DNA of 64,000 bases from Prolixibacteraceae bacterium (GTDB lineage Bacteria; Bacteroidota; Bacteroidia; Bacteroidales; Prolixibacteraceae): assembly GCA_019459485.1 (NCBI GenBank), contig JAIBEZ010000095.1, forward strand, positions 1-64,000. The letters are read 5' to 3'. This document shows positions 1-64,000 of the stretch, one piece after another. Position 1 is the first letter of the stretch; each line of letters opens with the position of its first letter. The position numbers and the translations under genes are program-made. Under the pieces are notes generated by a model. It saw only the letters and a program-made list of their open reading frames with translations, searched no databases and had not been told where the DNA came from.

Positions 1-259
1 GCTAAAGATACAATTTGAAAGCAAATCACAACACCAGATAAGTCCATGCCCATTGCGGCAAGGATGTGATAGAACTCGTTAAAGATACAATTTGAAAGCA
101 AATCACAACTGAATCAAAACTAAGGCACAGACAGGCGGTGATGTGATAGAACTCGTTAAAGATACAATTTGAAAGCAAATCACAACACCAGATAAGTCCA
201 TGCCCATTGCGGCAAGGATGTGATAGAACTCGTTAAAGATACAATTTGAAAGCAAATCA
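1..259 (-). CRISPR. CRISPR array end, type II-C-like, 47-bp repeats
   Basis: Complete 47-bp repeats lie at 63-109 and 140-186. A partial copy (repeat positions 16-47) opens the window at 1-32, and a copy lacking its last 4 bases lies at 217-259. Spacers are exactly 30 bp (33-62, 110-139, 187-216). Spacers 1 and 3 are identical. On the minus strand the repeat starts GTTGTGATTTGCTTTC, the form typical of 47-bp type II-C repeats in Bacteroides and relatives, so that strand is assigned by analogy. The copy at 1-32 has one substitution at position 2. The array continues to the left out of the window; no cas gene, tracrRNA or clear leader is visible. The right-hand end runs directly into a transposase remnant. 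Confidence 0.93.
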
Positions 260-787
260 TTTGGTGGTAAGGATTCGGAAACGTCAAATAATCGAGGAGC
301 TGATTCGAAATAAAAATAACTTGTCGAAAAATAACTTTTCCTTAGTATAACTCAAACTCAATTAGATAAAACAAAGTCATTAAACTTTGGAAAAGTTTTA
401 ACAATTAGCGTTAACGACAGCGATATCGAAAAATATTTATCCAAATAATTCGCGAACTTATTTAGCTGCTATACCCAATCGTTCAACAAGGTTTACCGAC
501 GTATGGGGTCATTGTTAATTAAAAACTTTAAGCGTGAACCTATTACCGATAAAATCCACTTTCTGAATACTGTAATTTATACCCACAGAAATCCCATTCA
601 TCACGGCTTTTGCAAGCAATACGAAGAATGGACCTTTAGTTCGTACAACGATATTTTACATGGAACTGACGGCGGAATTGTAACAGCAAAATTGCTGAAA
701 ATAACTGGCGGTCTGGAATCATTTACCAGTATGCACCTGAATGCACTCAAAAACTTCAGCAGCACTTTCAGCCTCGAAATTCCTTGA
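258..787 (+). pseudogene. Remnant of IS200-like / REP-associated tyrosine transposase (RAYT)
   Basis: Conceptual translation gives the C-terminal two thirds of a Y1/IS200-like transposase of the Bacteroidetes RAYT type. It opens as HLVVRIRKRQIIEEL at 258-302, which matches the segment after the HUH histidines. It then shifts frame between about 335 and 347, and reads LSK-stop-FANLFSCYTQSFNKVYRR with a TAA at 446-448 where the family has a glutamine. From 503 it is open for 94 codons, with the family signatures GSLLIKNFKRE, HRNPIHHGF and WTFSSY. The catalytic tyrosine/HUH N-terminal part is absent because the sequence to the left is a CRISPR repeat. One frameshift, one nonsense codon and loss of the N-terminus make it inactive. 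The ATG at 503 is not a real start. Confidence 0.82.
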
Positions 788-840
788 ATCTGGTATTTAG
801 TTGTATTTTTCTGAAAATTCAGAAGCAATTTCACTCGAAA

Positions 841-2865
841 TTACTTACCCTTTCCCTTTAGTATCTCCTGAAATCTGTACATTTCGTCGCGCAATCTGGC
901 AGCTTCGTAGAAGTCGAGCTCTTTGGCGGCGCCTTCCATGTCTTTTTTGAGTTTGGCAATCGCTTTTTCCAGAGCGGGTGCACTCATGTACTGAACCACA
1001 GGATCGGCTGCCAGATTGGTAGGTTCATCTCCACTGTATCCTTTTACTTTTACCTTCATACCAACACTGGCATAGCCCACAATTTCGCGGCTCGACTTGA
1101 TGATTTGAGTTGGCGTAATATCGTTTTCGATGTTGTATTTAGTTTGTTTTTCGCGCCTATAATTGGTAGAGTCGATGGTTCGCTGCATCGAGTTGGTTAT
1201 TTTATCGGCATACATGATCACCATTCCATTCAGGTTTCGGGCAGCGCGACCTGCCGTTTGTGTGAGCGAACGCTCCGATCGAAGGAAACCTTCTTTGTCG
1301 GCATCCAAAATGGCAACCAGCGAAACTTCGGGCAAATCCAATCCTTCGCGCAGCAGATTAATACCAACCAACACATCAAATTCACCTTTGCGCAGGTCTT
1401 CCAAAATTTGAATACGATCGAGCGTTTCAACGTCAGAATGAATGTACCGTGTTTTTACGCCCATGTTTGCCAGATAACTGCTCAACTCTTCTGCCATCCG
1501 TTTGGTAAGTGTGGTTACCAGCACACGCTCGTTGCGTTCTATCCGCAAATGAATTTCGTGCATCAGGTTGTCAATCTGATTGATACTTGGGCGAACATCA
1601 ATAATCGGGTCCAACAATCCGGTTGGGCGAATAACCTGTTCCACCACAACTCCTTCTGATTTTGCCAGTTCGTAATCTGCAGGTGTGGCACTTACAAATA
1701 CAGTTTGATCCACCACACTTTCAAATTCATCGAAAGTCAGTGGGCGGTTGTCGATAGCAGCCGGAAGTCGCCAGCCGTATTCCACCAGATTGATTTTCCG
1801 CGAACGGTCGCCACCGAACATGGCCTTTATTTGGGGCAAAGTGACGTGACTTTCATCAATGATGGTAACAAAATCATCAGGAAAATAATCGAGCAGGCAG
1901 AAAGGTCGAGAGCCTGCTACCCTACCGTCGAAATACCTCGAATAGTTTTCAACTCCGGGGCAATAGCCCAGTTCTCGCATCATTTCGAGATCGTATTCAA
2001 CCCGTTCCAAAATACGTTTGGCTTCCAGCGGTTTGCCAATTTCCTTAAAAAAATCCACCTGTTTCACCAGATCGTCTTGGATCTGACGGATCGCCAGTTG
2101 CATACGCTCTTTGGTAGTTACGAACATATTGGCCGGATAAATCACCGCCAAATCCAACGATTCAATGGTTCCGCCGCCAACCGGATCGAAAGAATAAATT
2201 TCTTCAATATCGTCGCCCCAGAAAACAATCCGGAAAGCAATATCGGCATACGCCGGAAATACATCCACAGAATCACCTTTCACCCTGAAATTTCCACGGT
2301 TGAATTCCACTTCATTGCGCGAATAAAGTGCATCCACCAACTTCCGGAGAAATACATTGCGACTGATGGTTTCTCCCTTTGAAACTTTGGTCACGTTGGC
2401 ATGAAAATCGGCAGGATTTCCGATACCGTATAAACACGAAACCGACGAAACCACAATCACATCGCGCCTTCCGGAGAGCAACGAAGAAGTTGTGCTTAGC
2501 CGGAGTTTTTCAATGTCTTTGTTGATCGAAAGGTCTTTTTCGATGTAAGTATTTGTTGTAGGGAGGTAGGCTTCAGGCTGATAATAATCGTAATAGGAAA
2601 CAAAATACTCAACGGCATTTTCAGGGAAAAACTGTTTCATTTCGCTGTACAACTGTGCTGCCAGCGTTTTGTTGTGGCTTAAAACCAGTGCCGGACGCTG
2701 CACCTGCTCAATCACATTGGCCATTGTAAATGTTTTTCCGGAGCCGGTAACACCGAGCAAAGTCTGGAAAGTCGTACCATTGCGCAAACCTTCGGTCAAC
2801 TGCCTGATGGCTTCAGGCTGATCACCGGTAGGCTGATATTCAGAAACAATTTTTAAAGCGGTCAT
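841..2865 (-). CDS. uvrB: UvrABC excinuclease subunit B
   Basis: UvrB is the DNA-damage-verifying helicase subunit of nucleotide excision repair in the cytoplasm. It is loaded by UvrA and recruits UvrC for incision. The 674-residue length is standard. Visible are Walker A GVTGSGKT (residues 38-45), the damage-probing beta-hairpin YDYYQPEAYLP (about 92-102), the helicase motif IDESHVT (about 338), the motif VI region QTAGRAARN and a C-terminal UVR motif that contacts UvrC. It is the last gene of a minus-strand operon: its ATG overlaps the stop of the upstream phosphoesterase gene by 4 bp (ATGA), implying translational coupling. The link with the two upstream phosphatase-like genes has no known mechanistic meaning. 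Identification is secure. Confidence 0.98.
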   Translation of the reverse strand: MTALKIVSEYQPTGDQPEAIRQLTEGLRNGTTFQTLLGVTGSGKTFTMANVIEQVQRPALVLSHNKTLAAQLYSEMKQFFPENAVEYFVSYYDYYQPEAYLPTTNTYIEKDLSINKDIEKLRLSTTSSLLSGRRDVIVVSSVSCLYGIGNPADFHANVTKVSKGETISRNVFLRKLVDALYSRNEVEFNRGNFRVKGDSVDVFPAYADIAFRIVFWGDDIEEIYSFDPVGGGTIESLDLAVIYPANMFVTTKERMQLAIRQIQDDLVKQVDFFKEIGKPLEAKRILERVEYDLEMMRELGYCPGVENYSRYFDGRVAGSRPFCLLDYFPDDFVTIIDESHVTLPQIKAMFGGDRSRKINLVEYGWRLPAAIDNRPLTFDEFESVVDQTVFVSATPADYELAKSEGVVVEQVIRPTGLLDPIIDVRPSINQIDNLMHEIHLRIERNERVLVTTLTKRMAEELSSYLANMGVKTRYIHSDVETLDRIQILEDLRKGEFDVLVGINLLREGLDLPEVSLVAILDADKEGFLRSERSLTQTAGRAARNLNGMVIMYADKITNSMQRTIDSTNYRREKQTKYNIENDITPTQIIKSSREIVGYASVGMKVKVKGYSGDEPTNLAADPVVQYMSAPALEKAIAKLKKDMEGAAKELDFYEAARLRDEMYRFQEILKGKGK

Positions 2866-3878
2866 TTTACAATCATCTTAAAATACACCGGAAAATGATC
2901 ACTGACACCGGCGACATATTTTTTCCCTACATACGAACGGTTGGGCGTTTTGTCACCGTTTTTATTGGTGAAAATCATCCAGGCATCTCTGTAAATGTGG
3001 CCTTTCTGATTTTGTACTTTCATATGTTTGCCTGAAATCATTTCCTGCGAAACAATCAGATTGTCAAGCATGTTCCAGCCGCCATTGTAAAAATAGGTTC
3101 CCAGTCCGGCAGCATCGTCGGGCATCATTAAATTTACCAGTTTTGCTCCTGAAGCGGGTGACGCGGCGCCAAGCACTTCCGACAAACTTTTATTTCCGGT
3201 TTCGTCGTTCATGTCTCCCATGATGATGATGCGGGCTTTCGGATCAACTTTCATCAGCAGATCAACCCGTTGTTTCAGCACCGAAGCGGCCAACACCCTT
3301 TTGGGTTCAGTTTTGTCTTCGCCGCCAATTCGCGATGGCCAGTGATTCACAAAAATATGGACGGTTTCATTTCTGACTTTTCCAACCACATGCAAAATGT
3401 CGCGGGTTTTAAACTCCGGATCGTCGGGGAAAATTACCGGCAAAGTTTCGTGCATGATTTCGGTAAAAGCATCGCTGCGATAAATCAAGGCCACATCAAT
3501 TCCACGGTAATCTGGACTTTCCTCGTGAATAATGGCGTATTTATGATCTTTAAAAGCAGCAGTCCGTATTAAATCTTCAAGGACAGTCCGGTTTTCCACT
3601 TCAATCAATCCAACTATTTCAGGCATTTCCAGCGGATTGACTTCAGAAATTACCTTTGCCAGATCGTTGAGTTTTTTCTGGTACCGCTCGTTGTTCCACA
3701 TTTTTTCACTTTCCGGAAGAAACTCTTCATCGGGAACATTCGGATCATCCACAGTATCAAACAGATTCTCCACATTGTACGAGACAACCGTATATTCATT
3801 CCGGAGCATTTTGTTCTGTGACGAACATGAGCCAGAAATCCACGCAACAACAACCAGCAACCAAATAATTTTTCGCAT
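2862..3878 (-). CDS. Lipoprotein of the endonuclease/exonuclease/phosphatase family
   Basis: A 338-residue protein with a short hydrophobic leader and a lipobox ending at Cys18 (ISGSC), so probably an outer- or inner-membrane lipoprotein facing the periplasm or exterior. The rest is an exonuclease-endonuclease-phosphatase (DNase I-like) fold: SYNVENLFD near residue 34, an EVEN motif with the metal-ligand glutamate, the Asn/His segment VNHWPSR, GDMND and the C-terminal SDHFPV with the catalytic Asp-His pair. Family members cleave phosphodiesters of nucleic acids, phospholipids or inositol phosphates; the substrate here cannot be told from sequence. It sits between a HAD hydrolase (3 bp gap) and uvrB (4 bp overlap), so transcription is probably shared. 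Confidence 0.9.
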   Translation of the reverse strand: MRKIIWLLVVVAWISGSCSSQNKMLRNEYTVVSYNVENLFDTVDDPNVPDEEFLPESEKMWNNERYQKKLNDLAKVISEVNPLEMPEIVGLIEVENRTVLEDLIRTAAFKDHKYAIIHEESPDYRGIDVALIYRSDAFTEIMHETLPVIFPDDPEFKTRDILHVVGKVRNETVHIFVNHWPSRIGGEDKTEPKRVLAASVLKQRVDLLMKVDPKARIIIMGDMNDETGNKSLSEVLGAASPASGAKLVNLMMPDDAAGLGTYFYNGGWNMLDNLIVSQEMISGKHMKVQNQKGHIYRDAWMIFTNKNGDKTPNRSYVGKKYVAGVSDHFPVYFKMIVK

Positions 3879-3881
3879 AAC

Positions 3882-4490
3882 TTAAATCCCTATCGTAACT
3901 TTATAATATTGAGTAACGTCAACCACCATCATCCCAGCACTTTTTGCTGCCTGAATACCTAAAATCCCATCTTCAAAAACTTCACAATCTTCAGGATTTA
4001 CGCCCATGAGTTCAGCACATTTAACAAACGTTTCGGGATGTGGTTTAAAATTCGAAACATCTTCGCTGGTCACCAAAACATCAAAATAATCCTGCAAGCC
4101 AATAATTCCAAGGGTTTTCAGCGACAACCGCCTTGATCCGCCTGTTCCGACAGCCATCGGCAATTTTCCATGGTATTCGCGTACAAGATCGGTAATGATT
4201 TTTATTTCAGGAGTGAGATGCATGTTCTTTTCAAACTCGGCTTCCTTAATGTCGCCCAATTCCTTCGGATCGATGTTTTTGCCAAATAGTTGATTGAGCT
4301 TTTCTACTGTTGGATAAAGTGGAATTCCGGCAAGCTGCGAAAATAATTCAACATTAAAATCGATACCAAATTTGGCTGCGGCATTTCTCCATGCGGTATA
4401 ATGAATGGGCATGGTGTCAGCGAGCGTTCCGTCGAGGTCAAAAATCAGCGCTTTTGCCTTCGGATTAATTGTCAAATCTGTTCTTATCAT
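3882..4490 (-). CDS. HAD-superfamily hydrolase, beta-phosphoglucomutase-like
   Basis: A 202-residue haloacid-dehalogenase-type phosphatase or phosphomutase. Motif I is FDLDGTLADT, with nucleophile Asp18 and general acid Asp20. The motif II region is AVGTGGS, a motif III lysine lies in SNFKPHPETF, and motif IV is VFEDGILGIQAA. The helical cap between motifs I and II (about 25-95) is that of subfamily IA, like beta-phosphoglucomutase and sugar-phosphate phosphatases. It is cytoplasmic, with no signal peptide. It is the first gene of the operon with the EEP lipoprotein and uvrB. The stop lies 3 bp before the next start. The substrate is unknown; a sugar phosphate is most likely from family precedent. 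Confidence 0.9.
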   Translation of the reverse strand: MIRTDLTINPKAKALIFDLDGTLADTMPIHYTAWRNAAAKFGIDFNVELFSQLAGIPLYPTVEKLNQLFGKNIDPKELGDIKEAEFEKNMHLTPEIKIITDLVREYHGKLPMAVGTGGSRRLSLKTLGIIGLQDYFDVLVTSEDVSNFKPHPETFVKCAELMGVNPEDCEVFEDGILGIQAAKSAGMMVVDVTQYYKVTIGI

Positions 4491-4526
4491 GTGTGGATAA
4501 TTGTTTTTTATTTGTCACATAGCCTG

Positions 4527-4542
4527 TCCCGATTCATCGGGA
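4527..4542. repeat. Small palindrome tcccga-ttca-tcggga
   Basis: A perfect 6-bp inverted repeat with a 4-base loop, extendable by one pair, in the gap between divergent genes. Short hairpins of this kind recur in intergenic DNA of Bacteroidetes. There is no T-run after it, so it is not a convincing terminator. The rest of the 4491-4710 gap shows no gene. Confidence 0.5.
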
Positions 4543-4710
4543 GAACTCGCCATTAATCATTCTGCTATGTTCGGAAACTTTCTAATGGCTCGTTTCATCA
4601 CTTATTTTTCTGATCGATGCCAAAAATAACCATTTAAAACAGAAGATGCGTTTTATAGTTTTTTGTTTGACCAAAAATTAACAATTTTGCCCGGCACAAA
4701 ATATATTCAG

Positions 4711-5100
4711 ATGATTTCAAATTATTTACTTGGCCTAACCAGTATATCGCAATGGGGATTGTTCTCAGGAATTGCTTTAATTATTTTTGGTTGGGTCGAA
4801 AAACGGGAAAAATTGATCCTTGCCGGACAACTGGCGTTTGTACTTATCGGAATAATGGCAGCCTGGATACTCTTAAACGACCTGATTTATGTACCGGAAA
4901 TCACTGATAGTAATATTCCAAAACAACTCAGGGTGATGGCTTATTTTAAAGGCGTGACTGCATTTATGGGATTAGCCGTTATTTCCATTTTGCTGAAATT
5001 ATTCAAACTTCGCTTTCAGAAGGCCAGTGTTTATATTCTGATATTTTTTGCACTTGTGCTGTTTTTTATGGTATTCAACATTCAGCAGATGGCAAACTGA
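4711..5100 (+). CDS. Small integral membrane protein, four hydrophobic segments, unknown function
   Basis: From the ATG at 4711 this encodes 129 residues. The frame is open from a TTG at 4663, but the 16 extra residues are polar and the ATG is followed at once by the first conserved-looking segment, so 4711 is preferred. Four hydrophobic stretches alternate with short charged loops (WVEKREK; YVPEITDSNIPKQLR; KLFKLRFQKAS), predicting a four-helix inner-membrane protein. I do not recognise the family. It stands alone, divergent from the uvrB operon, and is followed by a stem-loop at 5125-5157. No regulatory signal was recognised upstream. Confidence 0.7.
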   Translation: MISNYLLGLTSISQWGLFSGIALIIFGWVEKREKLILAGQLAFVLIGIMAAWILLNDLIYVPEITDSNIPKQLRVMAYFKGVTAFMGLAVISILLKLFKLRFQKASVYILIFFALVLFFMVFNIQQMAN

Positions 5101-5124
5101 GAACTTATCAATAGTCATAAAAAA

Positions 5125-5157
5125 AAAGATACCGCGGGAACAAACCACGGTATCTTT
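5125..5157 (+). terminator. Probable rho-independent terminator after the four-helix membrane protein
   Basis: A perfect 10-bp stem (aaagataccg / cggtatcttt) with a 13-base loop, 25 bp after the stop codon at 5100. The stem carries its own A- and T-runs, so it could work in either direction. A second perfect 8-bp inverted repeat (ttctgcaa / ttgcagaa, 5183-5190 and 5199-5206) follows 26 bp later. Confidence 0.7.
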
Positions 5158-5370
5158 AATAATTTAATAATTTTTGAAAACCTTCTGCAATTTTCCATTT
5201 GCAGAATAAAAGAGAAAACCCTAAAAATTCAACAATTGAGTATATAAAAAACCAAAGCGTTATAGTCGTATAAAATCTCTAAGCTTATCAAATTAAACCC
5301 CTCATTTATTTGAAATAAAAGGTTGTTTGAATCGACTCAACAAATCTACAGCTACAATCTTAATTTATCG

Positions 5371-5443
5371 GTTAGAGGATGGTTAGAAAGTTATTAGAAA
5401 ATCATTAGAATTACTTCATGTTGATAATTGTGTCGTAGTTTTG
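5371..5443 (+). promoter_or_regulatory. Four 11-bp direct repeats and a -7 box upstream of the response regulator gene
   Basis: Four consecutive 11-base units start at 5371, 5382, 5393 and 5404 (gttagaggatg, gttagaaagtt, attagaaaatc, attagaattac), each beginning with (g/a)ttaga. Eleven-base direct repeats on one DNA face are the classic binding pattern of OmpR/PhoB-type response regulators, and the next gene encodes one. The array ends at 5414. A perfect Bacteroidetes -7 box TAGTTTTG follows at 5436-5443, so the repeats occupy the place of the missing -33 TTTG, as expected for an activator-dependent promoter. The predicted transcript would start about 5450, 18 bases before the TTG start codon. 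Autoregulation is inferred. Confidence 0.7.
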
Positions 5444-5467
5444 TCACAAAAATAAACAGCACTAATT

Positions 5468-6157
5468 TTGGGAACACATATTTTAATCGTTGAAGACGAA
5501 TTGCGTCTTGCCGAAATTCTTCAAAAACAGTTACAGGAATCTGGTTTTAAAGTAGATATAGCCAATGACGGATACGTTGGAAAAAGAATGATGGAGAAGA
5601 AAGATTACGATCTCATTGTTCTCGACATCAATTTGCCATTGATGAATGGATATGAGTTGTGCAAGGAGATCAGAAAAAAGAACAGCAAAATACCCATTAT
5701 CATGCTTACTGCCCTGGGAACACCTGATAATAAACTGATTGGTTTTGAGGCAGGTGCCGACGACTATGTTTTAAAGCCATTTGATTTCAGAGAGTTACTT
5801 GCCAGGATCAATGTATTCCTAAAACGAAAAAATATAGTTTTACCAGATTCGCGAAAATTAAATATTGCTGACTTTGAAATGGATCTGGATACAAAGACAG
5901 CCTCCCGTTCAGGAAAAAAGATTGATTTGACATCGAAAGAATTTGCACTGATGGAAACTTTTCTTGTAAACAAGGATAAGCTTTTATCGCGCGAGTTTAT
6001 TATTGAAAAAGTGTGGGATTTGGATTTTGAAACTGGCACAAACATTATTGATGTCTATGTAAATTATCTGCGAAAGAAAATCGATAAGGATTTTGAGCCC
6101 AAGATTATCCACACTAAATTTGGGTTTGGATTTTATTGCAGCGAAAAGGAATTATGA
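5468..6157 (+). CDS. OmpR/PhoB-family response regulator
   Basis: A 229-residue DNA-binding response regulator. The receiver domain (residues 1-120) has the acidic pair Glu9-Asp10, phospho-acceptor Asp53 (IVLDINLP), Thr81 and Lys103 (VLKPFDF). A winged-helix output domain follows (about 130-225), with the family's recognition segment VDVYVNYLRKKI and the C-terminal wing GFGFYC. Translation must start at the TTG at 5468 or the ATT just before it, because an in-frame TAA lies at 5453-5455 and the fold begins at residue 4. The histidine kinase gene starts 1 bp after its stop, so the two are co-transcribed. Target genes are unknown, but the tandem repeats just upstream suggest it controls itself. 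Confidence 0.95.
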   Translation: MGTHILIVEDELRLAEILQKQLQESGFKVDIANDGYVGKRMMEKKDYDLIVLDINLPLMNGYELCKEIRKKNSKIPIIMLTALGTPDNKLIGFEAGADDYVLKPFDFRELLARINVFLKRKNIVLPDSRKLNIADFEMDLDTKTASRSGKKIDLTSKEFALMETFLVNKDKLLSREFIIEKVWDLDFETGTNIIDVYVNYLRKKIDKDFEPKIIHTKFGFGFYCSEKEL

Positions 6158-6158
6158 C

Positions 6159-7517
6159 ATGAACATCAAAACGCGGTTATCCATACAGTTTACTTTTGTA
6201 GTAATCGGAATTTTGATTTTCTTCTCCGCTTTGGTTTACTATTTTTCATACACTACCCAACGTTCAAAATTCAGGGAAAATCTTTTAGAAAAGGCTCAAA
6301 ACACCGCCATTCTTTTAATTAACGTTGAAGGAATTGACTCCACATTGCTAAAAAAAATCCACCAGGCAACCAGGTCGTTCGTGGAGGAGGAAATTGCGCT
6401 GACAGATTCTTCCAACAATGTCATTTACAGTAACAATTCACATTATCTGTCAGATAAAGTTATTCTCGAGAAATCATACCAGTCAAGTCCAAACTATTTT
6501 TCAATTGGCGAGAAAGATGGTGTCAGTTACAATCACACCATAGAAAACAAAAGGTACACTGTTTATGTGCTGGCCTATGACAATTCTAGAGCCGAAAGCT
6601 TAATTGAAATGCGAACTATTTTATTCTGGAGTATTCTTTTTAGTGTTTGGCTTTCAATTACGGCATCCTATTTCTTTTCAAAACTGGCCATAAGGCCAAT
6701 ATCAAATATCATATCCCAGGTAAAAAACATCAACTCATCAAAGCTAAACAGCCGGTTAAACGAAGGTCACCGAAAAGATGAAATTGAGCAATTGGCCATC
6801 ACTTTCAACCAAATGCTGTCGGATCTTGAACTTGTTTTCAAAAGTCAGAATGAATTTGTTTCAAACGCATCACACGAATTGCGAACACCTTTTGCCATCA
6901 TGATTGCTGAATCTGATTATATTCTCGGGAAAGAGCACAAGGCGGAAGAATACATGAAACACATTTCGGGAATGGTGGATGACCTCCGTAAACTCAATGC
7001 ATTGTTGAACGCCCTATTGGAAATGGCTCAGCTAAACCGCAAAAATCAGGTCATTTTATCACCCATACGAATCGACGAACTGATATTTAATACGATACAA
7101 TCTTTAAAAGCAAAATATCCGGGAAGAAAAATAATGCCCAAAATAGAATACCCTGACAATGAGAACGATCTGGTAATCACCGGAAATGCGGGATTGCTTG
7201 AAATTGCTATCAAAAACCTGATTGACAATGCCTGCAAATTTTCGACTAACGATGTGGAAGTTAAAATTGGGAGCAGTTCCGAGAATTTGACCCTGATCAT
7301 TTCTGATCAGGGAGTCGGGATTCCTGAAAATGAATTAGATACGATTTTCAAACCATTCCAGCGCGGTACAAATGTAAGGTACATTGGAGGTTTTGGAATT
7401 GGACTTTCCATTGTTGCAAAAATTATTGAACTTCACAATGCTGAAATGCAGGTGAAAAGTGTTGAAAAAGAAGGCACACAAGTAGAAATACGTTTCAGGA
7501 ACACTGCTGTTCAATGA
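6159..7517 (+). CDS. Sensor histidine kinase partner of the response regulator
   Basis: From the ATG at 6159 (1 bp after the regulator stop) this encodes 452 residues. An upstream in-frame start at 6093 would overlap the regulator by 65 bp and adds residues unlike a signal anchor. Order: TM1 (about 9-31), a periplasmic sensor of about 120 residues, TM2 (154-173), HAMP linker (175-228), HisKA with phospho-acceptor His239 in SNASHELRTP, and HATPase_c with N-box NLIDNACKFS, G1 DQGVGIPE and G2 GGFGIGLSIV. It is a membrane kinase of the RprX/CusS-like class that phosphorylates the neighbouring regulator. The signal cannot be read from the sensor domain, which has no recognised fold. Confidence 0.95.
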   Translation: MNIKTRLSIQFTFVVIGILIFFSALVYYFSYTTQRSKFRENLLEKAQNTAILLINVEGIDSTLLKKIHQATRSFVEEEIALTDSSNNVIYSNNSHYLSDKVILEKSYQSSPNYFSIGEKDGVSYNHTIENKRYTVYVLAYDNSRAESLIEMRTILFWSILFSVWLSITASYFFSKLAIRPISNIISQVKNINSSKLNSRLNEGHRKDEIEQLAITFNQMLSDLELVFKSQNEFVSNASHELRTPFAIMIAESDYILGKEHKAEEYMKHISGMVDDLRKLNALLNALLEMAQLNRKNQVILSPIRIDELIFNTIQSLKAKYPGRKIMPKIEYPDNENDLVITGNAGLLEIAIKNLIDNACKFSTNDVEVKIGSSSENLTLIISDQGVGIPENELDTIFKPFQRGTNVRYIGGFGIGLSIVAKIIELHNAEMQVKSVEKEGTQVEIRFRNTAVQ

Positions 7518-7611
7518 ATTTCAGACACTTACCCTAAAATAATGGAAAACAACACCTTATCTACTCCGAAAAACAATAGACTGTATGCCAGTAATTAGTT
7601 GACTGATTATA

Positions 7612-7640
7612 CACTTCGACAGGCTGAGTAACCGCCTCTC
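7612..7640. repeat. Intergenic element with cacttcgacaggctgag core
   Basis: Between the convergent kinase and bcp genes lies cacttcgacaggctgag followed by taaccgcctctca. The core CTTCGACAGGCT(C/G)AG is a dispersed extragenic sequence I have met in many bacterial genomes. A short gcctc/gaggc pairing continues into 7634-7664. No T-run follows, so whether it ends transcription of either gene is unclear. Confidence 0.4.
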
Positions 7641-7675
7641 ACAATGGTATTGTTGAAATTCGAGGCTTCTTACCG

Positions 7676-8146
7676 TCAGGCAGTTTCCTTGTCTGCGATC
7701 ACCTTCAGTGCTTCCTTAACATGCTTCTCAGGAGATAACTGCGACTTAAATTCCTTGATTAACCTGCCTTCAGGATCGAAAATATAGGTTACACGCCCCG
7801 GTAACAAGCCGAACAAATCGTAAGGAACACCCAATAATTTACGCAACTCACCTGCTGTGTCAGATAACAACGAAAATGGCAAATGGTATTTTGCCTTGAA
7901 TTGAGCGTGAGAATCAGGTTTATCGCTGCTCACGCCATAAACTACAGCTCCGGCATCCACCAAATCCTGAAATGAATCGCGAAAACTACAGGCTTCTTTT
8001 ACACAACCGGGTGTATCATCTTTGGGGTAAAAAAATAGAACAAGGTATTTTCCCTTTATCGAAGAAATATTAACCGGTTGGTGGTTCTCGTCATTCAGTA
8101 TAAAATGAGGAAGTTGATCTCCCGTGTGAAGTTTATGTTCTGCCAT
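7676..8146 (-). CDS. bcp: Thioredoxin-dependent peroxiredoxin, Bcp/PrxQ type
   Basis: A 156-residue cytoplasmic peroxiredoxin that reduces hydrogen peroxide and organic peroxides using thioredoxin. The catalytic motif DDTPGCVKEAC holds peroxidatic Cys48 and resolving Cys53, five residues apart as in the atypical two-Cys BCP subfamily. The thioredoxin fold core (VLFFYPKDDTPGC) and the C-terminal Arg region (GRVTYIFDPEG) are present, and the length is normal. It lies 27 bp after a thioredoxin gene on the same strand, so enzyme and reductant are probably made together in the DUF6132-trx-bcp operon. Confidence 0.95.
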   Translation of the reverse strand: MAEHKLHTGDQLPHFILNDENHQPVNISSIKGKYLVLFFYPKDDTPGCVKEACSFRDSFQDLVDAGAVVYGVSSDKPDSHAQFKAKYHLPFSLLSDTAGELRKLLGVPYDLFGLLPGRVTYIFDPEGRLIKEFKSQLSPEKHVKEALKVIADKETA

Positions 8147-8173
8147 TTGCTGGTAGTTCAGTTAAATAAATGT

Positions 8174-8473
8174 TTACAAAATCTCTTTCAAGGCAATGGA
8201 AATATCGTTCACATGCTGCACGCCAATTCCACTCCATTGTATTTTACCATCCTGAAACAACACTATGGCCGGAATGTTCTGCACCCTGCAACTCGAAGCG
8301 ATATCAGGATAATCATCAACATTCACCTTTAAAATCCGCACATTCTCTTTAAACTGCCCTTTTACTTCCTTTAGAACCGAAGGCATCAAGCGGCAGGGAA
8401 TGCACCAGTCGGCGTAAAAATCGACCAGTACAGGTTTTGCAGATTTAACGATATGATAGAATCTTCTATTCAT
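8174..8473 (-). CDS. Thioredoxin with WCIPC active site
   Basis: About 99 residues from the ATG at 8473; an alternative ATG at 8485 adds MLSQ and overlaps the upstream gene more. The thioredoxin fold is clear: PVLVDFYADWCIPCRLM, the VNVDDYP strand and the cis-proline segment QNIPAIVLF. The active site is Cys-Ile-Pro-Cys rather than Cys-Gly-Pro-Cys; replacing the glycine is known to tune redox potential in the family. There is no signal peptide, so it is cytoplasmic. It is flanked by DUF6132 upstream (8 bp overlap) and bcp 27 bp downstream, and probably supplies electrons to Bcp. Confidence 0.92.
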   Translation of the reverse strand: MNRRFYHIVKSAKPVLVDFYADWCIPCRLMPSVLKEVKGQFKENVRILKVNVDDYPDIASSCRVQNIPAIVLFQDGKIQWSGIGVQHVNDISIALKEIL

Positions 8474-8681
8474 TTGTGACAGCATTTTTCCAGATTAAAC
8501 CTCCAAGCAAATCACCTATTAAATAACCCATTGCCAAACCCCACAAGGTTGAAAAATACCAAACAGATTGAATGGGACAAGTTCCGGAAGTACAACCTAT
8601 CAGCTTCCAATAAAGGAAACCACCCACCGCTCCAACTATGGTGAAAACAATTTTCAGACTTAAAATTTTATTTTTTACCAT
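8466..8681 (-). CDS. DUF6132 family small membrane protein
   Basis: A 71-residue protein with two hydrophobic helices (about 10-28 and 43-64) and, between them, the conserved segment KLIGCTSGTCPI with two cysteines four residues apart. This is the signature of DUF6132, a small Bacteroidetes membrane family often found beside thioredoxins. The paired cysteines and the thioredoxin overlap suggest a redox partner or disulfide relay at the inner membrane, but that is inference; no member has a function I know of. It is the first gene of the trx-bcp operon. Confidence 0.85.
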   Translation of the reverse strand: MVKNKILSLKIVFTIVGAVGGFLYWKLIGCTSGTCPIQSVWYFSTLWGLAMGYLIGDLLGGLIWKNAVTNE

Positions 8682-8840
8682 TTTTAGTAATTTGGAGATA
8701 GAACAACAGGTTGGTTGATAAGTTCTGGATAATCAGATAGAAAATAAAAATCTGCCATAGATAATTCTTATATCCATGGCAAACAAACAATTCCCTGCTT
8801 CGCAAAACATCCGGAATAATAAATAAAAAAAGTAGCGTTT

Positions 8841-9179
8841 TTACTTGACGAATTCCTGCCTGATTGGGTTGAAACTATCTATCAACCTGGCTTTTGGACT
8901 GAGCAGTCGGATGGTGTGTTTCTGGTTTGATGCCGCTGAAAACATATCGCCGGCCTGAAGGTACTGTTCGGGTTCTCCTTCGCAGTAAAAGATAATTTCT
9001 CCGAAAGCAACATAACTGGTTTGCTCGTGCGGATGAGAATGAAAAGGTTCGGCTTCAGTCCATGGGCCATCCGAGAAATCTACGATAACGGTCATTAAAT
9101 CCGGAGTATAAATAATGCGCCGTTCCAAACCCTCGCGGACGATTTCAGGCATACTTTCATTAAACTTTATTACTGACAT
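8841..9179 (-). CDS. Cupin-domain protein
   Basis: A 112-residue single-cupin protein. Metal-binding motif 1 is seen in FHSHPHEQTSYVAFGE (His, His, Glu ligands) and motif 2 in AGDMFSAASNQKHTIRLL, the two halves of a beta-barrel that usually binds one Fe, Mn or Zn. There is no signal peptide. Bacteroidetes small cupins of this kind are often near sugar-acid or pectin-degradation genes (KdgF-like) or act as ligand sensors; the sugar-processing genes upstream on the same strand fit a carbohydrate role, but the substrate is not determinable. The gene is 140 bp downstream of the DUF6807 gene, with an inverted repeat in between. Confidence 0.85.
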   Translation of the reverse strand: MSVIKFNESMPEIVREGLERRIIYTPDLMTVIVDFSDGPWTEAEPFHSHPHEQTSYVAFGEIIFYCEGEPEQYLQAGDMFSAASNQKHTIRLLSPKARLIDSFNPIRQEFVK

Positions 9180-9218
9180 ATTGCGAAAATTAAAATATTT
9201 ACGATTTGGTTATTTACG

Positions 9219-9255
9219 ATTTACTATTTCAATAATAAAGAGCCAAATAGTAAAT
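9219..9255. repeat. Perfect 11-bp inverted repeat in the cupin upstream region
   Basis: atttactattt (9219-9229) pairs perfectly with aaatagtaaat (9245-9255) around a 15-base loop. Just left of it are two copies of atttacgattt. It lies between the DUF6807 stop and the cupin start, so it may be a weak terminator, an operator, or one of the A/T-rich dispersed repeats seen in related genomes. Confidence 0.55.
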
Positions 9256-9297
9256 AGCTAATTGATTAATTGCCAAACAAGTGGATTACTTTTTGCC

Positions 9298-9321
9298 AAC
9301 TGCGACTGAACACTGATCACT
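9298..9321. repeat. ACTG-rich interspersed repeat, copy 1
   Basis: aactgcgactgaacactgatcact lies immediately at the stop codon of the DUF6807 gene. It matches other copies at 10427-10450, 15214-15239 (opposite strand) and 20460-20494, each touching or within a few bases of a stop codon. Confidence 0.6.
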
Positions 9322-10246
9322 ATTTCATCGCTTTTTTAATCTGCTTTTCACTCATATCTCCATGATATACAAGCAGCGAATATTTCAGCACCAACGGTTC
9401 GTCAAAAGCGATGGCAACCGGTTGACGGCCCGGATAAGCTGCATTCTGCATACTGGCTTTTTTACGGATGATCCAGCTTCCTGAAGGTTCAGGGTTTTGC
9501 GGATTACTAAGCATAACTACCCCACCCTTTTTTCCGTCATTCAGGAACGAACCATCAATTTTCATAGAGTTACCGGCAACAACGGCGGCATTGGTAGGCT
9601 CAACCAGTCCGTTTTCGCCCGAAAAACTCACATCTTCCGGTAATTTCAAACGGATTGAAAAACCACTGTAGCCCTTTTCGTCATCCGAACCTCCGATACT
9701 CAGGTCATCAGTCAGGGAATTTAACCTGATTTCAAAATCAAGGCGCCTGTAATTACCTGCTTTGGGGTAAATAGTGATGTTAGTTTTCTCCTGAAGATAA
9801 GGTTCTGATCCGTCCTTCCATAAAGGTGAAATCCAGTCAACAGTAGTGTTCAGGTAGCCAATTCCCTTTTGCAGGCGGAATTCAATATCGGTAACTTTTT
9901 GCTGAAAATTCTTCAATTCCCAACCATCCGCAACAGAATTGTTATCAATCAAAATCTGGTGCCATGCCCAGAAAATACCACGGTGATGAAGGTGATCAGC
10001 CGGAAAATCTTCGGTTAACCTTGAATTATCGGCACCATAAAGCGGATGAATGTAATTGCAGCGACTGTATTCGCCATCTTTGTCTTTCGGACTTTTCTGA
10101 TAGAAAAATAGGCTGTCTTTTCCTTCCATAAAAAGAAAACCATCCTCTTTCACCACCATATTAATTTGAGATTTTCCGACAAATGACAGGCATGTCAGGA
10201 ATAAAAAAGGCAGCAGTTTTAGCATTTTGTTAGTTTTTGTTAGCAT
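9320..10246 (-). CDS. Exported DUF6807 (PmoA-like) protein
   Basis: A 308-residue protein with a Sec signal peptide (hydrophobic residues 8-23 after MLTKTNKMLK; cleavage near GKSQ). The body matches DUF6807, formerly annotated PmoA after a supposed methane-oxygenase link. The hallmark segment is ADHLHHRGIFWAWHQ near residue 95, followed by beta-rich sequence up to residue 300. Members occur in Bacteroidetes and Planctomycetes beside Gfo/Idh/MocA oxidoreductases and DUF1080 proteins, exactly as here. That association supports a role in periplasmic carbohydrate processing, and the His cluster is a likely active site, but no reaction is assigned. The ATG at 10225 (MLKLLPFL) is a plausible alternative start. 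Confidence 0.85.
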   Translation of the reverse strand: MLTKTNKMLKLLPFLFLTCLSFVGKSQINMVVKEDGFLFMEGKDSLFFYQKSPKDKDGEYSRCNYIHPLYGADNSRLTEDFPADHLHHRGIFWAWHQILIDNNSVADGWELKNFQQKVTDIEFRLQKGIGYLNTTVDWISPLWKDGSEPYLQEKTNITIYPKAGNYRRLDFEIRLNSLTDDLSIGGSDDEKGYSGFSIRLKLPEDVSFSGENGLVEPTNAAVVAGNSMKIDGSFLNDGKKGGVVMLSNPQNPEPSGSWIIRKKASMQNAAYPGRQPVAIAFDEPLVLKYSLLVYHGDMSEKQIKKAMK

Positions 10247-10302
10247 GCAACGAAAATAACCAGAAGGATTGATTTTCCGAAAAAAAAATAAAAGAAAAAA
10301 AA

Positions 10303-10383
10303 GTCACCACCGATTACAGGGATTACCACTGATTACATGAAAAAAAATTTCAATCTGTGGGTATCTGAGTAATCTGTGGTGAC
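10303..10383. repeat. Long imperfect hairpin of the caccgattac...gtaatctgtggtg type
   Basis: The left arm gtcaccaccgattac (10303-10317) pairs with gtaatctgtggtgac (10369-10383) with a single mismatch, and pairing continues imperfectly inward for about 20 more bases. The whole 81-bp unit fills the gap between two minus-strand genes. A related hairpin (ccacggattt...aatccgtgg) lies at 58265-58322. Such palindromes recur between genes of Bacteroidetes. Confidence 0.65.
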
Positions 10384-10426
10384 TAAATTATAATTATCGG
10401 CCTATTTTACAAGCTGTCAATTCTTC

Positions 10427-10450
10427 CACTGCGACTGATCACTGAAAACT
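10427..10450. repeat. ACTG-rich interspersed repeat, copy 2
   Basis: ccactgcgactgatcactga followed by aaac ends 7 bp beyond the stop codon of the Gfo/Idh/MocA gene (stop at 10457). It is nearly identical to copy 1 at 9298-9321. Confidence 0.6.
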
Positions 10451-10456
10451 TTTCAA

Positions 10457-11806
10457 TTAAATTTTTGGCGGTTCCCAACCTTTGTGATATTCGCGGTCCC
10501 AAAGTTTCATACCTGCTTTATCCAAAATACGACCGGTTTCGGTATTAACGTCGAACGATTTGTTGATGCGGGACGAAATATTGGCATAATGAGTCAGCAT
10601 TTGAGTAACAGCACCCTCTTCAATTGGCGAATTCAGCTTTGTTTCAGTGCCACGAATCACATTGAAGAAGTTAGCAACATGTCCGTCGGTCATATCGCCA
10701 CCGCCACCTAAAGCAGTTCCGGCTTCGCTTCCCGACGATTTGCTGTCTTTTACTTTTTTGCTGCTTCTATCGAAGAGCGTGTAACCTTCGCGGTTTACAA
10801 AAACAGAACCTTCGCTTCCATAAATTATTGTTCCGCGGTCGGCTCCGTAAGTTTTATGACCATTTCGGCTTTTACCATCCCATTTAATGATTTTATTTCC
10901 GGGGAAACGGAAAGTTGCATCCATCGTGTCGTACATTTCCCAACCATCGTTCAGGAAATGGCGTTTTGCAGCTTCAACATCCACATGATTGGGATATTTT
11001 ACCTGCAATGCCCAACGGGCAATATCAAGTTCATGAGTGGCATTGTTGCCGGTTTCGGCGGTTCCCCAGTTCCAGCCGTACCAATGCCAGTTGTAATCCC
11101 AGATGTCATGCATGTATTCGCGGCGTGGTGCCGGTCCCTGGAAAAGTTCCCAGTCCAAGCCTTCAGGAACCGACGCTTTTACCGGCACAGGACATTCGCC
11201 CCGGTTATTGGCGTAGAATGCAACTGCCTTGTAAACATCGCCAATCGCACCTTTGTGAATTTCAGAAATAATTTCCTGAGTTTCTTTTGACGACCGTTGC
11301 TGATTTCCCATTTGGACAACCTTGCCGTATTTTTTGGTAAAGGCTACCAGCAATTCACCTTCGCGCGGATTATGACTGCATGGTTTTTCAATATAAACAT
11401 GTTTGCCGGCCTGCATAGCCAGCCAGGTGCCCGGAGCATGCCAGTGGTCGGGTGTTGCATTGAAAATTGCGTCAACACTTTGGTCATTCCAAATTTCATG
11501 AATATCGTTTACCAGTGCAGCTTTTCCTGAAACCTTCCCGTTCAGGTCTTTACCCACTTTATCGCGTTGCTTTTTCATCACATCGCAAATGTAGGCCACA
11601 TCCACATTGTTCTTTTTATCCTGAAGTGCTGCATAATAAGCACCTACCCGACGTCCGCAACCCATCAGCGCCACGCTCAGACGATCGTTGGCGCCAACAA
11701 TGCGCGTATAACTCTTTGCGCTAAATCCTGTTGCCATTCCGCCGATTGAAATGCCTGCTGCTCCAACTGCCACATTGCGAATAAATTCCCTTCGATTTGT
11801 ACTCAT
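10457..11806 (-). CDS. Tat-exported Gfo/Idh/MocA-family oxidoreductase
   Basis: A 449-residue NAD(P)-dependent oxidoreductase. The N-terminus STNRREFIRNVAVGAAG carries a twin-arginine motif, so it is exported folded with its cofactor to the periplasm. Rossmann domain: GCGRRVGAYYAAL, then the family motif IEKPCSHNPREGE around residue 140 with the catalytic lysine. The C-terminal alpha/beta substrate domain contains the His-rich WHWYGWNWGTAETGNNATHE segment. Exported Gfo/Idh/MocA enzymes oxidise sugars or glycosides, for example at C3, using tightly bound NAD. It lies 20 bp downstream of a DUF1080 gene (3-keto-disaccharide hydrolase family), consistent with oxidation followed by cleavage. Confidence 0.93.
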   Translation of the reverse strand: MSTNRREFIRNVAVGAAGISIGGMATGFSAKSYTRIVGANDRLSVALMGCGRRVGAYYAALQDKKNNVDVAYICDVMKKQRDKVGKDLNGKVSGKAALVNDIHEIWNDQSVDAIFNATPDHWHAPGTWLAMQAGKHVYIEKPCSHNPREGELLVAFTKKYGKVVQMGNQQRSSKETQEIISEIHKGAIGDVYKAVAFYANNRGECPVPVKASVPEGLDWELFQGPAPRREYMHDIWDYNWHWYGWNWGTAETGNNATHELDIARWALQVKYPNHVDVEAAKRHFLNDGWEMYDTMDATFRFPGNKIIKWDGKSRNGHKTYGADRGTIIYGSEGSVFVNREGYTLFDRSSKKVKDSKSSGSEAGTALGGGGDMTDGHVANFFNVIRGTETKLNSPIEEGAVTQMLTHYANISSRINKSFDVNTETGRILDKAGMKLWDREYHKGWEPPKI

Positions 11807-11825
11807 GATTTTATGGTTTAGATTT

Positions 11826-13151
11826 TTATAGTTTCCTGATTTTTAAGCTTCTGAATTTCACCTGATCCTGATGATACTGGAGCATAATCGGTGCTTCTTT
11901 GATCATTCCAAAATTTTCAAATTCAGCATATTTACTCCTGGCCACCAACGCTTTGTAAATGTTTGATCCGCGAACATATTCAACCACTTTAACTCCGTTT
12001 AGCCAATGTTCGATACGATTATCGGAATTAACAACAATGCGTCCAATGTTCCACTCGCCGGCAGGTTTGGTAAAACGTTCCTGCTTATCTGCCGGAATCA
12101 AATCGTAAAGTGATGCCATCGTACGGTTTCCAACAACTCCCATTTTTGCGTCCGGATGTTTTTTATCATCGAGAACCTGATATTCCAGACCAACAGAAGG
12201 ACCTCCGTTTCCTGTAAAATATTTCACACCGCTGTTGGCGCCTTCAGCAAAATTAAACTCAAACTGAAACTCAAATGCTGTAAATTTTTCTTCAGTAACA
12301 ATGTCAGTACCTTTAACTTTAGCAACAGCCATCATGGTTCCTTCTTCCACTTTCCAGCCTTCCGAAGGGAATTTTTCCTGATTTACAGCTTTCCATCCAT
12401 TGGTAGTTTTGCCATCGAAAAGCAATTTCCAACCCTGTTCTTTTTCTGCCTGACAAAGTGTATTGGGTAATAAATTAACCACAAAAACATCGGGCGTTTC
12501 GGTAGCCTTTAATCCTGTAGTTTTAATTCTGACATTCTTCCAGCGAATTTGTTTGCCGGGTTCAACATCTTTTCCGATGGAATGAACCTGAAGAGCGATC
12601 AAACCGCTCGGGGTCATGTCGTCGAGCACGTAGGCTACCGGAACACCGTTCAACCATGTGCGGATGCTGTTGCCAACGCATTCGATCCGGTAATGGTTCC
12701 ACTCGCCCATTTTAAAAGCGGGTTTGGCTGCAGGATTTAACTCATTGGTATAAAGCCAGCCACGACGTGCTTCGTCGTAAATACCACCACTCCATGCACG
12801 CAATGAAGGATCAACTTCGCACTGGTAGCCATGAACACGACCATTCATCACATCAGGCTTGCTGATGCTTCGAAACTGAATACCGGAATTCATATTATCG
12901 GTAACCAACAGATCGAGTTCAAGAACAAAATCACCGTAATCTTTATCGGTGGCGAGGAACGAATTGGGAGTATTGGAGACTGTTGTTCCAACAATCTCCC
13001 CTTTTTCAACATGGTATTTGGCCTGTCCGTTTAGCTGATGCCAGCCGGTCAAGTCTTTACCGTTAAAAAGAGAAATCCAGCCATCGTTCTTTTTTGCTGA
13101 AACGGCTGAAAAAATAATTAGGAAAGAAAGTAGAATCTGAAGTTTTCTCAT
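11826..13151 (-). CDS. Exported double DUF1080 (3-keto-disaccharide hydrolase) protein
   Basis: A 441-residue protein with a Sec signal peptide (hydrophobic 5-18, cleavage near VSAKK). Two DUF1080 concanavalin-like domains follow in tandem: about 24-212 (WISLFNGKDLTGWH, NSGIQFRS, NGVPVAY) and about 236-441 (WKLLFDGKTTNGWK, NSGVKYF, NGVKVVEY). DUF1080 members include hydrolases of 3-keto-glycosides, acting after a C3 oxidation. The next gene, 20 bp away on the same strand, is an exported oxidoreductase, so the pair probably works sequentially in the periplasm. A -7-like box TAAATTTG lies on the minus strand at 13205-13212. Whether both domains are catalytic is unknown. Confidence 0.92.
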   Translation of the reverse strand: MRKLQILLSFLIIFSAVSAKKNDGWISLFNGKDLTGWHQLNGQAKYHVEKGEIVGTTVSNTPNSFLATDKDYGDFVLELDLLVTDNMNSGIQFRSISKPDVMNGRVHGYQCEVDPSLRAWSGGIYDEARRGWLYTNELNPAAKPAFKMGEWNHYRIECVGNSIRTWLNGVPVAYVLDDMTPSGLIALQVHSIGKDVEPGKQIRWKNVRIKTTGLKATETPDVFVVNLLPNTLCQAEKEQGWKLLFDGKTTNGWKAVNQEKFPSEGWKVEEGTMMAVAKVKGTDIVTEEKFTAFEFQFEFNFAEGANSGVKYFTGNGGPSVGLEYQVLDDKKHPDAKMGVVGNRTMASLYDLIPADKQERFTKPAGEWNIGRIVVNSDNRIEHWLNGVKVVEYVRGSNIYKALVARSKYAEFENFGMIKEAPIMLQYHQDQVKFRSLKIRKL

Positions 13152-13305
13152 GTGATTATCTGGTTAAAGGTTTAGATTATAAATTTCCGTGTGCGATAAC
13201 GGAGCAAATTTAAAAATTTAAATGAACTTTGATTCCATGTTTTTGAACACAAAGAGACATTACAAATGTTGCTGTAGTATGATCTAAATGCGTATCTGCT
13301 GCTTC

Positions 13306-13337
13306 TTTTTTATAATGAATATTAATCCCTATTTTTG
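13306..13337 (+). promoter_or_regulatory. Probable promoter of hicBA
   Basis: TATTTTTG at 13330-13337 fits the Bacteroidetes -7 consensus TAnnTTTG. A T-run at 13306-13309 stands 20 bases upstream, where TTTG is expected. The box lies 18 bases before the hicB ATG at 13356, which argues against the TTG at 13335 as a start. Confidence 0.5.
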
Positions 13338-13355
13338 TTTCAAAACAACAAAGCC

Positions 13356-13580
13356 ATGATATATAATTTTACAGCAGAAATTATCCAGGATAATGAAATC
13401 AATCAATTCATTGGAATTGTTCCGGGCTTGCCGGGTGCGCATTCACAAGCTGCGACTTTAGACGAGCTTTACAGCAACCTTCAGGAGGTAATCCGGCTCT
13501 GCTTAATTGAAATGACCGATGAAGAGAAAGCGGAACTGCCAAAATTCGTTGGTACACAAAACATTTCGGTTGCTGTATGA
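13356..13580 (+). CDS. hicB: HicB-like antitoxin
   Basis: A 74-residue protein from the ATG at 13356, with the partially degraded RNase-H-like HicB fold: MIYNFTAEIIQDNEINQFIGIVP followed by GLPGAHSQAATLDELYSNLQE. This is the usual pattern of HicB antitoxins that bind and neutralise HicA. No separate ribbon-helix-helix or HTH DNA-binding tail is present, so autorepression would need another route. Its stop overlaps the hicA start (ATGA), a classic toxin-antitoxin arrangement, here in antitoxin-first order. Confidence 0.88.
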   Translation: MIYNFTAEIIQDNEINQFIGIVPGLPGAHSQAATLDELYSNLQEVIRLCLIEMTDEEKAELPKFVGTQNISVAV

Positions 13581-13813
13581 GGACAAAAATCCCCATTATC
13601 AAAGTCAAAATTTTTGAGAAATTATTAATCTCAATGGGGTTTGAAATAAAACGTCAAAGTGGTAGTCATGTTTTCTATCGTCATCCTGACGGTCGTTATA
13701 CCACTCTTCCGCATCACGGCAACCAGGACATAGGCCGCTCGTTATCAAGACAAATATTAAGGGAAATTGACATTACTCCGGAAGAATTTATTGATTTATT
13801 GAATAAAATTTAA
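13577..13813 (+). CDS. hicA: HicA-like mRNA interferase toxin
   Basis: A 78-residue dsRBD-fold toxin of the YcfA/HicA family. The catalytic histidine lies in RQSGSHVFYRHPDG (His31), after the helix KVKIFEKLLISMGFE. The C-terminal helix SRQILREIDITPEEFIDLL is typical. HicA cleaves mRNA when released from HicB. All hallmark residues are present and the frame is intact, so the module may be active. It overlaps hicB by 4 bp and is followed 41 bp later by the SSS symporter gene on the same strand. Confidence 0.9.
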   Translation: MRTKIPIIKVKIFEKLLISMGFEIKRQSGSHVFYRHPDGRYTTLPHHGNQDIGRSLSRQILREIDITPEEFIDLLNKI

Positions 13814-13854
13814 TAGCTCATTACAACTTCGTTTCCATCTAAAGCTTCGTTTTA

Positions 13855-15234
13855 ATGAAGACCATCATTCTGATTGTTTACGCTTTAATCCTCTTTCTGA
13901 TCGGAATTCACTCGTACCTGAAAATCAAAACACCTTTTGATTATTTCCTCGCGGGAAAAAAGACAGGTGTATGGCAGATTTCCGGAAGTTTACTTGCTAC
14001 AATTCTGGGAGGTTCTGCTATTCTGGGAACAATCGGGTTGGCAGAGAGCCAGTCGTGGGCATCGGCCTGGTATATTCTGGCTGCCAGTTTGGGTTTATTC
14101 GGGTTACTTCCAATTGTCAGAAAAGTATATGCAAAAGGGAAATTCACCTTGCCCGAACTCATCGGCCAGTATTACGGAGAATCAGCCCGAAAAGTCACGT
14201 CGGTAATCATTCCAATTGCCTGGCTTGGAATTGTTGCGGCTCAAATAATTGCGGGAGCCCAAATTCTGGTCAGCTTTTTTGGTCTGGAATATTCAAATGG
14301 CGTTTACCTGACAGCCGGTATTTTTATCGTTTACACCTACATCGGCGGACAGGTCTCCATCATGAAAACCGATTTGTTTCAGGCTTTTTTCATCTTAGCC
14401 GGAGTTATACTGACCGCGATCATGATTCCGGCGAATCGACTTCCGGCATTGCCCGATTTTGCAAGTCATTTCCCGTTCAACGCGCACTATTCGCCCTTCG
14501 ATCTGTTCATTCTTATCCTCACATTTTCAAGCACTTTTGTGGTCGGTCCCGATATTTATTCACGGGTTTTTTGCGCCAAAGATTCTAAAACAGCCTTCCG
14601 TAGTGTTTTGATCGTTGCCTCAATCCTGATTCCGTTTGCATTTGTGCTATCGTACGTCGGAATGTTCGCAGCGACTTTTCATCAGGGCGCTCAAAACAGC
14701 TCGGCTTTGGTTAATCTGGCCAATATTTATCTGCCGGAATGGGCATCCGGAATTCTGGTTGCGGCGCTTATTTCAGCGGTACTTTCAACGGCCTCCACTA
14801 CCCTGCTCACCACTTCCATGATTTTGAGCGAACTGTTTCACAAAGACATCAACAATCAGAAGTCATTCGGCCAAACCAAACTTTTTTTAATTGCAGTTGG
14901 TATTTTAAGCATGCTTATTTCATTGAAGGTGACTTCCATCGTTTCGTCGCTTTTACTGGCACTTTCGTTTTATTCAGGCGCATTCATTATCCCAATGATA
15001 GCTGCACTTTTCAACCTACCGTACAACAAACGTTTCAGTATTGCCGCCATGCTTTCAGGAGGTATTCTGGCATTATCGGGCAAACTGATGATGACTTTTG
15101 ACCACCTTGAAACCGGCCAATATGTGTTGATTTCAGGATTTGTCATGAATGCATTGTTACTTTTTATACCTTTCGGGAGGGAAACAGGAACAAGAGAAGA
15201 CAAAGAAAAAAGTAGTCAGTCGCAGTCGCAGTGA
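13855..15234 (+). CDS. Sodium:solute symporter (SSS family)
   Basis: A 459-residue inner-membrane transporter with about 12-13 hydrophobic helices. SSS-family features are the N-terminal pattern PFDYFLAGKKTGVWQISGSLLATILGG split over helices 1-2, the conserved WYILAASLG region and the sodium-site segment STASTTLLTTSMI in a later helix. Family members import sugars, amino acids, sialic acid or osmolytes with Na+. Sugar dehydrogenase and Gfo/Idh/MocA genes follow at 15391 and 16645, suggesting a sugar or sugar-acid substrate. The last six codons (agt cag tcg cag tcg cag) are made of an ACTG-type interspersed repeat, so the C-terminal tail was probably altered by it. Confidence 0.92.
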   Translation: MKTIILIVYALILFLIGIHSYLKIKTPFDYFLAGKKTGVWQISGSLLATILGGSAILGTIGLAESQSWASAWYILAASLGLFGLLPIVRKVYAKGKFTLPELIGQYYGESARKVTSVIIPIAWLGIVAAQIIAGAQILVSFFGLEYSNGVYLTAGIFIVYTYIGGQVSIMKTDLFQAFFILAGVILTAIMIPANRLPALPDFASHFPFNAHYSPFDLFILILTFSSTFVVGPDIYSRVFCAKDSKTAFRSVLIVASILIPFAFVLSYVGMFAATFHQGAQNSSALVNLANIYLPEWASGILVAALISAVLSTASTTLLTTSMILSELFHKDINNQKSFGQTKLFLIAVGILSMLISLKVTSIVSSLLLALSFYSGAFIIPMIAALFNLPYNKRFSIAAMLSGGILALSGKLMMTFDHLETGQYVLISGFVMNALLLFIPFGRETGTREDKEKSSQSQSQ

Positions 15235-15239
15235 CCAGT
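15214..15239. repeat. ACTG-rich interspersed repeat, copy 3 (inverted)
   Basis: agtcagtcgcagtcgcagtg plus accagt, the reverse complement of the copies at 9298 and 10427, covers the last codons and stop (15232-15234) of the SSS symporter gene. Confidence 0.55.
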
Positions 15240-15390
15240 AAAAAAAGGAAACAGTTAAAGGTCGATGGACAAAGAGAAAATGGTCAATCGTAGTTGACAA
15301 AACGATGAAGTGGCTAAATATTTCAGCCCGGCGAAACGCCCCGAAAAAGATCAAATTATAAAATGAATTGAATTAAATCGAAGCACCACA

Positions 15391-16422
15391 ATGAAATCAC
15401 TTGTTCTTGAAAAATACAATGAATTTACCTTGCGCGGAACGGAAATTCCGGAGGTAAAACCCGGATGGGTACTTATAAAAGTGGAAGTCTGCGGAATTTG
15501 TGGAAGCGATGTGCACGGAATGGATGGCAGCACCGGACGACGACAACCTCCGGTCATCATGGGGCACGAAGCTTCGGGAACCATTGCCAAACTTGGAGAT
15601 GATGTTCAAAACTGGAAAATGGGTGATCGGGTAACTTTCGACTCGACCATTTCGTGCGGCGAATGTTTTTACTGCAAACGCGGCGATGTCAATTTATGCG
15701 ACAACCGACGTGTGCTGGGCGTTTCGTGCGACGAATACCGACAGAACGGAGCATTTGCCGAATTTGTGGCGGTTCCGGCACGCATTCTTTATTCCATTCC
15801 TGAAAACATCAGTTTCGAACAGGCTGCAATGATCGAAGCCGTTTCGGTGGCCGTTCATGCCACAGCCATCAGTTCGGTTCAGGCAAATGATACCGCTGTT
15901 GTAATTGGCTGCGGAATGATCGGGCTTCTTTGCATTCAGGCATTAAAAGCTGCGGGTTGCAGAAAGGTAATCGCCATTGATATGGTGGACGAAAAACTTA
16001 AATTAGCATTTGAACTGGGCGCTGACCTGACTTTAAAATCAACTGATTCTGAATTAATTAAAAAAGTATTGAACGAAACCGAAAATCGGGGTGCCGACAT
16101 AGTTTTTGAAGTGGTTGGAATTGAAACAACCGTCAATCTTGCAGCTGATTGTGCCCGAAAAGGTGGAACAGTTACTTTAATTGGCAACTTGGCGCATGAA
16201 ATAAAATTTCCGCTTCAGAAAGTGGTGACGCGCCAACTGAAAGTTCAGGGTTCATGTGCTTCTGCCGGGGAATATCCGCTTTGTCTTGAACTGATTGCTT
16301 CAGGAAAAATCAAAGTTGACCAACTCATCAGCAAAGTTGCACCTTTGGAAGAAGGCAACGATTGGTTCCATCGCCTTTATAACAAAGAAGCCGGATTGAT
16401 GAAGGTGATTTTGAAACCATGA
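15391..16422 (+). CDS. Zinc-dependent medium-chain alcohol/sugar-alcohol dehydrogenase
   Basis: A 343-residue MDR-superfamily enzyme like sorbitol or L-threonine dehydrogenase. Catalytic zinc ligands: Cys37 in CGICGSDVHG and His59-Glu60 in MGHEASG. Structural zinc: Cys89, 92, 95 and 103 in CGECFYCKRGDVNLC. The Rossmann motif VVIGCGMIGLLC and an acidic residue soon after (IAIDMVDE) favour NAD over NADP. It is cytoplasmic. It stands between the SSS symporter and a Gfo/Idh/MocA gene on the same strand, with gaps of 156 and 222 bp, so it probably belongs to the same sugar catabolic set but may have its own promoter. The exact polyol substrate is unknown. Confidence 0.92.
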   Translation: MKSLVLEKYNEFTLRGTEIPEVKPGWVLIKVEVCGICGSDVHGMDGSTGRRQPPVIMGHEASGTIAKLGDDVQNWKMGDRVTFDSTISCGECFYCKRGDVNLCDNRRVLGVSCDEYRQNGAFAEFVAVPARILYSIPENISFEQAAMIEAVSVAVHATAISSVQANDTAVVIGCGMIGLLCIQALKAAGCRKVIAIDMVDEKLKLAFELGADLTLKSTDSELIKKVLNETENRGADIVFEVVGIETTVNLAADCARKGGTVTLIGNLAHEIKFPLQKVVTRQLKVQGSCASAGEYPLCLELIASGKIKVDQLISKVAPLEEGNDWFHRLYNKEAGLMKVILKP

Positions 16423-16568
16423 AACGAACATGCCGCTGAAATGATTCAAAGGTGGCGGCACAAAAAGAAAATGAAAATTAATGTTTAATATGGATGCTTT
16501 CTGGCATGTGAGTTCCATGAGAACGCTTAATAATCAACAAATTAATACCCATATTTTCGAATGAAAAT

Positions 16569-16601
16569 GCTTCTGGCTACTTGCGGCTAGCAGCCAGAAG
16601 C
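16569..16601. repeat. Intergenic hairpin gcttctggct / agccagaagc
   Basis: A perfect 10-bp inverted repeat (16569-16578, 16592-16601) with a 13-base loop that itself contains ggct/agcc. It sits 44 bp before the next start codon; no T-run follows. It looks like a dispersed extragenic palindrome more than a terminator. Confidence 0.55.
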
Positions 16602-16644
16602 CAGCGGCATTTAAATTAAGTATAAACAACCAAAACCATCAGTT

Positions 16645-17766
16645 ATGACCATCAATGTCGCCATCATTGGCTGTGCTAAAATTGCACATTTACATGCTAA
16701 GGCCATTTTACAAATACCTGAACTGAATTTCAAAGCGGTATGGAGCAGAACTCCGGAATCAGCCCAAAAGTTTGTTGACGAATACGGTGTGACAGCTTAC
16801 TCTTCCATTCCGGAGATGATAAAAGCAGAAAATATCCAGATGGCTGTAATTTGCACTGCACATCCATATCATGCCGATCCTGCGATTCAGGCAATGGTAG
16901 CTGGTGCTCACGCGTTAATAGAAAAACCACTTGCTTCCACCTTGCAGGATTGTGACCTTATAATTGAAGCTGCCCGCCGGACAGGACGCAAAACCGGAGT
17001 AATCAGTCAGCGGCGATGGTACCAACCCATTCTGCGGATGAAAAAAGCCATCGATGAAGGCAAAATCGGAACTCCGGCATTGGGAACGATTCAAATGCTC
17101 GGATGGCGAGACCGCTCCTATTTTGAGGGCGACGCGTGGCGCGGATCTTGGAAACAGGAAGGCGGCGGAGTTTTGGTCAATCAGTCGCCTCACCAGCTCG
17201 ATTTACTGCAATGGCTGATGGGCGACATCGACGAAGTTTTTGGCTACTGGAGCAATATCAACCATCCATACATTGAAGTGGAAGATACCGCTGTGGCAAT
17301 CATCAGGTTCAAAAATGGCGGACTGGGGAATATTCTGGTCAGCAATTCGCAAAAACCCGGAATCTATGGCAAAGTGCATATCCACGGAAGCAATGGCGCA
17401 ACTGTTGGAGCACAGCCCGAAGGCGGTGCCATGTTTATCGCCGGAAAAACTACCATTTCCGAAGCGCCAAAACTCGACTTATGGACAGTTCCGGGAGAAG
17501 AAAACCAACTGGAAGAATGGAACAAAGCCGACAGCGATGAATTTCATTCGGTTGATGCGATGACCTGGTATTTCAAGAAGCAACTCGAAGATTTTAAAGA
17601 CGCCATATTGAACGACCGTCCACCAATGGTAACCGCCGAAGAAGGCCGCAAAACGGTTGAGCTTTTTACTGCCATTTACCGCTCACAGCGTGATGGAAAA
17701 CCAGTAAAATTTCCATTAAAACCCGAATATGACAGGGATGATATGGATGGACGGTTGGTAAATTAG
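16645..17766 (+). CDS. Gfo/Idh/MocA-family oxidoreductase (cytosolic)
   Basis: A 373-residue NAD(P)-dependent sugar oxidoreductase without a signal peptide. N-terminal Rossmann motif: AIIGCAKIAHLHAKA, then AVICTAHPYH and the family signature LIEKPLAST near residue 95 with the catalytic lysine. The C-terminal domain contains GGGVLVNQSPHQLDLLQWL with the conserved catalytic histidine, and an edge strand used in dimerisation. Such enzymes oxidise or epimerise inositols, glucose-type sugars or sugar acids. It follows the SSS transporter and the zinc dehydrogenase, making a plausible uptake-and-oxidation set. It differs from the exported homologue at 10457-11806, so the two act on different sides of the membrane. 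Confidence 0.92.
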   Translation: MTINVAIIGCAKIAHLHAKAILQIPELNFKAVWSRTPESAQKFVDEYGVTAYSSIPEMIKAENIQMAVICTAHPYHADPAIQAMVAGAHALIEKPLASTLQDCDLIIEAARRTGRKTGVISQRRWYQPILRMKKAIDEGKIGTPALGTIQMLGWRDRSYFEGDAWRGSWKQEGGGVLVNQSPHQLDLLQWLMGDIDEVFGYWSNINHPYIEVEDTAVAIIRFKNGGLGNILVSNSQKPGIYGKVHIHGSNGATVGAQPEGGAMFIAGKTTISEAPKLDLWTVPGEENQLEEWNKADSDEFHSVDAMTWYFKKQLEDFKDAILNDRPPMVTAEEGRKTVELFTAIYRSQRDGKPVKFPLKPEYDRDDMDGRLVN

Positions 17767-17832
17767 GAAACCGAAAAAGGGAGATCGGAACAGGCAAACA
17801 AAAAAGAAGGAAGACAACTGCCTTCTATCTTA

Positions 17833-18162
17833 TCAGTTTAACAAGTCATTAACTTCTTGCTTCAAAGTCGGCAAATGATTGATTACGATTGCCCAAATAT
17901 TTACAGGTTCCAATGAATCATAGCCATGGATAATTTTATTTCTGGCATCAACAATACGCCTTGCATTAGAAATTTGTATTGATGGATTGATTTTCAACAA
18001 TTGATTAATGGCTTTACCAATTATTTCGAGATTCCGCTCAACGGCATCCTGAAGCATCTGATTCTATTCAAATTTATCATACTTGGGTTCACCGATATAG
18101 CTATCGATATTAACGATGCAGGTCTGAATATCAAACAAATATTTCTTTTCTCTATTATCCAT
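17833..18162 (-). pseudogene. hepT: HepT-like RNase toxin gene interrupted by an in-frame amber codon
   Basis: Read from the ATG at 18162, the frame begins MDNREKKYLFDIQTCIVNID and runs 32 codons to a TAG at 18064-18066. It then continues in the same frame for 76 residues to 17833, without any shift. The part after the stop has the HepT/DUF86 signature ARNKIIHGYD (Rx4HxY catalytic motif) and the helix MLQDAVERNLEIIGKA. Full-length reading would be 109 residues, normal for HepT. The start overlaps the mntA stop by 8 bp, the usual mntA-hepT arrangement. Either the toxin is dead, or a 74-residue piece is made from the ATG at 18057, or the base is a sequencing error. Confidence 0.85.
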
Positions 18163-18460
18163 AAATCAATTGTTTCGTATTGTTTACTTCTTCAATAAAA
18201 TATGGATTTTTCAAGGAACTTTCAGTAATCAGATCAATTTCACGATTGAAATGTAACCGTAACGAATCGTATAGTGACCACCATAATTCACCCTTTTCCA
18301 GTGGATCAATGTTATCCTGAAATGTAACTAATAAGTCGATATCACTTTGAGCTGAAAAATTTTCAGTTGTCACAGAGCCAAACAAATAAGCCTTTTCAAC
18401 TTTGTGTGATTGAAATATCGGCTTTAGTAGTTCTATTTTATTCGACATTGACTTTTTCAC
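18155..18460 (-). CDS. mntA: MntA-like nucleotidyltransferase antitoxin
   Basis: A 101-residue minimal nucleotidyltransferase. Its pol-beta signature is FGSVTTENFSAQSDIDLLV, with Gly28-Ser29 and metal ligands Asp40 and Asp42. A third acidic residue lies in REIDLITESS. MntA antitoxins inactivate HepT by AMPylating (or tri-AMPylating) its catalytic tyrosine. The gene is intact although its partner hepT, overlapping by 8 bp, carries an amber codon; retention of an antitoxin after toxin loss is expected. It is cytoplasmic. ATG at 18460 fits; MSNKIELL, four codons later, is an alternative. Confidence 0.88.
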   Translation of the reverse strand: MKKSMSNKIELLKPIFQSHKVEKAYLFGSVTTENFSAQSDIDLLVTFQDNIDPLEKGELWWSLYDSLRLHFNREIDLITESSLKNPYFIEEVNNTKQLIYG

Positions 18461-18515
18461 GAATTCAATATTTACGATTAGGTTACTAAGTTAATAGTTT
18501 AAAATCGAATATGCG

Positions 18516-19658
18516 CTATTCATCAAACTTCAGCTTAAAAACCACCACTTCGGGTCGGTTACCAATTCTGACGGGCGGACCCCAGGTTCCGTAGCCCGAT
18601 GACACATAAAAATGGGTACCGGCTTTTTTCAGGTATCCCCAGCTCAGCTCAAAAATTCCTTTTATCAGGTAATTGAACGGCCAAAGTTGTCCGTTGTGGG
18701 TATGGCCCGAAAGATGAAGGTCAACTTTTGCATCAACGGCCTCCTGTAAATCGTAAGGTTGATGGTTCAGCACAATCACCGGATTTGACAAATCTAATCC
18801 TGATGTGAGTTCTGCAATTGATTTTCGCGCGTTTGCCCCTCTTCCCGCTGAATGATCGTTTCTCCCAACGAGCTGAATGCCATTTGGTAATGTAATTACT
18901 TCATCAATCAGCATTCGGATATTTATGCTTTTCAGGTAAGGCAACGTTTTATCAATTCCACCAATGTATTCGTGATTTCCCGAAATTGCATAAACTCCAT
19001 AAGGAGTGCTGATTTCCTGAATATGACGGCCAAGATTTTTTCGCAGTACCGGAGCAATTTCGCCATCTACCAAATCTCCGGCAAGCAATACCAAATCGGG
19101 CTTTTGCTCACGTATAATTTCGAGCAAACGTTTTTCGCGCCGTTCGCCGATCAATGCGCCCAAATGAATATCCGAAGCCAATAGAATTTTTATTTCAGAA
19201 GCGCCGGAAACCTTTTTATGAATGATCAATGGTATTTCTTTTACATTGATCCACAATGCATTGATATGACCTGCAATTACGATAACTGAAACCAGAGAAA
19301 CAACAATCAGCCCAAGCCGCAACTTCATGATTACAGAAAACGTGGGCAGAAAGTGAAAGAAATAATTGGAAATCCGAACCAGATCAATTAGTACAGCGGT
19401 AATTGTAAAATACAGCATAAAAGCCAGCCAGAATGCACCAATCCGGTAAACCCATTCACTTAATGCGGAAGAAAATGTACGTTCCAAAACAGAACCCAAT
19501 ATAAACATTGGCACCAAAGTCCAGAAAACGACGATAAAAGTTCTTCTCAATGTCAGGTTCAGTGAAAAAACCTGAAGCCCGCGGACAAAAAGATAAAAGT
19601 TTGATGAAAGATAAATCAGTATAACAATGCTGAAGAAAATTAAGAAAGAGAAGCGCAT
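18516..19658 (-). CDS. Membrane-anchored metallophosphoesterase (YkuE-like)
   Basis: A 380-residue protein. Residues 1-135 hold four hydrophobic helices. The C-terminal calcineurin-like domain carries the two-metal signature: LASDIHLG, LLAGDLVDG, SGNHEYIGG, LNHQPYDL and HLSGHTHNGQLWP, with all metal ligands in place. Related proteins hydrolyse phosphodiesters or UDP-sugar and lipid substrates at the inner membrane; the substrate here is unknown. The gene is monocistronic in appearance, 46 bp from the DEAD-like gene upstream on the same strand, so co-transcription is possible. Confidence 0.9.
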   Translation of the reverse strand: MRFSFLIFFSIVILIYLSSNFYLFVRGLQVFSLNLTLRRTFIVVFWTLVPMFILGSVLERTFSSALSEWVYRIGAFWLAFMLYFTITAVLIDLVRISNYFFHFLPTFSVIMKLRLGLIVVSLVSVIVIAGHINALWINVKEIPLIIHKKVSGASEIKILLASDIHLGALIGERREKRLLEIIREQKPDLVLLAGDLVDGEIAPVLRKNLGRHIQEISTPYGVYAISGNHEYIGGIDKTLPYLKSINIRMLIDEVITLPNGIQLVGRNDHSAGRGANARKSIAELTSGLDLSNPVIVLNHQPYDLQEAVDAKVDLHLSGHTHNGQLWPFNYLIKGIFELSWGYLKKAGTHFYVSSGYGTWGPPVRIGNRPEVVVFKLKFDE

Positions 19659-19704
19659 AGATGAAAGTAAAATTAATATTGAAAATTAAAATGTTGAAAA
19701 CGTT

Positions 19705-20349
19705 TTACTCTTCAGAAGGTTCTACCTTATCATCACTTTCCTCAATTTCAATCACTTCCTGAATGTTCATGAATTCGTTGGAATAGCGTTCAAGCCATTC
19801 GGTCAATTCGCCAGCGAAAACGATCTTTTGGGCTTTGGGAATACTTTCAGTAAGCCGGTCGATTTGCAGGTAATTGATACTTTTAATTACCGATTCGGCA
19901 TTGTCGATGGCAAATATTTTTACCGCACTAAGGTTTAATGCATACAATGAATATAGCAGGTTCAACCTTTTTGGAGTGCCGATCACCACGTCCGATCCCA
20001 TGTAAACCTTGTCCTTCTGATCATCAATTTTTTCATTGTCGCAGGCAGTGTTAACCCGCAGATCGGTGTATTCGCCCAGACGTTCAAATTCGGCTTTCAT
20101 TTCCAGGGCAATGTCCTTGTTTGGAACCACAATAACCGCCCTCGGAACATCATTCAATGAAGCTTTCAGGCGATGAAGAACGCTCACCACAATGGTAGCC
20201 GTTTTGCCTGCGCCTTTTGGGGCAATGCACATCAGGTCGTGCCCGCTTTTTATGCGCGGAATACAAATTTGTTCCAATTCGGTGGATTCAGTGAACCCTT
20301 TTTCCTTCAGAACTTCAATCAGTTGTTTATCTAATTTTTCGTTAATCAT
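19705..20349 (-). CDS. One-domain DEAD-box-like ATPase lacking the second helicase domain
   Basis: A 214-residue protein resembling only the first RecA domain of DEAD-box RNA helicases. It has a Q-motif-like GFTESTELEQICIP, Walker A APKGAGKTAT, motif Ib-like VIGTPKR and a motif II reading DNAE instead of DEAD. The motif III position reads AGE rather than SAT. The protein ends with an acidic tail (EIEESDDKVEPSEE) and a normal stop, and the next gene is 46 bp away, so this does not look like a broken helicase. One-domain forms of this type occur in other Bacteroidetes. Loss of the second domain should prevent unwinding; an ATP-dependent RNA-binding or regulatory role is inferred. Confidence 0.85.
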   Translation of the reverse strand: MINEKLDKQLIEVLKEKGFTESTELEQICIPRIKSGHDLMCIAPKGAGKTATIVVSVLHRLKASLNDVPRAVIVVPNKDIALEMKAEFERLGEYTDLRVNTACDNEKIDDQKDKVYMGSDVVIGTPKRLNLLYSLYALNLSAVKIFAIDNAESVIKSINYLQIDRLTESIPKAQKIVFAGELTEWLERYSNEFMNIQEVIEIEESDDKVEPSEE

Positions 20350-20380
20350 CTGTATATATGTTTATTTATTTTATGTTTTA

Positions 20381-20405
20381 TGCCCGTCAGCTAAAGCAGA
20401 CGGCA
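20381..20405. repeat. REP-like palindrome tgcccgtcagct-aa-agcagacggca
   Basis: An imperfect palindrome of two 11-12 base arms (one mismatch, one bulge) with a tiny loop, in the gap between mutS2 and the DEAD-like gene. The core GCCGTCnGCT..AGCnGACGGC resembles the REP elements moved by RAYT transposases in Bacteroidetes; a RAYT remnant lies at 258-787. Confidence 0.5.
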
Positions 20406-20459
20406 AAGAATACTGCAATTATCGAGAATTTAACAACTTGAAACCCGACGCCCTTTTTT

Positions 20460-20494
20460 ACTGAAAACTGAGACTGACCACTGACCACTCACTA
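20460..20494. repeat. ACTG-rich interspersed repeat, copy 4
   Basis: A 35-base run of actgaaaactgagactgacc, then actgaccactcact, abuts the mutS2 stop codon (20492). It is related to the copies at 9298, 10427 and 15214. Confidence 0.55.
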
Positions 20495-22978
20495 ACCAAG
20501 TTCAACCACTGTGATTCCTGCACCGCCAAACTGAACATGTTCGTCGCGAACTGATTTTACAATGGGTTCCGACTTTAAATAGTTCCGAATCATTTCTTTC
20601 AGAATCCCGTTTCCTTTGCCATGCAAAATTCGCAACTCACTAAAATCGAGCATAATGGCATCATCAATAAAAGACTGAATCGTTTGAACTGCTTCTTCTC
20701 CCCGTTGCCCGCGAACATCAATCTCGGTTTTAAAATTGAGCCGCTTCTCGCTTAAACCTTTATTGATATTCGGCAAAGTCTGGTTGTAAGTTCGTTGTAC
20801 CTTTTTTGCTTCATTGTTGGTTATTTTCTGAAGCCTGTCGCGGCTCACCGATGTGCGAAGCTGCCCGAAAGCGACCACCGCATTTTTTTCGTTCAATTCC
20901 AGAATTTCACCCACATTTTGGTTTCCGGTCATTAAAACCTTGTCGCCAATTACCCAAACTTCAGGTTCCGGAACAATTTCTTTCGGCACCGGTACCTTCC
21001 TGACCGCACGTTTCTCATTCCGGTGCGATTCTTTTTCCTTTAGTTTCTGAATCTTCTTATCGATAAATTCATCAGGCACATCAGTAATTCCCTGAACTTC
21101 AAGCTTGAATTCAGTGAGTTTCGCTCTAATTTGTTTGGTTTTTTCCTTGTCCGCCTGACTTTCACGAATTTCAGAAATGGTATTTTCAATGCGTTTATTG
21201 GCTTCTGCCAAAATGCGTTCGGCATCCTGACGGGCTTTCAGCAAAATTTCTTTGCGCTGCTTTTCGAGCTGACCCAAATCTGTTTCATATTTTCCGGCCA
21301 ATTCGTCGAGCGATTTCTCAACTTTCCGGATTTTCTCCCTTTTTGTTTCCCAGTATCGTTTATCGCGCACGATGTCGCGCAAATGTTTGTCGAAATTAAT
21401 GTGATCCTTGCCTATTTTTTCGGTCGCCATCTGAAGAATACTCTCCGGAAGGCCAATTTTTCGGGCAATTTCGAACGCAAACGAGCTGCCGGGTTTTCCA
21501 ATATCGAGCTGAAACAAAGGTTCCATTTTGGCTGAATCGTACATCATGGCAGCATTTTCGATCCCTTCAGACGAAGATGCAAAGTGTTTAAGGTTGGTAT
21601 AGTGAGTGGTGATTACGCCAAAAGTTTTCATCTGATCAAGTTGCGAAAGAATCGATTCAGCAATGGCGCCACCCAACATCGGTTCAGTTCCGGTTCCGAA
21701 CTCATCGATCAAAACCAATGTCTTTTCATTCGAATTCTTCAGAAAAAACTTCATGTTCATCAAATGCGAACTGTAGGTACTCAAATCGTTTTCAATGGAT
21801 TGTTCGTCGCCGATATCGATGAACAACTTCTCAAAAACGCCGGTCACGCTATTTTCTTTCACCGGAATCAGCAAACCGCACTGCAACATATATTGCAGCA
21901 AACCAACCGTTTTCAGGCAAACTGATTTACCACCCGCGTTGGGACCCGAGATCAGCAAAATATGTTTTTTTGGTGTGAGTGTAATGTTCAGCGGAACGAC
22001 TTTCCGGTTTTCGCGGCGCAATGCGAGCATCAGCAACGGATGAACTGCCCCCTCCCACTCCAGTTGGCATTTTTTTTCCATGTATGGTTTGATGCCATTG
22101 ATATCGTTGGCATAAATGGCTTTGGCACGAATAAAATCAATTTTGCCCAAAAACTCATAAGCCAGCATCAAATCAGGCACATACGGACGAATATCGTTTG
22201 AAAAAATTGTCAGAATCTTAACAATTTCGCGCATTTCAGCATATTCCAGTTCGCGAATCTGGTTATTCAGCTCAACCACTTCAGCAGGTTCGATGTACGA
22301 TGTTTTTCCGGTGGATGATTCATCGTGTACGATTCCGTTCAGCTTGCGTTTAAAAGCTGATGCAACGGGAATCACTGCGCGTCCGTCGCGAATGGCAACC
22401 GAGGCGTCGTCCTCCACCAAGCCGTCGTCCTGCGCCTTTTTCAGGATGGCTTGCAGTCGTTTCGAAACTCCTGATTGTTTGCTGATCAATTCTTTGCGGA
22501 TGCGCGACAATTCAGGCGAAGCATTGTCTTTTATTTTTCCGTATTTGTTCAGGATGTTGTCAATCCGTTCAATTACATACGGATAAACCTGAACATTGGA
22601 CAACAATCGCTTCAGACAGGGAAATTGCTCGTCTTTGGCTTGCTTCAGAAACCGTACTATTCCTGAAATTGTTTCAAGCGAACGTTTCAGGTCAAACAAT
22701 TCCTGAATTTCAAGAAAACGGCCTTCAATCCTGATTTTTACGAGCGCTTCACGAAGGTCGAAATAGAAACTGGTAGGAAAATTCTCCATTTCACGGAGAA
22801 TGAATACAAATTCGTTCACCAGCGAAAGATCTTCTTTCAGCCGGTCAAAATCACTTACAAAGCGGATTTCATCAACCAATTCTTTACCCAAATCGCTCAG
22901 GCAGCGACCTTTCAGTAATTCACGGATTTTATCAAAACCTATCTTCGATTCAAAATTTTCAGGATATACCAGTTCCAT
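20492..22978 (-). CDS. mutS2: MutS2-type endonuclease / ribosome-collision ATPase
   Basis: An 828-residue MutS homologue without the mismatch-recognition domain. Core helical domain residues 1-320, ABC-type ATPase with Walker A SGPNAGGKSVCLKT near residue 345, Walker B LVLIDEFGTGTEP and signature ENDLSTYSSHL. A long coiled coil (about 515-640, rich in Lys/Glu) follows, then a KOW-like segment (VIGDKVLM) and a C-terminal Smr domain with DVRGQRGEEA and LHGKGNGIL (about 745-828). MutS2 suppresses recombination and, in other bacteria, splits collided ribosomes, with the Smr domain as nuclease. A minus-strand -7 box TACTTTTG lies at 22997-23004, about 20 bp upstream. Identification is secure. Confidence 0.97.
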   Translation of the reverse strand: MELVYPENFESKIGFDKIRELLKGRCLSDLGKELVDEIRFVSDFDRLKEDLSLVNEFVFILREMENFPTSFYFDLREALVKIRIEGRFLEIQELFDLKRSLETISGIVRFLKQAKDEQFPCLKRLLSNVQVYPYVIERIDNILNKYGKIKDNASPELSRIRKELISKQSGVSKRLQAILKKAQDDGLVEDDASVAIRDGRAVIPVASAFKRKLNGIVHDESSTGKTSYIEPAEVVELNNQIRELEYAEMREIVKILTIFSNDIRPYVPDLMLAYEFLGKIDFIRAKAIYANDINGIKPYMEKKCQLEWEGAVHPLLMLALRRENRKVVPLNITLTPKKHILLISGPNAGGKSVCLKTVGLLQYMLQCGLLIPVKENSVTGVFEKLFIDIGDEQSIENDLSTYSSHLMNMKFFLKNSNEKTLVLIDEFGTGTEPMLGGAIAESILSQLDQMKTFGVITTHYTNLKHFASSSEGIENAAMMYDSAKMEPLFQLDIGKPGSSFAFEIARKIGLPESILQMATEKIGKDHINFDKHLRDIVRDKRYWETKREKIRKVEKSLDELAGKYETDLGQLEKQRKEILLKARQDAERILAEANKRIENTISEIRESQADKEKTKQIRAKLTEFKLEVQGITDVPDEFIDKKIQKLKEKESHRNEKRAVRKVPVPKEIVPEPEVWVIGDKVLMTGNQNVGEILELNEKNAVVAFGQLRTSVSRDRLQKITNNEAKKVQRTYNQTLPNINKGLSEKRLNFKTEIDVRGQRGEEAVQTIQSFIDDAIMLDFSELRILHGKGNGILKEMIRNYLKSEPIVKSVRDEHVQFGGAGITVVELG

Positions 22979-23019
22979 ACTTTTTTATTACGGGTGCAAA
23001 AGTACTAAGGAAATCCTAA

Positions 23020-23083
23020 TTCCATGTTCCAAATTCCAAATTCCAAAGAGCTGTATCTGGAACCTGGAATTTGGAACCTGAAA
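23020..23083. repeat. ttccaaattcca/ggaatttggaa inverted repeat cluster
   Basis: Three direct copies of attcca(aa) (23020-23047) face tggaacctggaatttggaacctg (23058-23080 region), forming an extended A/T-rich stem about an 11-17 base loop. It fills most of the 109-bp gap between mutS2 and the AGCS gene, so it lies in the AGCS 3' untranslated region and just beyond the mutS2 promoter. Confidence 0.55.
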
Positions 23084-23087
23084 CCTC

Positions 23088-24767
23088 TTAGTCTTTCGGA
23101 ACTTTTTCACCCGGGAAACGGAGCGCCCATTCTTTCCAGAACAAACCAACTTCTGATTTCATTTCTTTGTGGAGCATTAGTATTCCAAAAAGGTTGGGAA
23201 TGGTCATCAGGGCAATTGTAATTCCTGACAAAGTCCAGATAATGGTGGTATCAGTAAATGAAGCGAGAAAAAATCCGATAACATATACTATCCTGAAATA
23301 AATATCGCCTTTTACCCCAAAAAGAAAAATAGTAGCTCTTCCGCCATAGTACGACCAGGAAATAGCCGTGGAAAATGCAAACAATAGTATGCCGATGGCT
23401 ACAATGTACCGGCCATAATCGCCAAACCAGCTTTTGGTAAATGCTTCGGTAGTTAACTGAGCACTGTGTATCAACGACTTTCCATTAAAAACTATTTTTT
23501 CGGTATCGGTGATCCTTCCGTTCAATGCATTTATTTCGCCGTTTAGCACCAAACCAGCTTTCGAGATGATGACATTTTCGGCCAGAGAACGCGCGTGGAT
23601 AACAGTTACCGGATTGGTAATCTGCCCGTCGGTCACATTGAGTTTTCCTGAAAATAATTCAGCAGCCTGTTTGCCGGCCAAATAATCGTGCAAAGTTTTT
23701 ACCCCTTCCGGAGTTTGATCGGTGTATGTTCCCTGCAGGATTTGCAGATCGGCATACTGAAACTGATTGTCAATCTTTTGGTTCCAGACTCCCGATGAAA
23801 GAATCACCATTCCGGTAAGCATACAAATAATGATGGTGTCGATAAACGGTTCGAGCAATGCAACCAATCCTTCTGAAACTGGTTCGTGTGCGCGGGCTGC
23901 GGCATGTGCAATTGGCGCCGATCCTTGTCCTGCTTCATTCGAAAATAAACCGCGGTTAACGCCCCGGTTAAATGCGAATGAAAATCCGGCGCCAAGAAAC
24001 CCGCCAACAGCAGCAGTACCTGTAAACACGTCACGCACAATGGCAATCAGCGAAGGAATGATATTTTCGTAATTAAAACCAATTACCCCAATGGCGCCAA
24101 CAAAATAAATGATTGCCATAATGGGCACTAGTTTCTCGGTAATTTTTGCGATTCGCTTTATCCCGCCAATAATAACAAAAGCCAGAATAACCGACAACAC
24201 AGCTCCAGTCAGCATCGGGGCTATTCCGAAAGTAGAAAAAGCTGAACTGGCAATACTGTTAATTTGCGGTAAACTACCTGTTCCGAAAGAAGAAAGTACA
24301 GTTGCAACTGCAAATATTACGGCCAGCCATTTCATGTTGAGCCGGTTCTTCATGTAATACATCGGGCCTCCGGAAACAGTACCATCAGCGGCAATTTCGC
24401 GGTATTTATGCGACAAGGTAACTTCCACAAATTTGGTAGTCATCCCGATTACGGCAGTCATCAACATCCAAAACAGGGCTGCCGGACCTCCCAGGTGAAT
24501 AGCCAAAGCAACTCCTGCAATATTTCCTGTTCCGACCGTACCCGACAGAGCGGTGGCCAACGCCTGAAAATGGGAAGTGTCGCCAACATCTCCTTTCCGG
24601 TCAAATTTTCCGTTTACAATTCGTAATGAATGTTTGAGGTACCTGAACTGTGGAAACTTGAGATAAATCGTGAAAAACAAACCGGTTCCGAGCAGAAGAT
24701 ATACAAACCACTGTGAACTTCCAATATAGCTATCAATCAACGACAAGAAATCATTTAATGCGTGCAT
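23088..24767 (-). CDS. Sodium:alanine/glycine symporter (AGCS family) with an unusual inserted loop
   Basis: A 559-residue inner-membrane symporter. AGCS signatures: [20 protein letters not shown] and [20 protein letters not shown]. Eleven or so hydrophobic helices import alanine or glycine with Na+. Typical members are 450-500 residues. Here about 110 extra, mainly hydrophilic residues (roughly 335-445) separate the helix ending SSGVWNQKI from [18 protein letters not shown]; they are rich in Asn, Thr and short beta-like segments and probably face the periplasm. A minus-strand TATTTTTG box at 24797-24804 may be its promoter. Apart from the insertion it looks normal. Confidence 0.93.
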
Positions 24768-24965
24768 ATCCCGGTTTTAGTAGGTGTCTCGAATCCCAAA
24801 AATAATAATATCTTTCAAAGAAGGCTAAATTTTAGAACTACAGAAACAATAAAATTCCGATATTTTAAAACCATGTAGCTTATATCAATTTCCATTTTTT
24901 AGGTTATTGAATTGTTAACCCTTTAAAATTGGTTCATATTAGCGTGTTTAGTCCTCATTTTTCCA

Positions 24966-24973
24966 TAAATTTG
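24966..24973 (+). promoter_or_regulatory. -7 box TAAATTTG upstream of the acidic protein-PspC pair
   Basis: A perfect match to TAnnTTTG, 26 bases before the ATG at 25000, placing transcription start near 24980. No TTTG is seen 19-21 bases upstream. Confidence 0.4.
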
Positions 24974-24999
24974 TTTGCAAATAATAAATACAAACAGAT

Positions 25000-25254
25000 A
25001 TGCTACCAAAATTTTTGCTTGCCGACAATTCTCAGGAAATGCCTGATTATATTTTTGTTGTTCACAATGAAGATCCCAGATTTATTGTGGGAAGTGACAT
25101 TGAAGACTTTTCCGTCAACCAGAAAATTTACTGGATTGATAAAGAACCCAAAGACAAGGATTTGATCGAACAATTACTTGGAGAAGCCGAAGACTTTCTT
25201 GAAGCTGAGTTGGAAAATCAGGATAGTTATTTTGAAGACGGGGAGGACGACTAA
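25000..25254 (+). CDS. Small acidic protein of unknown function next to PspC
   Basis: An 84-residue, strongly acidic protein (C-terminal GEAEDFLEAELENQDSYFEDGEDD, quoted in part) with no membrane segment or signal peptide. The N-terminal half looks structured: MLPKFLLADNSQEMPDYIFVVHNEDPRF, split by a turn. I recognise it only as a conserved-looking Bacteroidales hypothetical. The PspC gene starts 2 bp after its stop, so the two are co-translated. An upstream in-frame alternative is absent; a longer frame at 24929 is in another register and has no support. Confidence 0.75.
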   Translation: MLPKFLLADNSQEMPDYIFVVHNEDPRFIVGSDIEDFSVNQKIYWIDKEPKDKDLIEQLLGEAEDFLEAELENQDSYFEDGEDD

Positions 25255-25256
25255 TT

Positions 25257-25457
25257 ATGGCACCACAAAAAAGACTTACCAGATCGAAAGACAAAATGGT
25301 TGGGGGTGTTTTAGCCGGACTAGGAAACTATTTTGATATTGATCCAACAATCGTACGCATCGGATACGTTGTTCTGTCAATTGCCAGTGTTGGCTTTCCG
25401 GGGCTAATTGCTTACCTGATTATGTGGGCGATAATTCCAGAGGAAAATACTTTTTAA
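25257..25457 (+). CDS. PspC-domain envelope-stress membrane protein
   Basis: A 66-residue single PspC domain: RLTRSKDKMVGGVLAGLGNYF, then DIDPTIVRIGYVVLSI and a transmembrane helix ending MWAIIPEE. PspC proteins sense or relay envelope stress at the inner membrane; short stand-alone versions are common in Bacteroidetes. It starts 2 bp after the acidic protein gene, implying a functional pair. Its stop overlaps the stop region of convergent tex by 4 bp (25454-25457), leaving no room for a separate terminator. Confidence 0.9.
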   Translation: MAPQKRLTRSKDKMVGGVLAGLGNYFDIDPTIVRIGYVVLSIASVGFPGLIAYLIMWAIIPEENTF

Positions 25458-27589
25458 TTCTGCGGTACTTGCTTCAGGCTTAACTGAATTCGTTTTCTCA
25501 GCAAATCGAGTTCAATTACCTTTACATGCACATGTTGGTGCAATTTTACTATTTCGGCCGGATCGCTAATGAAGCGGTCGGCCATTTGCGACACGTGTAC
25601 CAGCCCATCCTGTTTCACCCCAACATCAACAAAAGCCCCGAATTTGGTAATATTGGTCACGATTCCCGGAAGAACCATTCCCACCTTTATATCTTCCACC
25701 TTTAAAACATCAGGTGCAAATTCAAACATTTTTATACCTTTTCGCGGATCGAGTCCAGGTTTTGCCAGCTCGCGTTTGATATCTTCCAAAGTAGGCAAGC
25801 CGGTTTTATCACTTATGTAGTTGGTCAGTACAATTTGCTTCTGAAGTTCTTCTCCTGAAATCAATTCATGAATAGTACATTTCAGATCTTTCGCCATTTT
25901 TTCGACCACATGGTACGATTCAGGATGAACAGCGGTTTTATCCAACGGATTTGCAGCTTCCGGAATCCGTAAAAATCCGGCAGATTGTTCGTAAGCTTTT
26001 GCCCCCATTCGCGGAACTTTCTGTATCTCACTTCTTGCGCTGAAAGGTCCGTTTTCTTTCCGGTAATCAACTATATTTTGAGCCAGTTGCGGGCCAAGTC
26101 CAGAAATATAGGTAAGCAAATGTTGTGAAGCTGTGTTCACATTCACACCAACAAGGTTCACGCTCGATTCAACTACTTTATCCAGGCTGTTTTTTAGTTT
26201 CTTCTGATCAACATCGTGCTGGTACTGGCCAACACCAATCGATTTCGGATCAATTTTCACCAGTTCGGCCAACGGATCCATCAACCGGCGGCCGATTGAT
26301 ACGGCACCGCGAACAGTTACATCGTATTGTGGAAATTCTTCCCTGGCAATTTTTGATGCTGAATAAATGGAAGCACCATCTTCAGAAACCACATATACTT
26401 TCAATTCACGATCGAAATGCAGCTTTTTAATGAATTGTTCTGTCTCACGGCTTGCAGTTCCGTTACCAATAGCAACAGCTTCAATCTGGTATGAACTTAC
26501 CAATGATGACATTTTCCGTGCGGCCTGCTTCGTTTCTTCCTGCGGTTTATGTGGATAAATGGTTTCGTTGTGAAGCAAATTTCCCTGAGCATCCAGGCAA
26601 ACCACCTTGCATCCGCTTCGGTAACCCGGATCGATTGCCAGCACCCGCATTTGACCAAGCGGAGCTCCCAATAACAATTGCCGCAGGTTTTCAGCAAAAA
26701 CACGAATGGCTTCATCATCCGCTTTTTCCTTCGACGAATTGGCAAATTCGGTTTCTATCGAAGGTTCAAGCAATCTTTTGTAAGCATCACTAACCGCCAT
26801 TTCCAGCTGATCGGTGCAGGCATTGTTGCTGTGAATAAAAAATCGTTTCAACCGCAAAACAGCTTCTTCACCTTCAGGAGAAACCGTTACACGAAGAAAT
26901 CCTTCATTCTCGCCGCGACGCATTGCCAATAAACGGTGAGACGGGCATTTTTTCAATGGTTCTTTCCAATCGAAATAATCATTGTATTTGGCAGCTTCCG
27001 ATTCTTTTCCTTTTATCAGCCTGCTCGTAATAATTGCTTCTGAATCGAATGAACGGCGGACAATTGACCTTGCCTTCTCGTTTTCATTGATCCATTCTGC
27101 AATAATATCACGTGCCCCCGCCAACGCTTCATCAACCGATTCAACCGACTCGTTCACAAAAGAATGGGCCTTACGTTCAAGATTTGCTTCCTTCTGATTC
27201 ATGATTATTTTGGCCAACGGTTCCAATCCCTTTTCGCGGGCAATTGAAGCGCGGGTTCGGCGTTTGGGTTTATAGGGCAGGTAAATATCTTCCAATTCAG
27301 TCGGATCAAAACAATCCTCGATCCGTTTCTTCAAATCAGGCATCAGTAAATCCTGTTCCTGAATGGTTTTCAAAATGGTTTCCTTGCGTTTCAGCAGTTC
27401 CTCCATTTTTTCTTTGGCATCTTTAACCGATTCAATCTGAACTTCATCGAGGCTTCCGGTACTTTCCTTTCTGTATCTGGAAATAAATGGCACAGTACCA
27501 CCTTCGTTCAGTAATTGAATGGTATTAATTGCCTGTATCTCCTGAATTCCAACCCATTGAGCAATGAGTCGTATGATATTCTGATGCAT
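25454..27589 (-). CDS. tex: Tex-family RNA-binding transcription accessory protein
   Basis: A 711-residue Tex protein. N-terminal helical Tex domain (about 1-190), central YqgF/RNase-H-like domain beginning RVLAIDPGYRSGCKVVCLD, helix-hairpin-helix repeats (TYISGLGPQLAQNIVDYRKE) and a C-terminal S1 RNA-binding domain (GIVTNITKFGAFVDVGVKQ). Tex binds RNA and is implicated in transcription and RNA metabolism; it is widely conserved and cytoplasmic. The length is slightly short of Proteobacterial Tex (about 770) but complete. It is convergent with PspC. No promoter was confidently located, although cgaaggta at about 27632 is one base off a minus-strand -7 box. Confidence 0.96.
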   Translation of the reverse strand: MHQNIIRLIAQWVGIQEIQAINTIQLLNEGGTVPFISRYRKESTGSLDEVQIESVKDAKEKMEELLKRKETILKTIQEQDLLMPDLKKRIEDCFDPTELEDIYLPYKPKRRTRASIAREKGLEPLAKIIMNQKEANLERKAHSFVNESVESVDEALAGARDIIAEWINENEKARSIVRRSFDSEAIITSRLIKGKESEAAKYNDYFDWKEPLKKCPSHRLLAMRRGENEGFLRVTVSPEGEEAVLRLKRFFIHSNNACTDQLEMAVSDAYKRLLEPSIETEFANSSKEKADDEAIRVFAENLRQLLLGAPLGQMRVLAIDPGYRSGCKVVCLDAQGNLLHNETIYPHKPQEETKQAARKMSSLVSSYQIEAVAIGNGTASRETEQFIKKLHFDRELKVYVVSEDGASIYSASKIAREEFPQYDVTVRGAVSIGRRLMDPLAELVKIDPKSIGVGQYQHDVDQKKLKNSLDKVVESSVNLVGVNVNTASQHLLTYISGLGPQLAQNIVDYRKENGPFSARSEIQKVPRMGAKAYEQSAGFLRIPEAANPLDKTAVHPESYHVVEKMAKDLKCTIHELISGEELQKQIVLTNYISDKTGLPTLEDIKRELAKPGLDPRKGIKMFEFAPDVLKVEDIKVGMVLPGIVTNITKFGAFVDVGVKQDGLVHVSQMADRFISDPAEIVKLHQHVHVKVIELDLLRKRIQLSLKQVPQN

Positions 27590-28013
27590 AATCCGATAAT
27601 AAAAATTGAGGCACGAAGGTAGCTTTTTTTAACGGAAAAAGGACTTTTAAACTGGTTCGATATGAAGAGGAACATTCCTTACACACGAAACAGAAATGTG
27701 TGAATCATGTAATTTTTAAATTGAATTTTGTAATATTTTCATCTTCAATCCGAAATAACTTTGTATAAAATTTAACTGTTAAATCTTCATAAACGACAAA
27801 TTGGTTTAACACAAATTATATAGTTGCAATACAGTTCATAATTAAACTCAATTAGTGAATAGTTTAGTGGTTTTTGTTTAGAACAATAACTGATATCCAA
27901 CTATTCTAAAATATATTTTTTAAATTTTCGTTAATAAAAGCGACTTATTTTATTATCACATCATTGTATATTCATTTGGAAACCATAATTTTACAAAAAA
28001 TATAAAAAAAAAT
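27590..28013. other. 424-bp A/T-rich gap between divergent tex and WecA-like genes
   Basis: No gene is supported. It holds TTTG at 27727-27730 and TAACTTTG at 27756-27763, a -33/-7 pair with a gap of 25 rather than about 20 bases; if real, the WecA-like gene has a leader of about 240 bases. A short cacac/gtgtg pairing lies near 27692-27712. Nothing else stands out. Confidence 0.4.
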
Positions 28014-29234
28014 ATGAGCATATTCTATTCCTTCTTAGGTTTTTTAATAGGATTTGGCTTGGTATGCTTTACAATCCCTGCACTTATACGCGTTTCATTC
28101 GCCAAACACCTATACGATACTCCAAATGAAAGAAAGGTTTCCAAAGTGGTTGTACCTACTCTTGGCGGTGTATCTATATTTATCGGATTTATCATCAGTA
28201 CTATTATCGCATCTGATGGATACAATTTTGGAGAGTTAAAATACCTGATCGCTGCCGTCATCATCATGTTTTTTATTGGATTAAAAGATGATCTGATGGA
28301 TATTTCGGCACGAAAAAAACTTTTTGCGCAAATAGCAACTGCGCTAATCCTGATAATTTTGGGCGATTTCAGGTTTACAAATCTTCACGGAGCATTCGGA
28401 TTGCATGAAATAAGTTATGCAAGCAGTTTCTTCCTGACGATGTTTGCAATGATTGCCCTAATCAATGCTATTAATTTAATCGACGGAATTGACGGTTTGG
28501 CTTCCGGAGTCGGCATCGTAATTACTTCGGTATTCGGAACCTGGTTTTTACTTACCGGTCACTACGAATATGGAATCACAAGTTTCAGCCTGGCCGGTAC
28601 TTTGGCAGCATTCTTCCTTTTCAACGTGTTTGGGAAGAAAAACAAGATATTTATGGGCGATACCGGATCTCTGATTCTTGGAGTTATAATAGTTATTTTG
28701 GCAATAAAATTTAATGAATTTAGCATAAGTGAGACTGGGCCATATACCATTCTATCCGCTCCAGTGGTATCAATAGCAATCCTGATTGTTCCGATTATTG
28801 ATACGCTTCGGGTGTTTTTCATCCGTTTATCAGAAAAGCGCTCCCCATTTTCTCCGGATATGAACCATATCCATCACAGCATGCTTAAACTTGGAAAATC
28901 ACATTTAAGCGCTACTTTGACGATCGTATTTTTTAATATTATTTTTATCGGATTCGCAATATCGTTAAGCCGCATTTTGAGCATTAATAACCTGATGATT
29001 ATTATACTTGCCGGAGGTTTTTTGATTGCATATATTCCAAGTCTGATTCTCAAGTCGAAACGTTCTTCAGAATCAATTAAATTTGAAAATTCTGCAAAAA
29101 CAAGAAATATAGAACAAAGAGAGTTCAAGTCTGAACCTGCACTATCAATGACTTCCAAAAATCCCACACTAACGGCCATTCCTTTAAAGAAGATGGCATT
29201 AAAAAAAGAATTCAAACATTCAACGCTCTCCTGA
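28014..29234 (+). CDS. MraY/WecA/TagO-family polyprenyl-phosphate glycosyl-1-phosphate transferase
   Basis: A 406-residue polytopic enzyme with about 11 hydrophobic helices, transferring a sugar-1-phosphate from a UDP-sugar to undecaprenyl phosphate at the inner membrane. Family motifs: the aspartate pair in GLKDDLMDIS, NAINLIDGIDGLASG, FMGDTGSL and the His-rich SPDMNHIHHSMLKLG loop typical of WecA/TagO rather than MraY. It is therefore likely to start surface polysaccharide or O-antigen-like synthesis. A hydrophilic tail of about 55 residues follows the last helix. No other polysaccharide genes lie nearby. Confidence 0.93.
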   Translation: MSIFYSFLGFLIGFGLVCFTIPALIRVSFAKHLYDTPNERKVSKVVVPTLGGVSIFIGFIISTIIASDGYNFGELKYLIAAVIIMFFIGLKDDLMDISARKKLFAQIATALILIILGDFRFTNLHGAFGLHEISYASSFFLTMFAMIALINAINLIDGIDGLASGVGIVITSVFGTWFLLTGHYEYGITSFSLAGTLAAFFLFNVFGKKNKIFMGDTGSLILGVIIVILAIKFNEFSISETGPYTILSAPVVSIAILIVPIIDTLRVFFIRLSEKRSPFSPDMNHIHHSMLKLGKSHLSATLTIVFFNIIFIGFAISLSRILSINNLMIIILAGGFLIAYIPSLILKSKRSSESIKFENSAKTRNIEQREFKSEPALSMTSKNPTLTAIPLKKMALKKEFKHSTLS

Positions 29235-29318
29235 AATCTATCAAAGAACAATTGTATATTTAGACTTTAATTTCAAATTAATTAAAGTTTTTAATACTAA
29301 CCATAAATCGTTTTTGAC

Positions 29319-29696
29319 ATGAAAAAACTTTTTTTTACACTGCTCATTCTAATTGCAGTTTCTGCGTTTTCATCCTTTCAGCTTCAGGCCGAAGAAAAAA
29401 ACAAACCTTTAATTGGCGAATGGGTTTATCAGGTAAGCGATGCGCCTTACGGATATGAAAAAGGAACCCTTATCTTTTCTGAAAAAGAGGGCCAAACAGT
29501 TTGTGTAATAAAACTGGAAGCCGGAGAACTGCAGGCCAGCAACCTTAAGATTGAAAAAGAAAAGATAACTTTTACCACTTACGTTGACGGCAGTCCAATT
29601 AATGTTGAACTCATCAGAGAAAAAGACAAATTATCAGGTACGGTTGATTCTCCTGAAGGCCCTAAAACTTTGACCGCAGAGAAGAAACAAAAATAA
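29319..29696 (+). CDS. Small exported protein of unknown function
   Basis: A 125-residue protein with a clear Sec signal peptide (MKKLFFTLLILIAVSAFSSF, cleavage near LQAEE). The mature part is beta-rich: LIGEWVYQVSDAPYGYEKG, then repeated strands ending SGTVDSPEGPKTL. The layout (a tryptophan-containing first strand, small size) resembles small lipocalin-like periplasmic proteins, but I cannot assign a family. It has its own strong terminator at 29715-29752. The gap from the WecA-like gene is 84 bp, so independent transcription is possible. Confidence 0.75.
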   Translation: MKKLFFTLLILIAVSAFSSFQLQAEEKNKPLIGEWVYQVSDAPYGYEKGTLIFSEKEGQTVCVIKLEAGELQASNLKIEKEKITFTTYVDGSPINVELIREKDKLSGTVDSPEGPKTLTAEKKQK

Positions 29697-29714
29697 TACT
29701 TCCTGATTTTTTGC

Positions 29715-29752
29715 AAAAACCGAATTTCTAATCAAAAGAGATTCGGTTTTTT
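29715..29752 (+). terminator. Strong rho-independent terminator
   Basis: A 15-bp stem (aaaaaccgaatttct / agagattcggttttt) with one mismatch, a 7-base loop and a closing T-run, 19 bases after the stop of the small exported protein gene. A -7-like TACCTTTG (29764-29771) follows at once and could serve the dehydrogenase gene at 29827. Confidence 0.88.
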
Positions 29753-29826
29753 CGTGTTTAGAATACCTTTGTAACAGAAATTTCATCAAAAAGCTTACCT
29801 TTTCGACCTTATCAAAACCATTCATC

Positions 29827-32652
29827 ATGCTGACAGGAAGTTACCTTACATTACACCAACGTTTATCCGAAAAAATAGATCCGAAGCGGATGTTTCACGA
29901 TCCGCTTTATACGCTGGCTTTTGGCACCGATGCCAGTTTTTACCGAATGATTCCAAAGCTGGTTATTAAAGCAAAAGACGAACAGGAAATATCTTTTATT
30001 CTGGAAGAAACCACCAAACTTGAACTTCCAGTTACCTTCAGGGCTGCCGGAACCAGTTTATCGGGGCAGGCTATTTCTGATTCGGTGCTGGTGATTGCCG
30101 GGGAGCATTGGAAAAAATATGAAATTCTTTCGAACGGTGAAAAAATCCGTCTGCAACCGGGGCTGATTGGTGCCAAAGTAAACAACCTGCTAGCTCCTTA
30201 CAAACGCAAGATTGGTCCCGATCCGGCTTCGATTAATTCGGCAATGATTGGCGGAATTGCAGCCAACAACGCCAGTGGAATGTGCTGTGGAACTGCCGAC
30301 AACTCCTACCAGACGGTAACCGGAATGAAAATCATCTTTTTCGATGGAACTGTCCTCGACACCAGCGATTCACAGAGCAAAGCCGAATTTCAGCAAAAGC
30401 ACCCCGATATAATCAGGAAAATAACTGAATTGGGTCAGTCGGTCAAGGCAAACACACCGCTGACTGAACGCATCCGACACAAATTCAAGATTAAAAATAC
30501 TACAGGTTACAGTCTGAACGCACTGGTAGATTTTGCAGATCCTTTTGATATCATTGAACATCTGATGATCGGATCGGAAGGCACGCTTGGTTTTATTGCC
30601 GAAATAACGTACCGGACGGTTGAAGAACTTCCGTTCAGGGCGAGTGCGATGATTATTTTTCCTCACATTGAAAAAGCATGCAACGCGGTTTCATTACTGA
30701 AATCGGAACCGTCTGTTTCAACTGCCGAACTGATCGACCGCGCCGGACTCCGTTCAGTTGAAAATGAGCCCGGAATACCCGGCTGGATTGCCGGATTGAG
30801 TAAAACCGCCACCGCTTTGCTGGTAGAAACACGCGCCGAAAATAAGGAAACGCTCGAAAATCAAATCAGCAGGATAAAAAATGCCATCCAGCCAATTCCG
30901 GTCGAAATTCCGGTTCATTTTACCGACATTCCTGCTGAATACTATTTATACTGGAAAATCAGAAAAGGGCTGTTCCCTTCGATTGGAGCGGTACGAAAAA
31001 CGGGAACAACTGTCATTATCGAAGACGTGGCTTTTCCGCTGCACCGACTGGCAGAAGCAACACTCGACCTTCAATCACTTTTCAAAAAATACAATTACAG
31101 CGAAGCTGTTATTTTCGGACATGCCCTCGATGGGAACCTTCATTTTGTCTTTACCCAGGATTTTGCCACTTCCGAAGAAATAGTGCGTTACGAAATGTTC
31201 ATGCAGGAAGTGGTCAATCTGGTGGTTCTGAAATACGACGGATCGCTGAAAGCAGAGCATGGAACCGGCCGGAATATGGCGCCGTTCGTAGAGTTTGAAT
31301 GGGGAACTGAGGCTTTTGAACTGATGAAACAGATCAAGCACATCTTTGATCCTAAAAACCTTTTAAATCCCGGCGTAATCCTGAACGGTGATTCAAAAGC
31401 ACACTTAAAAAACCTCAAACCGCTTCCACCGGCAAACGAAAAAGTGGACAAATGCATTGAATGTGGCTTCTGCGAACCCTCTTGTGTCTCAGCGGAATTG
31501 ACGCTTTCTCCACGTCAGCGAATTGCTGTTTACCGCGAAATAAGCAGACTGAAAGCTTCAGGAGAAGAACCGCACACTGCGGCAGCGCTGGTCAACCAGT
31601 TCAGCTATGCAGGCGTCGAAACATGCGCCACCGATGGTTTGTGCGCAATCAGTTGCCCTGTAAAAATAGATACTGGCAAGCTGGTGAAAGAATTACGCTT
31701 TCAGAATATTTCCGAAAGACAGGCCAAAACAGCCATGTGGATCGCCAATCATATGGAACTTGTGACTTCACTGGCGCGGAATGCCTTGTCGCTGGTCAAC
31801 TTTTTTCACAATATATTGGGAACCCGACTGATGACGAACATTTCAGGAGGAATGAGAAAAGTATCAGGCAACCGAATTCCGCAATGGTCTGTACCAATGC
31901 CATCCGGCGCAAAAAAAATAAAGGTAAATCCTGAAATATCCGACAATCCGAAGAAGGTTGTCTATTTTCCTTCGTGCATCAACCGATCGATGGGAATATC
32001 AAAAGGATACGATTCGGAAGTTCAGCTTACAGAAAAAATGCAGCAACTCATCGAAAAAGCTGGATTTGAAGTAATTTTTCCGGAGCAAATGAACGATTTG
32101 TGCTGCGGAATGGCCTTTTCGAGCAAAGGTTTTAAAGAAGCAGGCCTGAAAAAATCGAAAGAACTGGAAGATGCACTTTGGATTGCCAGTAAACAAGGCG
32201 CCTACCCGATTGTATGCGATATGAGCCCATGCCTTTACACCATGAAAGAAAACATGGAACCGCGCATAAAACTTCTTGAGCCGGTCGGATTAATCATGGA
32301 ATACCTGATTCCAAATCTTGAAATTACGCCGCTGAATGAAGCAATTACTGTATTTCCGGTGTGCAGCATGAAAAAAATGGGATTGGAAGATCAGCTTGTG
32401 CAATTGGCTGAAATGTGTGCGACCAAAGTTGTTGTTCCGGAAACCAATTGCTGCGGATTTGCTGGCGACCGTGGCTTTTCTTATCCTGAACTGAATGCCC
32501 ACGGCCTTCGTGATTTGAAAAATCAATTGCCCGATTCGATTAAAATTGGCTATTCAACCAGCCGAACCTGCGAAACAGGGCTAACCGAAAACAGCGGAAT
32601 AACGCACCAGTCAATCGTTTATCTGGTGGACAAGGCAAGTAAGCCAAAATAA
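29827..32652 (+). CDS. Fused FAD-linked oxidase / Fe-S dehydrogenase (D-lactate or glycolate dehydrogenase type)
   Basis: A 941-residue fusion. Residues about 35-260 form a PCMH-type FAD-binding domain (RAAGTSLSGQA, GGIAANNASGMCCG, GSEGTLGFI). A FAD-oxidase C-terminal domain follows to about 520, with the HALDGNLHF and EHGTGRNMAPF signatures. Two Fe-S motifs come next: CIECGFCEPSC (Cys543 onward) and CATDGLCAISCP (about 599). Two CCG cysteine-rich domains (LCCGMAFSS near 759; NCCGFAGDRGF near 875) close the protein. This is the Dld-II/GlcD-GlcF layout that oxidises D-2-hydroxy acids such as D-lactate and passes electrons to quinone. It is probably a peripheral inner-membrane enzyme. Stand-alone gene after a terminator. 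Confidence 0.93.
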   Translation: MLTGSYLTLHQRLSEKIDPKRMFHDPLYTLAFGTDASFYRMIPKLVIKAKDEQEISFILEETTKLELPVTFRAAGTSLSGQAISDSVLVIAGEHWKKYEILSNGEKIRLQPGLIGAKVNNLLAPYKRKIGPDPASINSAMIGGIAANNASGMCCGTADNSYQTVTGMKIIFFDGTVLDTSDSQSKAEFQQKHPDIIRKITELGQSVKANTPLTERIRHKFKIKNTTGYSLNALVDFADPFDIIEHLMIGSEGTLGFIAEITYRTVEELPFRASAMIIFPHIEKACNAVSLLKSEPSVSTAELIDRAGLRSVENEPGIPGWIAGLSKTATALLVETRAENKETLENQISRIKNAIQPIPVEIPVHFTDIPAEYYLYWKIRKGLFPSIGAVRKTGTTVIIEDVAFPLHRLAEATLDLQSLFKKYNYSEAVIFGHALDGNLHFVFTQDFATSEEIVRYEMFMQEVVNLVVLKYDGSLKAEHGTGRNMAPFVEFEWGTEAFELMKQIKHIFDPKNLLNPGVILNGDSKAHLKNLKPLPPANEKVDKCIECGFCEPSCVSAELTLSPRQRIAVYREISRLKASGEEPHTAAALVNQFSYAGVETCATDGLCAISCPVKIDTGKLVKELRFQNISERQAKTAMWIANHMELVTSLARNALSLVNFFHNILGTRLMTNISGGMRKVSGNRIPQWSVPMPSGAKKIKVNPEISDNPKKVVYFPSCINRSMGISKGYDSEVQLTEKMQQLIEKAGFEVIFPEQMNDLCCGMAFSSKGFKEAGLKKSKELEDALWIASKQGAYPIVCDMSPCLYTMKENMEPRIKLLEPVGLIMEYLIPNLEITPLNEAITVFPVCSMKKMGLEDQLVQLAEMCATKVVVPETNCCGFAGDRGFSYPELNAHGLRDLKNQLPDSIKIGYSTSRTCETGLTENSGITHQSIVYLVDKASKPK

Positions 32653-32721
32653 CTGATCAACAAAAAACAGCGAAGCAGTCATATAATTTAAAGAATAGGT
32701 TAACTGTTTAATTCGTTTCGC

Positions 32722-32729
32722 TATTTTTG
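32722..32729 (+). promoter_or_regulatory. -7 box TATTTTTG upstream of the exported TIM-barrel isomerase
   Basis: A perfect TAnnTTTG match 49 bases before the ATG at 32779. No TTTG stands at the -33 position. Confidence 0.4.
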
Positions 32730-32778
32730 ATCAGATTTTTTTTACGAAACACATAAACCATTTTAAACCATAAAAAAA

Positions 32779-33648
32779 ATGACAAACAGAAGAGATTTTC
32801 TTAAAACCAGTTCCTTATTGGTGGCCGGAACGATGGTAGGAACCAGCATGCTTCAGGCTTCCGTACTTCAGGCAAAAGGAAAGAAAAACATTGGATTACA
32901 GCTCTATTCGTTGCGCGACGCCATGAAAGCTGATGCGTTGGGAACCATGAAACTGGTTTCAGCTATTGGATTTACTACACTGGAAACCGCAAATTACGCT
33001 GATGGAAAAATCTACGGAATGACTCCTTCAGAATTTAAAAAAGCTGTTAAAGATCTTGGTATGAAAATGACCAGCGCCCATTTGGGAGGCCCGAATTATA
33101 CCAAAGAAACTCATACAGCAGCGATGGACTGGTGGAAAAAAGCCCTGGAAGATCACGTCGAAGCTGGTTGTAAGTTCATTGTAAAACCGAGTATGCCAAT
33201 CCCAAAAACACTGGATGAATTGAAAATGTGGTGTGATTTCTATAATTCGATCGGTGAAATTACGTCCAAAGCGAAAGTTCATTTTGGGTTTCACAATCAC
33301 GCACGCGAATTCGAAAAAATTGAAGGTGAAATCATGTACGATTACATGATCAAAAATACTGATCCGAAAAAAGTATTCTTCGAAATGGATGTGTATTGGG
33401 TGATGCGCGGTGGTTTTAATGCAGTTGATTACATGGAAAAATATCCAGACCGTTTCCCTGTATTGCACATTAAAGATGAAAAAGAAATCGGCGAAAGCGG
33501 CCAGTTGGATTTCAAACCGATTTATGAAACAGCTTATAAAAACGGAATGAAAGACTCTTTTGTGGAAGTTGAAAGATATAATTTCGAACCAATTGACAGC
33601 GTCAGAAAAAGTTATGATTTTTTAAAAGCTGCTCCGTACGTGAAATAA
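32779..33648 (+). CDS. Tat-exported sugar isomerase/epimerase-like TIM-barrel protein
   Basis: A 289-residue protein beginning MTNRRDFLKTSSLLVAG, a clear twin-arginine signal, so exported folded to the periplasm. The body is an AP-endonuclease-2/xylose-isomerase-like TIM barrel: IGLQLYSLRDAMK, SAHLGG, the metal-binding FGFHNHAREF and FFEMDVYWVMRGG, and the C-terminal SFVEVERY. Exported members of this family in Bacteroidetes act on oxidised (3-keto) glycosides as lyases or isomerases; metal ligands Glu, Asp and His appear present. It is followed by a bidirectional terminator. A paralogue lies at 44772-45728. Confidence 0.9.
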   Translation: MTNRRDFLKTSSLLVAGTMVGTSMLQASVLQAKGKKNIGLQLYSLRDAMKADALGTMKLVSAIGFTTLETANYADGKIYGMTPSEFKKAVKDLGMKMTSAHLGGPNYTKETHTAAMDWWKKALEDHVEAGCKFIVKPSMPIPKTLDELKMWCDFYNSIGEITSKAKVHFGFHNHAREFEKIEGEIMYDYMIKNTDPKKVFFEMDVYWVMRGGFNAVDYMEKYPDRFPVLHIKDEKEIGESGQLDFKPIYETAYKNGMKDSFVEVERYNFEPIDSVRKSYDFLKAAPYVK

Positions 33649-33671
33649 AATCAGGAAAAGTAAAAAGAAGT

Positions 33672-33714
33672 AAAAAGCTGGCAATCGGGATTTTAATCCA
33701 ATTGCCGGCTTTTT
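33672..33714. terminator. Bidirectional terminator between convergent genes
   Basis: A stem of about 14 bp (aaaaagctggcaat / attgccggcttttta), with A-run and T-run on opposite sides and a 15-base inner region, lies between the isomerase stop and the MATE stop. It can serve both strands. Confidence 0.8.
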
Positions 33715-33729
33715 AAATTAGCCTCGATT

Positions 33730-35070
33730 CTACCTTCCAAATTTATGTATTTGATGTTTTAACCTGGAGCCAAACAGGACGGCTGCAGTTGAAAGACCAA
33801 ATACAAATCCGATCCAGACTCCGGAATACCCAAAATTAAATACAAAAGCAAGCAAATAGCTAATGGGCAAACTGACAACAATGTATGAGAAAAAGGCCAT
33901 GAACATAGGTATACTGACATCAGCCATTCCGCGCAATGCACCCAATAAAACAACCTGTACGCCATCGAATATCTGAAAAAAAGCACCAACAATCAACAAT
34001 CCGGCTGCAAACCTGATTACTTCAGGATCGCTTGTAAACAAGAGAGGAAGCTGATTGCGCAATACAATAAAGAGAATTCCCATCAGCGACATAAATGCGA
34101 TTACAATATGCAGCGATGCAAAAATGGCATGTTTCAATTCATTCCGGTCGCGATCGCCAAAGGCATGGCTCACCCTAATGGTTGTTCCTGAAGCCAACCC
34201 AAACGAAATCATGTACGTCATTCCAGCCATACCAATTGCAACCTGATGCCCGGCCAACGCTTCCTTCGAAATCCATCCAAGCATAATTGCACCGATACCG
34301 AAGGCCAGAAATTCGATGATCATTTGCATTCCTATGGACAATCCAATCGACAGCATTTGCTTAATTTTTTGAATTTCAAATCGGGCCACTATTGCCGACT
34401 CAAAATAAACCCTGAAAGAAGGCCTTTTCAGAATAATGAGAAGAAAAATGACAGGCATAATTATTCGTGCAATCAAAGTGGCATAACCGGCGCCATTCAG
34501 TCCGAGGGCCGGAAACCCCAACTTCCCGAATATCAGGACATAATTCAGGCCTATATTTATAATATTGGCAATAATTGTGATGATCATGGCTATTTTTGTG
34601 TTGCCAACCCCTTCAAAAAACTGCTTGATGGAAAAGAAAAGCAGCATGGGCAAAAGTGAGGCTACCTGAATCAGGATATACTTAATTGCCGCATTCAAAA
34701 CATCTTCGCTTTGCCCCATTCGCCCCATAAAGAAGACGACCGATGACATAAGTAAACAAAGCAAAATTGCAGCAATAAAATGAACCAGAATGCCATTTTT
34801 GAGCCAACCTCCTACTCCAGCTGGATTTTGAGCGTTGAATGATTGCCCCACCAAAGGCGTAATTCCCAAAGTGATGCCCAAACCAAACAACATTCCAATA
34901 TGAAATACATTGATTGCAAACGAAGCAGCAGCAAGTTCGGTGGTACCAACATGACCAACCATCATATTGTCGGCCAGATTAACAGTAACCTGACCGATCT
35001 GCGCTAAAATAACGGGAACGGCAAGTGTTAAATTTTTTCGGTAAACAGGCAAATAATCAGAAATGGTCAC
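33730..35070 (-). CDS. MATE-family multidrug/Na+ antiporter
   Basis: A 446-residue inner-membrane exporter with 12 hydrophobic helices in two similar halves. The N-terminal half carries VPVILAQIGQVTVNLADNMMVG and GLGITLGITPLVGQSFN; the second half carries GASGTTIRVSHAFG-like sequence (FGLASGTTIRVSHAFGDRD). MATE proteins extrude drugs or metabolites using Na+ or H+ gradients. The length is normal. It lies 37 bp after the DUF5916 gene on the same strand, so they may share a transcript. The substrate is unknown. Confidence 0.93.
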   Translation of the reverse strand: MTISDYLPVYRKNLTLAVPVILAQIGQVTVNLADNMMVGHVGTTELAAASFAINVFHIGMLFGLGITLGITPLVGQSFNAQNPAGVGGWLKNGILVHFIAAILLCLLMSSVVFFMGRMGQSEDVLNAAIKYILIQVASLLPMLLFFSIKQFFEGVGNTKIAMIITIIANIINIGLNYVLIFGKLGFPALGLNGAGYATLIARIIMPVIFLLIILKRPSFRVYFESAIVARFEIQKIKQMLSIGLSIGMQMIIEFLAFGIGAIMLGWISKEALAGHQVAIGMAGMTYMISFGLASGTTIRVSHAFGDRDRNELKHAIFASLHIVIAFMSLMGILFIVLRNQLPLLFTSDPEVIRFAAGLLIVGAFFQIFDGVQVVLLGALRGMADVSIPMFMAFFSYIVVSLPISYLLAFVFNFGYSGVWIGFVFGLSTAAVLFGSRLKHQIHKFGR

Positions 35071-35107
35071 AACTGTAGATTCAAAATTTCAGGCAAAAGA
35101 AAGCAAT

Positions 35108-37708
35108 TTATAACGAAAACCAATAACTGAATTTCACCATAAACACATTTTGCGACTGAACCTTCCAAATGTTTCCGAAACTTTTCAATATTGACTGATT
35201 GAACTGATCGGAGTATTCTGAACGGGTATTGGTCCAAACCAGATACAAAGTTGAACCGGGCCGAAACTCCCATCTTCCCACCATATTTGATCTGAATTCG
35301 TGGTAGTTAAAATCAGGATTATTTATCTTATACAAAGGTTCGCCGTTTTTCCTCAATTCGTATTTATTATCAGCTAAAAGATGGCTCTGCAAATTGTTAT
35401 AACGTAAATCCAGCGATTTATTACCCGCATCGGCCACTTCCCTAAAATTCTCAAATTTACCCGTCGAGGCATAAGGATTTCCGTAGTATTGGAGCGAAAT
35501 TTCAGGCGAAATAAAATATTCGAACCGGAGCGTGGACGAAATTGTATTGCGGTCGATAGTACCCACAATGTATTTTGTAGTTCTGATGTATTCGTGATGA
35601 TCAACAGTATGATCAAAAATAGTTCTGGAAGTAATACTGAAACGATCGCTCAATTGCCAACGAACCAATGCAGTAAAATAGGTGGTTTTTGAAATATCAT
35701 CAGAAAAGAATTTTAAACGGGGGCCAAAACCTACAAACAAGTCTTTCACCTGATTGGATTGAATAAACAACTCATAATCCTGCAAACAATTATCTTTAAA
35801 CAATTTAGGTCCTCCGCGAAGCTCACGTGTATCAAAATAATTGAGATTCGCTTTCAGGTTAAGGTGCACGCTCCATAAGTTTTTAAATTGCGTGTAACCA
35901 TGTAATTTAAATCGGTCGAGTGTTGTTTCACCACCATAACTCCAGTTGCGCTCCTGCTCTGCTTCAACAAAATAGCTCCTGATAATTCCTTTCGGCTGAC
36001 TGACTTTGTAGGTAACATTTACCATTTGTTTGATTACATCAGCCTGGTATAAATATCCCACATCGTTTAAATCGACACCGGGCGAACGCCAGTTTAAAGT
36101 ACCTATTATCCTGAGTTTTCCACTTCGTTTTCCGCCCTGAAGCGAGCCACCCCAACCAGACAAGCTTGTTCTTTCCGAATCATATTCCAAATGATCGGCA
36201 TCTGTCCGCTGAAAATAATGTGCAGTGGAGCGCTGTAATCGTTGTATTGCAGTTGTGTCGCCATTTATATTGCTGAAAAAACCTTTGAAATCGACAAAAT
36301 ATTTCCGCTTTTTCCAGTTGTGTTGGAAGTCAACTCCGCCGGACAGAGCTGAATTTGATAAAAACTGAAGGTGATCTTCATTAATTGTGCGCAAGGTTGA
36401 TGTAACCATTCCGCCCAAGACGGTATTGCCTTTGTCAAAATCCTGCTTCACCCGTCCAACCATAAAACTGGTAAACGGTTCAACGGCTACTTTCGATTTT
36501 GATCCGGGACTGTAAATCGTTGCATTTTCTTTGGCGGTCAAACTCTGTACAACTCCCACAGAAAGTCCGTCTTTTGTTTTTCCGGTCAATTTTAAGGCGC
36601 TGATTATAGGAATATTGTCAGAAATATTTAGCGTCTGATTTTCTTCCAGATCAGGAAAATAACTTGGATCATGCCCAATTCTCCGGCTGTAAAAAAGCAT
36701 GTCATCATCTATCGAGAAATCAAGAATGGTATTTCCTTCCAGAAAGAATGGTCGTTTTTCCTCGTTAAAAACTTCGTAGGATGTCAAATTCAAAACTGCC
36801 GGATCGGCTTCTACCTGCCCAAAATCAGGATTGATGGCATAATCAAGTGTAAATCCGGAATTCAGTCCAATTTTCCCATTTAGACCAGCTCCATAGTTCA
36901 TTTTATTTTCAAGATCTGTATTTGGGCTGTACCTTGAATTCAAATATGGTAAAAACTCATAATTGACCTTTGGCTTGATTCCTTCAATTCCTCTCAGTTC
37001 ACCGAACAAATAAACCATGGCCGGAGCGTCAATCGGAATCAGTTTCCACTGGCTTTCTTCATTTAAACGATCAATCCAACGCCAAACATGAATTCCCCAA
37101 ACCTGTTCATCGCCGGGCGAAAAACGAAGCTGACTGAAAGGTATCTGAATTTCAGAAGTCCAGACAGAATCGTAAACCTGGGCTTTTCCGTCCCAAACTG
37201 CATCCCAGTTAAAATCAAAATTATACGAACCCAAATGCACCAGATCCACTTTTTGACCTGCCGCCGAAACATTAAATTCGTATGCAGTTTGCTTATCATT
37301 GTACGAATCAATGGCAATGCCTGCAATATCACCGGCCATCTCATCCCTTCTGCTTAAAATGGGTCTGATATTTCCGGGGCCTTTATCAAAACATTTGAAC
37401 CCAACGTACAAATTGTTATTGTCGTACAAAATTTTTATTTGCGTTTCCTGTGAAGGTTTCATTCCCTGATTGGGTATTTGCTGGGTAAACCCGCCCGACC
37501 AAACGCCGTATTCCCAGCATGATTCATTTAATTTTCCGTCAATTTTCGGGCGATTTTCAATTCGGGTAGCATAATAAACACGCTTAACGCCTGCCAGCCG
37601 ATTGACAGCAGTGTCAGTTGAAAGATTATATTTGTCGGTGACCTGTGCAAAAAGATTGATTGCACTAAACATCAAAAACAAACAGCAAATAGTTAGGCGG
37701 AATAGCAT
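35108..37708 (-). CDS. DUF5916 outer-membrane-type protein with CBM9-like N-terminus
   Basis: An 866-residue exported protein with a Sec signal peptide (FLMFSAINLFAQ). Residues about 45-245 resemble a family 9 carbohydrate-binding module (RPKIDGKLNESCWEYGVWSG, LYVGFKCFDK, WTSEIQIPFSQLRF). The remainder is DUF5916: PFFLEGNTILDFS, FYSRRIG, then many amphipathic strands ending with an aromatic C-terminus (VKFSYWFSL), as in outer-membrane beta-barrels. DUF5916 proteins are common in Bacteroidetes and are thought to reside in the outer membrane, with a glycan- or peptide-related role not established. Monocistronic or leading the MATE gene; divergent from the carboxylase operon. Confidence 0.9.
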   Translation of the reverse strand: MLFRLTICCLFLMFSAINLFAQVTDKYNLSTDTAVNRLAGVKRVYYATRIENRPKIDGKLNESCWEYGVWSGGFTQQIPNQGMKPSQETQIKILYDNNNLYVGFKCFDKGPGNIRPILSRRDEMAGDIAGIAIDSYNDKQTAYEFNVSAAGQKVDLVHLGSYNFDFNWDAVWDGKAQVYDSVWTSEIQIPFSQLRFSPGDEQVWGIHVWRWIDRLNEESQWKLIPIDAPAMVYLFGELRGIEGIKPKVNYEFLPYLNSRYSPNTDLENKMNYGAGLNGKIGLNSGFTLDYAINPDFGQVEADPAVLNLTSYEVFNEEKRPFFLEGNTILDFSIDDDMLFYSRRIGHDPSYFPDLEENQTLNISDNIPIISALKLTGKTKDGLSVGVVQSLTAKENATIYSPGSKSKVAVEPFTSFMVGRVKQDFDKGNTVLGGMVTSTLRTINEDHLQFLSNSALSGGVDFQHNWKKRKYFVDFKGFFSNINGDTTAIQRLQRSTAHYFQRTDADHLEYDSERTSLSGWGGSLQGGKRSGKLRIIGTLNWRSPGVDLNDVGYLYQADVIKQMVNVTYKVSQPKGIIRSYFVEAEQERNWSYGGETTLDRFKLHGYTQFKNLWSVHLNLKANLNYFDTRELRGGPKLFKDNCLQDYELFIQSNQVKDLFVGFGPRLKFFSDDISKTTYFTALVRWQLSDRFSITSRTIFDHTVDHHEYIRTTKYIVGTIDRNTISSTLRFEYFISPEISLQYYGNPYASTGKFENFREVADAGNKSLDLRYNNLQSHLLADNKYELRKNGEPLYKINNPDFNYHEFRSNMVGRWEFRPGSTLYLVWTNTRSEYSDQFNQSILKSFGNIWKVQSQNVFMVKFSYWFSL

Positions 37709-37824
37709 AAGTAATTATTTTCGAGGAGCAAATATATATAAATCATTTCAACTTGATATGTTAACCGATATTTTTTTATTAAAATAGAACTCAATTTGGC
37801 AAACATTAAACATTTCGCCTGTTT

Positions 37825-37856
37825 TTTGGTTTTTACTCCGTGTCAATTAAATTTTG
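37825..37856 (+). promoter_or_regulatory. Probable promoter of the acyl-CoA carboxylase operon
   Basis: TTTG at 37825-37828, 19 bases, then TAAATTTTG at 37848-37856 (the TAnnTTTG box with one extra T). Predicted start near 37863, 27 bases before the ATG at 37890. Confidence 0.5.
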
Positions 37857-37889
37857 AATAAACAATCCCTGTGGATAACAAAATATTAA

Positions 37890-39404
37890 ATGAAGAAAAT
37901 CAATAAAATCCTGATTGCCAACCGTGGCGAAATTGCAGTAAGAATTATGCGTACCTGCCGCGAAATGGGCATTTCAACAGTTGCAGTTTTTTCTGATGCC
38001 GACCGAACTTCCATGCATGTGCGTTATGCAGACGAAGCCTATCACATCGGCCCCTCCCCTTCTTCCGAAAGTTATTTGAATGCAGCCAAAATAATTGATG
38101 TTGCAAAAAAATGTCAGGCAGATGCCATTCATCCCGGCTATGGATTTTTATCGGAGAATGCAGCATTCTCGAGAAAATGTAACGAAAACGGGATCATTTT
38201 TATCGGGCCAAAGCCTGAAGTGATTGAACAGATGGGTGACAAAATAAGCGCACGTCTAACGATGATTGCCGCCGGTGTACCTGTTGTTCCCGGAACCACC
38301 GAAAGTGTTAAAACCGAAAAAGAAGCGATTGATACGATCATGGAGATCGGACTTCCGGTGATGGTAAAAGCATCGGCCGGTGGTGGTGGAAAAGGAATGC
38401 GTTTAATTACTGAAGAAAAAGACATTACCTCACTGGTCAGGTCGGCACGGTCGGAAGCAAAATCTTCCTTTGGAAACGATTCGGTTTATGTAGAAAAATA
38501 CATCACATCGCCCCACCACATCGAATTTCAGATTTTGGGCGATCAGCACGGGAATTTCCTTCATTTGTTCGAACGCGAATGTTCGGTTCAGCGACGACAT
38601 CAAAAAATGATTGAGGAAACCCCTTCGCCACTTATGACTGCCGAATTAAGGGTGAAAATGGGCGAATATGCAGTGGAAGCTGCCAGAGCGGTCAATTACA
38701 CAGGTGCCGGAACCATCGAATTCCTGGTTGACAACGATCTGAATTTCTACTTCCTCGAAATGAATACCCGCCTTCAGGTTGAACACCCTATTACCGAACG
38801 TGTTACCGGAATCGACCTTGTAAAACAGCAAATTTTAATTGCTGAAGGTCACCCGCTCAAATTTAAACAGGAACAATTAAGGCAAACCGGCCACGCCATC
38901 GAATGCCGGATTTATGCTGAAGATACCGACAACAATTTCATGCCAAATCCCGGTAAGATTTACAACATCACACAGCCGCTCGGCCTGGGCGTTCGCACCG
39001 ATGGATATGTTTACGAAGGTTATGAAATTCCAATCTATTACGATTCAATGATCTCGAAACTCATTGTCTGGGCCGAAAACAGGACAGAAGCAATTGAGCG
39101 AATGAAACGTGCCCTTTACGAATACAAAATTACCGGCGTAAAAACCACCATCAAGTTTCTGGAACGAATCATGGATACAACTGATTTCAGGAGCGGAAAT
39201 TACGACACCAACTTTATTGAAAAAAATAAAGAGCAGCTTCTGGCAGCAACAAAATGCAACGAGGATTGTGAAGATATGGTGATTATCGCGACTTACATTG
39301 AATACCTCGATCAGTTGAATATTGCACAGACATCCAAAGAGATGTATCCGGCCAAAAACAGGTGGAAAAAATATACCTATCAAAAGAATTTCGAACGTTT
39401 GTAA
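37890..39404 (+). CDS. accC: Biotin carboxylase subunit of an acyl-CoA carboxylase
   Basis: A 504-residue ATP-grasp biotin carboxylase. It has the N-terminal KILIANRGEIAVRIMRTCRE, the glycine-rich ATP loop KASAGGGGKGMRL, the CIQRRHQK-type segment ECSVQRRHQKMIEETPS and catalytic EMNTRLQVEHPITE. It charges biotin with CO2 using ATP and bicarbonate. It is about 50 residues longer than E. coli AccC at the C-terminus, as in Bacteroidetes propionyl-CoA-type carboxylases. It is followed 12 bp later by the biotin carrier and then by the carboxyltransferase. The subunit set fits propionyl-CoA/acetyl-CoA carboxylation or a biotin-dependent decarboxylase run in reverse; sequence alone does not decide. 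Confidence 0.94.
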   Translation: MKKINKILIANRGEIAVRIMRTCREMGISTVAVFSDADRTSMHVRYADEAYHIGPSPSSESYLNAAKIIDVAKKCQADAIHPGYGFLSENAAFSRKCNENGIIFIGPKPEVIEQMGDKISARLTMIAAGVPVVPGTTESVKTEKEAIDTIMEIGLPVMVKASAGGGGKGMRLITEEKDITSLVRSARSEAKSSFGNDSVYVEKYITSPHHIEFQILGDQHGNFLHLFERECSVQRRHQKMIEETPSPLMTAELRVKMGEYAVEAARAVNYTGAGTIEFLVDNDLNFYFLEMNTRLQVEHPITERVTGIDLVKQQILIAEGHPLKFKQEQLRQTGHAIECRIYAEDTDNNFMPNPGKIYNITQPLGLGVRTDGYVYEGYEIPIYYDSMISKLIVWAENRTEAIERMKRALYEYKITGVKTTIKFLERIMDTTDFRSGNYDTNFIEKNKEQLLAATKCNEDCEDMVIIATYIEYLDQLNIAQTSKEMYPAKNRWKKYTYQKNFERL

Positions 39405-39416
39405 TCCCCCAAAAAT

Positions 39417-39959
39417 ATGTCAATCGAAATAAAATTAGACAAACGAATTGCATCAGTAGAAATATTAAAGCAGTTTGAAAACCTGCTTGAAATTAAAGTG
39501 GATGATAAAATCTATCAGGTTGATTTAATGCACAACGATGAGGGAATCTTCTCCATCCTTGTAAACGGACGTTCGTTCAACATCGAATTGGTTCCTCAAC
39601 CCAAGCCCAAACATTACACGGCTTACACGCTTTACGACTCGTACGATCTGGAAGTGATTGATGCTGAATCGAGGTATTTGCGCAATCGTACCGGTGGCGC
39701 GCAGATGTTGTCTGAAAATACAATCGTTTCACCAATGCCCGGAAAAGTGGTTAAAATTCCGGTTTCTGTTGGCGATGAAGTGAAAAAAGGTGATACGCTA
39801 ATCACGATCTCGGCAATGAAAATGGAAAGCGAATACAAATCGCCGATAGATGGTAAAATTGCCATTATTCATGTTTTGGAAGGAAGCACGGTTGATGCCA
39901 ATCAGGTTTTAATAGAAATCGAAAAAATCATAGAAAATGGATTTGAAAGCCAAATTTGA
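39417..39959 (+). CDS. Biotin carboxyl carrier protein subunit
   Basis: A 180-residue carrier. The C-terminal biotinyl domain (about 105-175) contains the biotin-attachment motif [13 protein letters not shown], with biotinylated Lys135, flanked by [12 protein letters not shown] and [23 protein letters not shown]. The N-terminal 100 residues form an extra beta-rich region, the part that contacts partner subunits in acyl-CoA carboxylases. The length is longer than AccB of E. coli. It sits between the biotin carboxylase and carboxyltransferase genes and overlaps the latter by 23 bp, so all three are made together. Confidence 0.93.
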
Positions 39960-41472
39960 ACAATTTGAATTGCTGAACCAACAGGCAGAATCGGGCGGCG
40001 GAGCTGAAAGGGTTGACAAGCAACACAAATCAGGAAAAAAAACTGCCCGCGAACGAATCGCATTCCTGCTCGATCCCGGAACTTTTAATGAGATAGACAA
40101 AATGGTCACTCACCGGGGCACCGACTTCGGTATTGATAAATCAAAAATACCGGGCGATGGAGTTGTTTCAGGATATGGAAAAATAAACGGTCGTCTGATG
40201 TATGTTTTTGCCCAGGATTTTACCGTATTCGGAGGAACTTTAAGTCGTGCCAATGCTGATAAAATTATTAAACTTCAGGAACTGGCAATTAAGATGGGAG
40301 CACCCCTGATTGGGTTGAACGATTCAGGAGGAGCCCGTATTCAGGAAGGTGTTGAAAGCCTCGCAGGTTATGCCGATATTTTTTACAACAATGTCATTTC
40401 TTCGGGTGTCATTCCGCAAATCAGTGCTATTATGGGCGCCTGTGCCGGGGGTGCTGTTTATTCACCGGCTTTGACCGATTTTATATTCATGGTTGAGAAG
40501 ACAAGTCACATGTTTGTTACCGGTCCTGAAGTGATTAAAACAGTGACGCATGAGGATGTCACCAAAGAAGAATTGGGAGGCGCTATCACCCATGCTTCGA
40601 AAAGCGGGGTGGCTCATTTTACCGGCAGCGACGAAGAACAAACACTGATGATGGTCAGGGAGTTGATGAGCTTTATTCCATCGAACAACATGGACGAACC
40701 ACCACTTAAAATTTGTACTGATCCGGAAAGCAGGGCCGATGTTTCGTTGAACCAGGTAGTTCCGGTTGATCCAAATAAACCATACGACATCAAAGACATT
40801 ATTTTCAAGATCATTGATGATGAACATTTTCTGGAAGTTCAGCCACATTATGCCGCCAACATGGTAATTGGTTTTGCCCGAATGGGTGGAAAACCGATCG
40901 GGATTGTCGCCAATCAACCAGCTCATCTGGCGGGGGTACTCGACATCAATTCATCGGTAAAAGCTGCCAGATTTGTTCGTTTTTGTGATGCTTTTAATAT
41001 CCCATTGGTCACGCTGGTCGATGTACCGGGATTTTTACCGGGTACCGGACAGGAATTCGGAGGAATCATCAAGCATGGCGCCAAACTGTTGTACGCCTTT
41101 GCCGAAGCAACAGTGGCAAAAATTACGCTGATAACCCGAAAAGCTTATGGAGGCGCTTATGATGTTATGTCGAGCAAGCACATTGGCGGAGATGTAAATT
41201 TTGCCTATCCTACTGCTGAAATTGCAGTGATGGGACCTGAAGGCGCCATCAATATCCTTTACCGTGGAAAACTCAGCGAGGAAGAAAGAGTTGCAGCAGT
41301 TGAAGACTACCGCATAAAGTTTGCAAATCCATACAGGGCTGCAGCACTCGGGTACATTGATGAAATTATTATGCCTCAGGATACGCGCTATAAAATAATA
41401 CAGGCCCTTAACATGACACAAAATAAGCGAAAATCGAATTTGCCGCGCAAACACGGAAATATTCCGTTGTAA
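39937..41472 (+). CDS. Acyl-CoA carboxylase carboxyltransferase subunit (propionyl-CoA carboxylase beta-like)
   Basis: A 511-residue carboxyltransferase with both crotonase-like halves in one chain, as in PccB/MmdA. Visible are [17 protein letters not shown], the acyl-CoA/biotin pocket [34 protein letters not shown], and in the second half [26 protein letters not shown] and [12 protein letters not shown]. It transfers CO2 from carboxybiotin to an acyl-CoA. The ATG at 39937 overlaps the carrier gene by 23 bp; no later start keeps the conserved N-terminus. Depending on partners this could be propionyl-CoA carboxylase, or methylmalonyl-CoA decarboxylase if a membrane beta subunit exists elsewhere; none is seen here. 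Confidence 0.94.
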
Positions 41473-41543
41473 CAAAATGAGTGGAACAAACTGTCTCCTG
41501 AATTCGTAGAAGATTTCGAATAAACGAAGATGGGAGGTGAGCA

Positions 41544-41780
41544 ATGCAAAGGGAATATATTAAAAATTATCTGCTAATTTCAGGAATTACCCTGATAGTG
41601 ATCGGAATTCTCTTTATTGCAATTCTTTCGAGCCCAGCGCGATACGTAGGAATTATTTTCCTGATTTTTGCAGTTATTTTAATTGCAAGTTTTAATTATT
41701 TAAAGCTCCGTAACTCTGAAGACGGGAGGCTAAGAAGCCGGATCCGTGATCAAATTCTTAAACATCAATTTCGTAAATAA
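41544..41780 (+). CDS. Small two-helix membrane protein of unknown function
   Basis: A 78-residue protein with two hydrophobic helices (YLLISGITLIVIGILFIAIL; YVGIIFLIFAVILIASF) and a basic C-terminal tail (GRLRSRIRDQILKHQFRK). No known family recognised. It is 71 bp after the carboxyltransferase gene on the same strand and ends at a terminator (41788-41811), so it may be the last gene of the carboxylase operon. If the carboxylase were a Na+-pump a membrane subunit would be much larger, so this protein is not a candidate beta subunit. Confidence 0.7.
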   Translation: MQREYIKNYLLISGITLIVIGILFIAILSSPARYVGIIFLIFAVILIASFNYLKLRNSEDGRLRSRIRDQILKHQFRK

Positions 41781-41787
41781 TTTTAAG

Positions 41788-41811
41788 AAGCCAGTGAAAG
41801 CTGGCTTTTTT
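41788..41811 (+). terminator. Rho-independent terminator
   Basis: Stem aagccag / ctggctt with a 6-base loop, followed by a T-run (tttttttgtttttata), just after the small membrane protein stop at 41780. Confidence 0.85.
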
Positions 41812-41827
41812 GTTTTTATATACCATG

Positions 41828-41873
41828 AGCTTTCCCAAAGTTTTTTTCAGTTTAATAAAACTTTGGGAAAGCT
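41828..41873. repeat. Perfect 17-bp inverted repeat before the ATP-cone/Mrr gene
   Basis: agctttcccaaagtttt (41828-41844) pairs perfectly with aaaactttgggaaagct (41857-41873) around a 12-base loop. It lies 44 bp upstream of the nuclease-fusion start and after an independent terminator, so it may be an operator or a second, A/T-rich terminator; there is no T-run directly after the right arm. Confidence 0.75.
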
Positions 41874-41916
41874 TTAATACATTTGCCACCAAATCAGTAG
41901 AAAAAAAATACCAGCA

Positions 41917-42780
41917 ATGATCAGAAACGAGCCATCATTTAAGCCCGCAAGTAATATTTTGGTAAGAAAAGCTTCAGGAGCTGAAGAACCATTTGAAAAG
42001 TATAAACTGGAGCGCTCATTGCGAAACGCAGGCGCAGACAACGATTTAGTAAACGAAATTGTTGGAAATATAGAAAACTGGATATCCAATGGCCTGACTA
42101 CTAAAAAGATATATTCCCGCGCTTTTTCGCTGCTGAGGAGAAAGGAAACAGGTGTTGCTATTCGGTATAAACTAAAACAGGCAATAATGGAGCTTGGCCC
42201 GAGCGGATATCCGTTTGAGGATTTGATCGGACACCTGTTCGAAAAACAGGGATATGAAGTAAAAGTAGGCCAGATTTTGGAAGGTCATTGTGTAACACAC
42301 GAAATGGATGTGATTGCCACTGATAAAAAAAACCAGCATTTAATCGAATGTAAATACAGTAGCGATCAAGGGAAACAAATAAGTGTGCAAGTGTCATTAT
42401 ATGTTCGTTCCCGTGTTGACGACATTATAAGAAAGAGGAAAGAATCTCCGTATTATAATGATTTCACATTTTCAGGCGGAATAGTTACAAACACCCGATT
42501 CTCAGCCGACGCATTACAATACGGAGAATGCAGCGGATTACAAATGTTGGCATGGGATTATCCTTATGGCAATGGTTTAAAGGATTTGATTGAAAGGTTA
42601 AAAATCTATCCGATAACAATACTTGGCCAGCTTACAAGGGATGAAAAACAAACTCTTTTGAACCGGGGAATTGTAATCTGCCTGCAGTTATTTAATAAGC
42701 CGGAAATTCTTGATTCGCTTCAGCTGAGTATTACAAAATACAATGCACTGGAGAAAGAGATCAACGAAATCTGCCGGTAA
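41917..42780 (+). CDS. ATP-cone domain fused to a Mrr-like restriction endonuclease domain
   Basis: A 287-residue protein. Residues about 13-100 form an ATP-cone (NILVRKASGAEEPFEKYKLE, SLLRRKETGVAIRYKLKQAI), the nucleotide-binding regulatory domain found in ribonucleotide reductases and NrdR. Residues about 95-175 form a PD-(D/E)xK nuclease of the Mrr/type IV class: GYPFEDLIGHLFEKQGYEV, then Asp131 in HEMDVIAT and Glu144-x-Lys146 in LIECKYSS. The remaining 110 residues are unassigned. No signal peptide. Such fusions could be nuclease switches gated by ATP/dATP levels. It stands alone between a 17-bp and a 29-bp perfect inverted repeat. Function is inferred from domains only. Confidence 0.85.
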   Translation: MIRNEPSFKPASNILVRKASGAEEPFEKYKLERSLRNAGADNDLVNEIVGNIENWISNGLTTKKIYSRAFSLLRRKETGVAIRYKLKQAIMELGPSGYPFEDLIGHLFEKQGYEVKVGQILEGHCVTHEMDVIATDKKNQHLIECKYSSDQGKQISVQVSLYVRSRVDDIIRKRKESPYYNDFTFSGGIVTNTRFSADALQYGECSGLQMLAWDYPYGNGLKDLIERLKIYPITILGQLTRDEKQTLLNRGIVICLQLFNKPEILDSLQLSITKYNALEKEINEICR

Positions 42781-42822
42781 AAATCAATATGGATGTCGTA
42801 AATTTAACCAATGTTAGAATAA

Positions 42823-42888
42823 TCATTCAATTGTCATTTGGTAGTCATTAAGTTGCCAGTTAATGACTACCAAATGACAATTGAATGA
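42823..42888. repeat. Perfect 29-bp inverted repeat (66-bp palindromic hairpin)
   Basis: Arms 42823-42851 and 42860-42888 are exact reverse complements (left arm begins tcattcaattgtcatttggt; loop gttgccag). It begins 43 bp after the nuclease-fusion stop. No T-run follows the arm. A separate terminator lies at 42944-42978. Confidence 0.9.
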
Positions 42889-42943
42889 CCACAACTGACT
42901 TATATTAAATGCCAAATAGGTATGCAAATAGCAACCAAAAATT

Positions 42944-42978
42944 AAAAAATCCGGAAAGACGAACTTTCCGGATTTTTT
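42944..42978. terminator. Bidirectional terminator between nuclease fusion and glyA
   Basis: Perfect 15-bp stem aaaaaatccggaaag / ctttccggatttttt with a 5-base loop, between convergent genes (stops at 42780 and 42999). A- and T-runs on both sides let it stop transcription in both directions. Confidence 0.92.
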
Positions 42979-42998
42979 AATTTTATCATGATAACTGC

Positions 42999-44279
42999 TT
43001 ACCAAGCAAACAATGGAAGATCTTTCATCATTGTGTTTACTCTTTCGCGAACCGAAAGAATTACGTCTTCATTGTCTATGTTACTGATCACTTCATCAAT
43101 CAATTCAACAATTACCGGCATCAAATCTTCTTTCAGGCCTCTGGTGGTAATCGCTGGTGTTCCTACACGAAGACCAGAAGTGGTAAACGGTGAACGGCTG
43201 TCGAACGGAACCATGTTTTTATTGATGGTGATATCGGCGCGAACCAGTGCATTTTCAGCCTGTTTTCCTGAAATATCAGGGAATTTTGTACGAAGGTCGA
43301 TCAGCATAGAATGATTGTCGGTTCCTCCTGAAATCACTTTGTATCCTTTGGCCATAAAAGCTTCAGCCATTACTGATGCATTCTTTTTAACCTGTGCCTG
43401 ATAAACTTTATATGATGGATCGAGCGCTTCGGCAAATGAAACAGCTTTGGAAGCAATTACATGTTCCAGCGGTCCGCCCTGTTGTCCCGGAAATACAGAG
43501 AAATCGAGTACTGCCGACATCATTTTGGTAACGCCCTTCGGAGTTTTAAAACCAAATGGATTCTCAAAATCTTCGCCCATCAGAATTATTCCACCGCGCG
43601 GACCACGCAAAGTTTTGTGGGTTGTGGAAGTAACGATGTGGGCATATTTAACGGGATTATCAAGCAAACCGGCAGCGATCAATCCGGCAGGATGTGCCAT
43701 ATCAATCATCAGCATCGCGCCAATTTTATCAGCAATTTCGCGCATGCGTGCGTAATCCCATTCACGTGAGTAGGCCGATGCACCGCCTATAATTAATTGC
43801 GGAAAATGTTCCAAAGCCAAAGCTTCCATTTCGTCGTAATCAACCAAACCTGTATCTTCTTTCACATGATACGCTATCGGATTGTACAATACGCCCGATG
43901 AATTAACTGGCGAACCGTGTGAAAGGTGACCTCCGTGTGCCAGATCCAAACCCAGGAATGTATCGCCCGGATTCAAGATAACACTTAAAACTGCCGCATT
44001 TGCCTGAGCACCAGAGTGTGGCTGAACATTTGCGTAAACTGCGCCAAACAATTCTTTGATACGGTCTATGGCCAGTTGTTCAGTCATATCAACAAACTGA
44101 CAGCCTCCGTAGTAACGGTGCCCCGGATATCCTTCCGCATATTTGTTGGTCATTACCGATCCCATGGCTTCCAGAACCTGATCGCTCACAAAATTTTCCG
44201 AAGCAATTAATTCAATTCCGCTCAACTGACGCTGACGTTCTTTTTCGATTATCTCAAATACTTTGGTATCTCTTTCCAT
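42999..44279 (-). CDS. glyA: Serine hydroxymethyltransferase
   Basis: A 426-residue PLP-dependent enzyme interconverting serine and glycine with tetrahydrofolate in the cytoplasm. Signatures: [32 protein letters not shown], the PLP lysine motif [15 protein letters not shown] and the C-terminal [15 protein letters not shown]. Normal length. A minus-strand -7-like box TACCTTTG (44311-44318) lies about 32 bp upstream of the start. Monocistronic. Confidence 0.98.
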
Positions 44280-44394
44280 TCCGGTAGAATATTGATTAAA
44301 ATTAAGGTGTCAAAGGTACAATAAAATCATAGTGGATAAAAAATCAGCTTATCCAAAAAATCAGGTATTTTTGAACAATTAATCATTCATTAAA

Positions 44395-44775
44395 ATGGAA
44401 AAGAAACCTTTATTATATGAATCGGCCTGTATTTTCAGTATTGCAGGAAGCAGCATCGGCTTTATTGGCATGTTAATAACCACTGTTTTTTTTAAAACTG
44501 TTACTGAAAAAATTGTGGAGTTTACAAATATTACTGCCGCAGAACGCCTCAGCCCGCTATATTTTGCTTTATTAATGGCCGCTTTCAGCATTTCACTCAC
44601 GGGAGCTATTAAACTTTACCGAATGCAACGTGCCGGTTTATATTTTTACCTGGTTGCTCAGTTAATAATCCTTTTCTTACCGGTTATCTGGCTCGGTTCA
44701 AACGCATTTTCAGTTACCAATGCCATTTTCACTGTACTATTTTCAGGAGTTTACATTTATTATCATAAAGCATGA
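44395..44775 (+). CDS. Four-helix membrane protein of unknown function
   Basis: A 126-residue protein with four hydrophobic segments (about 12-32, 52-70, 80-98, 104-122) and few charged residues. No conserved motif I recognise. Its stop overlaps the start of the exported isomerase gene by 4 bp (ATGA), so the two are translationally coupled; it may help in export or transport connected with that enzyme, but that is speculation. Confidence 0.72.
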   Translation: MEKKPLLYESACIFSIAGSSIGFIGMLITTVFFKTVTEKIVEFTNITAAERLSPLYFALLMAAFSISLTGAIKLYRMQRAGLYFYLVAQLIILFLPVIWLGSNAFSVTNAIFTVLFSGVYIYYHKA

Positions 44776-45728
44776 ACCGACGTGGTTTTATCCAGACAAC
44801 CGGCCTTTCGGCGGCGGGAATTTGCCTTGCAGGTGCAGGAATGGCAAATTCAATTTTAAATTCCAAAGTAGTTAAACGCCCCATTTGCGCGTTTACCAAA
44901 TGCCTGCAATTCCTGACGTTTGACGAAGTGGGCGAAGTACTTGCCCAATTGGGTTTCGACGGTGCTGATATGCCGGTGCGTCCGGGCGGACAGGTTGAAC
45001 CTGAAGAAGTTAAAACCGGATTGCCGCTGGCCGTTAAAACACTGCGAAAATATGGCATGGAAATCCCGATGATCGTAACAGCAATTACCAATCCGGCTGA
45101 TCCAATTTCCATCGCAATTCTTCAGGCTGCAGCCGATTCAGGAATAAAATATTACCGTACAGGCTGGTTAAAATACGACGAGTCAAAATCCATCGATAAA
45201 AACCTCGATGAACACCGGAAAACCATTGAAAAGCTGGCTGAACTGAATGAAAAACTCGGCATTCACGGCGACTACCAAAACCATTCAGGCGCTTCTGTTG
45301 GTTCTCCTGTTTGGGATATTTATGAGCTGATGAAAAACGTCGATCCAAAACATATGGGCGTTCAGTACGACATCCGGCACGCAATTGTTGAAGGCGCTTA
45401 TTCCTGGAAACTTGGCATGAAACGGATTGCTCCCTGGATCACCACCATCGACATCAAAGATTTTGTGTGGGCCAAAAACGAAAAAAATGTGTGGCGTCAC
45501 TCGAATGTTCCGCTGGGCGAAGGCATGGTCAGTTTCGACGAATTCCTGAAGGAATATGCCAGTCTGAAAGTGGAAGCGCCAATCAGTATTCACTACGAAT
45601 ACGATCTGGGTGGTGCTGAATTGGGCAAAAAGGAAACGACTATGAACCCGACGAAAATTTACGAAATGATGAAAAAAGATCTCATCTGGTTAAGGGAAGC
45701 CCTGAAAAACCGACAGATTCAGCACTGA
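44772..45728 (+). CDS. Tat-exported sugar isomerase/epimerase-like TIM-barrel protein, second copy
   Basis: A 318-residue protein starting MNRRGFIQTTGLSAAGIC, a twin-arginine-type leader, so exported. TIM-barrel body of the AP-endonuclease-2 class: FDEVGEVLAQLGFDGADMPV, MEIPMIVTAIT, GIHGDYQNHSGASVG, GVQYDIRHAIVEG, ITTIDIKDFVW and ISIHYEYDLGG, giving the usual Glu/Asp/His metal set. Only distantly similar to the protein at 32779-33648. Likely acts on sugars or oxidised sugars in the periplasm. It overlaps the upstream membrane protein gene by 4 bp. A terminator stands at 45843-45868. Confidence 0.9.
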   Translation: MNRRGFIQTTGLSAAGICLAGAGMANSILNSKVVKRPICAFTKCLQFLTFDEVGEVLAQLGFDGADMPVRPGGQVEPEEVKTGLPLAVKTLRKYGMEIPMIVTAITNPADPISIAILQAAADSGIKYYRTGWLKYDESKSIDKNLDEHRKTIEKLAELNEKLGIHGDYQNHSGASVGSPVWDIYELMKNVDPKHMGVQYDIRHAIVEGAYSWKLGMKRIAPWITTIDIKDFVWAKNEKNVWRHSNVPLGEGMVSFDEFLKEYASLKVEAPISIHYEYDLGGAELGKKETTMNPTKIYEMMKKDLIWLREALKNRQIQH

Positions 45729-46207
45729 TAAAACTGCCCACCGAAAGTTTGTATATCACCAATTATGCGCCTTGCAAATTTGAATTTACAATAGAGTGAA
45801 ACCACTCTGGTAATTCATACAATAAATATTTTTGCAACTTTTAAAGGCCAGGCTATGCTCTGGCTTTTCTGCTAAATTCCAGCTTCTTACAGCAATAAAT
45901 TAGAATCAATCTATTATCATGCTGCCATTTACAGAATAAATAATAAAATTCAAATATTAAAAGATATTATCATCTTAATATGCGAACAAATTAATTCGTT
46001 CTCCGTATATTTGATCTTTCAGCATTTTAACAAGAAATAAATTCCGCAAATTTCAATGCCTATGTTACCTAAATTCAAACCTTCCCCATAATTATTCAAT
46101 CTTTTTCACATTGTATTTTCATTGGCAAAATATGTCTTTGCTGACATTGTATAATTCAATTCACAACTTTTCTCTCAAAATTTTTATAAACTCTAAAAAC
46201 AATAATT
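45729..46207. other. 479-bp gap before the surface-protein block
   Basis: No gene is supported. It holds a small hairpin agagtg-aaac-cactct (45793-45808), a terminator stem aaggccag/ctggctt with T-run (45843-45868) for the upstream isomerase gene, and a perfect -7 box TATATTTG at 46006-46013. If that box is used, the collar-protein mRNA has a leader of about 190 bases. The rest is A/T-rich. Confidence 0.5.
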
Positions 46208-47080
46208 ATGAAATCCACAATTTTACTTTTCCTTTTGGCAGTTACAAGTGTTGCATTATATGCACAAAACGGTATTGGTTTTCAGGGCATTGCCCGCGAT
46301 CCTCAAGGCAATGCAATTGCAGGTCAAACGATTTCAGTAAAGTTTACGATTGGTACTTTTACTGAAACACAAAACATTGATACTGATAATTTTGGTGTTT
46401 TCAGTGCTACCATTGGTACTGTAAATACAACTGCATTTAACAATCTGGTTTTTGCAAATATTACTGACAACCTCAAAGTTGAGGTTGATGGGACAACGAT
46501 TTACGACGATAAATTTAATACAGTTCCTTATGCAAAAGCATCTGAAAATGGTGTTCCATCAGGAACAATAGTGCCTTTTGCCGGACCAAAAAGTAATATT
46601 CCGGTGGGTTGGTTGTATTGCGACGGAACTTCATACGCAAGCACAGGAATGTACGGAAAACTTTATACTGCAATTGGTTTTTCATGGGGAAATGATGGCG
46701 GAAAATTTCGGGTTCCCGATTTAAGGGGTTATTTTCTGAGGGGTGTTGCTGATGGAACTGCTGTTGATCCTGACAGAGCTGCACGTACAGCAAAATATGC
46801 TGGTGGAAATACCGCTGACAATGTTGGGTCCTACCAAACAGACAATTTCGCAAGCCATAATCATACGGGAAGTACAAGTGAAAATGGAGCTCATACTCAT
46901 GGAATTGGTACCAGAGGATTTGAGACAAATGGTTCCACTGGTGCTGATGGTTCCGGTGACGATAGTAATATACGTACCCAAACGGCAGGTAGTCATTCAC
47001 ATTCGCTGAATATCAATGCCAATGGTGGTTCTGAGACCCGTCCGGAGAATGCTGGTGTGATTTTTATCATTAAAATATAA
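46208..47080 (+). CDS. Exported phage-tail-collar-domain protein
   Basis: A 290-residue protein with a Sec signal peptide (FLLAVTSVALYAQ). Residues about 20-115 form a beta-rich Bacteroidetes surface domain (GFQGIARDPQGNAIAGQTI, NTVPYAKAS). Residues about 118-215 are a tail-collar domain: PSGTIVPFAGPKSNIPVGWLYCDG, then FRVPDLRGYFLRGV. The C-terminal part is His-rich: SHNH, AHTHG and SHSH, a pattern that binds a metal column in trimeric phage fibres. Collar domains also occur in bacterial surface proteins, and no other phage gene lies near. It is 21 bp before the giant LamG gene, so it heads the block. Confidence 0.88.
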   Translation: MKSTILLFLLAVTSVALYAQNGIGFQGIARDPQGNAIAGQTISVKFTIGTFTETQNIDTDNFGVFSATIGTVNTTAFNNLVFANITDNLKVEVDGTTIYDDKFNTVPYAKASENGVPSGTIVPFAGPKSNIPVGWLYCDGTSYASTGMYGKLYTAIGFSWGNDGGKFRVPDLRGYFLRGVADGTAVDPDRAARTAKYAGGNTADNVGSYQTDNFASHNHTGSTSENGAHTHGIGTRGFETNGSTGADGSGDDSNIRTQTAGSHSHSLNINANGGSETRPENAGVIFIIKI

Positions 47081-47101
47081 ACGTAACCTTAACTCTTTAC
47101 C

Positions 47102-50100
47102 ATGAAAAGGTTACTATTGATTATTTTATCAATGGGCTTGATTTACATTTCCGGGGCGCAGGTTTTATCGCCTGTGATGACTGGAAACGTAACGGGCCAG
47201 AAAGTCCTTTCCGACAGGAAAGTTTCTTTCAACGTGGGTTCTCCCATCCCTTACCTTTATAAAGGCGGGACTTCTACAAAACTTCAGGTTGGTTTCCCAT
47301 ACAATGCATTGTACATGGATCGGACTTTTCCGGGAGAATTATTCGTTTCGAAAGGCTATTTCCCGGACCAGATTCAATTGAGATGGGAAGTTTCAAACAA
47401 TTCAGCACTTATTGACCATTTCGAAATTTTCAGGAAAAAACTCAACGAAACCGATTCGGTGTGGGTTGACAATGTGGTTGGCACCGGGCGAAAATGGGAA
47501 GATTTTTATGCCGAAGCAAACGAAATCTATCAATACACAGTCATTGCAATTGGCATTCCTGGAGAACAACGTGCAGGATATACAAACATTGAAGGAATCG
47601 GGTTCCGCACTCCTTTGGCCACGATAACCGGTCGTGTTAGTTTTACAGGAGGCAACGGAGTTAAAAACGTGGTTATCACGGCTTCCACTGATGACAAAGT
47701 GCCAGCACAAAGTCTAAGTTTGTCAGGTTCCTCTTACATTGAAATTCCTCAAAAAACCAATGCTGATTTTTCGGGAGGATTTACCTTTCAGGCTTATCTG
47801 AAATTTTCATCCACCGCTGATGCCGGTATTTTTAGTAAAGATTCGAACTTCGAACTGAATTATACCAGCCAAAAATTCGTATTTAAAGTGGGTAGCCAAA
47901 CCGTGGAATTGCCATATGTTGTTCCAACAGATAAATTCATACATATTTCGGCGGTTTATGATGGAAGTTCAGCAAAGATTTACATTCCCATCAAAACATT
48001 AAATGGTCAGAATCAATTAATTGATTCATTGCTGTCGGTTACATCAGCGATTTCGAATCCCATTTCAGCAAATGGGAACAGCATTTTTTTAGGTAAAGTA
48101 AACACCACCTATTTTAATGGAAATATTGATGAAGTTAGGTTATGGAGTCGTGCACATACCAAAGACGAAATTCTGACCGATTTTAACCGGTATTTAATCG
48201 GAAAAGAAGATGGCATTTATGCATATCTGAGAATAAATGAAGGATTCGGCAAACGCATTTACGATATTGCCAGGAATGGATCGTATTTCAACGAAAACCA
48301 TGGAGACTTTAAAGGTGGAAGCGTTTCCTGGTCTTCTGTTTTCCCAACGATCGATCAGTTGGGGAACAGGGGAATTACCGACAAGGAAGGGAACTACATT
48401 ATTCCGGGAGTGCCATTTTTAACAGATGGTTCTGCCTATAAATTCACTCCCATGCTCGCTCCTCATGAATTTGATCCGGGATATAAAATTTTATTTTTAA
48501 GCGAGAATGCAGTCGTTCATAACAACATCAACTTCACTGATATTTCATCTTTCAATGTCAACGGATCGGTTGTTTACCGAAACACGACAAAGGGTGTAAA
48601 GGGAGTTCAGATATTAATTGACGGGCAACCGGTTTACGGACCGGATACAAGAGAAGAAGTGACCGATGAACAAGGACTTTTTGAAATTCAGGTGCCAATA
48701 GGGGCTCATTTTATCAGTCTCCGAAAAGATGGCCACAGTTTCGATTTGGGCGGGAGATGGCCATACGATGAAGCTCATCCCGACTCAATTATCCGTCATG
48801 ATTTTAACCAGAACCTGACATTCGGAAAAGCCTTTAGCGATACTACATTAATTACCGTTGTAGGGCGCGTAATTGGCGGAACCAGCAGCAATACTATCGC
48901 TTTTGGTTTTGGAGAGTCGGTAAATAACATTGGGAAAGCGACCATTACACTTGACCATAGCAGTTCGAATCCGGAACTAAATTTTGACAATCTTGGTGAC
49001 GGATTGGGTACGTCTGAAATTGCCTACACCATCGTTAATAAAATAGATCCTCCGGACATCCGTACAACCAAAGATATTAAGCACTTTATGAATCGCACGG
49101 ATATTGAAACAAAGATATTTACGTCTTCTGAATCCGGCGAATTTGTTGCAAAACTGATTCCCGAAAAATTTGTGATTGTAGATATTGATGTTGACAACGA
49201 CGCAGCAAACGACGTCAAAAATTTCTTTGGAAACAGGGTAATTGATTTGTCTGTCAATCCTACATTAAAAAAGGAATACCTGGTTGATAAGGATAATAAG
49301 AAGCTCGATTCGCTGGAATACCACGTAAAACTGAATTATATTTATCAGACACCTCCTGATATTAGCGTAACCAATAAAGATGACACGCAGGTTTTTTATG
49401 GTGAAAAGGAAATTTTGTTCACCAATCCGGTGAATGGGGCACAGACCAACATAATCGTTGCCGACCATTTTAAATATCCGGTTTTTGAAATGATGAAAAA
49501 CTATTCGCCAAAAATATCGGTATTCGAGTCTTATCACAATTTCGATACGGGTGAAGATACCCGTCAATCGGTAAAGGAAGCGGAGATTAAGATCATCAAC
49601 GATCTTGCTATTTCGGAGACCCAAAAAGTTTATCAGCTTAAACCGGAAATGAATGGTGAAATATTGCATTCATTCAAGGTTGGTGTGCCGAATATCGCAA
49701 AAAGTGTAAACGACGGTACCTCGTTTACCAAAACCATGCAAATCAATGTAACGGTTGACGGAAACACTTTTGCATGGCAACCGGGTGGTGAGTTTTACCG
49801 GGCATACATTATCGGGCAACGCCCAAAAGGAAATAATTTCTATACGGAAGGACCACAAATTCCTGAAATTATATTGCGCGATCCCCCGGGATCAAAATCA
49901 TCCGCTTATATTGAAAAAGGATCTAGTTATTCGGTCAGCTCAAAATTTTCAACCAATTTCGACAATGGCTCCGGTTTCGGCGCCGAAATTCTATTGGGTG
50001 TTGAAGTAGCTGCCGGTGGCGGTCTGGCCGGACCTGTTATAAAAACAGATACAAAAAATTCAGGAAAAACCGGATTGAGTTTTTCAACCTCCATCAATGA

Positions 50101-53100
50101 AGAAGGTGAATATGTTCAAACCTACGAGTTTTCGGAAAGGATAGAAACCAGTTCCGATCCGGGAGTTGTTGGTTCAATGGGCGATATATACATCGGCAAG
50201 AGTTATAACTATTTCTATGGCGAAACCGATTACCTGAAAATTGTGCCTTATGATCTGGCGACGACGAACGGAATAATCGCACTTGGAGATTCGGAGTTGA
50301 AAAATACACAGTTCACAATCGGAATTGTTGATGGCTTCATCATGAATCCGGATAACTCTGACACCTATTTTAATTATACCCAGGCCCATATCTTAAATAA
50401 ACTACTTCCTGAAATTGAAAGCCGCAGAAATAATTTATTCTTAACTTCTTTGAGGACAGATGGAACCTTGAAGTACAAATCTGAAATTGCAGCCTCCGAT
50501 TTAAGATACGGAATTGCTCACAGCTATAAAGTGGTGGCTACGCCTGCCGATACAACGGTTTACGGATACTATAAAATGACGGCTACTGACAGCATTCTGA
50601 CTTATTCGTTCAGGCCAGAAAAAATAACAGTGGAGGATATCAATAAAATCAAAAATGGAACAATCTATGAAAATGACTCGATCCGATATTACAATACTCA
50701 AATTGGAATCTGGATCGATGCAATACGATTGAACGAATCGGAAAAAGCAATTGCCATAAAGAACAATGTTTTGGAACAAAACATTTCCTTTGATGGTGCA
50801 GTTGGCTCTATCAGCCGAAAAGAACTCCAGACCATTTCATACAACAGTGAAGAGTCGCGAACAAAAAACATGCATTTCGGAGCTCAGGGATCTGTTGGAT
50901 TTACATTTAACAGCACCGGAGTTATTGCCACGGGAGAAATAAGTATTTCTCATTCACTGGGGGTTAGTTCCGGCGAAAGTTCGACACAAACCATGGAATA
51001 TGGCTATACTCTGGAAGACGGGAATGTTGGCGATTATTACAGTATAAATGTATTCCGGCGAAAAGATAACGGCGTATATAAAGCGACCGACCTGCAGGAA
51101 ACTAAAACTTCAATGCCAATCGGGTTTGATTTTAGCAGTCTTGGTGCCGGAGTTGCTCTGGTCGGTGGCGGTATTGCAGTAGCTGCATCTGCTTCGTACA
51201 GCGCGGGTGGCGGAATTCCGATTGTAGCCGGTGCCGCAGTGATGGCAGTGGCTGCGGGCTTGTCCTACATCCCTTATGTCAGCTTCCTTGATAAAGTCAA
51301 GGAGGAAGGCGCCTTATTCAAACCAGGCGATATCCGGGTATCCAGCTTTGACATTTCAAGTCCTATATTTTCCACGCTTGGGGGACAGACCATGTGCCCT
51401 TATGAAGGTACGGAACAAACGTTCTTCTACAAGGAAAATGATAAAAATATAGTTCTGCACAAGGCAACCCTCCAACGTGAAAAACCGGAAATTACAGCCG
51501 AACCGGTGGAAATATTCAATGTTCCTTCAACAGAGGCGGCACTGTTTAATGTCAAACTTACCAACAATACCGAAAGTGGAGATGATCAGTGGTATGCGTT
51601 GATTGTGGACGAACGGACCAACCAAAAAGGCGCATTGGTATTAATCGACGGTGAATTTTCGCAAAAACTAATTTATGTACCTGCAAATACAACAGTTACA
51701 AAATTGGTAACCGTTCAGCCAAGTAACCCATCGGTAATGGATTTTGAGAACATTGGGTTAATCCTGCACTCCGTGTGTCAGTTCGATCCTACCGATTTTA
51801 TTGCAGAGATTTCTGATACCGTATCCATTTCAGCTCATTTTCAACCGGCCTGTACGAATGCCGAAATTCTTGAGCCTTTGAACAACTGGGTGGTAAACGT
51901 GCGCGATCAGGATACATTGACTGTTCGTATCGGCAATTACAATCTGGCTCATCAGTCATTCCAGAGCTTAAGGTTTGAGTACAAGGCAAGTTCGGGAAAT
52001 ATCTGGGTTCCGGTTAAGTATTTTGTGAACGATCCTTTATTGGCAAATACGGATGAGATAGCTGATACCATTCTCATTAACGACCAGACCTTTGTTTCAT
52101 TCGACTGGGACATGACCAACATGAATGACCGGTCGTATGACATGAGAGTGGTTTCTACCTGTACCGACTTTTCCGAAAATGAATCGGTCATTCTCACCGG
52201 TATCCTCGACGGCCAGCGACCCCAGGTTTTTGGCACACCACAACCTGCTGATGGAATCCTGAATGTGGATGAAAACATTAGCCTCCGGTTTAACGAACCC
52301 ATTGAAGGTGGCTTATTAAACCAGTTTAATTTTGATGTAAAAGGAACATTGAATTATTATCTTCTAAAACACGAAGCATATCTGCGGTTTAACGGGTCTA
52401 CCGATTATGCATCCATTCAGGAAGGATTAGCCTTTAATAACAAGTCGTTTACGATTGAATTTTGGGTAAAACCCATTGATTACGGAAATTCCGTGATTTT
52501 CTCGCAGGGAAACGACCCGGCTACAAGTCTGGAAATTGGCCTAAATGACGGATTTAAAACCTACTTCAAAATTGGCAATTTAAACTACGAAGTACCTTTC
52601 CAGTTTAGTCCAACAGTACCATCTGAAGCCTGGCAACATTTGGCCTACGTATTCGATTACGAAACCGGTGATGTATTTATTTATCAGAACGACAAGATTA
52701 TTCTGGAAGTCCGCGGGGCAAGTGTGACGTATAACAACTCCGGAAAAATCTATATCGGTAAATCATCGGTTACCGGGGCCGGTTATTTCGAAGGAAGTAT
52801 CCATGAGTTGCGCATTTGGTCGAAATTTTTGTCGCTGGGCGAAGTTTATGCAAGGCAATATACTGCCCTCTCAGGAAACGAAGTTAGCCTGTACGGTTAC
52901 TGGCCGATGGATGAAGCTTTTGGTAAACTTGCAATTGACAAGGCAGCCAACCGCCACATGGAAATCGTCGTGCCATGGGGAGTATATCCTGGTGGATCAT
53001 CATGGGATTTCAGCGGGAACAATTTCCTTGAATTCAATACCGGTTACTTTGCCATAATTCCTGAAATGGATTACACGCTGGAATTCTGGTTCAAGGACAA

Positions 53101-55750
53101 CAACCCGACCGATACTGTGACACTGTTTTCTAACCAGAAGGGCGACGGGAAAGAAGGTCCAAATCTGATGGATAAAACATTGAGTATCTATGCAACGCCT
53201 GATGGGAAAATTTGGGTTTCGAGCCAGGGCAATAAAATTGAAGTTGTTACCAACGATTACTTCGACAATTCGTGGCACCATTTTGCCCTGATCGTCCGAC
53301 GTCGTGGAAATGTGACTTCGTTCATCGACGGACAGCCGCAGAACGAGAAGGAAAATACGGTTGTTGGCGGCATTGCAGGTGGCAAAATGACACTGGGAGC
53401 CCGTAAATGGAACAACATAAACGGGACTGGACAGGATCGCTTTTATACCGGCAAACTGGATGAGTTCCGCTTGTGGGATCTGGCTAAAACCACCACCCAA
53501 CTTCGGATGGATATGAATTCGAAACTAAAAGGCGATGAAATTGGTTTGATGGTTTACTTTCCGCTTGAAGGATATTACGAAGATGCGCTGGGCGTAGTTC
53601 AACAACAAACTACTTTGGAGAATTTTGTTTCCGATGTAAATGCATTGAATGCATTACCAATTAGCGGAAATGCATTTTCGTTGGATGCGCCAAACATGAA
53701 AGATGTCCGGCCGGTTCAAAGCATCGCGTATGATTTTGTCTCGTCCGAAGATGAAATCATCATCAACCCAAAACCCTATTTATTCCCTCAACTCGAGAAG
53801 AACATCATTGAAATCACTGTTCAGGGCGTAGAAGATAAATACGGCAACCGGATGGCGTCGCCTGTTACCTGGACTGCATACGTGCAACGCAACCAGGTAC
53901 GTTGGGAAGATGAACGCAGAAGTTTCACCAAGGAACTATACAAAACGATGACTTTTGAGTCCACCATTAAAAACACCGGTGGGCAACAGATCGGCTTCGA
54001 AATTATTGGCCTACCGCCATGGTTATCGGCATCTCCTTCAACCGGAGTGATTAATCCGGAATCGACCCGGGTGATCACCTTCACGATCAACCCTGCCATC
54101 AACATTGGCGAATACAATGCGGATATTATCCTCCGGACCGAAAATGGTTTTGACGAGAAATTACCGGTCAGTGTAAAGGTTTTCAAAACTCCTCCAAACT
54201 GGAAAGTAAATCCGACAGCATTTGAACATACCATGAACATGGTTGGCAGAATTAAAATTGAAGGCGTTTTATCAACAGATGTCTTCGACATGGTGGCCGC
54301 CTTTAAAGAAGGAACCGATTCTATCAGGGGTGTTGCAAACATTCGTTACCTTGAAGATTTGGATTCTTACATGGTGTTCATGAATGTTTATGGAAATACC
54401 AACGGCGAAAAACTCACCTTCAGGATTTGGGATGCCAGTGCAGGTCAGATTCTCGACAAAGTGCTGCCCGACGACGTGGTTTTTGTCCCGAACGGTGTGA
54501 ATGGAACTACTACAAATCCGGTGATCTTTACCGCCATCAATTTATTCCGAAGCTATATTCCGCTTGCAGCAGGCTGGAACTGGGTATCGTTCAACAAATT
54601 GTCGCCCGACCAGAACAACCTGAATACATTTATGGCATCGATCGAATCAAAACCAAATGATCAGATAAAAACACACGGAGGTGGTTTTAACAACTACGAT
54701 CCGTTGCTTGGCTGGTCATTCGGAGGAATTGAATCAATCAACAACAATCTGATGTATCAGATTAAAATCAGTAAAACCGACACGCTTATTTACAATGGAA
54801 CTTACATTGAGCCCGAAGCGCATCAGATGACTTTGGCCAACGGATGGAACCACGTAGCGTATATTACTGATTTGCTGATGGATGTTAACGAGGCGCTCCG
54901 GTTGTACAGTGCGTCTGCAGAGGAAATCATCAAAAGTCAGTATGCTTTTGCAATGTTTGACCCAAGGGTTGGATGGATTGGTACACTTGAGTTTATGACA
55001 CCCGGTTTTGGCTACATGATAAAAACCAGCAAAACGGCAAGCTTGAAATATCCGAACACTTCGTTGCTGAAGGATGCGAAGATTGAGAAACAATCGACAC
55101 CTCCTTCCGGCTGGTCAGCCAATCTGGTAAAATATGAAGGCAATATGTCGGTGATTGCACGGCTTGAAACAAGTAAATTTCCTGAAGTGCTTATCAACGA
55201 TCAAATGGTACTCGGAGCTTTCATCAACAAAGAATGTCACGGATACACTGTGCCGCTCACAAATGCGGGCATTGATTATTCCCCATTCTTCCTGAATGTA
55301 AGCAACGACAAAACCGAGCAGCAGATGCAGTTCAGGTTGTACGACGGACTTTCAGGAAAGACCTATTTGATTGAAGAAACAAAAGTGTATGCCGAAAATG
55401 CAGTTTACGGCTCTACCCTATCTCCGCAGATATTGACACTGAAAGGCCAATATACAGGAGTGAACGGCGAGTTGATTGCAAACGCAACACTGAACTGTTA
55501 TCCGAATCCATTCAATGAAGGTTTGACCATCGATTACAATTTTGCAGGTGGTTTAATGAAACTGGAAATCATGGACCTGACCGGACGTGTAATCAACAAA
55601 CTCTTCGAAGGGATTTCAGATCCGGGACTTAAGTCGATTGTTTGGGATGGAAAATCAGGCAACGGGACAGCTGTTTCAGCTGGGATGTATTACGTCAGGC
55701 TAAGCGCCGGAAAATCGGTTGAAACAGTGAAAATTACCAAAAACCGTTAA
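47102..55750 (+). CDS. Giant T9SS-secreted multidomain surface protein with LamG domains
   Basis: A 2882-residue protein with a Sec signal peptide (IILSMGLIYISGAQ) and a T9SS type A sorting domain (about 2795-2882: CYPNPFNEG, LEIMDLTGRV, GMYYVRLSAGK). Between them: Fn3-like region (about 88-165); carboxypeptidase-regulatory-like domains (about 170-200, 478-560); LamG/concanavalin-like domains (about 203-380, 1758-1956, 1973-2163); an SbsA-like Ig domain starting PADGILNVDENISLRFNEP (about 1705) that resumes after the two LamG domains; a BACON-like segment (about 2266-2360); an unnamed module (2362-2480 and about 2668-2790) flanking two GWNWVSF-type repeats. A Gly/Ala-rich hydrophobic stretch lies near 1340-1397. 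Probably a cell-surface adhesin or glycan binder. Confidence 0.92.
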   Translation: MKRLLLIILSMGLIYISGAQVLSPVMTGNVTGQKVLSDRKVSFNVGSPIPYLYKGGTSTKLQVGFPYNALYMDRTFPGELFVSKGYFPDQIQLRWEVSNNSALIDHFEIFRKKLNETDSVWVDNVVGTGRKWEDFYAEANEIYQYTVIAIGIPGEQRAGYTNIEGIGFRTPLATITGRVSFTGGNGVKNVVITASTDDKVPAQSLSLSGSSYIEIPQKTNADFSGGFTFQAYLKFSSTADAGIFSKDSNFELNYTSQKFVFKVGSQTVELPYVVPTDKFIHISAVYDGSSAKIYIPIKTLNGQNQLIDSLLSVTSAISNPISANGNSIFLGKVNTTYFNGNIDEVRLWSRAHTKDEILTDFNRYLIGKEDGIYAYLRINEGFGKRIYDIARNGSYFNENHGDFKGGSVSWSSVFPTIDQLGNRGITDKEGNYIIPGVPFLTDGSAYKFTPMLAPHEFDPGYKILFLSENAVVHNNINFTDISSFNVNGSVVYRNTTKGVKGVQILIDGQPVYGPDTREEVTDEQGLFEIQVPIGAHFISLRKDGHSFDLGGRWPYDEAHPDSIIRHDFNQNLTFGKAFSDTTLITVVGRVIGGTSSNTIAFGFGESVNNIGKATITLDHSSSNPELNFDNLGDGLGTSEIAYTIVNKIDPPDIRTTKDIKHFMNRTDIETKIFTSSESGEFVAKLIPEKFVIVDIDVDNDAANDVKNFFGNRVIDLSVNPTLKKEYLVDKDNKKLDSLEYHVKLNYIYQTPPDISVTNKDDTQVFYGEKEILFTNPVNGAQTNIIVADHFKYPVFEMMKNYSPKISVFESYHNFDTGEDTRQSVKEAEIKIINDLAISETQKVYQLKPEMNGEILHSFKVGVPNIAKSVNDGTSFTKTMQINVTVDGNTFAWQPGGEFYRAYIIGQRPKGNNFYTEGPQIPEIILRDPPGSKSSAYIEKGSSYSVSSKFSTNFDNGSGFGAEILLGVEVAAGGGLAGPVIKTDTKNSGKTGLSFSTSINEEGEYVQTYEFSERIETSSDPGVVGSMGDIYIGKSYNYFYGETDYLKIVPYDLATTNGIIALGDSELKNTQFTIGIVDGFIMNPDNSDTYFNYTQAHILNKLLPEIESRRNNLFLTSLRTDGTLKYKSEIAASDLRYGIAHSYKVVATPADTTVYGYYKMTATDSILTYSFRPEKITVEDINKIKNGTIYENDSIRYYNTQIGIWIDAIRLNESEKAIAIKNNVLEQNISFDGAVGSISRKELQTISYNSEESRTKNMHFGAQGSVGFTFNSTGVIATGEISISHSLGVSSGESSTQTMEYGYTLEDGNVGDYYSINVFRRKDNGVYKATDLQETKTSMPIGFDFSSLGAGVALVGGGIAVAASASYSAGGGIPIVAGAAVMAVAAGLSYIPYVSFLDKVKEEGALFKPGDIRVSSFDISSPIFSTLGGQTMCPYEGTEQTFFYKENDKNIVLHKATLQREKPEITAEPVEIFNVPSTEAALFNVKLTNNTESGDDQWYALIVDERTNQKGALVLIDGEFSQKLIYVPANTTVTKLVTVQPSNPSVMDFENIGLILHSVCQFDPTDFIAEISDTVSISAHFQPACTNAEILEPLNNWVVNVRDQDTLTVRIGNYNLAHQSFQSLRFEYKASSGNIWVPVKYFVNDPLLANTDEIADTILINDQTFVSFDWDMTNMNDRSYDMRVVSTCTDFSENESVILTGILDGQRPQVFGTPQPADGILNVDENISLRFNEPIEGGLLNQFNFDVKGTLNYYLLKHEAYLRFNGSTDYASIQEGLAFNNKSFTIEFWVKPIDYGNSVIFSQGNDPATSLEIGLNDGFKTYFKIGNLNYEVPFQFSPTVPSEAWQHLAYVFDYETGDVFIYQNDKIILEVRGASVTYNNSGKIYIGKSSVTGAGYFEGSIHELRIWSKFLSLGEVYARQYTALSGNEVSLYGYWPMDEAFGKLAIDKAANRHMEIVVPWGVYPGGSSWDFSGNNFLEFNTGYFAIIPEMDYTLEFWFKDNNPTDTVTLFSNQKGDGKEGPNLMDKTLSIYATPDGKIWVSSQGNKIEVVTNDYFDNSWHHFALIVRRRGNVTSFIDGQPQNEKENTVVGGIAGGKMTLGARKWNNINGTGQDRFYTGKLDEFRLWDLAKTTTQLRMDMNSKLKGDEIGLMVYFPLEGYYEDALGVVQQQTTLENFVSDVNALNALPISGNAFSLDAPNMKDVRPVQSIAYDFVSSEDEIIINPKPYLFPQLEKNIIEITVQGVEDKYGNRMASPVTWTAYVQRNQVRWEDERRSFTKELYKTMTFESTIKNTGGQQIGFEIIGLPPWLSASPSTGVINPESTRVITFTINPAINIGEYNADIILRTENGFDEKLPVSVKVFKTPPNWKVNPTAFEHTMNMVGRIKIEGVLSTDVFDMVAAFKEGTDSIRGVANIRYLEDLDSYMVFMNVYGNTNGEKLTFRIWDASAGQILDKVLPDDVVFVPNGVNGTTTNPVIFTAINLFRSYIPLAAGWNWVSFNKLSPDQNNLNTFMASIESKPNDQIKTHGGGFNNYDPLLGWSFGGIESINNNLMYQIKISKTDTLIYNGTYIEPEAHQMTLANGWNHVAYITDLLMDVNEALRLYSASAEEIIKSQYAFAMFDPRVGWIGTLEFMTPGFGYMIKTSKTASLKYPNTSLLKDAKIEKQSTPPSGWSANLVKYEGNMSVIARLETSKFPEVLINDQMVLGAFINKECHGYTVPLTNAGIDYSPFFLNVSNDKTEQQMQFRLYDGLSGKTYLIEETKVYAENAVYGSTLSPQILTLKGQYTGVNGELIANATLNCYPNPFNEGLTIDYNFAGGLMKLEIMDLTGRVINKLFEGISDPGLKSIVWDGKSGNGTAVSAGMYYVRLSAGKSVETVKITKNR

Positions 55751-55761
55751 AACTGAAAGTT

Positions 55762-58206
55762 ATGAAGACAAGTAGATTTATAAAAATAGCTTTAGCAGGT
55801 TTTATTTCCTGTCTGACATTTATTGTACAAGCGCAGCCAACCTGGAGTTTTGATTCACACGAATTCCTGTATTCGATGACCATTACCGGGAAACTTCATT
55901 TTGAAGGATCTGACTCCAAAGATGTGAACGACATGGTCGGCGCATTTATCAATGGCGAATGTCGCGGCATCGCAAACGTGAAATATATTGAATCGGTAGA
56001 TGAATATTTCGTATTCCTGATGGTGTACAGCAATGCCCCTATCGATGACATTGCATTCCGTGTGTTCGATAAAAGTGAAAATTTGGAAATCGCGGCGAAA
56101 GAAACTGCCAAGTTCTCGGTCAACGGGAACCTTGGCACTTCACTTAGTCCATTTATGATTACCGCAGCCAATGTAAATGTTGCACCAACAAGCATCAACC
56201 TTTCAAATGTTGTGACACCGGCATTGGCAGTGGCAAATACAATTATCGCCACTATCAACGCGGTTGACCCGAATGCTGGCGACAGCCATACATATAGCCT
56301 TGTGTGGGGAAACGGAACAAACGATCTGGATAACTGGAGATTTATAATTGATGGCAACAAGCTGAAAAGCAAAGGCGAAATTTATTTCCGAAAGGATGAT
56401 AAATTCAATATTCTGATAAAAGCATCAGATCAGGGTGGAGCATCGGTAACGATCCCATTGTCGGTTGCAACAAAGGATGAAGCCATTCTCAGCAGCGAAA
56501 AACAGTTACTGAGTTTTGCAATCAACCAGCAAGTTGGCGCGACCATTTTTACTGGAACTGATGTTTTTGTCAAACAACACTGGAGTGCAGACCTCGCTGC
56601 GGTTGTTACGACATTTACTATTTCTCCCTACGCAAAAGCTTTCATTAACTACATCGAAAGAGCCGGTGGATCGACTTCCATTGACTTTACAAAACCTGTT
56701 TCGTTTATTGTTGAAGCAGCCGACAAAAGCAGTACAACTTATACGATACATATTGAAGTCAGCAATGATATCCCAAGCGACCTACTTCTGTCGAACAGTA
56801 AAGTGGACGAAAATATGGGTTCAGCATTGGTCGGTAATTTTAGTACTGTTACCGAAAACCCAAATGAGTCACACGTTTACAGTCTGATTGAAGAACCTGG
56901 AACTGATTATGCCCTTTTCAAAACAGAAGGCGACAAACTCATGACGGCGCTGGCACTTGATTATGAAACGCGAAGCGCCTACCTGATAAAAGCGCGTGCT
57001 GACGATCAGAAAGGTGGAACTGTTGACAAGTTATTTACTATTTCATTGATCGGCAAAAACGATGCACCTACAAATATTTCCCTGTCGCAGAACACTTTCG
57101 ATCCGAATTCGGCAGCAAATACAATTATCGGCGAACTCACTGCCGAAGATCAGGATGCAGGTGATGCGCATGTTTTCAGTCTGATAACAGGAAATGCTGT
57201 TAACGACGATGGCAACAGCCTTGTAAAAATCAATGGTAATAAATTGTTACTTGCCGAACCGTTTAATGATCCTTCAAGATCGAGCTGGAACATTTTGGTC
57301 AGGGTTACAGATAAATTGGGTGCCGGATATGAAAAGAGCCTGACTTTAAAAACGCAGGATTCAAATCAGTTGCCGGTATTTATGAGCAAACCTGCCAATT
57401 TCGTCATGCAGAACGACGTTTATGTTTACGCCATTGAAGCCATCGACAAAGATGGAGACCCTGTATCGTTAAGTTTTGAAAACCTGCCGGGCTGGATTAC
57501 TTTCTATCCTGATTTGAACCTTCTTTCAGGAAGTCCGGGAAACAATGAAGTCGGGATCCATAACTTTACTGTAATTGGCAGTGACGCAGAAACATCGGTA
57601 TCTCAAAAAATTACCTTAATGGTTTTAAATATCAACGATCCGCCTGAAATTAATTACTTTTTGAGTGATCAGGTGTTTGTAACGAACAAGGTAAATCAGT
57701 TTGTTATTCCTGCCGATTGTTTTGTTGATCCGGATGTCGGGGATAAACTTTCGTACTCAGTTTCGATGGGCAACAATTCAGCCATCCCGGCGTGGCTGAC
57801 ATTTGATCCTGTTACGGGAACACTTAAAGGCACCCCACCAAATCAGTCCGCCGGAATTCATCAAATAAAATTGGTAGCGTCTGATCAGAAACTGGCAAAA
57901 GAATGGATGGTTTTTAACCTGAACGTAACGTTTCCTACTGCAATTTCAGAAATAGGGAATACTGAAAAATTCATCGTGTACCCCAATCCTTTTGCCGATA
58001 TTATTCATTTAAGTTTTCCTGAAAGCCTGAATCATTCAAAATTAAAGGTGAGGTTAACTGATGTGAATGGCAGGATGGTGAAAAATGTTGAACCAATTGA
58101 AGTCAATTCAAAAAGCGTTAACCTTGGGGATTTGCCTTCAGGAATTTACTTTATCGTTATTCAAAGTGAAAAATCTACGTTTACCGAAAAAATCATAAAA
58201 AGGTAA
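55762..58206 (+). CDS. T9SS-secreted protein with cadherin/Ig-like repeats
   Basis: An 814-residue protein with a Sec signal peptide (FISCLTFIVQAQ) and a T9SS sorting domain (about 735-814: YPNPFADIIHL, VRLTDVNGRMV, GIYFIVIQSEK). It opens with the unnamed 110-residue module (about 26-135; DVNDMVGAFINGECRG) also found in the preceding giant protein. Then come cadherin-like repeats (about 145-235, 340-435, 440-530; AVDPNAGDSHTYSLV, AEDQDAGDAHVFSL), a DUF5018-like segment (about 240-335; LLSFAINQQVGATIF) and two putative Ig domains (about 540-730; IDKDGDPVSLSFENLPGW). It starts 11 bp after the giant gene and is surely co-transcribed. Calcium-stiffened surface protein inferred. Confidence 0.92.
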   Translation: MKTSRFIKIALAGFISCLTFIVQAQPTWSFDSHEFLYSMTITGKLHFEGSDSKDVNDMVGAFINGECRGIANVKYIESVDEYFVFLMVYSNAPIDDIAFRVFDKSENLEIAAKETAKFSVNGNLGTSLSPFMITAANVNVAPTSINLSNVVTPALAVANTIIATINAVDPNAGDSHTYSLVWGNGTNDLDNWRFIIDGNKLKSKGEIYFRKDDKFNILIKASDQGGASVTIPLSVATKDEAILSSEKQLLSFAINQQVGATIFTGTDVFVKQHWSADLAAVVTTFTISPYAKAFINYIERAGGSTSIDFTKPVSFIVEAADKSSTTYTIHIEVSNDIPSDLLLSNSKVDENMGSALVGNFSTVTENPNESHVYSLIEEPGTDYALFKTEGDKLMTALALDYETRSAYLIKARADDQKGGTVDKLFTISLIGKNDAPTNISLSQNTFDPNSAANTIIGELTAEDQDAGDAHVFSLITGNAVNDDGNSLVKINGNKLLLAEPFNDPSRSSWNILVRVTDKLGAGYEKSLTLKTQDSNQLPVFMSKPANFVMQNDVYVYAIEAIDKDGDPVSLSFENLPGWITFYPDLNLLSGSPGNNEVGIHNFTVIGSDAETSVSQKITLMVLNINDPPEINYFLSDQVFVTNKVNQFVIPADCFVDPDVGDKLSYSVSMGNNSAIPAWLTFDPVTGTLKGTPPNQSAGIHQIKLVASDQKLAKEWMVFNLNVTFPTAISEIGNTEKFIVYPNPFADIIHLSFPESLNHSKLKVRLTDVNGRMVKNVEPIEVNSKSVNLGDLPSGIYFIVIQSEKSTFTEKIIKR

Positions 58207-58264
58207 ACCGACTTTTAATGAGACTGTTTGAAATGAGTATTGCACAATGCATGAAAGTTTCCCG

Positions 58265-58322
58265 CCACGGATTTCGTAGATTGACACTGATTTATTATCA
58301 GGAAAATTTGTGGAATCCGTGG
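58265..58322 (+). terminator. Hairpin with T-run after the T9SS gene pair; related to the 10303 hairpin
   Basis: ccacggatt (58265-58273) pairs perfectly with aatccgtgg (58314-58322), and G-U-containing pairing continues inward about 9 more positions. A run of seven T follows (58323-58329), so it can terminate the giant-protein operon. Its sequence resembles the intergenic hairpin at 10303-10383. Confidence 0.6.
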
Positions 58323-58375
58323 TTTTTTTGATTTAAAATACAACAGCCGGTGTTAGGATTGCCAATCCAAATCCC

Positions 58376-58383
58376 TACTTTTG
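58376..58383 (+). promoter_or_regulatory. -7 box TACTTTTG before the DUF1080 gene
   Basis: A perfect TAnnTTTG match 64 bases before the ATG at 58448, after the hairpin terminator. No TTTG lies at -33. Confidence 0.4.
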
Positions 58384-58447
58384 CTGACTGTAATACCTAA
58401 ACACAAATAAATCATTCGTCCCCACCAGGGATATTAAAAAATCAATC

Positions 58448-59185
58448 ATGAAGAAAAACATTTTTATGACTTTGTCATTGGCAGTTGCATTACTGATTGC
58501 GCTGCCCGGGTTTTCACAAACAGTGAACAAACTATCAAAAAAAGAGAAAAAGGAAGGCTGGACCTTGTTATTTAACGGTCAGAATTTCGATGGCTGGCGC
58601 CAATGTAACGGCACAGCGATGCCTGCAAACTGGGTAATTGAAGAAGATGCGATGAAAGTGTTGATTGGTGAAGGAAAAAATCCCGGACAGGGAGCCAATG
58701 GCGACATTCTTTATCCGGGCAAAAAATTCAAAAACTTCGAACTTTCGATCGACTGGAAAGCCAGCAAAGCAGCCAATTCAGGAATTTTCTACAATGTGCG
58801 CGAAGTTCCGGGAAAACCAATTTATTACGCCGCTCCTGAAGTTCAGGTACTCGACAACGTAGATGCATCCGACAACAAAATTGACAGCCACCTGGCCGGT
58901 TCATTGTACGACATGCTTCCTGCCGATCCGAAAACAGTTAAACCTGTTGGCGAATGGAATACAATCGTTATCAAAGTAAAAGATGGTCAGGTTACCCACA
59001 TCCAAAACGGTGTAAAAGTGGTAAGCTACACTTTATGGACTCCTGAATGGGATGCACTTGTTAACAACAGCAAATTCAAAACATTCCCCGGATTTACCGA
59101 AGGAATTGCAAAAGAAGGTTACATCGGCCTTCAGGATCATGGTTACCCGGTTTGGTTCCGTAACATCAAAATCCGCGAACTTTAA
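58448..59185 (+). CDS. Exported DUF1080 (3-keto-disaccharide hydrolase) protein
   Basis: A 245-residue protein with a Sec signal peptide (AVALLIALPGFSQ) and one DUF1080 domain: GWTLLFNGQNFDGWRQCNG, NSGIFYNVREVPG, APEVQVLDN, SLYDMLPA and the closing VWFRNIKIREL. Known members hydrolyse 3-keto-glycosides after C3 oxidation. It lies between T9SS surface proteins but has its own promoter-like box upstream and a strong terminator downstream, so it is independent of them. Sequence is similar to the second domain of the double DUF1080 protein at 11826-13151. Confidence 0.92.
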   Translation: MKKNIFMTLSLAVALLIALPGFSQTVNKLSKKEKKEGWTLLFNGQNFDGWRQCNGTAMPANWVIEEDAMKVLIGEGKNPGQGANGDILYPGKKFKNFELSIDWKASKAANSGIFYNVREVPGKPIYYAAPEVQVLDNVDASDNKIDSHLAGSLYDMLPADPKTVKPVGEWNTIVIKVKDGQVTHIQNGVKVVSYTLWTPEWDALVNNSKFKTFPGFTEGIAKEGYIGLQDHGYPVWFRNIKIREL

Positions 59186-59256
59186 TATCCGGACGAAACT
59201 TCCGAACGACTTATTGCAAAGCATATTGCAAAATATTACAAAACAAAAACATTGAC

Positions 59257-59296
59257 AAAAGGGAACAATCCGAAAGGCTTGTTCCCTTTTGTTTTT
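59257..59296 (+). terminator. Rho-independent terminator after the DUF1080 gene
   Basis: Perfect 12-bp stem aaaagggaacaa / ttgttccctttt with a 10-base loop, then gttttt. The remaining part of the 302-bp gap to 59488 shows no gene; it includes the A/T-rich ccctaaattttg near 59373-59384. Confidence 0.9.
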
Positions 59297-59487
59297 CGCA
59301 CCAAATACTGTTATTAAAATCGATTTCTATTAATGACCAGCAATATTTTACACTTTAAATGAAACAATAAATCCCTAAATTTTGTATTTTTATTGATGTT
59401 GCAGATTGATTTATCTACACTAAAACTAAAATTCAATTACGCTGTTCTTGTAAAGTAGTATTGAAGTAAATTAATTATTGCTGAATC

Positions 59488-60339
59488 ATGTTCCAAATGC
59501 TAATTTTTAAAATCAGAAATACAGCTTTATTCCGCGAAATCGAAAAGTTTGCTGGCATATCTTTGATATTGATTTTTGGAATCGTGACCATAGACGGATT
59601 CTCAGTAAATGAAAAAACACACCTTTTACCTGAATTATCAGTTCTGAATAAAAATTCCAGCTCCGGCGAAACAATTCTTCTAAATTCCGGATATTTTCAG
59701 TTGGCATACACTGGCAATGGAATTGACCACATGAACATCAATCTTGTTAATTTGAATTCGGGAGGGATAATAATTGGTGATGAAATTGGTGTATTTGACG
59801 GTGATATTTGCGCCGGAGTTGCTGTCATTATGGAAAAACACCTGATTGACAACAGTATCAGTATTCCGGCATCGGCCAATGATGGAACAGAAAACAATAA
59901 AAATGGGTACATCCCGGGACATAAAATCACACTAAAATTATACAGGAACAAAACTGTTTACAAACTGTACTTTCAAGCAGTTAATAACACCAACGATGTT
60001 TTTGAAAAATGGGAATCCATGTTTGCGTCAGTTGACTTCTCTAAGTCAACCGGACAATCCCAACTTGAAAATCAAACAGGAATCAAATTGTATCCAAACC
60101 CATTCGTAAAATCTGTAAGAATAGAGATTAACTTACCTCAAAAACAACCCTTAACAGTTGAAATATTTAACATGAGCGGGCAACTTATCAGAACCCTTTA
60201 CAAAGGTGATGCTGAAAGACAAACAACGCTCATATGGGACGGAAGAGACAGTAGCGGTAGCAAAGTCACTTCAGGAATTTATTTGTGCCGCTCGAATCAG
60301 AAAATCGTAAAAATCAACTATCAAGCTTCCTCTGAATAG
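59488..60339 (+). CDS. Small T9SS-secreted protein with the shared module
   Basis: A 283-residue protein. A hydrophobic segment (about 24-38, ISLILIFGIVTIDGFS) preceded by a long polar start suggests a signal peptide, although the N-region is longer than usual. Residues about 65-190 resemble the unnamed module (GDEIGVFDGDICAGVAVI; KLYFQAVNNTNDVF). The C-terminus (about 210-283) is a T9SS type A sorting domain: LYPNPFVKSVRIEI, VEIFNMSGQLIRTL, GIYLCRSNQKI. It stands between a terminator and the beta-helix gene. Secreted or surface-bound; function unknown. Confidence 0.85.
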   Translation: MFQMLIFKIRNTALFREIEKFAGISLILIFGIVTIDGFSVNEKTHLLPELSVLNKNSSSGETILLNSGYFQLAYTGNGIDHMNINLVNLNSGGIIIGDEIGVFDGDICAGVAVIMEKHLIDNSISIPASANDGTENNKNGYIPGHKITLKLYRNKTVYKLYFQAVNNTNDVFEKWESMFASVDFSKSTGQSQLENQTGIKLYPNPFVKSVRIEINLPQKQPLTVEIFNMSGQLIRTLYKGDAERQTTLIWDGRDSSGSKVTSGIYLCRSNQKIVKINYQASSE

Positions 60340-60883
60340 GATAAGCTACTATCCCAGGCTGATATTATTTTGTGTCAATTCAAAAAAAAAACCTTCTTCA
60401 AGTATATTTTTTTGAAAAACGAATATGAAAATTTTGTAAATTTATTTGCAATTTAAATTTTGAGGCAATTGATCATTCCCGACCGATCAAAAATTTATTT
60501 GTAATTGAGATATTAAAGTTTTATATTTGATTACAAGAAAAAAAGAGCCTTAAATCTGAAAATAAAAAAGGCTTATTTATTCTCGATTTGTCAGAAGGTA
60601 AAAACTGAGTGACTTCAAAGATTTGAGCTGATTCCCGATAAGATGTATAGCATCTTATACTGCCACGAGAATTATACCGAACTGACAATAATATACATAA
60701 TTTATGTCTGAATAAAAATTTCTTAGGATATGGATCTCCTGTAGAGAAATACAACTGATATGACCGACTTCGATGCAGAAAAGGAAGGTTCTCCATAAAG
60801 TAGTATTTTCTGATGCATGTGAAGTTTTTCAATTTCTGTATAAAAATTTATTAATGCTCAATCATAAATTAAACTTTACGAAT
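60340..60883 (+). other. 544-bp gap holding the beta-helix gene's promoter and long leader
   Basis: TTTG at 60498-60501 and TATATTTG at 60522-60529 are spaced by 20 bases, the best -33/-7 pair of the window. Transcription would start near 60536, leaving about 350 untranslated bases before the ATG at 60884. That leader has a small perfect hairpin ataagatg-tatag-catcttat (60638-60658) and an agcctt/aaggct pairing (about 60546-60576). A minus-strand frame at 60521-60832 has no family resemblance and is not counted as a gene. Confidence 0.55.
60498..60529 (+). promoter_or_regulatory. Consensus Bacteroidetes promoter upstream of the beta-helix gene
   Basis: Exact TTTG, a 20-base spacer and exact TATATTTG, matching the TTTG / TAnnTTTG consensus for the Bacteroidetes primary sigma factor. 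Confidence 0.65.
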
Positions 60884-63800
60884 ATGAAAAAGTGTATCCT
60901 TTTATTTATTGGGGCAGTCCTTTTTGTGTTTGGATCTTATGCACAAACCACCATTCCCGCAGGTTATTTTACTGTTGACCGGACTTTAACATTAACGAAC
61001 AGTCCCTATTTGATTACATCGAATATGGATGTCAGCGCCGGAGTAACTGTTACAGTCGAAGATGGGGTTGAAATCAAGTTTAACAACGGCAGGTACATTC
61101 AGGTATTTGGAACCCTGAATGCTACCGGAACGAAATTTACATCGTCGAGCGAAACTCCAACCAAAGGAATCTGGGATGGAATTTATGTTTCGTATGAAGG
61201 AAGCGCCAGCATTGGTAATGTTATCTTGAATAACTGCACGGTTGAATATGCTCAGAATATTTGGTGCAGAAAAGGTACTTTAACTTTGAAAAAATCTACC
61301 CTTGATAATTTTAGCGGGTATGGAGTACAGGTCTATTCGCAGGGAACATTAGACATCTCGGAAACTACAATTAAAAACGGAAACAACCATCCCATTTATT
61401 TCAACGGCCCTGGAATGATTAAGGGTACAAACGACAATGTACTTACCGGCAATGCCGCTGATTATATTTACCTGAATTTCAACGATGTTTCCGGAACCTT
61501 CAACATGCCTTTGTTTGATATCCCTTATAGGCTGACGACATTCAGGGTTACCGAAACTGGTACCTTAAACATTTCACCCGGAGTTGAACTGAAAAACTTT
61601 AACACCGAAATAACCATTCGCGGAAAAGTCAAAGCCCTTGGAACCACTGATAAACCAATCATTTTCGATATGCATCCGGGAGCCTCCTATTGGCTGGGAG
61701 TAAACATTACTGCTTCAGCTATTGACACTGCCTGCATTTTCAAAAACTGTATATTTAAAAGTGCTAAAAACAATAACGATGCATATGTGGCAATGGCAAT
61801 TGATGCAGCTTCTCCATCATTTGAAAACTGTAAATTCACCGATAACCACAGAAATCTGTTTGTGACCGGTATAAGTCAACCCACATTTACCAACTGTAAT
61901 TTTGAACAATCAACTATTTTGGGTGGTGAAGCTTATAATGTTGCGATAGATATGAACGCAAATGTGGATTTCTCTAGCGATTCCATAAAGTTCAATCCCA
62001 ATGAAATAAGAGCTGTAAGAATTCTGCCTTCAACTGTAACCGGTAATGCGCAGCTAAAAAAGATATCATTTAAAAATCTGGAAAACATTACCTACTGTTT
62101 ATATGAGACGACAACAGTTGAGGAAACTGCATCTTTGGTTATTGATCCTGGGATTGTGATAAAATGCCGACAATACAATGCAATGATTACAGCAAACGGC
62201 ACATTAACCGGAATTGGAACTGAAGCCGAACCTATTATTTTCACACACCTTGCCGATGACAATTTCGGTAATCCTAAAAATTCTCAAAATGACGGAAATG
62301 TAACTCCCAGTAATAGTAATTCAGGCAGGATTGCAATTTATGGTACAGCTACATCACAAATTAAAAACTGGAAGATACATTATGGCGGATACAATTCTGA
62401 CAACTGGGCTGTTTATGTCTCAAAGGGTAACATCGTAGAGAATTGTGAAATAAAAAACTCTTACCGGGGAATCTATTTCTTTGACAATGCACAGCTTCTT
62501 AGTAATACATTTTCCAACATCAACTATTTTCCTGTTGGTAGAAAAGTTAATCAGGGAACTCCGGTTCTTATAGGAAATACAGTTTCAAATGTTGGCTATA
62601 TCGGAATTCTCATTGGCGAATTTGACACTGATTCTCCCACGCTCAAACCGATGAATTTTGCCGGATTTACCAATGTTGCCTATATGATTGAAGACCAGCT
62701 AACCATCGCCGCAGAAAATGTAGTTACAATTGATCCGGGAGTAGTAATTAAATTTATTCGAAGATATTACGGACGACTTATTGTTAATGGTGCAATTAAA
62801 GCAACCGGTAAAAAAGACAACAAAATAATTTTCACCTGCATATCAGACGACTCAGCCGCAGGTGATACCAACAACGATGGAACAGCCTCGGTACCTACCA
62901 ACAACGATTGGCAAGGCTTGGATTTCTCCGGAACGGCCAGTGATACTGAAAATATCCTTAAAAACTGCGAAATCAGGTATACCGGCTATCCTGTTTATTG
63001 GGATGGTGCAATACGAATAACTGATTGCCGGGTGGTAATGGATTCAACCAAGGTGAATTTTACATACGGTAGTGCATTGAGCATATTCGGTAATGCAAAT
63101 CCGGAGATAACTAATTGCGAGTTATACAATCTTGGCAGTGCTCCTATTTATATGGATATGTTTTCGAACCCCACTTTTTCCGGAAATAAGGTAGCCAATC
63201 TACCAAGAATAGGGTTACGTATTCGTGGCGGATCTATTACAGGAACTGTCCCGGTCAGAAATTTTGCAGGTTATGATAATATCTCCTACATTATAGAAGA
63301 AACCATGACCGTTACCAGCCAATTGGTAATCCCGGCCGGATTAACATTTAAAACCGGCAACAGTAGCGGAAGATGGAATATACAGGGAAAACTTGAGATA
63401 CAAGGGACTGCTGAAAATCCGGTTGTTTTTACCACACAGGAGGATGACATGTACGGCAGCCCGAAAGATTTGCAGCAAAATGGTCAAGGCGGATTGAATA
63501 ACTACGGCAGCTACTTTGTTTTCTACGACCAGGCAGATGATGCCAGCACAATTGATCATGCCCTGTTCAGGTATTCAGCTTCCAATTCGATACAAATGGC
63601 CAATGCGTCACCCAAAATACTGAACTCAACATTCCAAAACTTAGCCAATCCGGGGATTGCTTTGTCAGGTTCGAGTACTCCAACCATAAACGGATGTACC
63701 TTTGACAACGCAGTATTCCCGTTCACTACCTCATTGGTGACTTATCCTGCTGAAACGACAGGCAATATAATTTCAGGTACAACAGGAAGGGCAATACGTG

Positions 63801-64000
63801 TTTCCGATGAAACTCTGACACAGAATGTAACACTGCTAAAACGCGACTTTGCAGGAATAACAAATATTCCTTTTGTTTTTCAGAATTATACAGTTGGTAC
63901 CGGTGCGGTACTTACCATCAATCCGGGAATAGTATGTAAATTTATGCAGAATGGATATCTGCATGTCTATAACGGGTTAATCGCAAAAGGAGGCAATACG
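60884..64000 (+). CDS. Giant beta-helix repeat surface protein, N-terminal 1039 codons (runs off the window)
   Basis: From the ATG at 60884 the frame stays open to the window edge (1039 codons, no stop). A Sec signal peptide is clear (MKKCILLFIGAVLFVFGSYA). The rest is a right-handed parallel beta-helix-type protein made of repeats of about 190-200 residues. Each starts with a phrase like IDPGVVIKF, then LxVxGxLxAxGT and PIIFT, an Asp/Asn-rich loop (DDSAAGDTNNDGT, DDNFGNPKNSQNDGN, DDMYGSPKDLQQNGQG) and short rungs of the type FENCKFTDN. The PG-IKF phrase starts near 61062, 61579, 62147, 62731, 63332 and 63919. A C-terminal T9SS signal outside the window is likely from context. Adhesin or surface-layer role inferred. 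Confidence 0.88.
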   Translation, partial: MKKCILLFIGAVLFVFGSYAQTTIPAGYFTVDRTLTLTNSPYLITSNMDVSAGVTVTVEDGVEIKFNNGRYIQVFGTLNATGTKFTSSSETPTKGIWDGIYVSYEGSASIGNVILNNCTVEYAQNIWCRKGTLTLKKSTLDNFSGYGVQVYSQGTLDISETTIKNGNNHPIYFNGPGMIKGTNDNVLTGNAADYIYLNFNDVSGTFNMPLFDIPYRLTTFRVTETGTLNISPGVELKNFNTEITIRGKVKALGTTDKPIIFDMHPGASYWLGVNITASAIDTACIFKNCIFKSAKNNNDAYVAMAIDAASPSFENCKFTDNHRNLFVTGISQPTFTNCNFEQSTILGGEAYNVAIDMNANVDFSSDSIKFNPNEIRAVRILPSTVTGNAQLKKISFKNLENITYCLYETTTVEETASLVIDPGIVIKCRQYNAMITANGTLTGIGTEAEPIIFTHLADDNFGNPKNSQNDGNVTPSNSNSGRIAIYGTATSQIKNWKIHYGGYNSDNWAVYVSKGNIVENCEIKNSYRGIYFFDNAQLLSNTFSNINYFPVGRKVNQGTPVLIGNTVSNVGYIGILIGEFDTDSPTLKPMNFAGFTNVAYMIEDQLTIAAENVVTIDPGVVIKFIRRYYGRLIVNGAIKATGKKDNKIIFTCISDDSAAGDTNNDGTASVPTNNDWQGLDFSGTASDTENILKNCEIRYTGYPVYWDGAIRITDCRVVMDSTKVNFTYGSALSIFGNANPEITNCELYNLGSAPIYMDMFSNPTFSGNKVANLPRIGLRIRGGSITGTVPVRNFAGYDNISYIIEETMTVTSQLVIPAGLTFKTGNSSGRWNIQGKLEIQGTAENPVVFTTQEDDMYGSPKDLQQNGQGGLNNYGSYFVFYDQADDASTIDHALFRYSASNSIQMANASPKILNSTFQNLANPGIALSGSSTPTINGCTFDNAVFPFTTSLVTYPAETTGNIISGTTGRAIRVSDETLTQNVTLLKRDFAGITNIPFVFQNYTVGTGAVLTINPGIVCKFMQNGYLHVYNGLIAKGGNT

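Follow-up and report, generated by a model that had tools for sequence, protein, structure and literature searches.

Within a 64,000-nucleotide stretch of DNA from a Prolixibacteraceae bacterium (hereafter the window), four 11-bp direct repeats stand immediately ahead of the gene for an OmpR/PhoB-type response regulator, raising the question of what this array controls: the adjacent regulator-kinase operon only, a second unit on its other side, or a wider set of genes. The features on which the argument draws are as follows, in window coordinates:

5116-5257, minus strand: modelled conserved part of the RNA
5119..5156, minus strand: RNA terminator, a 12-bp hairpin with a T run after it, and with 6/12 pairs changed on both sides
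5119..5336, minus strand: predicted divergent transcript of ~218 nt, a candidate small RNA (sequence-based prediction)
5184..5205, minus strand: RNA hairpin UCUGCAA...UUGCAGA, 7 pairs, every lettered cell paired
5211..5218, minus strand: CU-rich motif UUUUCUCU, of which UUUUCUC is invariant in 13/13 aligned rows
5341..5348, minus strand: divergent -7 box TAGATTTG (CAAATCTA on the plus strand), separated from the operator by 22 bp, with +1 predicted at ~5336
5371..5414, plus strand: candidate operator, four 11-bp units of RTTAGA plus 5 bp, by direct reading of the sequence
5436-5443, plus strand: -7 box TAGTTTTG for the operon of regulator and kinase, a perfect TAnnTTTG 21 bp past the operator, predicted +1 at ~5448
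5468..6157, plus strand: response regulator of OmpR/PhoB type (Response_reg and Trans_reg_C)
6159..7517, plus strand: sensor histidine kinase (HAMP, HisKA and HATPase_c)

The four units (5371-5414) read GTTAGAggatg, GTTAGAaagtt, ATTAGAaaatc and ATTAGAattac, placing TTAGA half-sites at 5372, 5383, 5394 and 5405, i.e. at a pitch of 11, 11 and 11 bp. The pair motif TTAGA-N6-TTAGA is matched three times in the 64-kb window, every time inside the array, against a mean of 0.09 matches in dinucleotide shuffles, 0/100 of which contained three or more. The four repeats described in an earlier note on this DNA are thus real, with an exact pitch; the span given there (5371-5443) is correct, but leaves the left half of the promoter outside it.

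Conservation was assessed at orthologous loci, defined by a kinase match at E<=1e-110, for which 21/140 family genomes qualify; 20 of these 21 have a readable promoter, that of G007 being cut at a contig end. The 21 promoters compared comprise these 20 and a partial locus in G014, located via the array itself, where the regulator matches over residues 4-70 only and no kinase was found. Five promoters outside the genus were likewise first located via the array, and the kinase search independently gave the same five and no others. All 21 promoters examined contain the four-unit array, and its retention at 20/20 readable orthologous promoters of the family leaves the proposal unrefuted on the point of conservation in relatives. 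RTTARA accounts for 80/84 half-sites over the 21 promoters (counted by eye), the exceptions being CTTAGA in G015, ATTAGC in G110, ATTAGG in G117 and CTTAAA in G091. Mean pairwise identity of the operator is 0.87 (78 pairs from the 13 species that carry the RNA described below) as compared with 0.45 at fourfold sites of the regulator gene, the alignment somewhat inflating this and the other noncoding identities given here. Tandem sites built from 7-bp motifs and 4-bp spacers are described as bound by a member of the OmpR/PhoB family as tandem dimers, with sites of three or four motifs bound more tightly than those of two (PMC4832192). From its sequence, the array is probably the conserved landing site of the system's own regulator; taken alone, the operator is an unremarkable example of a familiar kind.

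Both PF00072 and PF00486 match the regulator above gathering, and no Pfam family was found for the sensor region of the kinase. The best whole-protein NCBIfam model for the regulator is that of the heavy-metal CusR/CztR/SilR regulators (TIGR01387, CztR/SilR/CopR), yet its 232.1 bits lie below the curated cut-off of 279.2; the best model for the kinase, the partner model of this heavy-metal pair, gives 171.8 bits against a cut-off of 292.55. The CusR site is a palindrome, in contrast to the direct repeat found here. By sequence, the closest solved relative of the regulator is 1kgs chain A (E 2.8e-50), and three matches at 90-96% identity lie on MAG contigs. Translation of the regulator is read from a TTG codon at 5468; at 5465-5470 of the window an ATT, aligned by eye with the ATG of the relatives' regulators, precedes this TTG, and a non-ATG start seems common to six genomes (the window's, G002, G012, G018, G021 and G001).

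The perfect -7 box reported at 5436-5443, ahead of the regulator gene, reads directly as TAnnTTTG. A rightward TAnnTTTG lies 20-21 bp past the array in 18/21 promoters and is imperfect in G015, G161 and G091, whilst in 20/21 the start of CAAANNTA, whose minus-strand reading is TAnnTTTG, is exactly 30 bp ahead of the array, G091 being the sole promoter of the 21 without a divergent box. The resulting layout is near-symmetric, the operator being separated from the leftward -7 box by 22 bp and from the rightward one by 21 bp. The usual spacing between -33 and -7 elements is 17-23 bp; by reading of the window, there is neither TTG nor TTTG at -33 spacing for the rightward box and no TTG for the leftward one, the TTG nearest to the rightward box (5421-5423) being 12 bp away. 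Judged as Bacteroidota sigma-A promoters, both directions accordingly present a perfect -7 box and lack a -33 element, the operator abutting its place. That the repeats replace the -33 box, as the earlier note had it, is therefore a fair description of the layout, although replacement as such goes beyond what the layout demonstrates. TAnnTTTG is the consensus reported for F. psychrophilum, where the box occupies -12 to -5 (PMC9723704), and the predicted +1 sites assume this same position; the array then spans -77 to -34 relative to the predicted rightward start and -78 to -35 relative to the leftward one. The leftward box stands 22 bp from the other edge of the array in 20/21 promoters, and the array therefore most likely serves as one operator for both directions of a divergent promoter. 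All of its half-sites point rightward, and the two promoters face them in opposite orientation; with half-sites in one direction, joint activation of both promoters is not required, and it is possible that one is activated whilst the other is repressed or less activated.

A wider regulon, which the earlier note had predicted through the motif TTAGA-N6-TTAGA, was rejected as stated there, since motif matches never rose above controls in the window's own genome or in the genus. In the own genome, that motif gave 8 matches (3 of them in this array) compared with 17 for a reversed control, and a three-repeat form allowing <=3 mismatches gave 19 compared with 42, this locus being the only one at 0-1 mismatches. 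Across 23 genus genomes, a composite of the array and the rightward -7 box (<=1 mismatch) found this promoter in 13 and 2 places elsewhere, against 15 for the control. The corresponding composite of the divergent box and two half-sites, at 0 mismatches, found this promoter in 16/23 genomes and one further place (G011:C1:33002); at <=1 mismatch it gave 100 matches against 138 for the control in the 23 genomes, i.e. no signal of a wider regulon. Among 77 more distant CusR-like loci (L063-L139), TTARA-N6-TTARA occurs within 220 bp upstream in five (L063, L082, L108, L113 and L119), and the half-site is therefore not general among CusR-like regulators. The most economical reading of these sequence searches is that the system is a local circuit, controlling itself and one small output.

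Arrays of related appearance were seen elsewhere. At L211 (G064:C53, ~66240-66277), in another genus, four TTAGA half-sites at 11-bp pitch stand ~33 bp upstream of an operon for OEP, CusB-type HlyD and AcrB-type efflux proteins, which is possibly a target of a related regulator. TTAGA/TTCGA arrays of 11-bp pitch also occur at unrelated places, i.e. L213 (G006:C49, where the array is followed by an inverted copy), L214 (G016:C16) and other sites in G006; these look like a repeated element and not an operator of this system.

Regulator-kinase pairs paralogous to this one, with 36-40% kinase identity within the genus, were found near NhaD-like or NhaA genes at L042, L051, L054, L055, L056 and L059 (NhaA at L054), and several of these antiporter-adjoining pairs have a divergent small membrane protein. 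The NhaD-like genes score below the TIGR00775 cut-off and above that of NF038006; one follows the orthologous pair in G112 (L207). An NhaD antiporter was considered as a target and set aside, since the 4.2 kb surrounding the NhaD-like gene of the window's own genome contain no TTARA-N6-TTARA pair. To the left of the promoter the window encodes a predicted membrane protein of 145 aa (4663-5100, plus strand) without a family match. A relative of this protein lies beside the pair, within the fetched region, at 12/14 other genus loci, the exceptions being G006 and G020; in G018 it is set apart from the pair by a paralogous pair and an NhaD-like gene.

What the leftward promoter would transcribe differs between relatives. 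In eight of them (G009, G014 and G015 of the genus, and five genomes spread over three other genera) the leftward unit opens with an ORF of 33-40 aa, whose product has one strongly hydrophobic stretch (top 19-residue Kyte-Doolittle mean 2.5-3.3) and one predicted membrane helix; neither of the two small proteins compared with Pfam gave a match. Among the 23 genus genomes the small protein is found at E<1e-11 in G009, G014 and G015 only, and the G009 protein as query found nothing at E<=0.5 in 13 other genus genomes, the window's included, in a search that reaches close relatives only and also misses the small proteins of the paralogous pairs in, for example, G011, G022 and G002, genomes in which such pairs have a small membrane protein of their own. 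At L208 (G117) the leftward unit holds a tandem pair of different one-helix ORFs, the second of which is similar to the ORF listed first for G112.

In the 13 species of the window's clade the same position is taken by a conserved block predicted to form a structured RNA. Mean pairwise identity (78 pairs) is 0.79 in the RNA core and 0.90 in its hairpin, and the core exceeds the fourfold sites in 78/78 pairs. The core hairpin reads UCUG(C/U)AA..UUGCAGA across species (UUACAGA in G013), one pair being C-G, U-G or U-A according to species and the remainder nearly invariant. Hairpin and terminator together have 99.6% of cells paired, 6 two-sided pair changes and a covariation score of 0.258, each of which was reached by 0/500 shuffles, and the number of pair types by 25/500; all six two-sided changes sit in the terminator, the core hairpin being too invariable to show any. 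The fold z-score is -4.37 (142 nt of the window, including the terminator). A covariance model recovers each of the 13 genomes at E<=6e-12, having been built from the same 13, and gives weak matches at the same place in small-protein genomes (G015, E 0.003; G009, 0.005; G014, 0.07) and weak second matches in G017 (E 0.14) and G001 (E 0.29). At E<=0.01 and with stricter filters, the model found nothing outside the genus in the 140 family genomes. In Rfam, window positions 4600-5600 gave 10 matches, all below gathering, the lowest E being 0.0009 (SurA, plus strand, 22.6 of 100 bits). No description of the array, the RNA or the small protein was found in the literature consulted, nor, in one search, anything related on small RNAs of Prolixibacteraceae. 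By sequence, the unit has its own promoter, an intrinsic terminator and conserved sequence and structure, and the leftward product of the window's clade is most likely a regulatory small RNA. Duplex energies between this RNA and the start of its own regulator mRNA were not below those of shuffles (z between -1.9 and +0.6 across the 13 species).

The leftward transcript might instead still encode a micropeptide, with the core as coding sequence (...GFSLL.CKESCR...). Counting ATG, GTG and TTG starts, the longest ORF of the unit measures 17-45 aa depending on which of the 13 species is taken, with ATG ORFs running across the core in the close relatives G003 (31 aa), G011 (38 aa) and G017 (28 aa), and in 9/13 species one hydrophobic frame crosses the core without a stop (G000, G002, G012, G018, G022, G006, G021, G001 and G011). 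Against this, the frame stops or shifts register in G003, G017, G020 and G013, yet three of the four keep the letters of the hairpin as they are, and in G013 these differ but still pair; conserved anchors are not spaced by multiples of three across species; and in G000 the open frame has neither ATG, GTG nor TTG. The longest ATG ORF was reached by at least 11/200 shuffles in each of the 13 species (tightest in G011, at 38 aa), although this test is weak, since even a genuine protein, that of 33 aa in G009 and G015, is reached by 30-31/200. We therefore regard a surviving micropeptide as improbable, and the leftward RNA of the window's clade as likely noncoding on the pattern of its sequence change.

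A different objection is that the array serves the rightward operon only, the leftward box and block being remnants of a lost gene or a terminator shared with the gene to the left. Indeed 13 species have no small protein at the locus, and the terminator hairpin lies just past the 145-aa gene, which it could also end. Yet all 13 species retain the divergent box after loss of the protein, the RNA core (0.79) is better conserved than either the fourfold sites (0.45) or the adjoining 5' half of the transcript (0.36), and in G006 and G020 the block stays with the promoter despite different left neighbours, i.e. without the 145-aa gene; an operator confined to the rightward operon thus appears unlikely. 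The array might also be bound by another regulator, such as that of a paralogous pair, in place of the adjacent one, since an operator of two related units, GATTAAAGAACGATTAAA or close to it, is seen at paralog loci 28 bp past a divergent CAAANNTA (the strict pattern matched 5/10 loci, with no match in the remaining 5/10). However, G000 keeps the array with no paralog at E<=1e-60, and the array accompanies the ortholog in every family genome with a readable promoter, making a foreign regulator very improbable.

The distribution of the two states was placed on a tree of regulator and kinase (21 rows, G014 left out and G007 unlabelled), in which two of the outgroups sit on long branches and support for the deepest forks is weak. 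The 13 RNA species lie on one side of a single branch (support 92/92, and found in 90% of 200 bootstrap trees), corresponding to one change of state. All eight genomes outside this clade with a readable leftward unit carry the small protein, and a protein-first order is therefore the simpler reading. With somewhat less than even confidence, we suggest that a one-helix protein gene became a noncoding regulatory RNA once, in place, with operator, -7 box and terminator kept, and that this RNA may be the system's only recognisable target besides itself in this genome.

Our preferred explanation, with a probability of roughly 0.65, is that the array is the operator of the adjacent regulator amid a divergent promoter, the leftward unit of which encoded a small protein and became a structured RNA in the window's clade. 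The array and its geometry and conservation, the alternation of small protein and RNA and the conservation of the RNA core are features of the sequences themselves. The kinase, in response to a presumed signal, would phosphorylate the CusR-like OmpR/PhoB regulator, which would then occupy the 44-bp array, whose four head-to-tail half-sites would have room for two tandem dimers, one beside each promoter. So bound, the regulator would adjoin both promoters, standing where a -33 element would, and could alter transcription, presumably by activation rather than repression, of its own regulator-kinase operon rightward and of the small leftward unit. Ancestrally this unit would have specified the 33-40-aa one-helix membrane protein; in the window's clade the protein would have been lost and the unit would yield a structured RNA of ~218 nt with its own terminator, likely regulatory and putatively acting as RNA on targets of its own. 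One array with a fixed geometry on both sides points to a regulator, to the site of that regulator and to one divergent target. If the product of the unit does differ in this way, RNA for 13 species and membrane protein for eight, the locus offers a natural series, laid out on a tree, for the passage from a small-protein gene to a regulatory RNA with control unchanged.

Several known systems bear comparison. GibS of Bacteroides thetaiotaomicron, also of the Bacteroidota, is a conserved small RNA of 145 nt whose targets are shown experimentally (PMC7366714), whereas the RNA here is predicted and tied to a two-component operator, the likeness being one of kind. In the dual-function RNA SgrS/SgrT, as described in PMC4021124, a small ORF lies 5' of a conserved RNA segment that precedes an intrinsic terminator, the promoter is intergenic and beside a regulator gene, and the ORF occurs in 'most' homologs. 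No homology is claimed with this system of another phylum; here control would be by a two-component system, the RNA is predicted from sequence, and the species with the ORF are not those with the conserved core, the small-protein species matching the RNA model weakly (E 0.003-0.07). MgrB with PhoQ and ScrA with SaeS are small membrane proteins feeding back on kinases (PMC10746255, PMC12239555); the locus resembles these in that a gene for a one-helix protein adjoins a two-component system and apparently shares its operator, but differs in that such a role would be conjectural for the small protein, which was not found in the window's clade. The tandem operators of M. tuberculosis PhoP and E. 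coli PhoB (PMC4832192) are likewise direct repeats of 11-bp pitch, and binding of the same kind is predicted here; unlike those operators as described there, the present array lies between two divergent -7 boxes at matching distances and is built on the half-site RTTARA.
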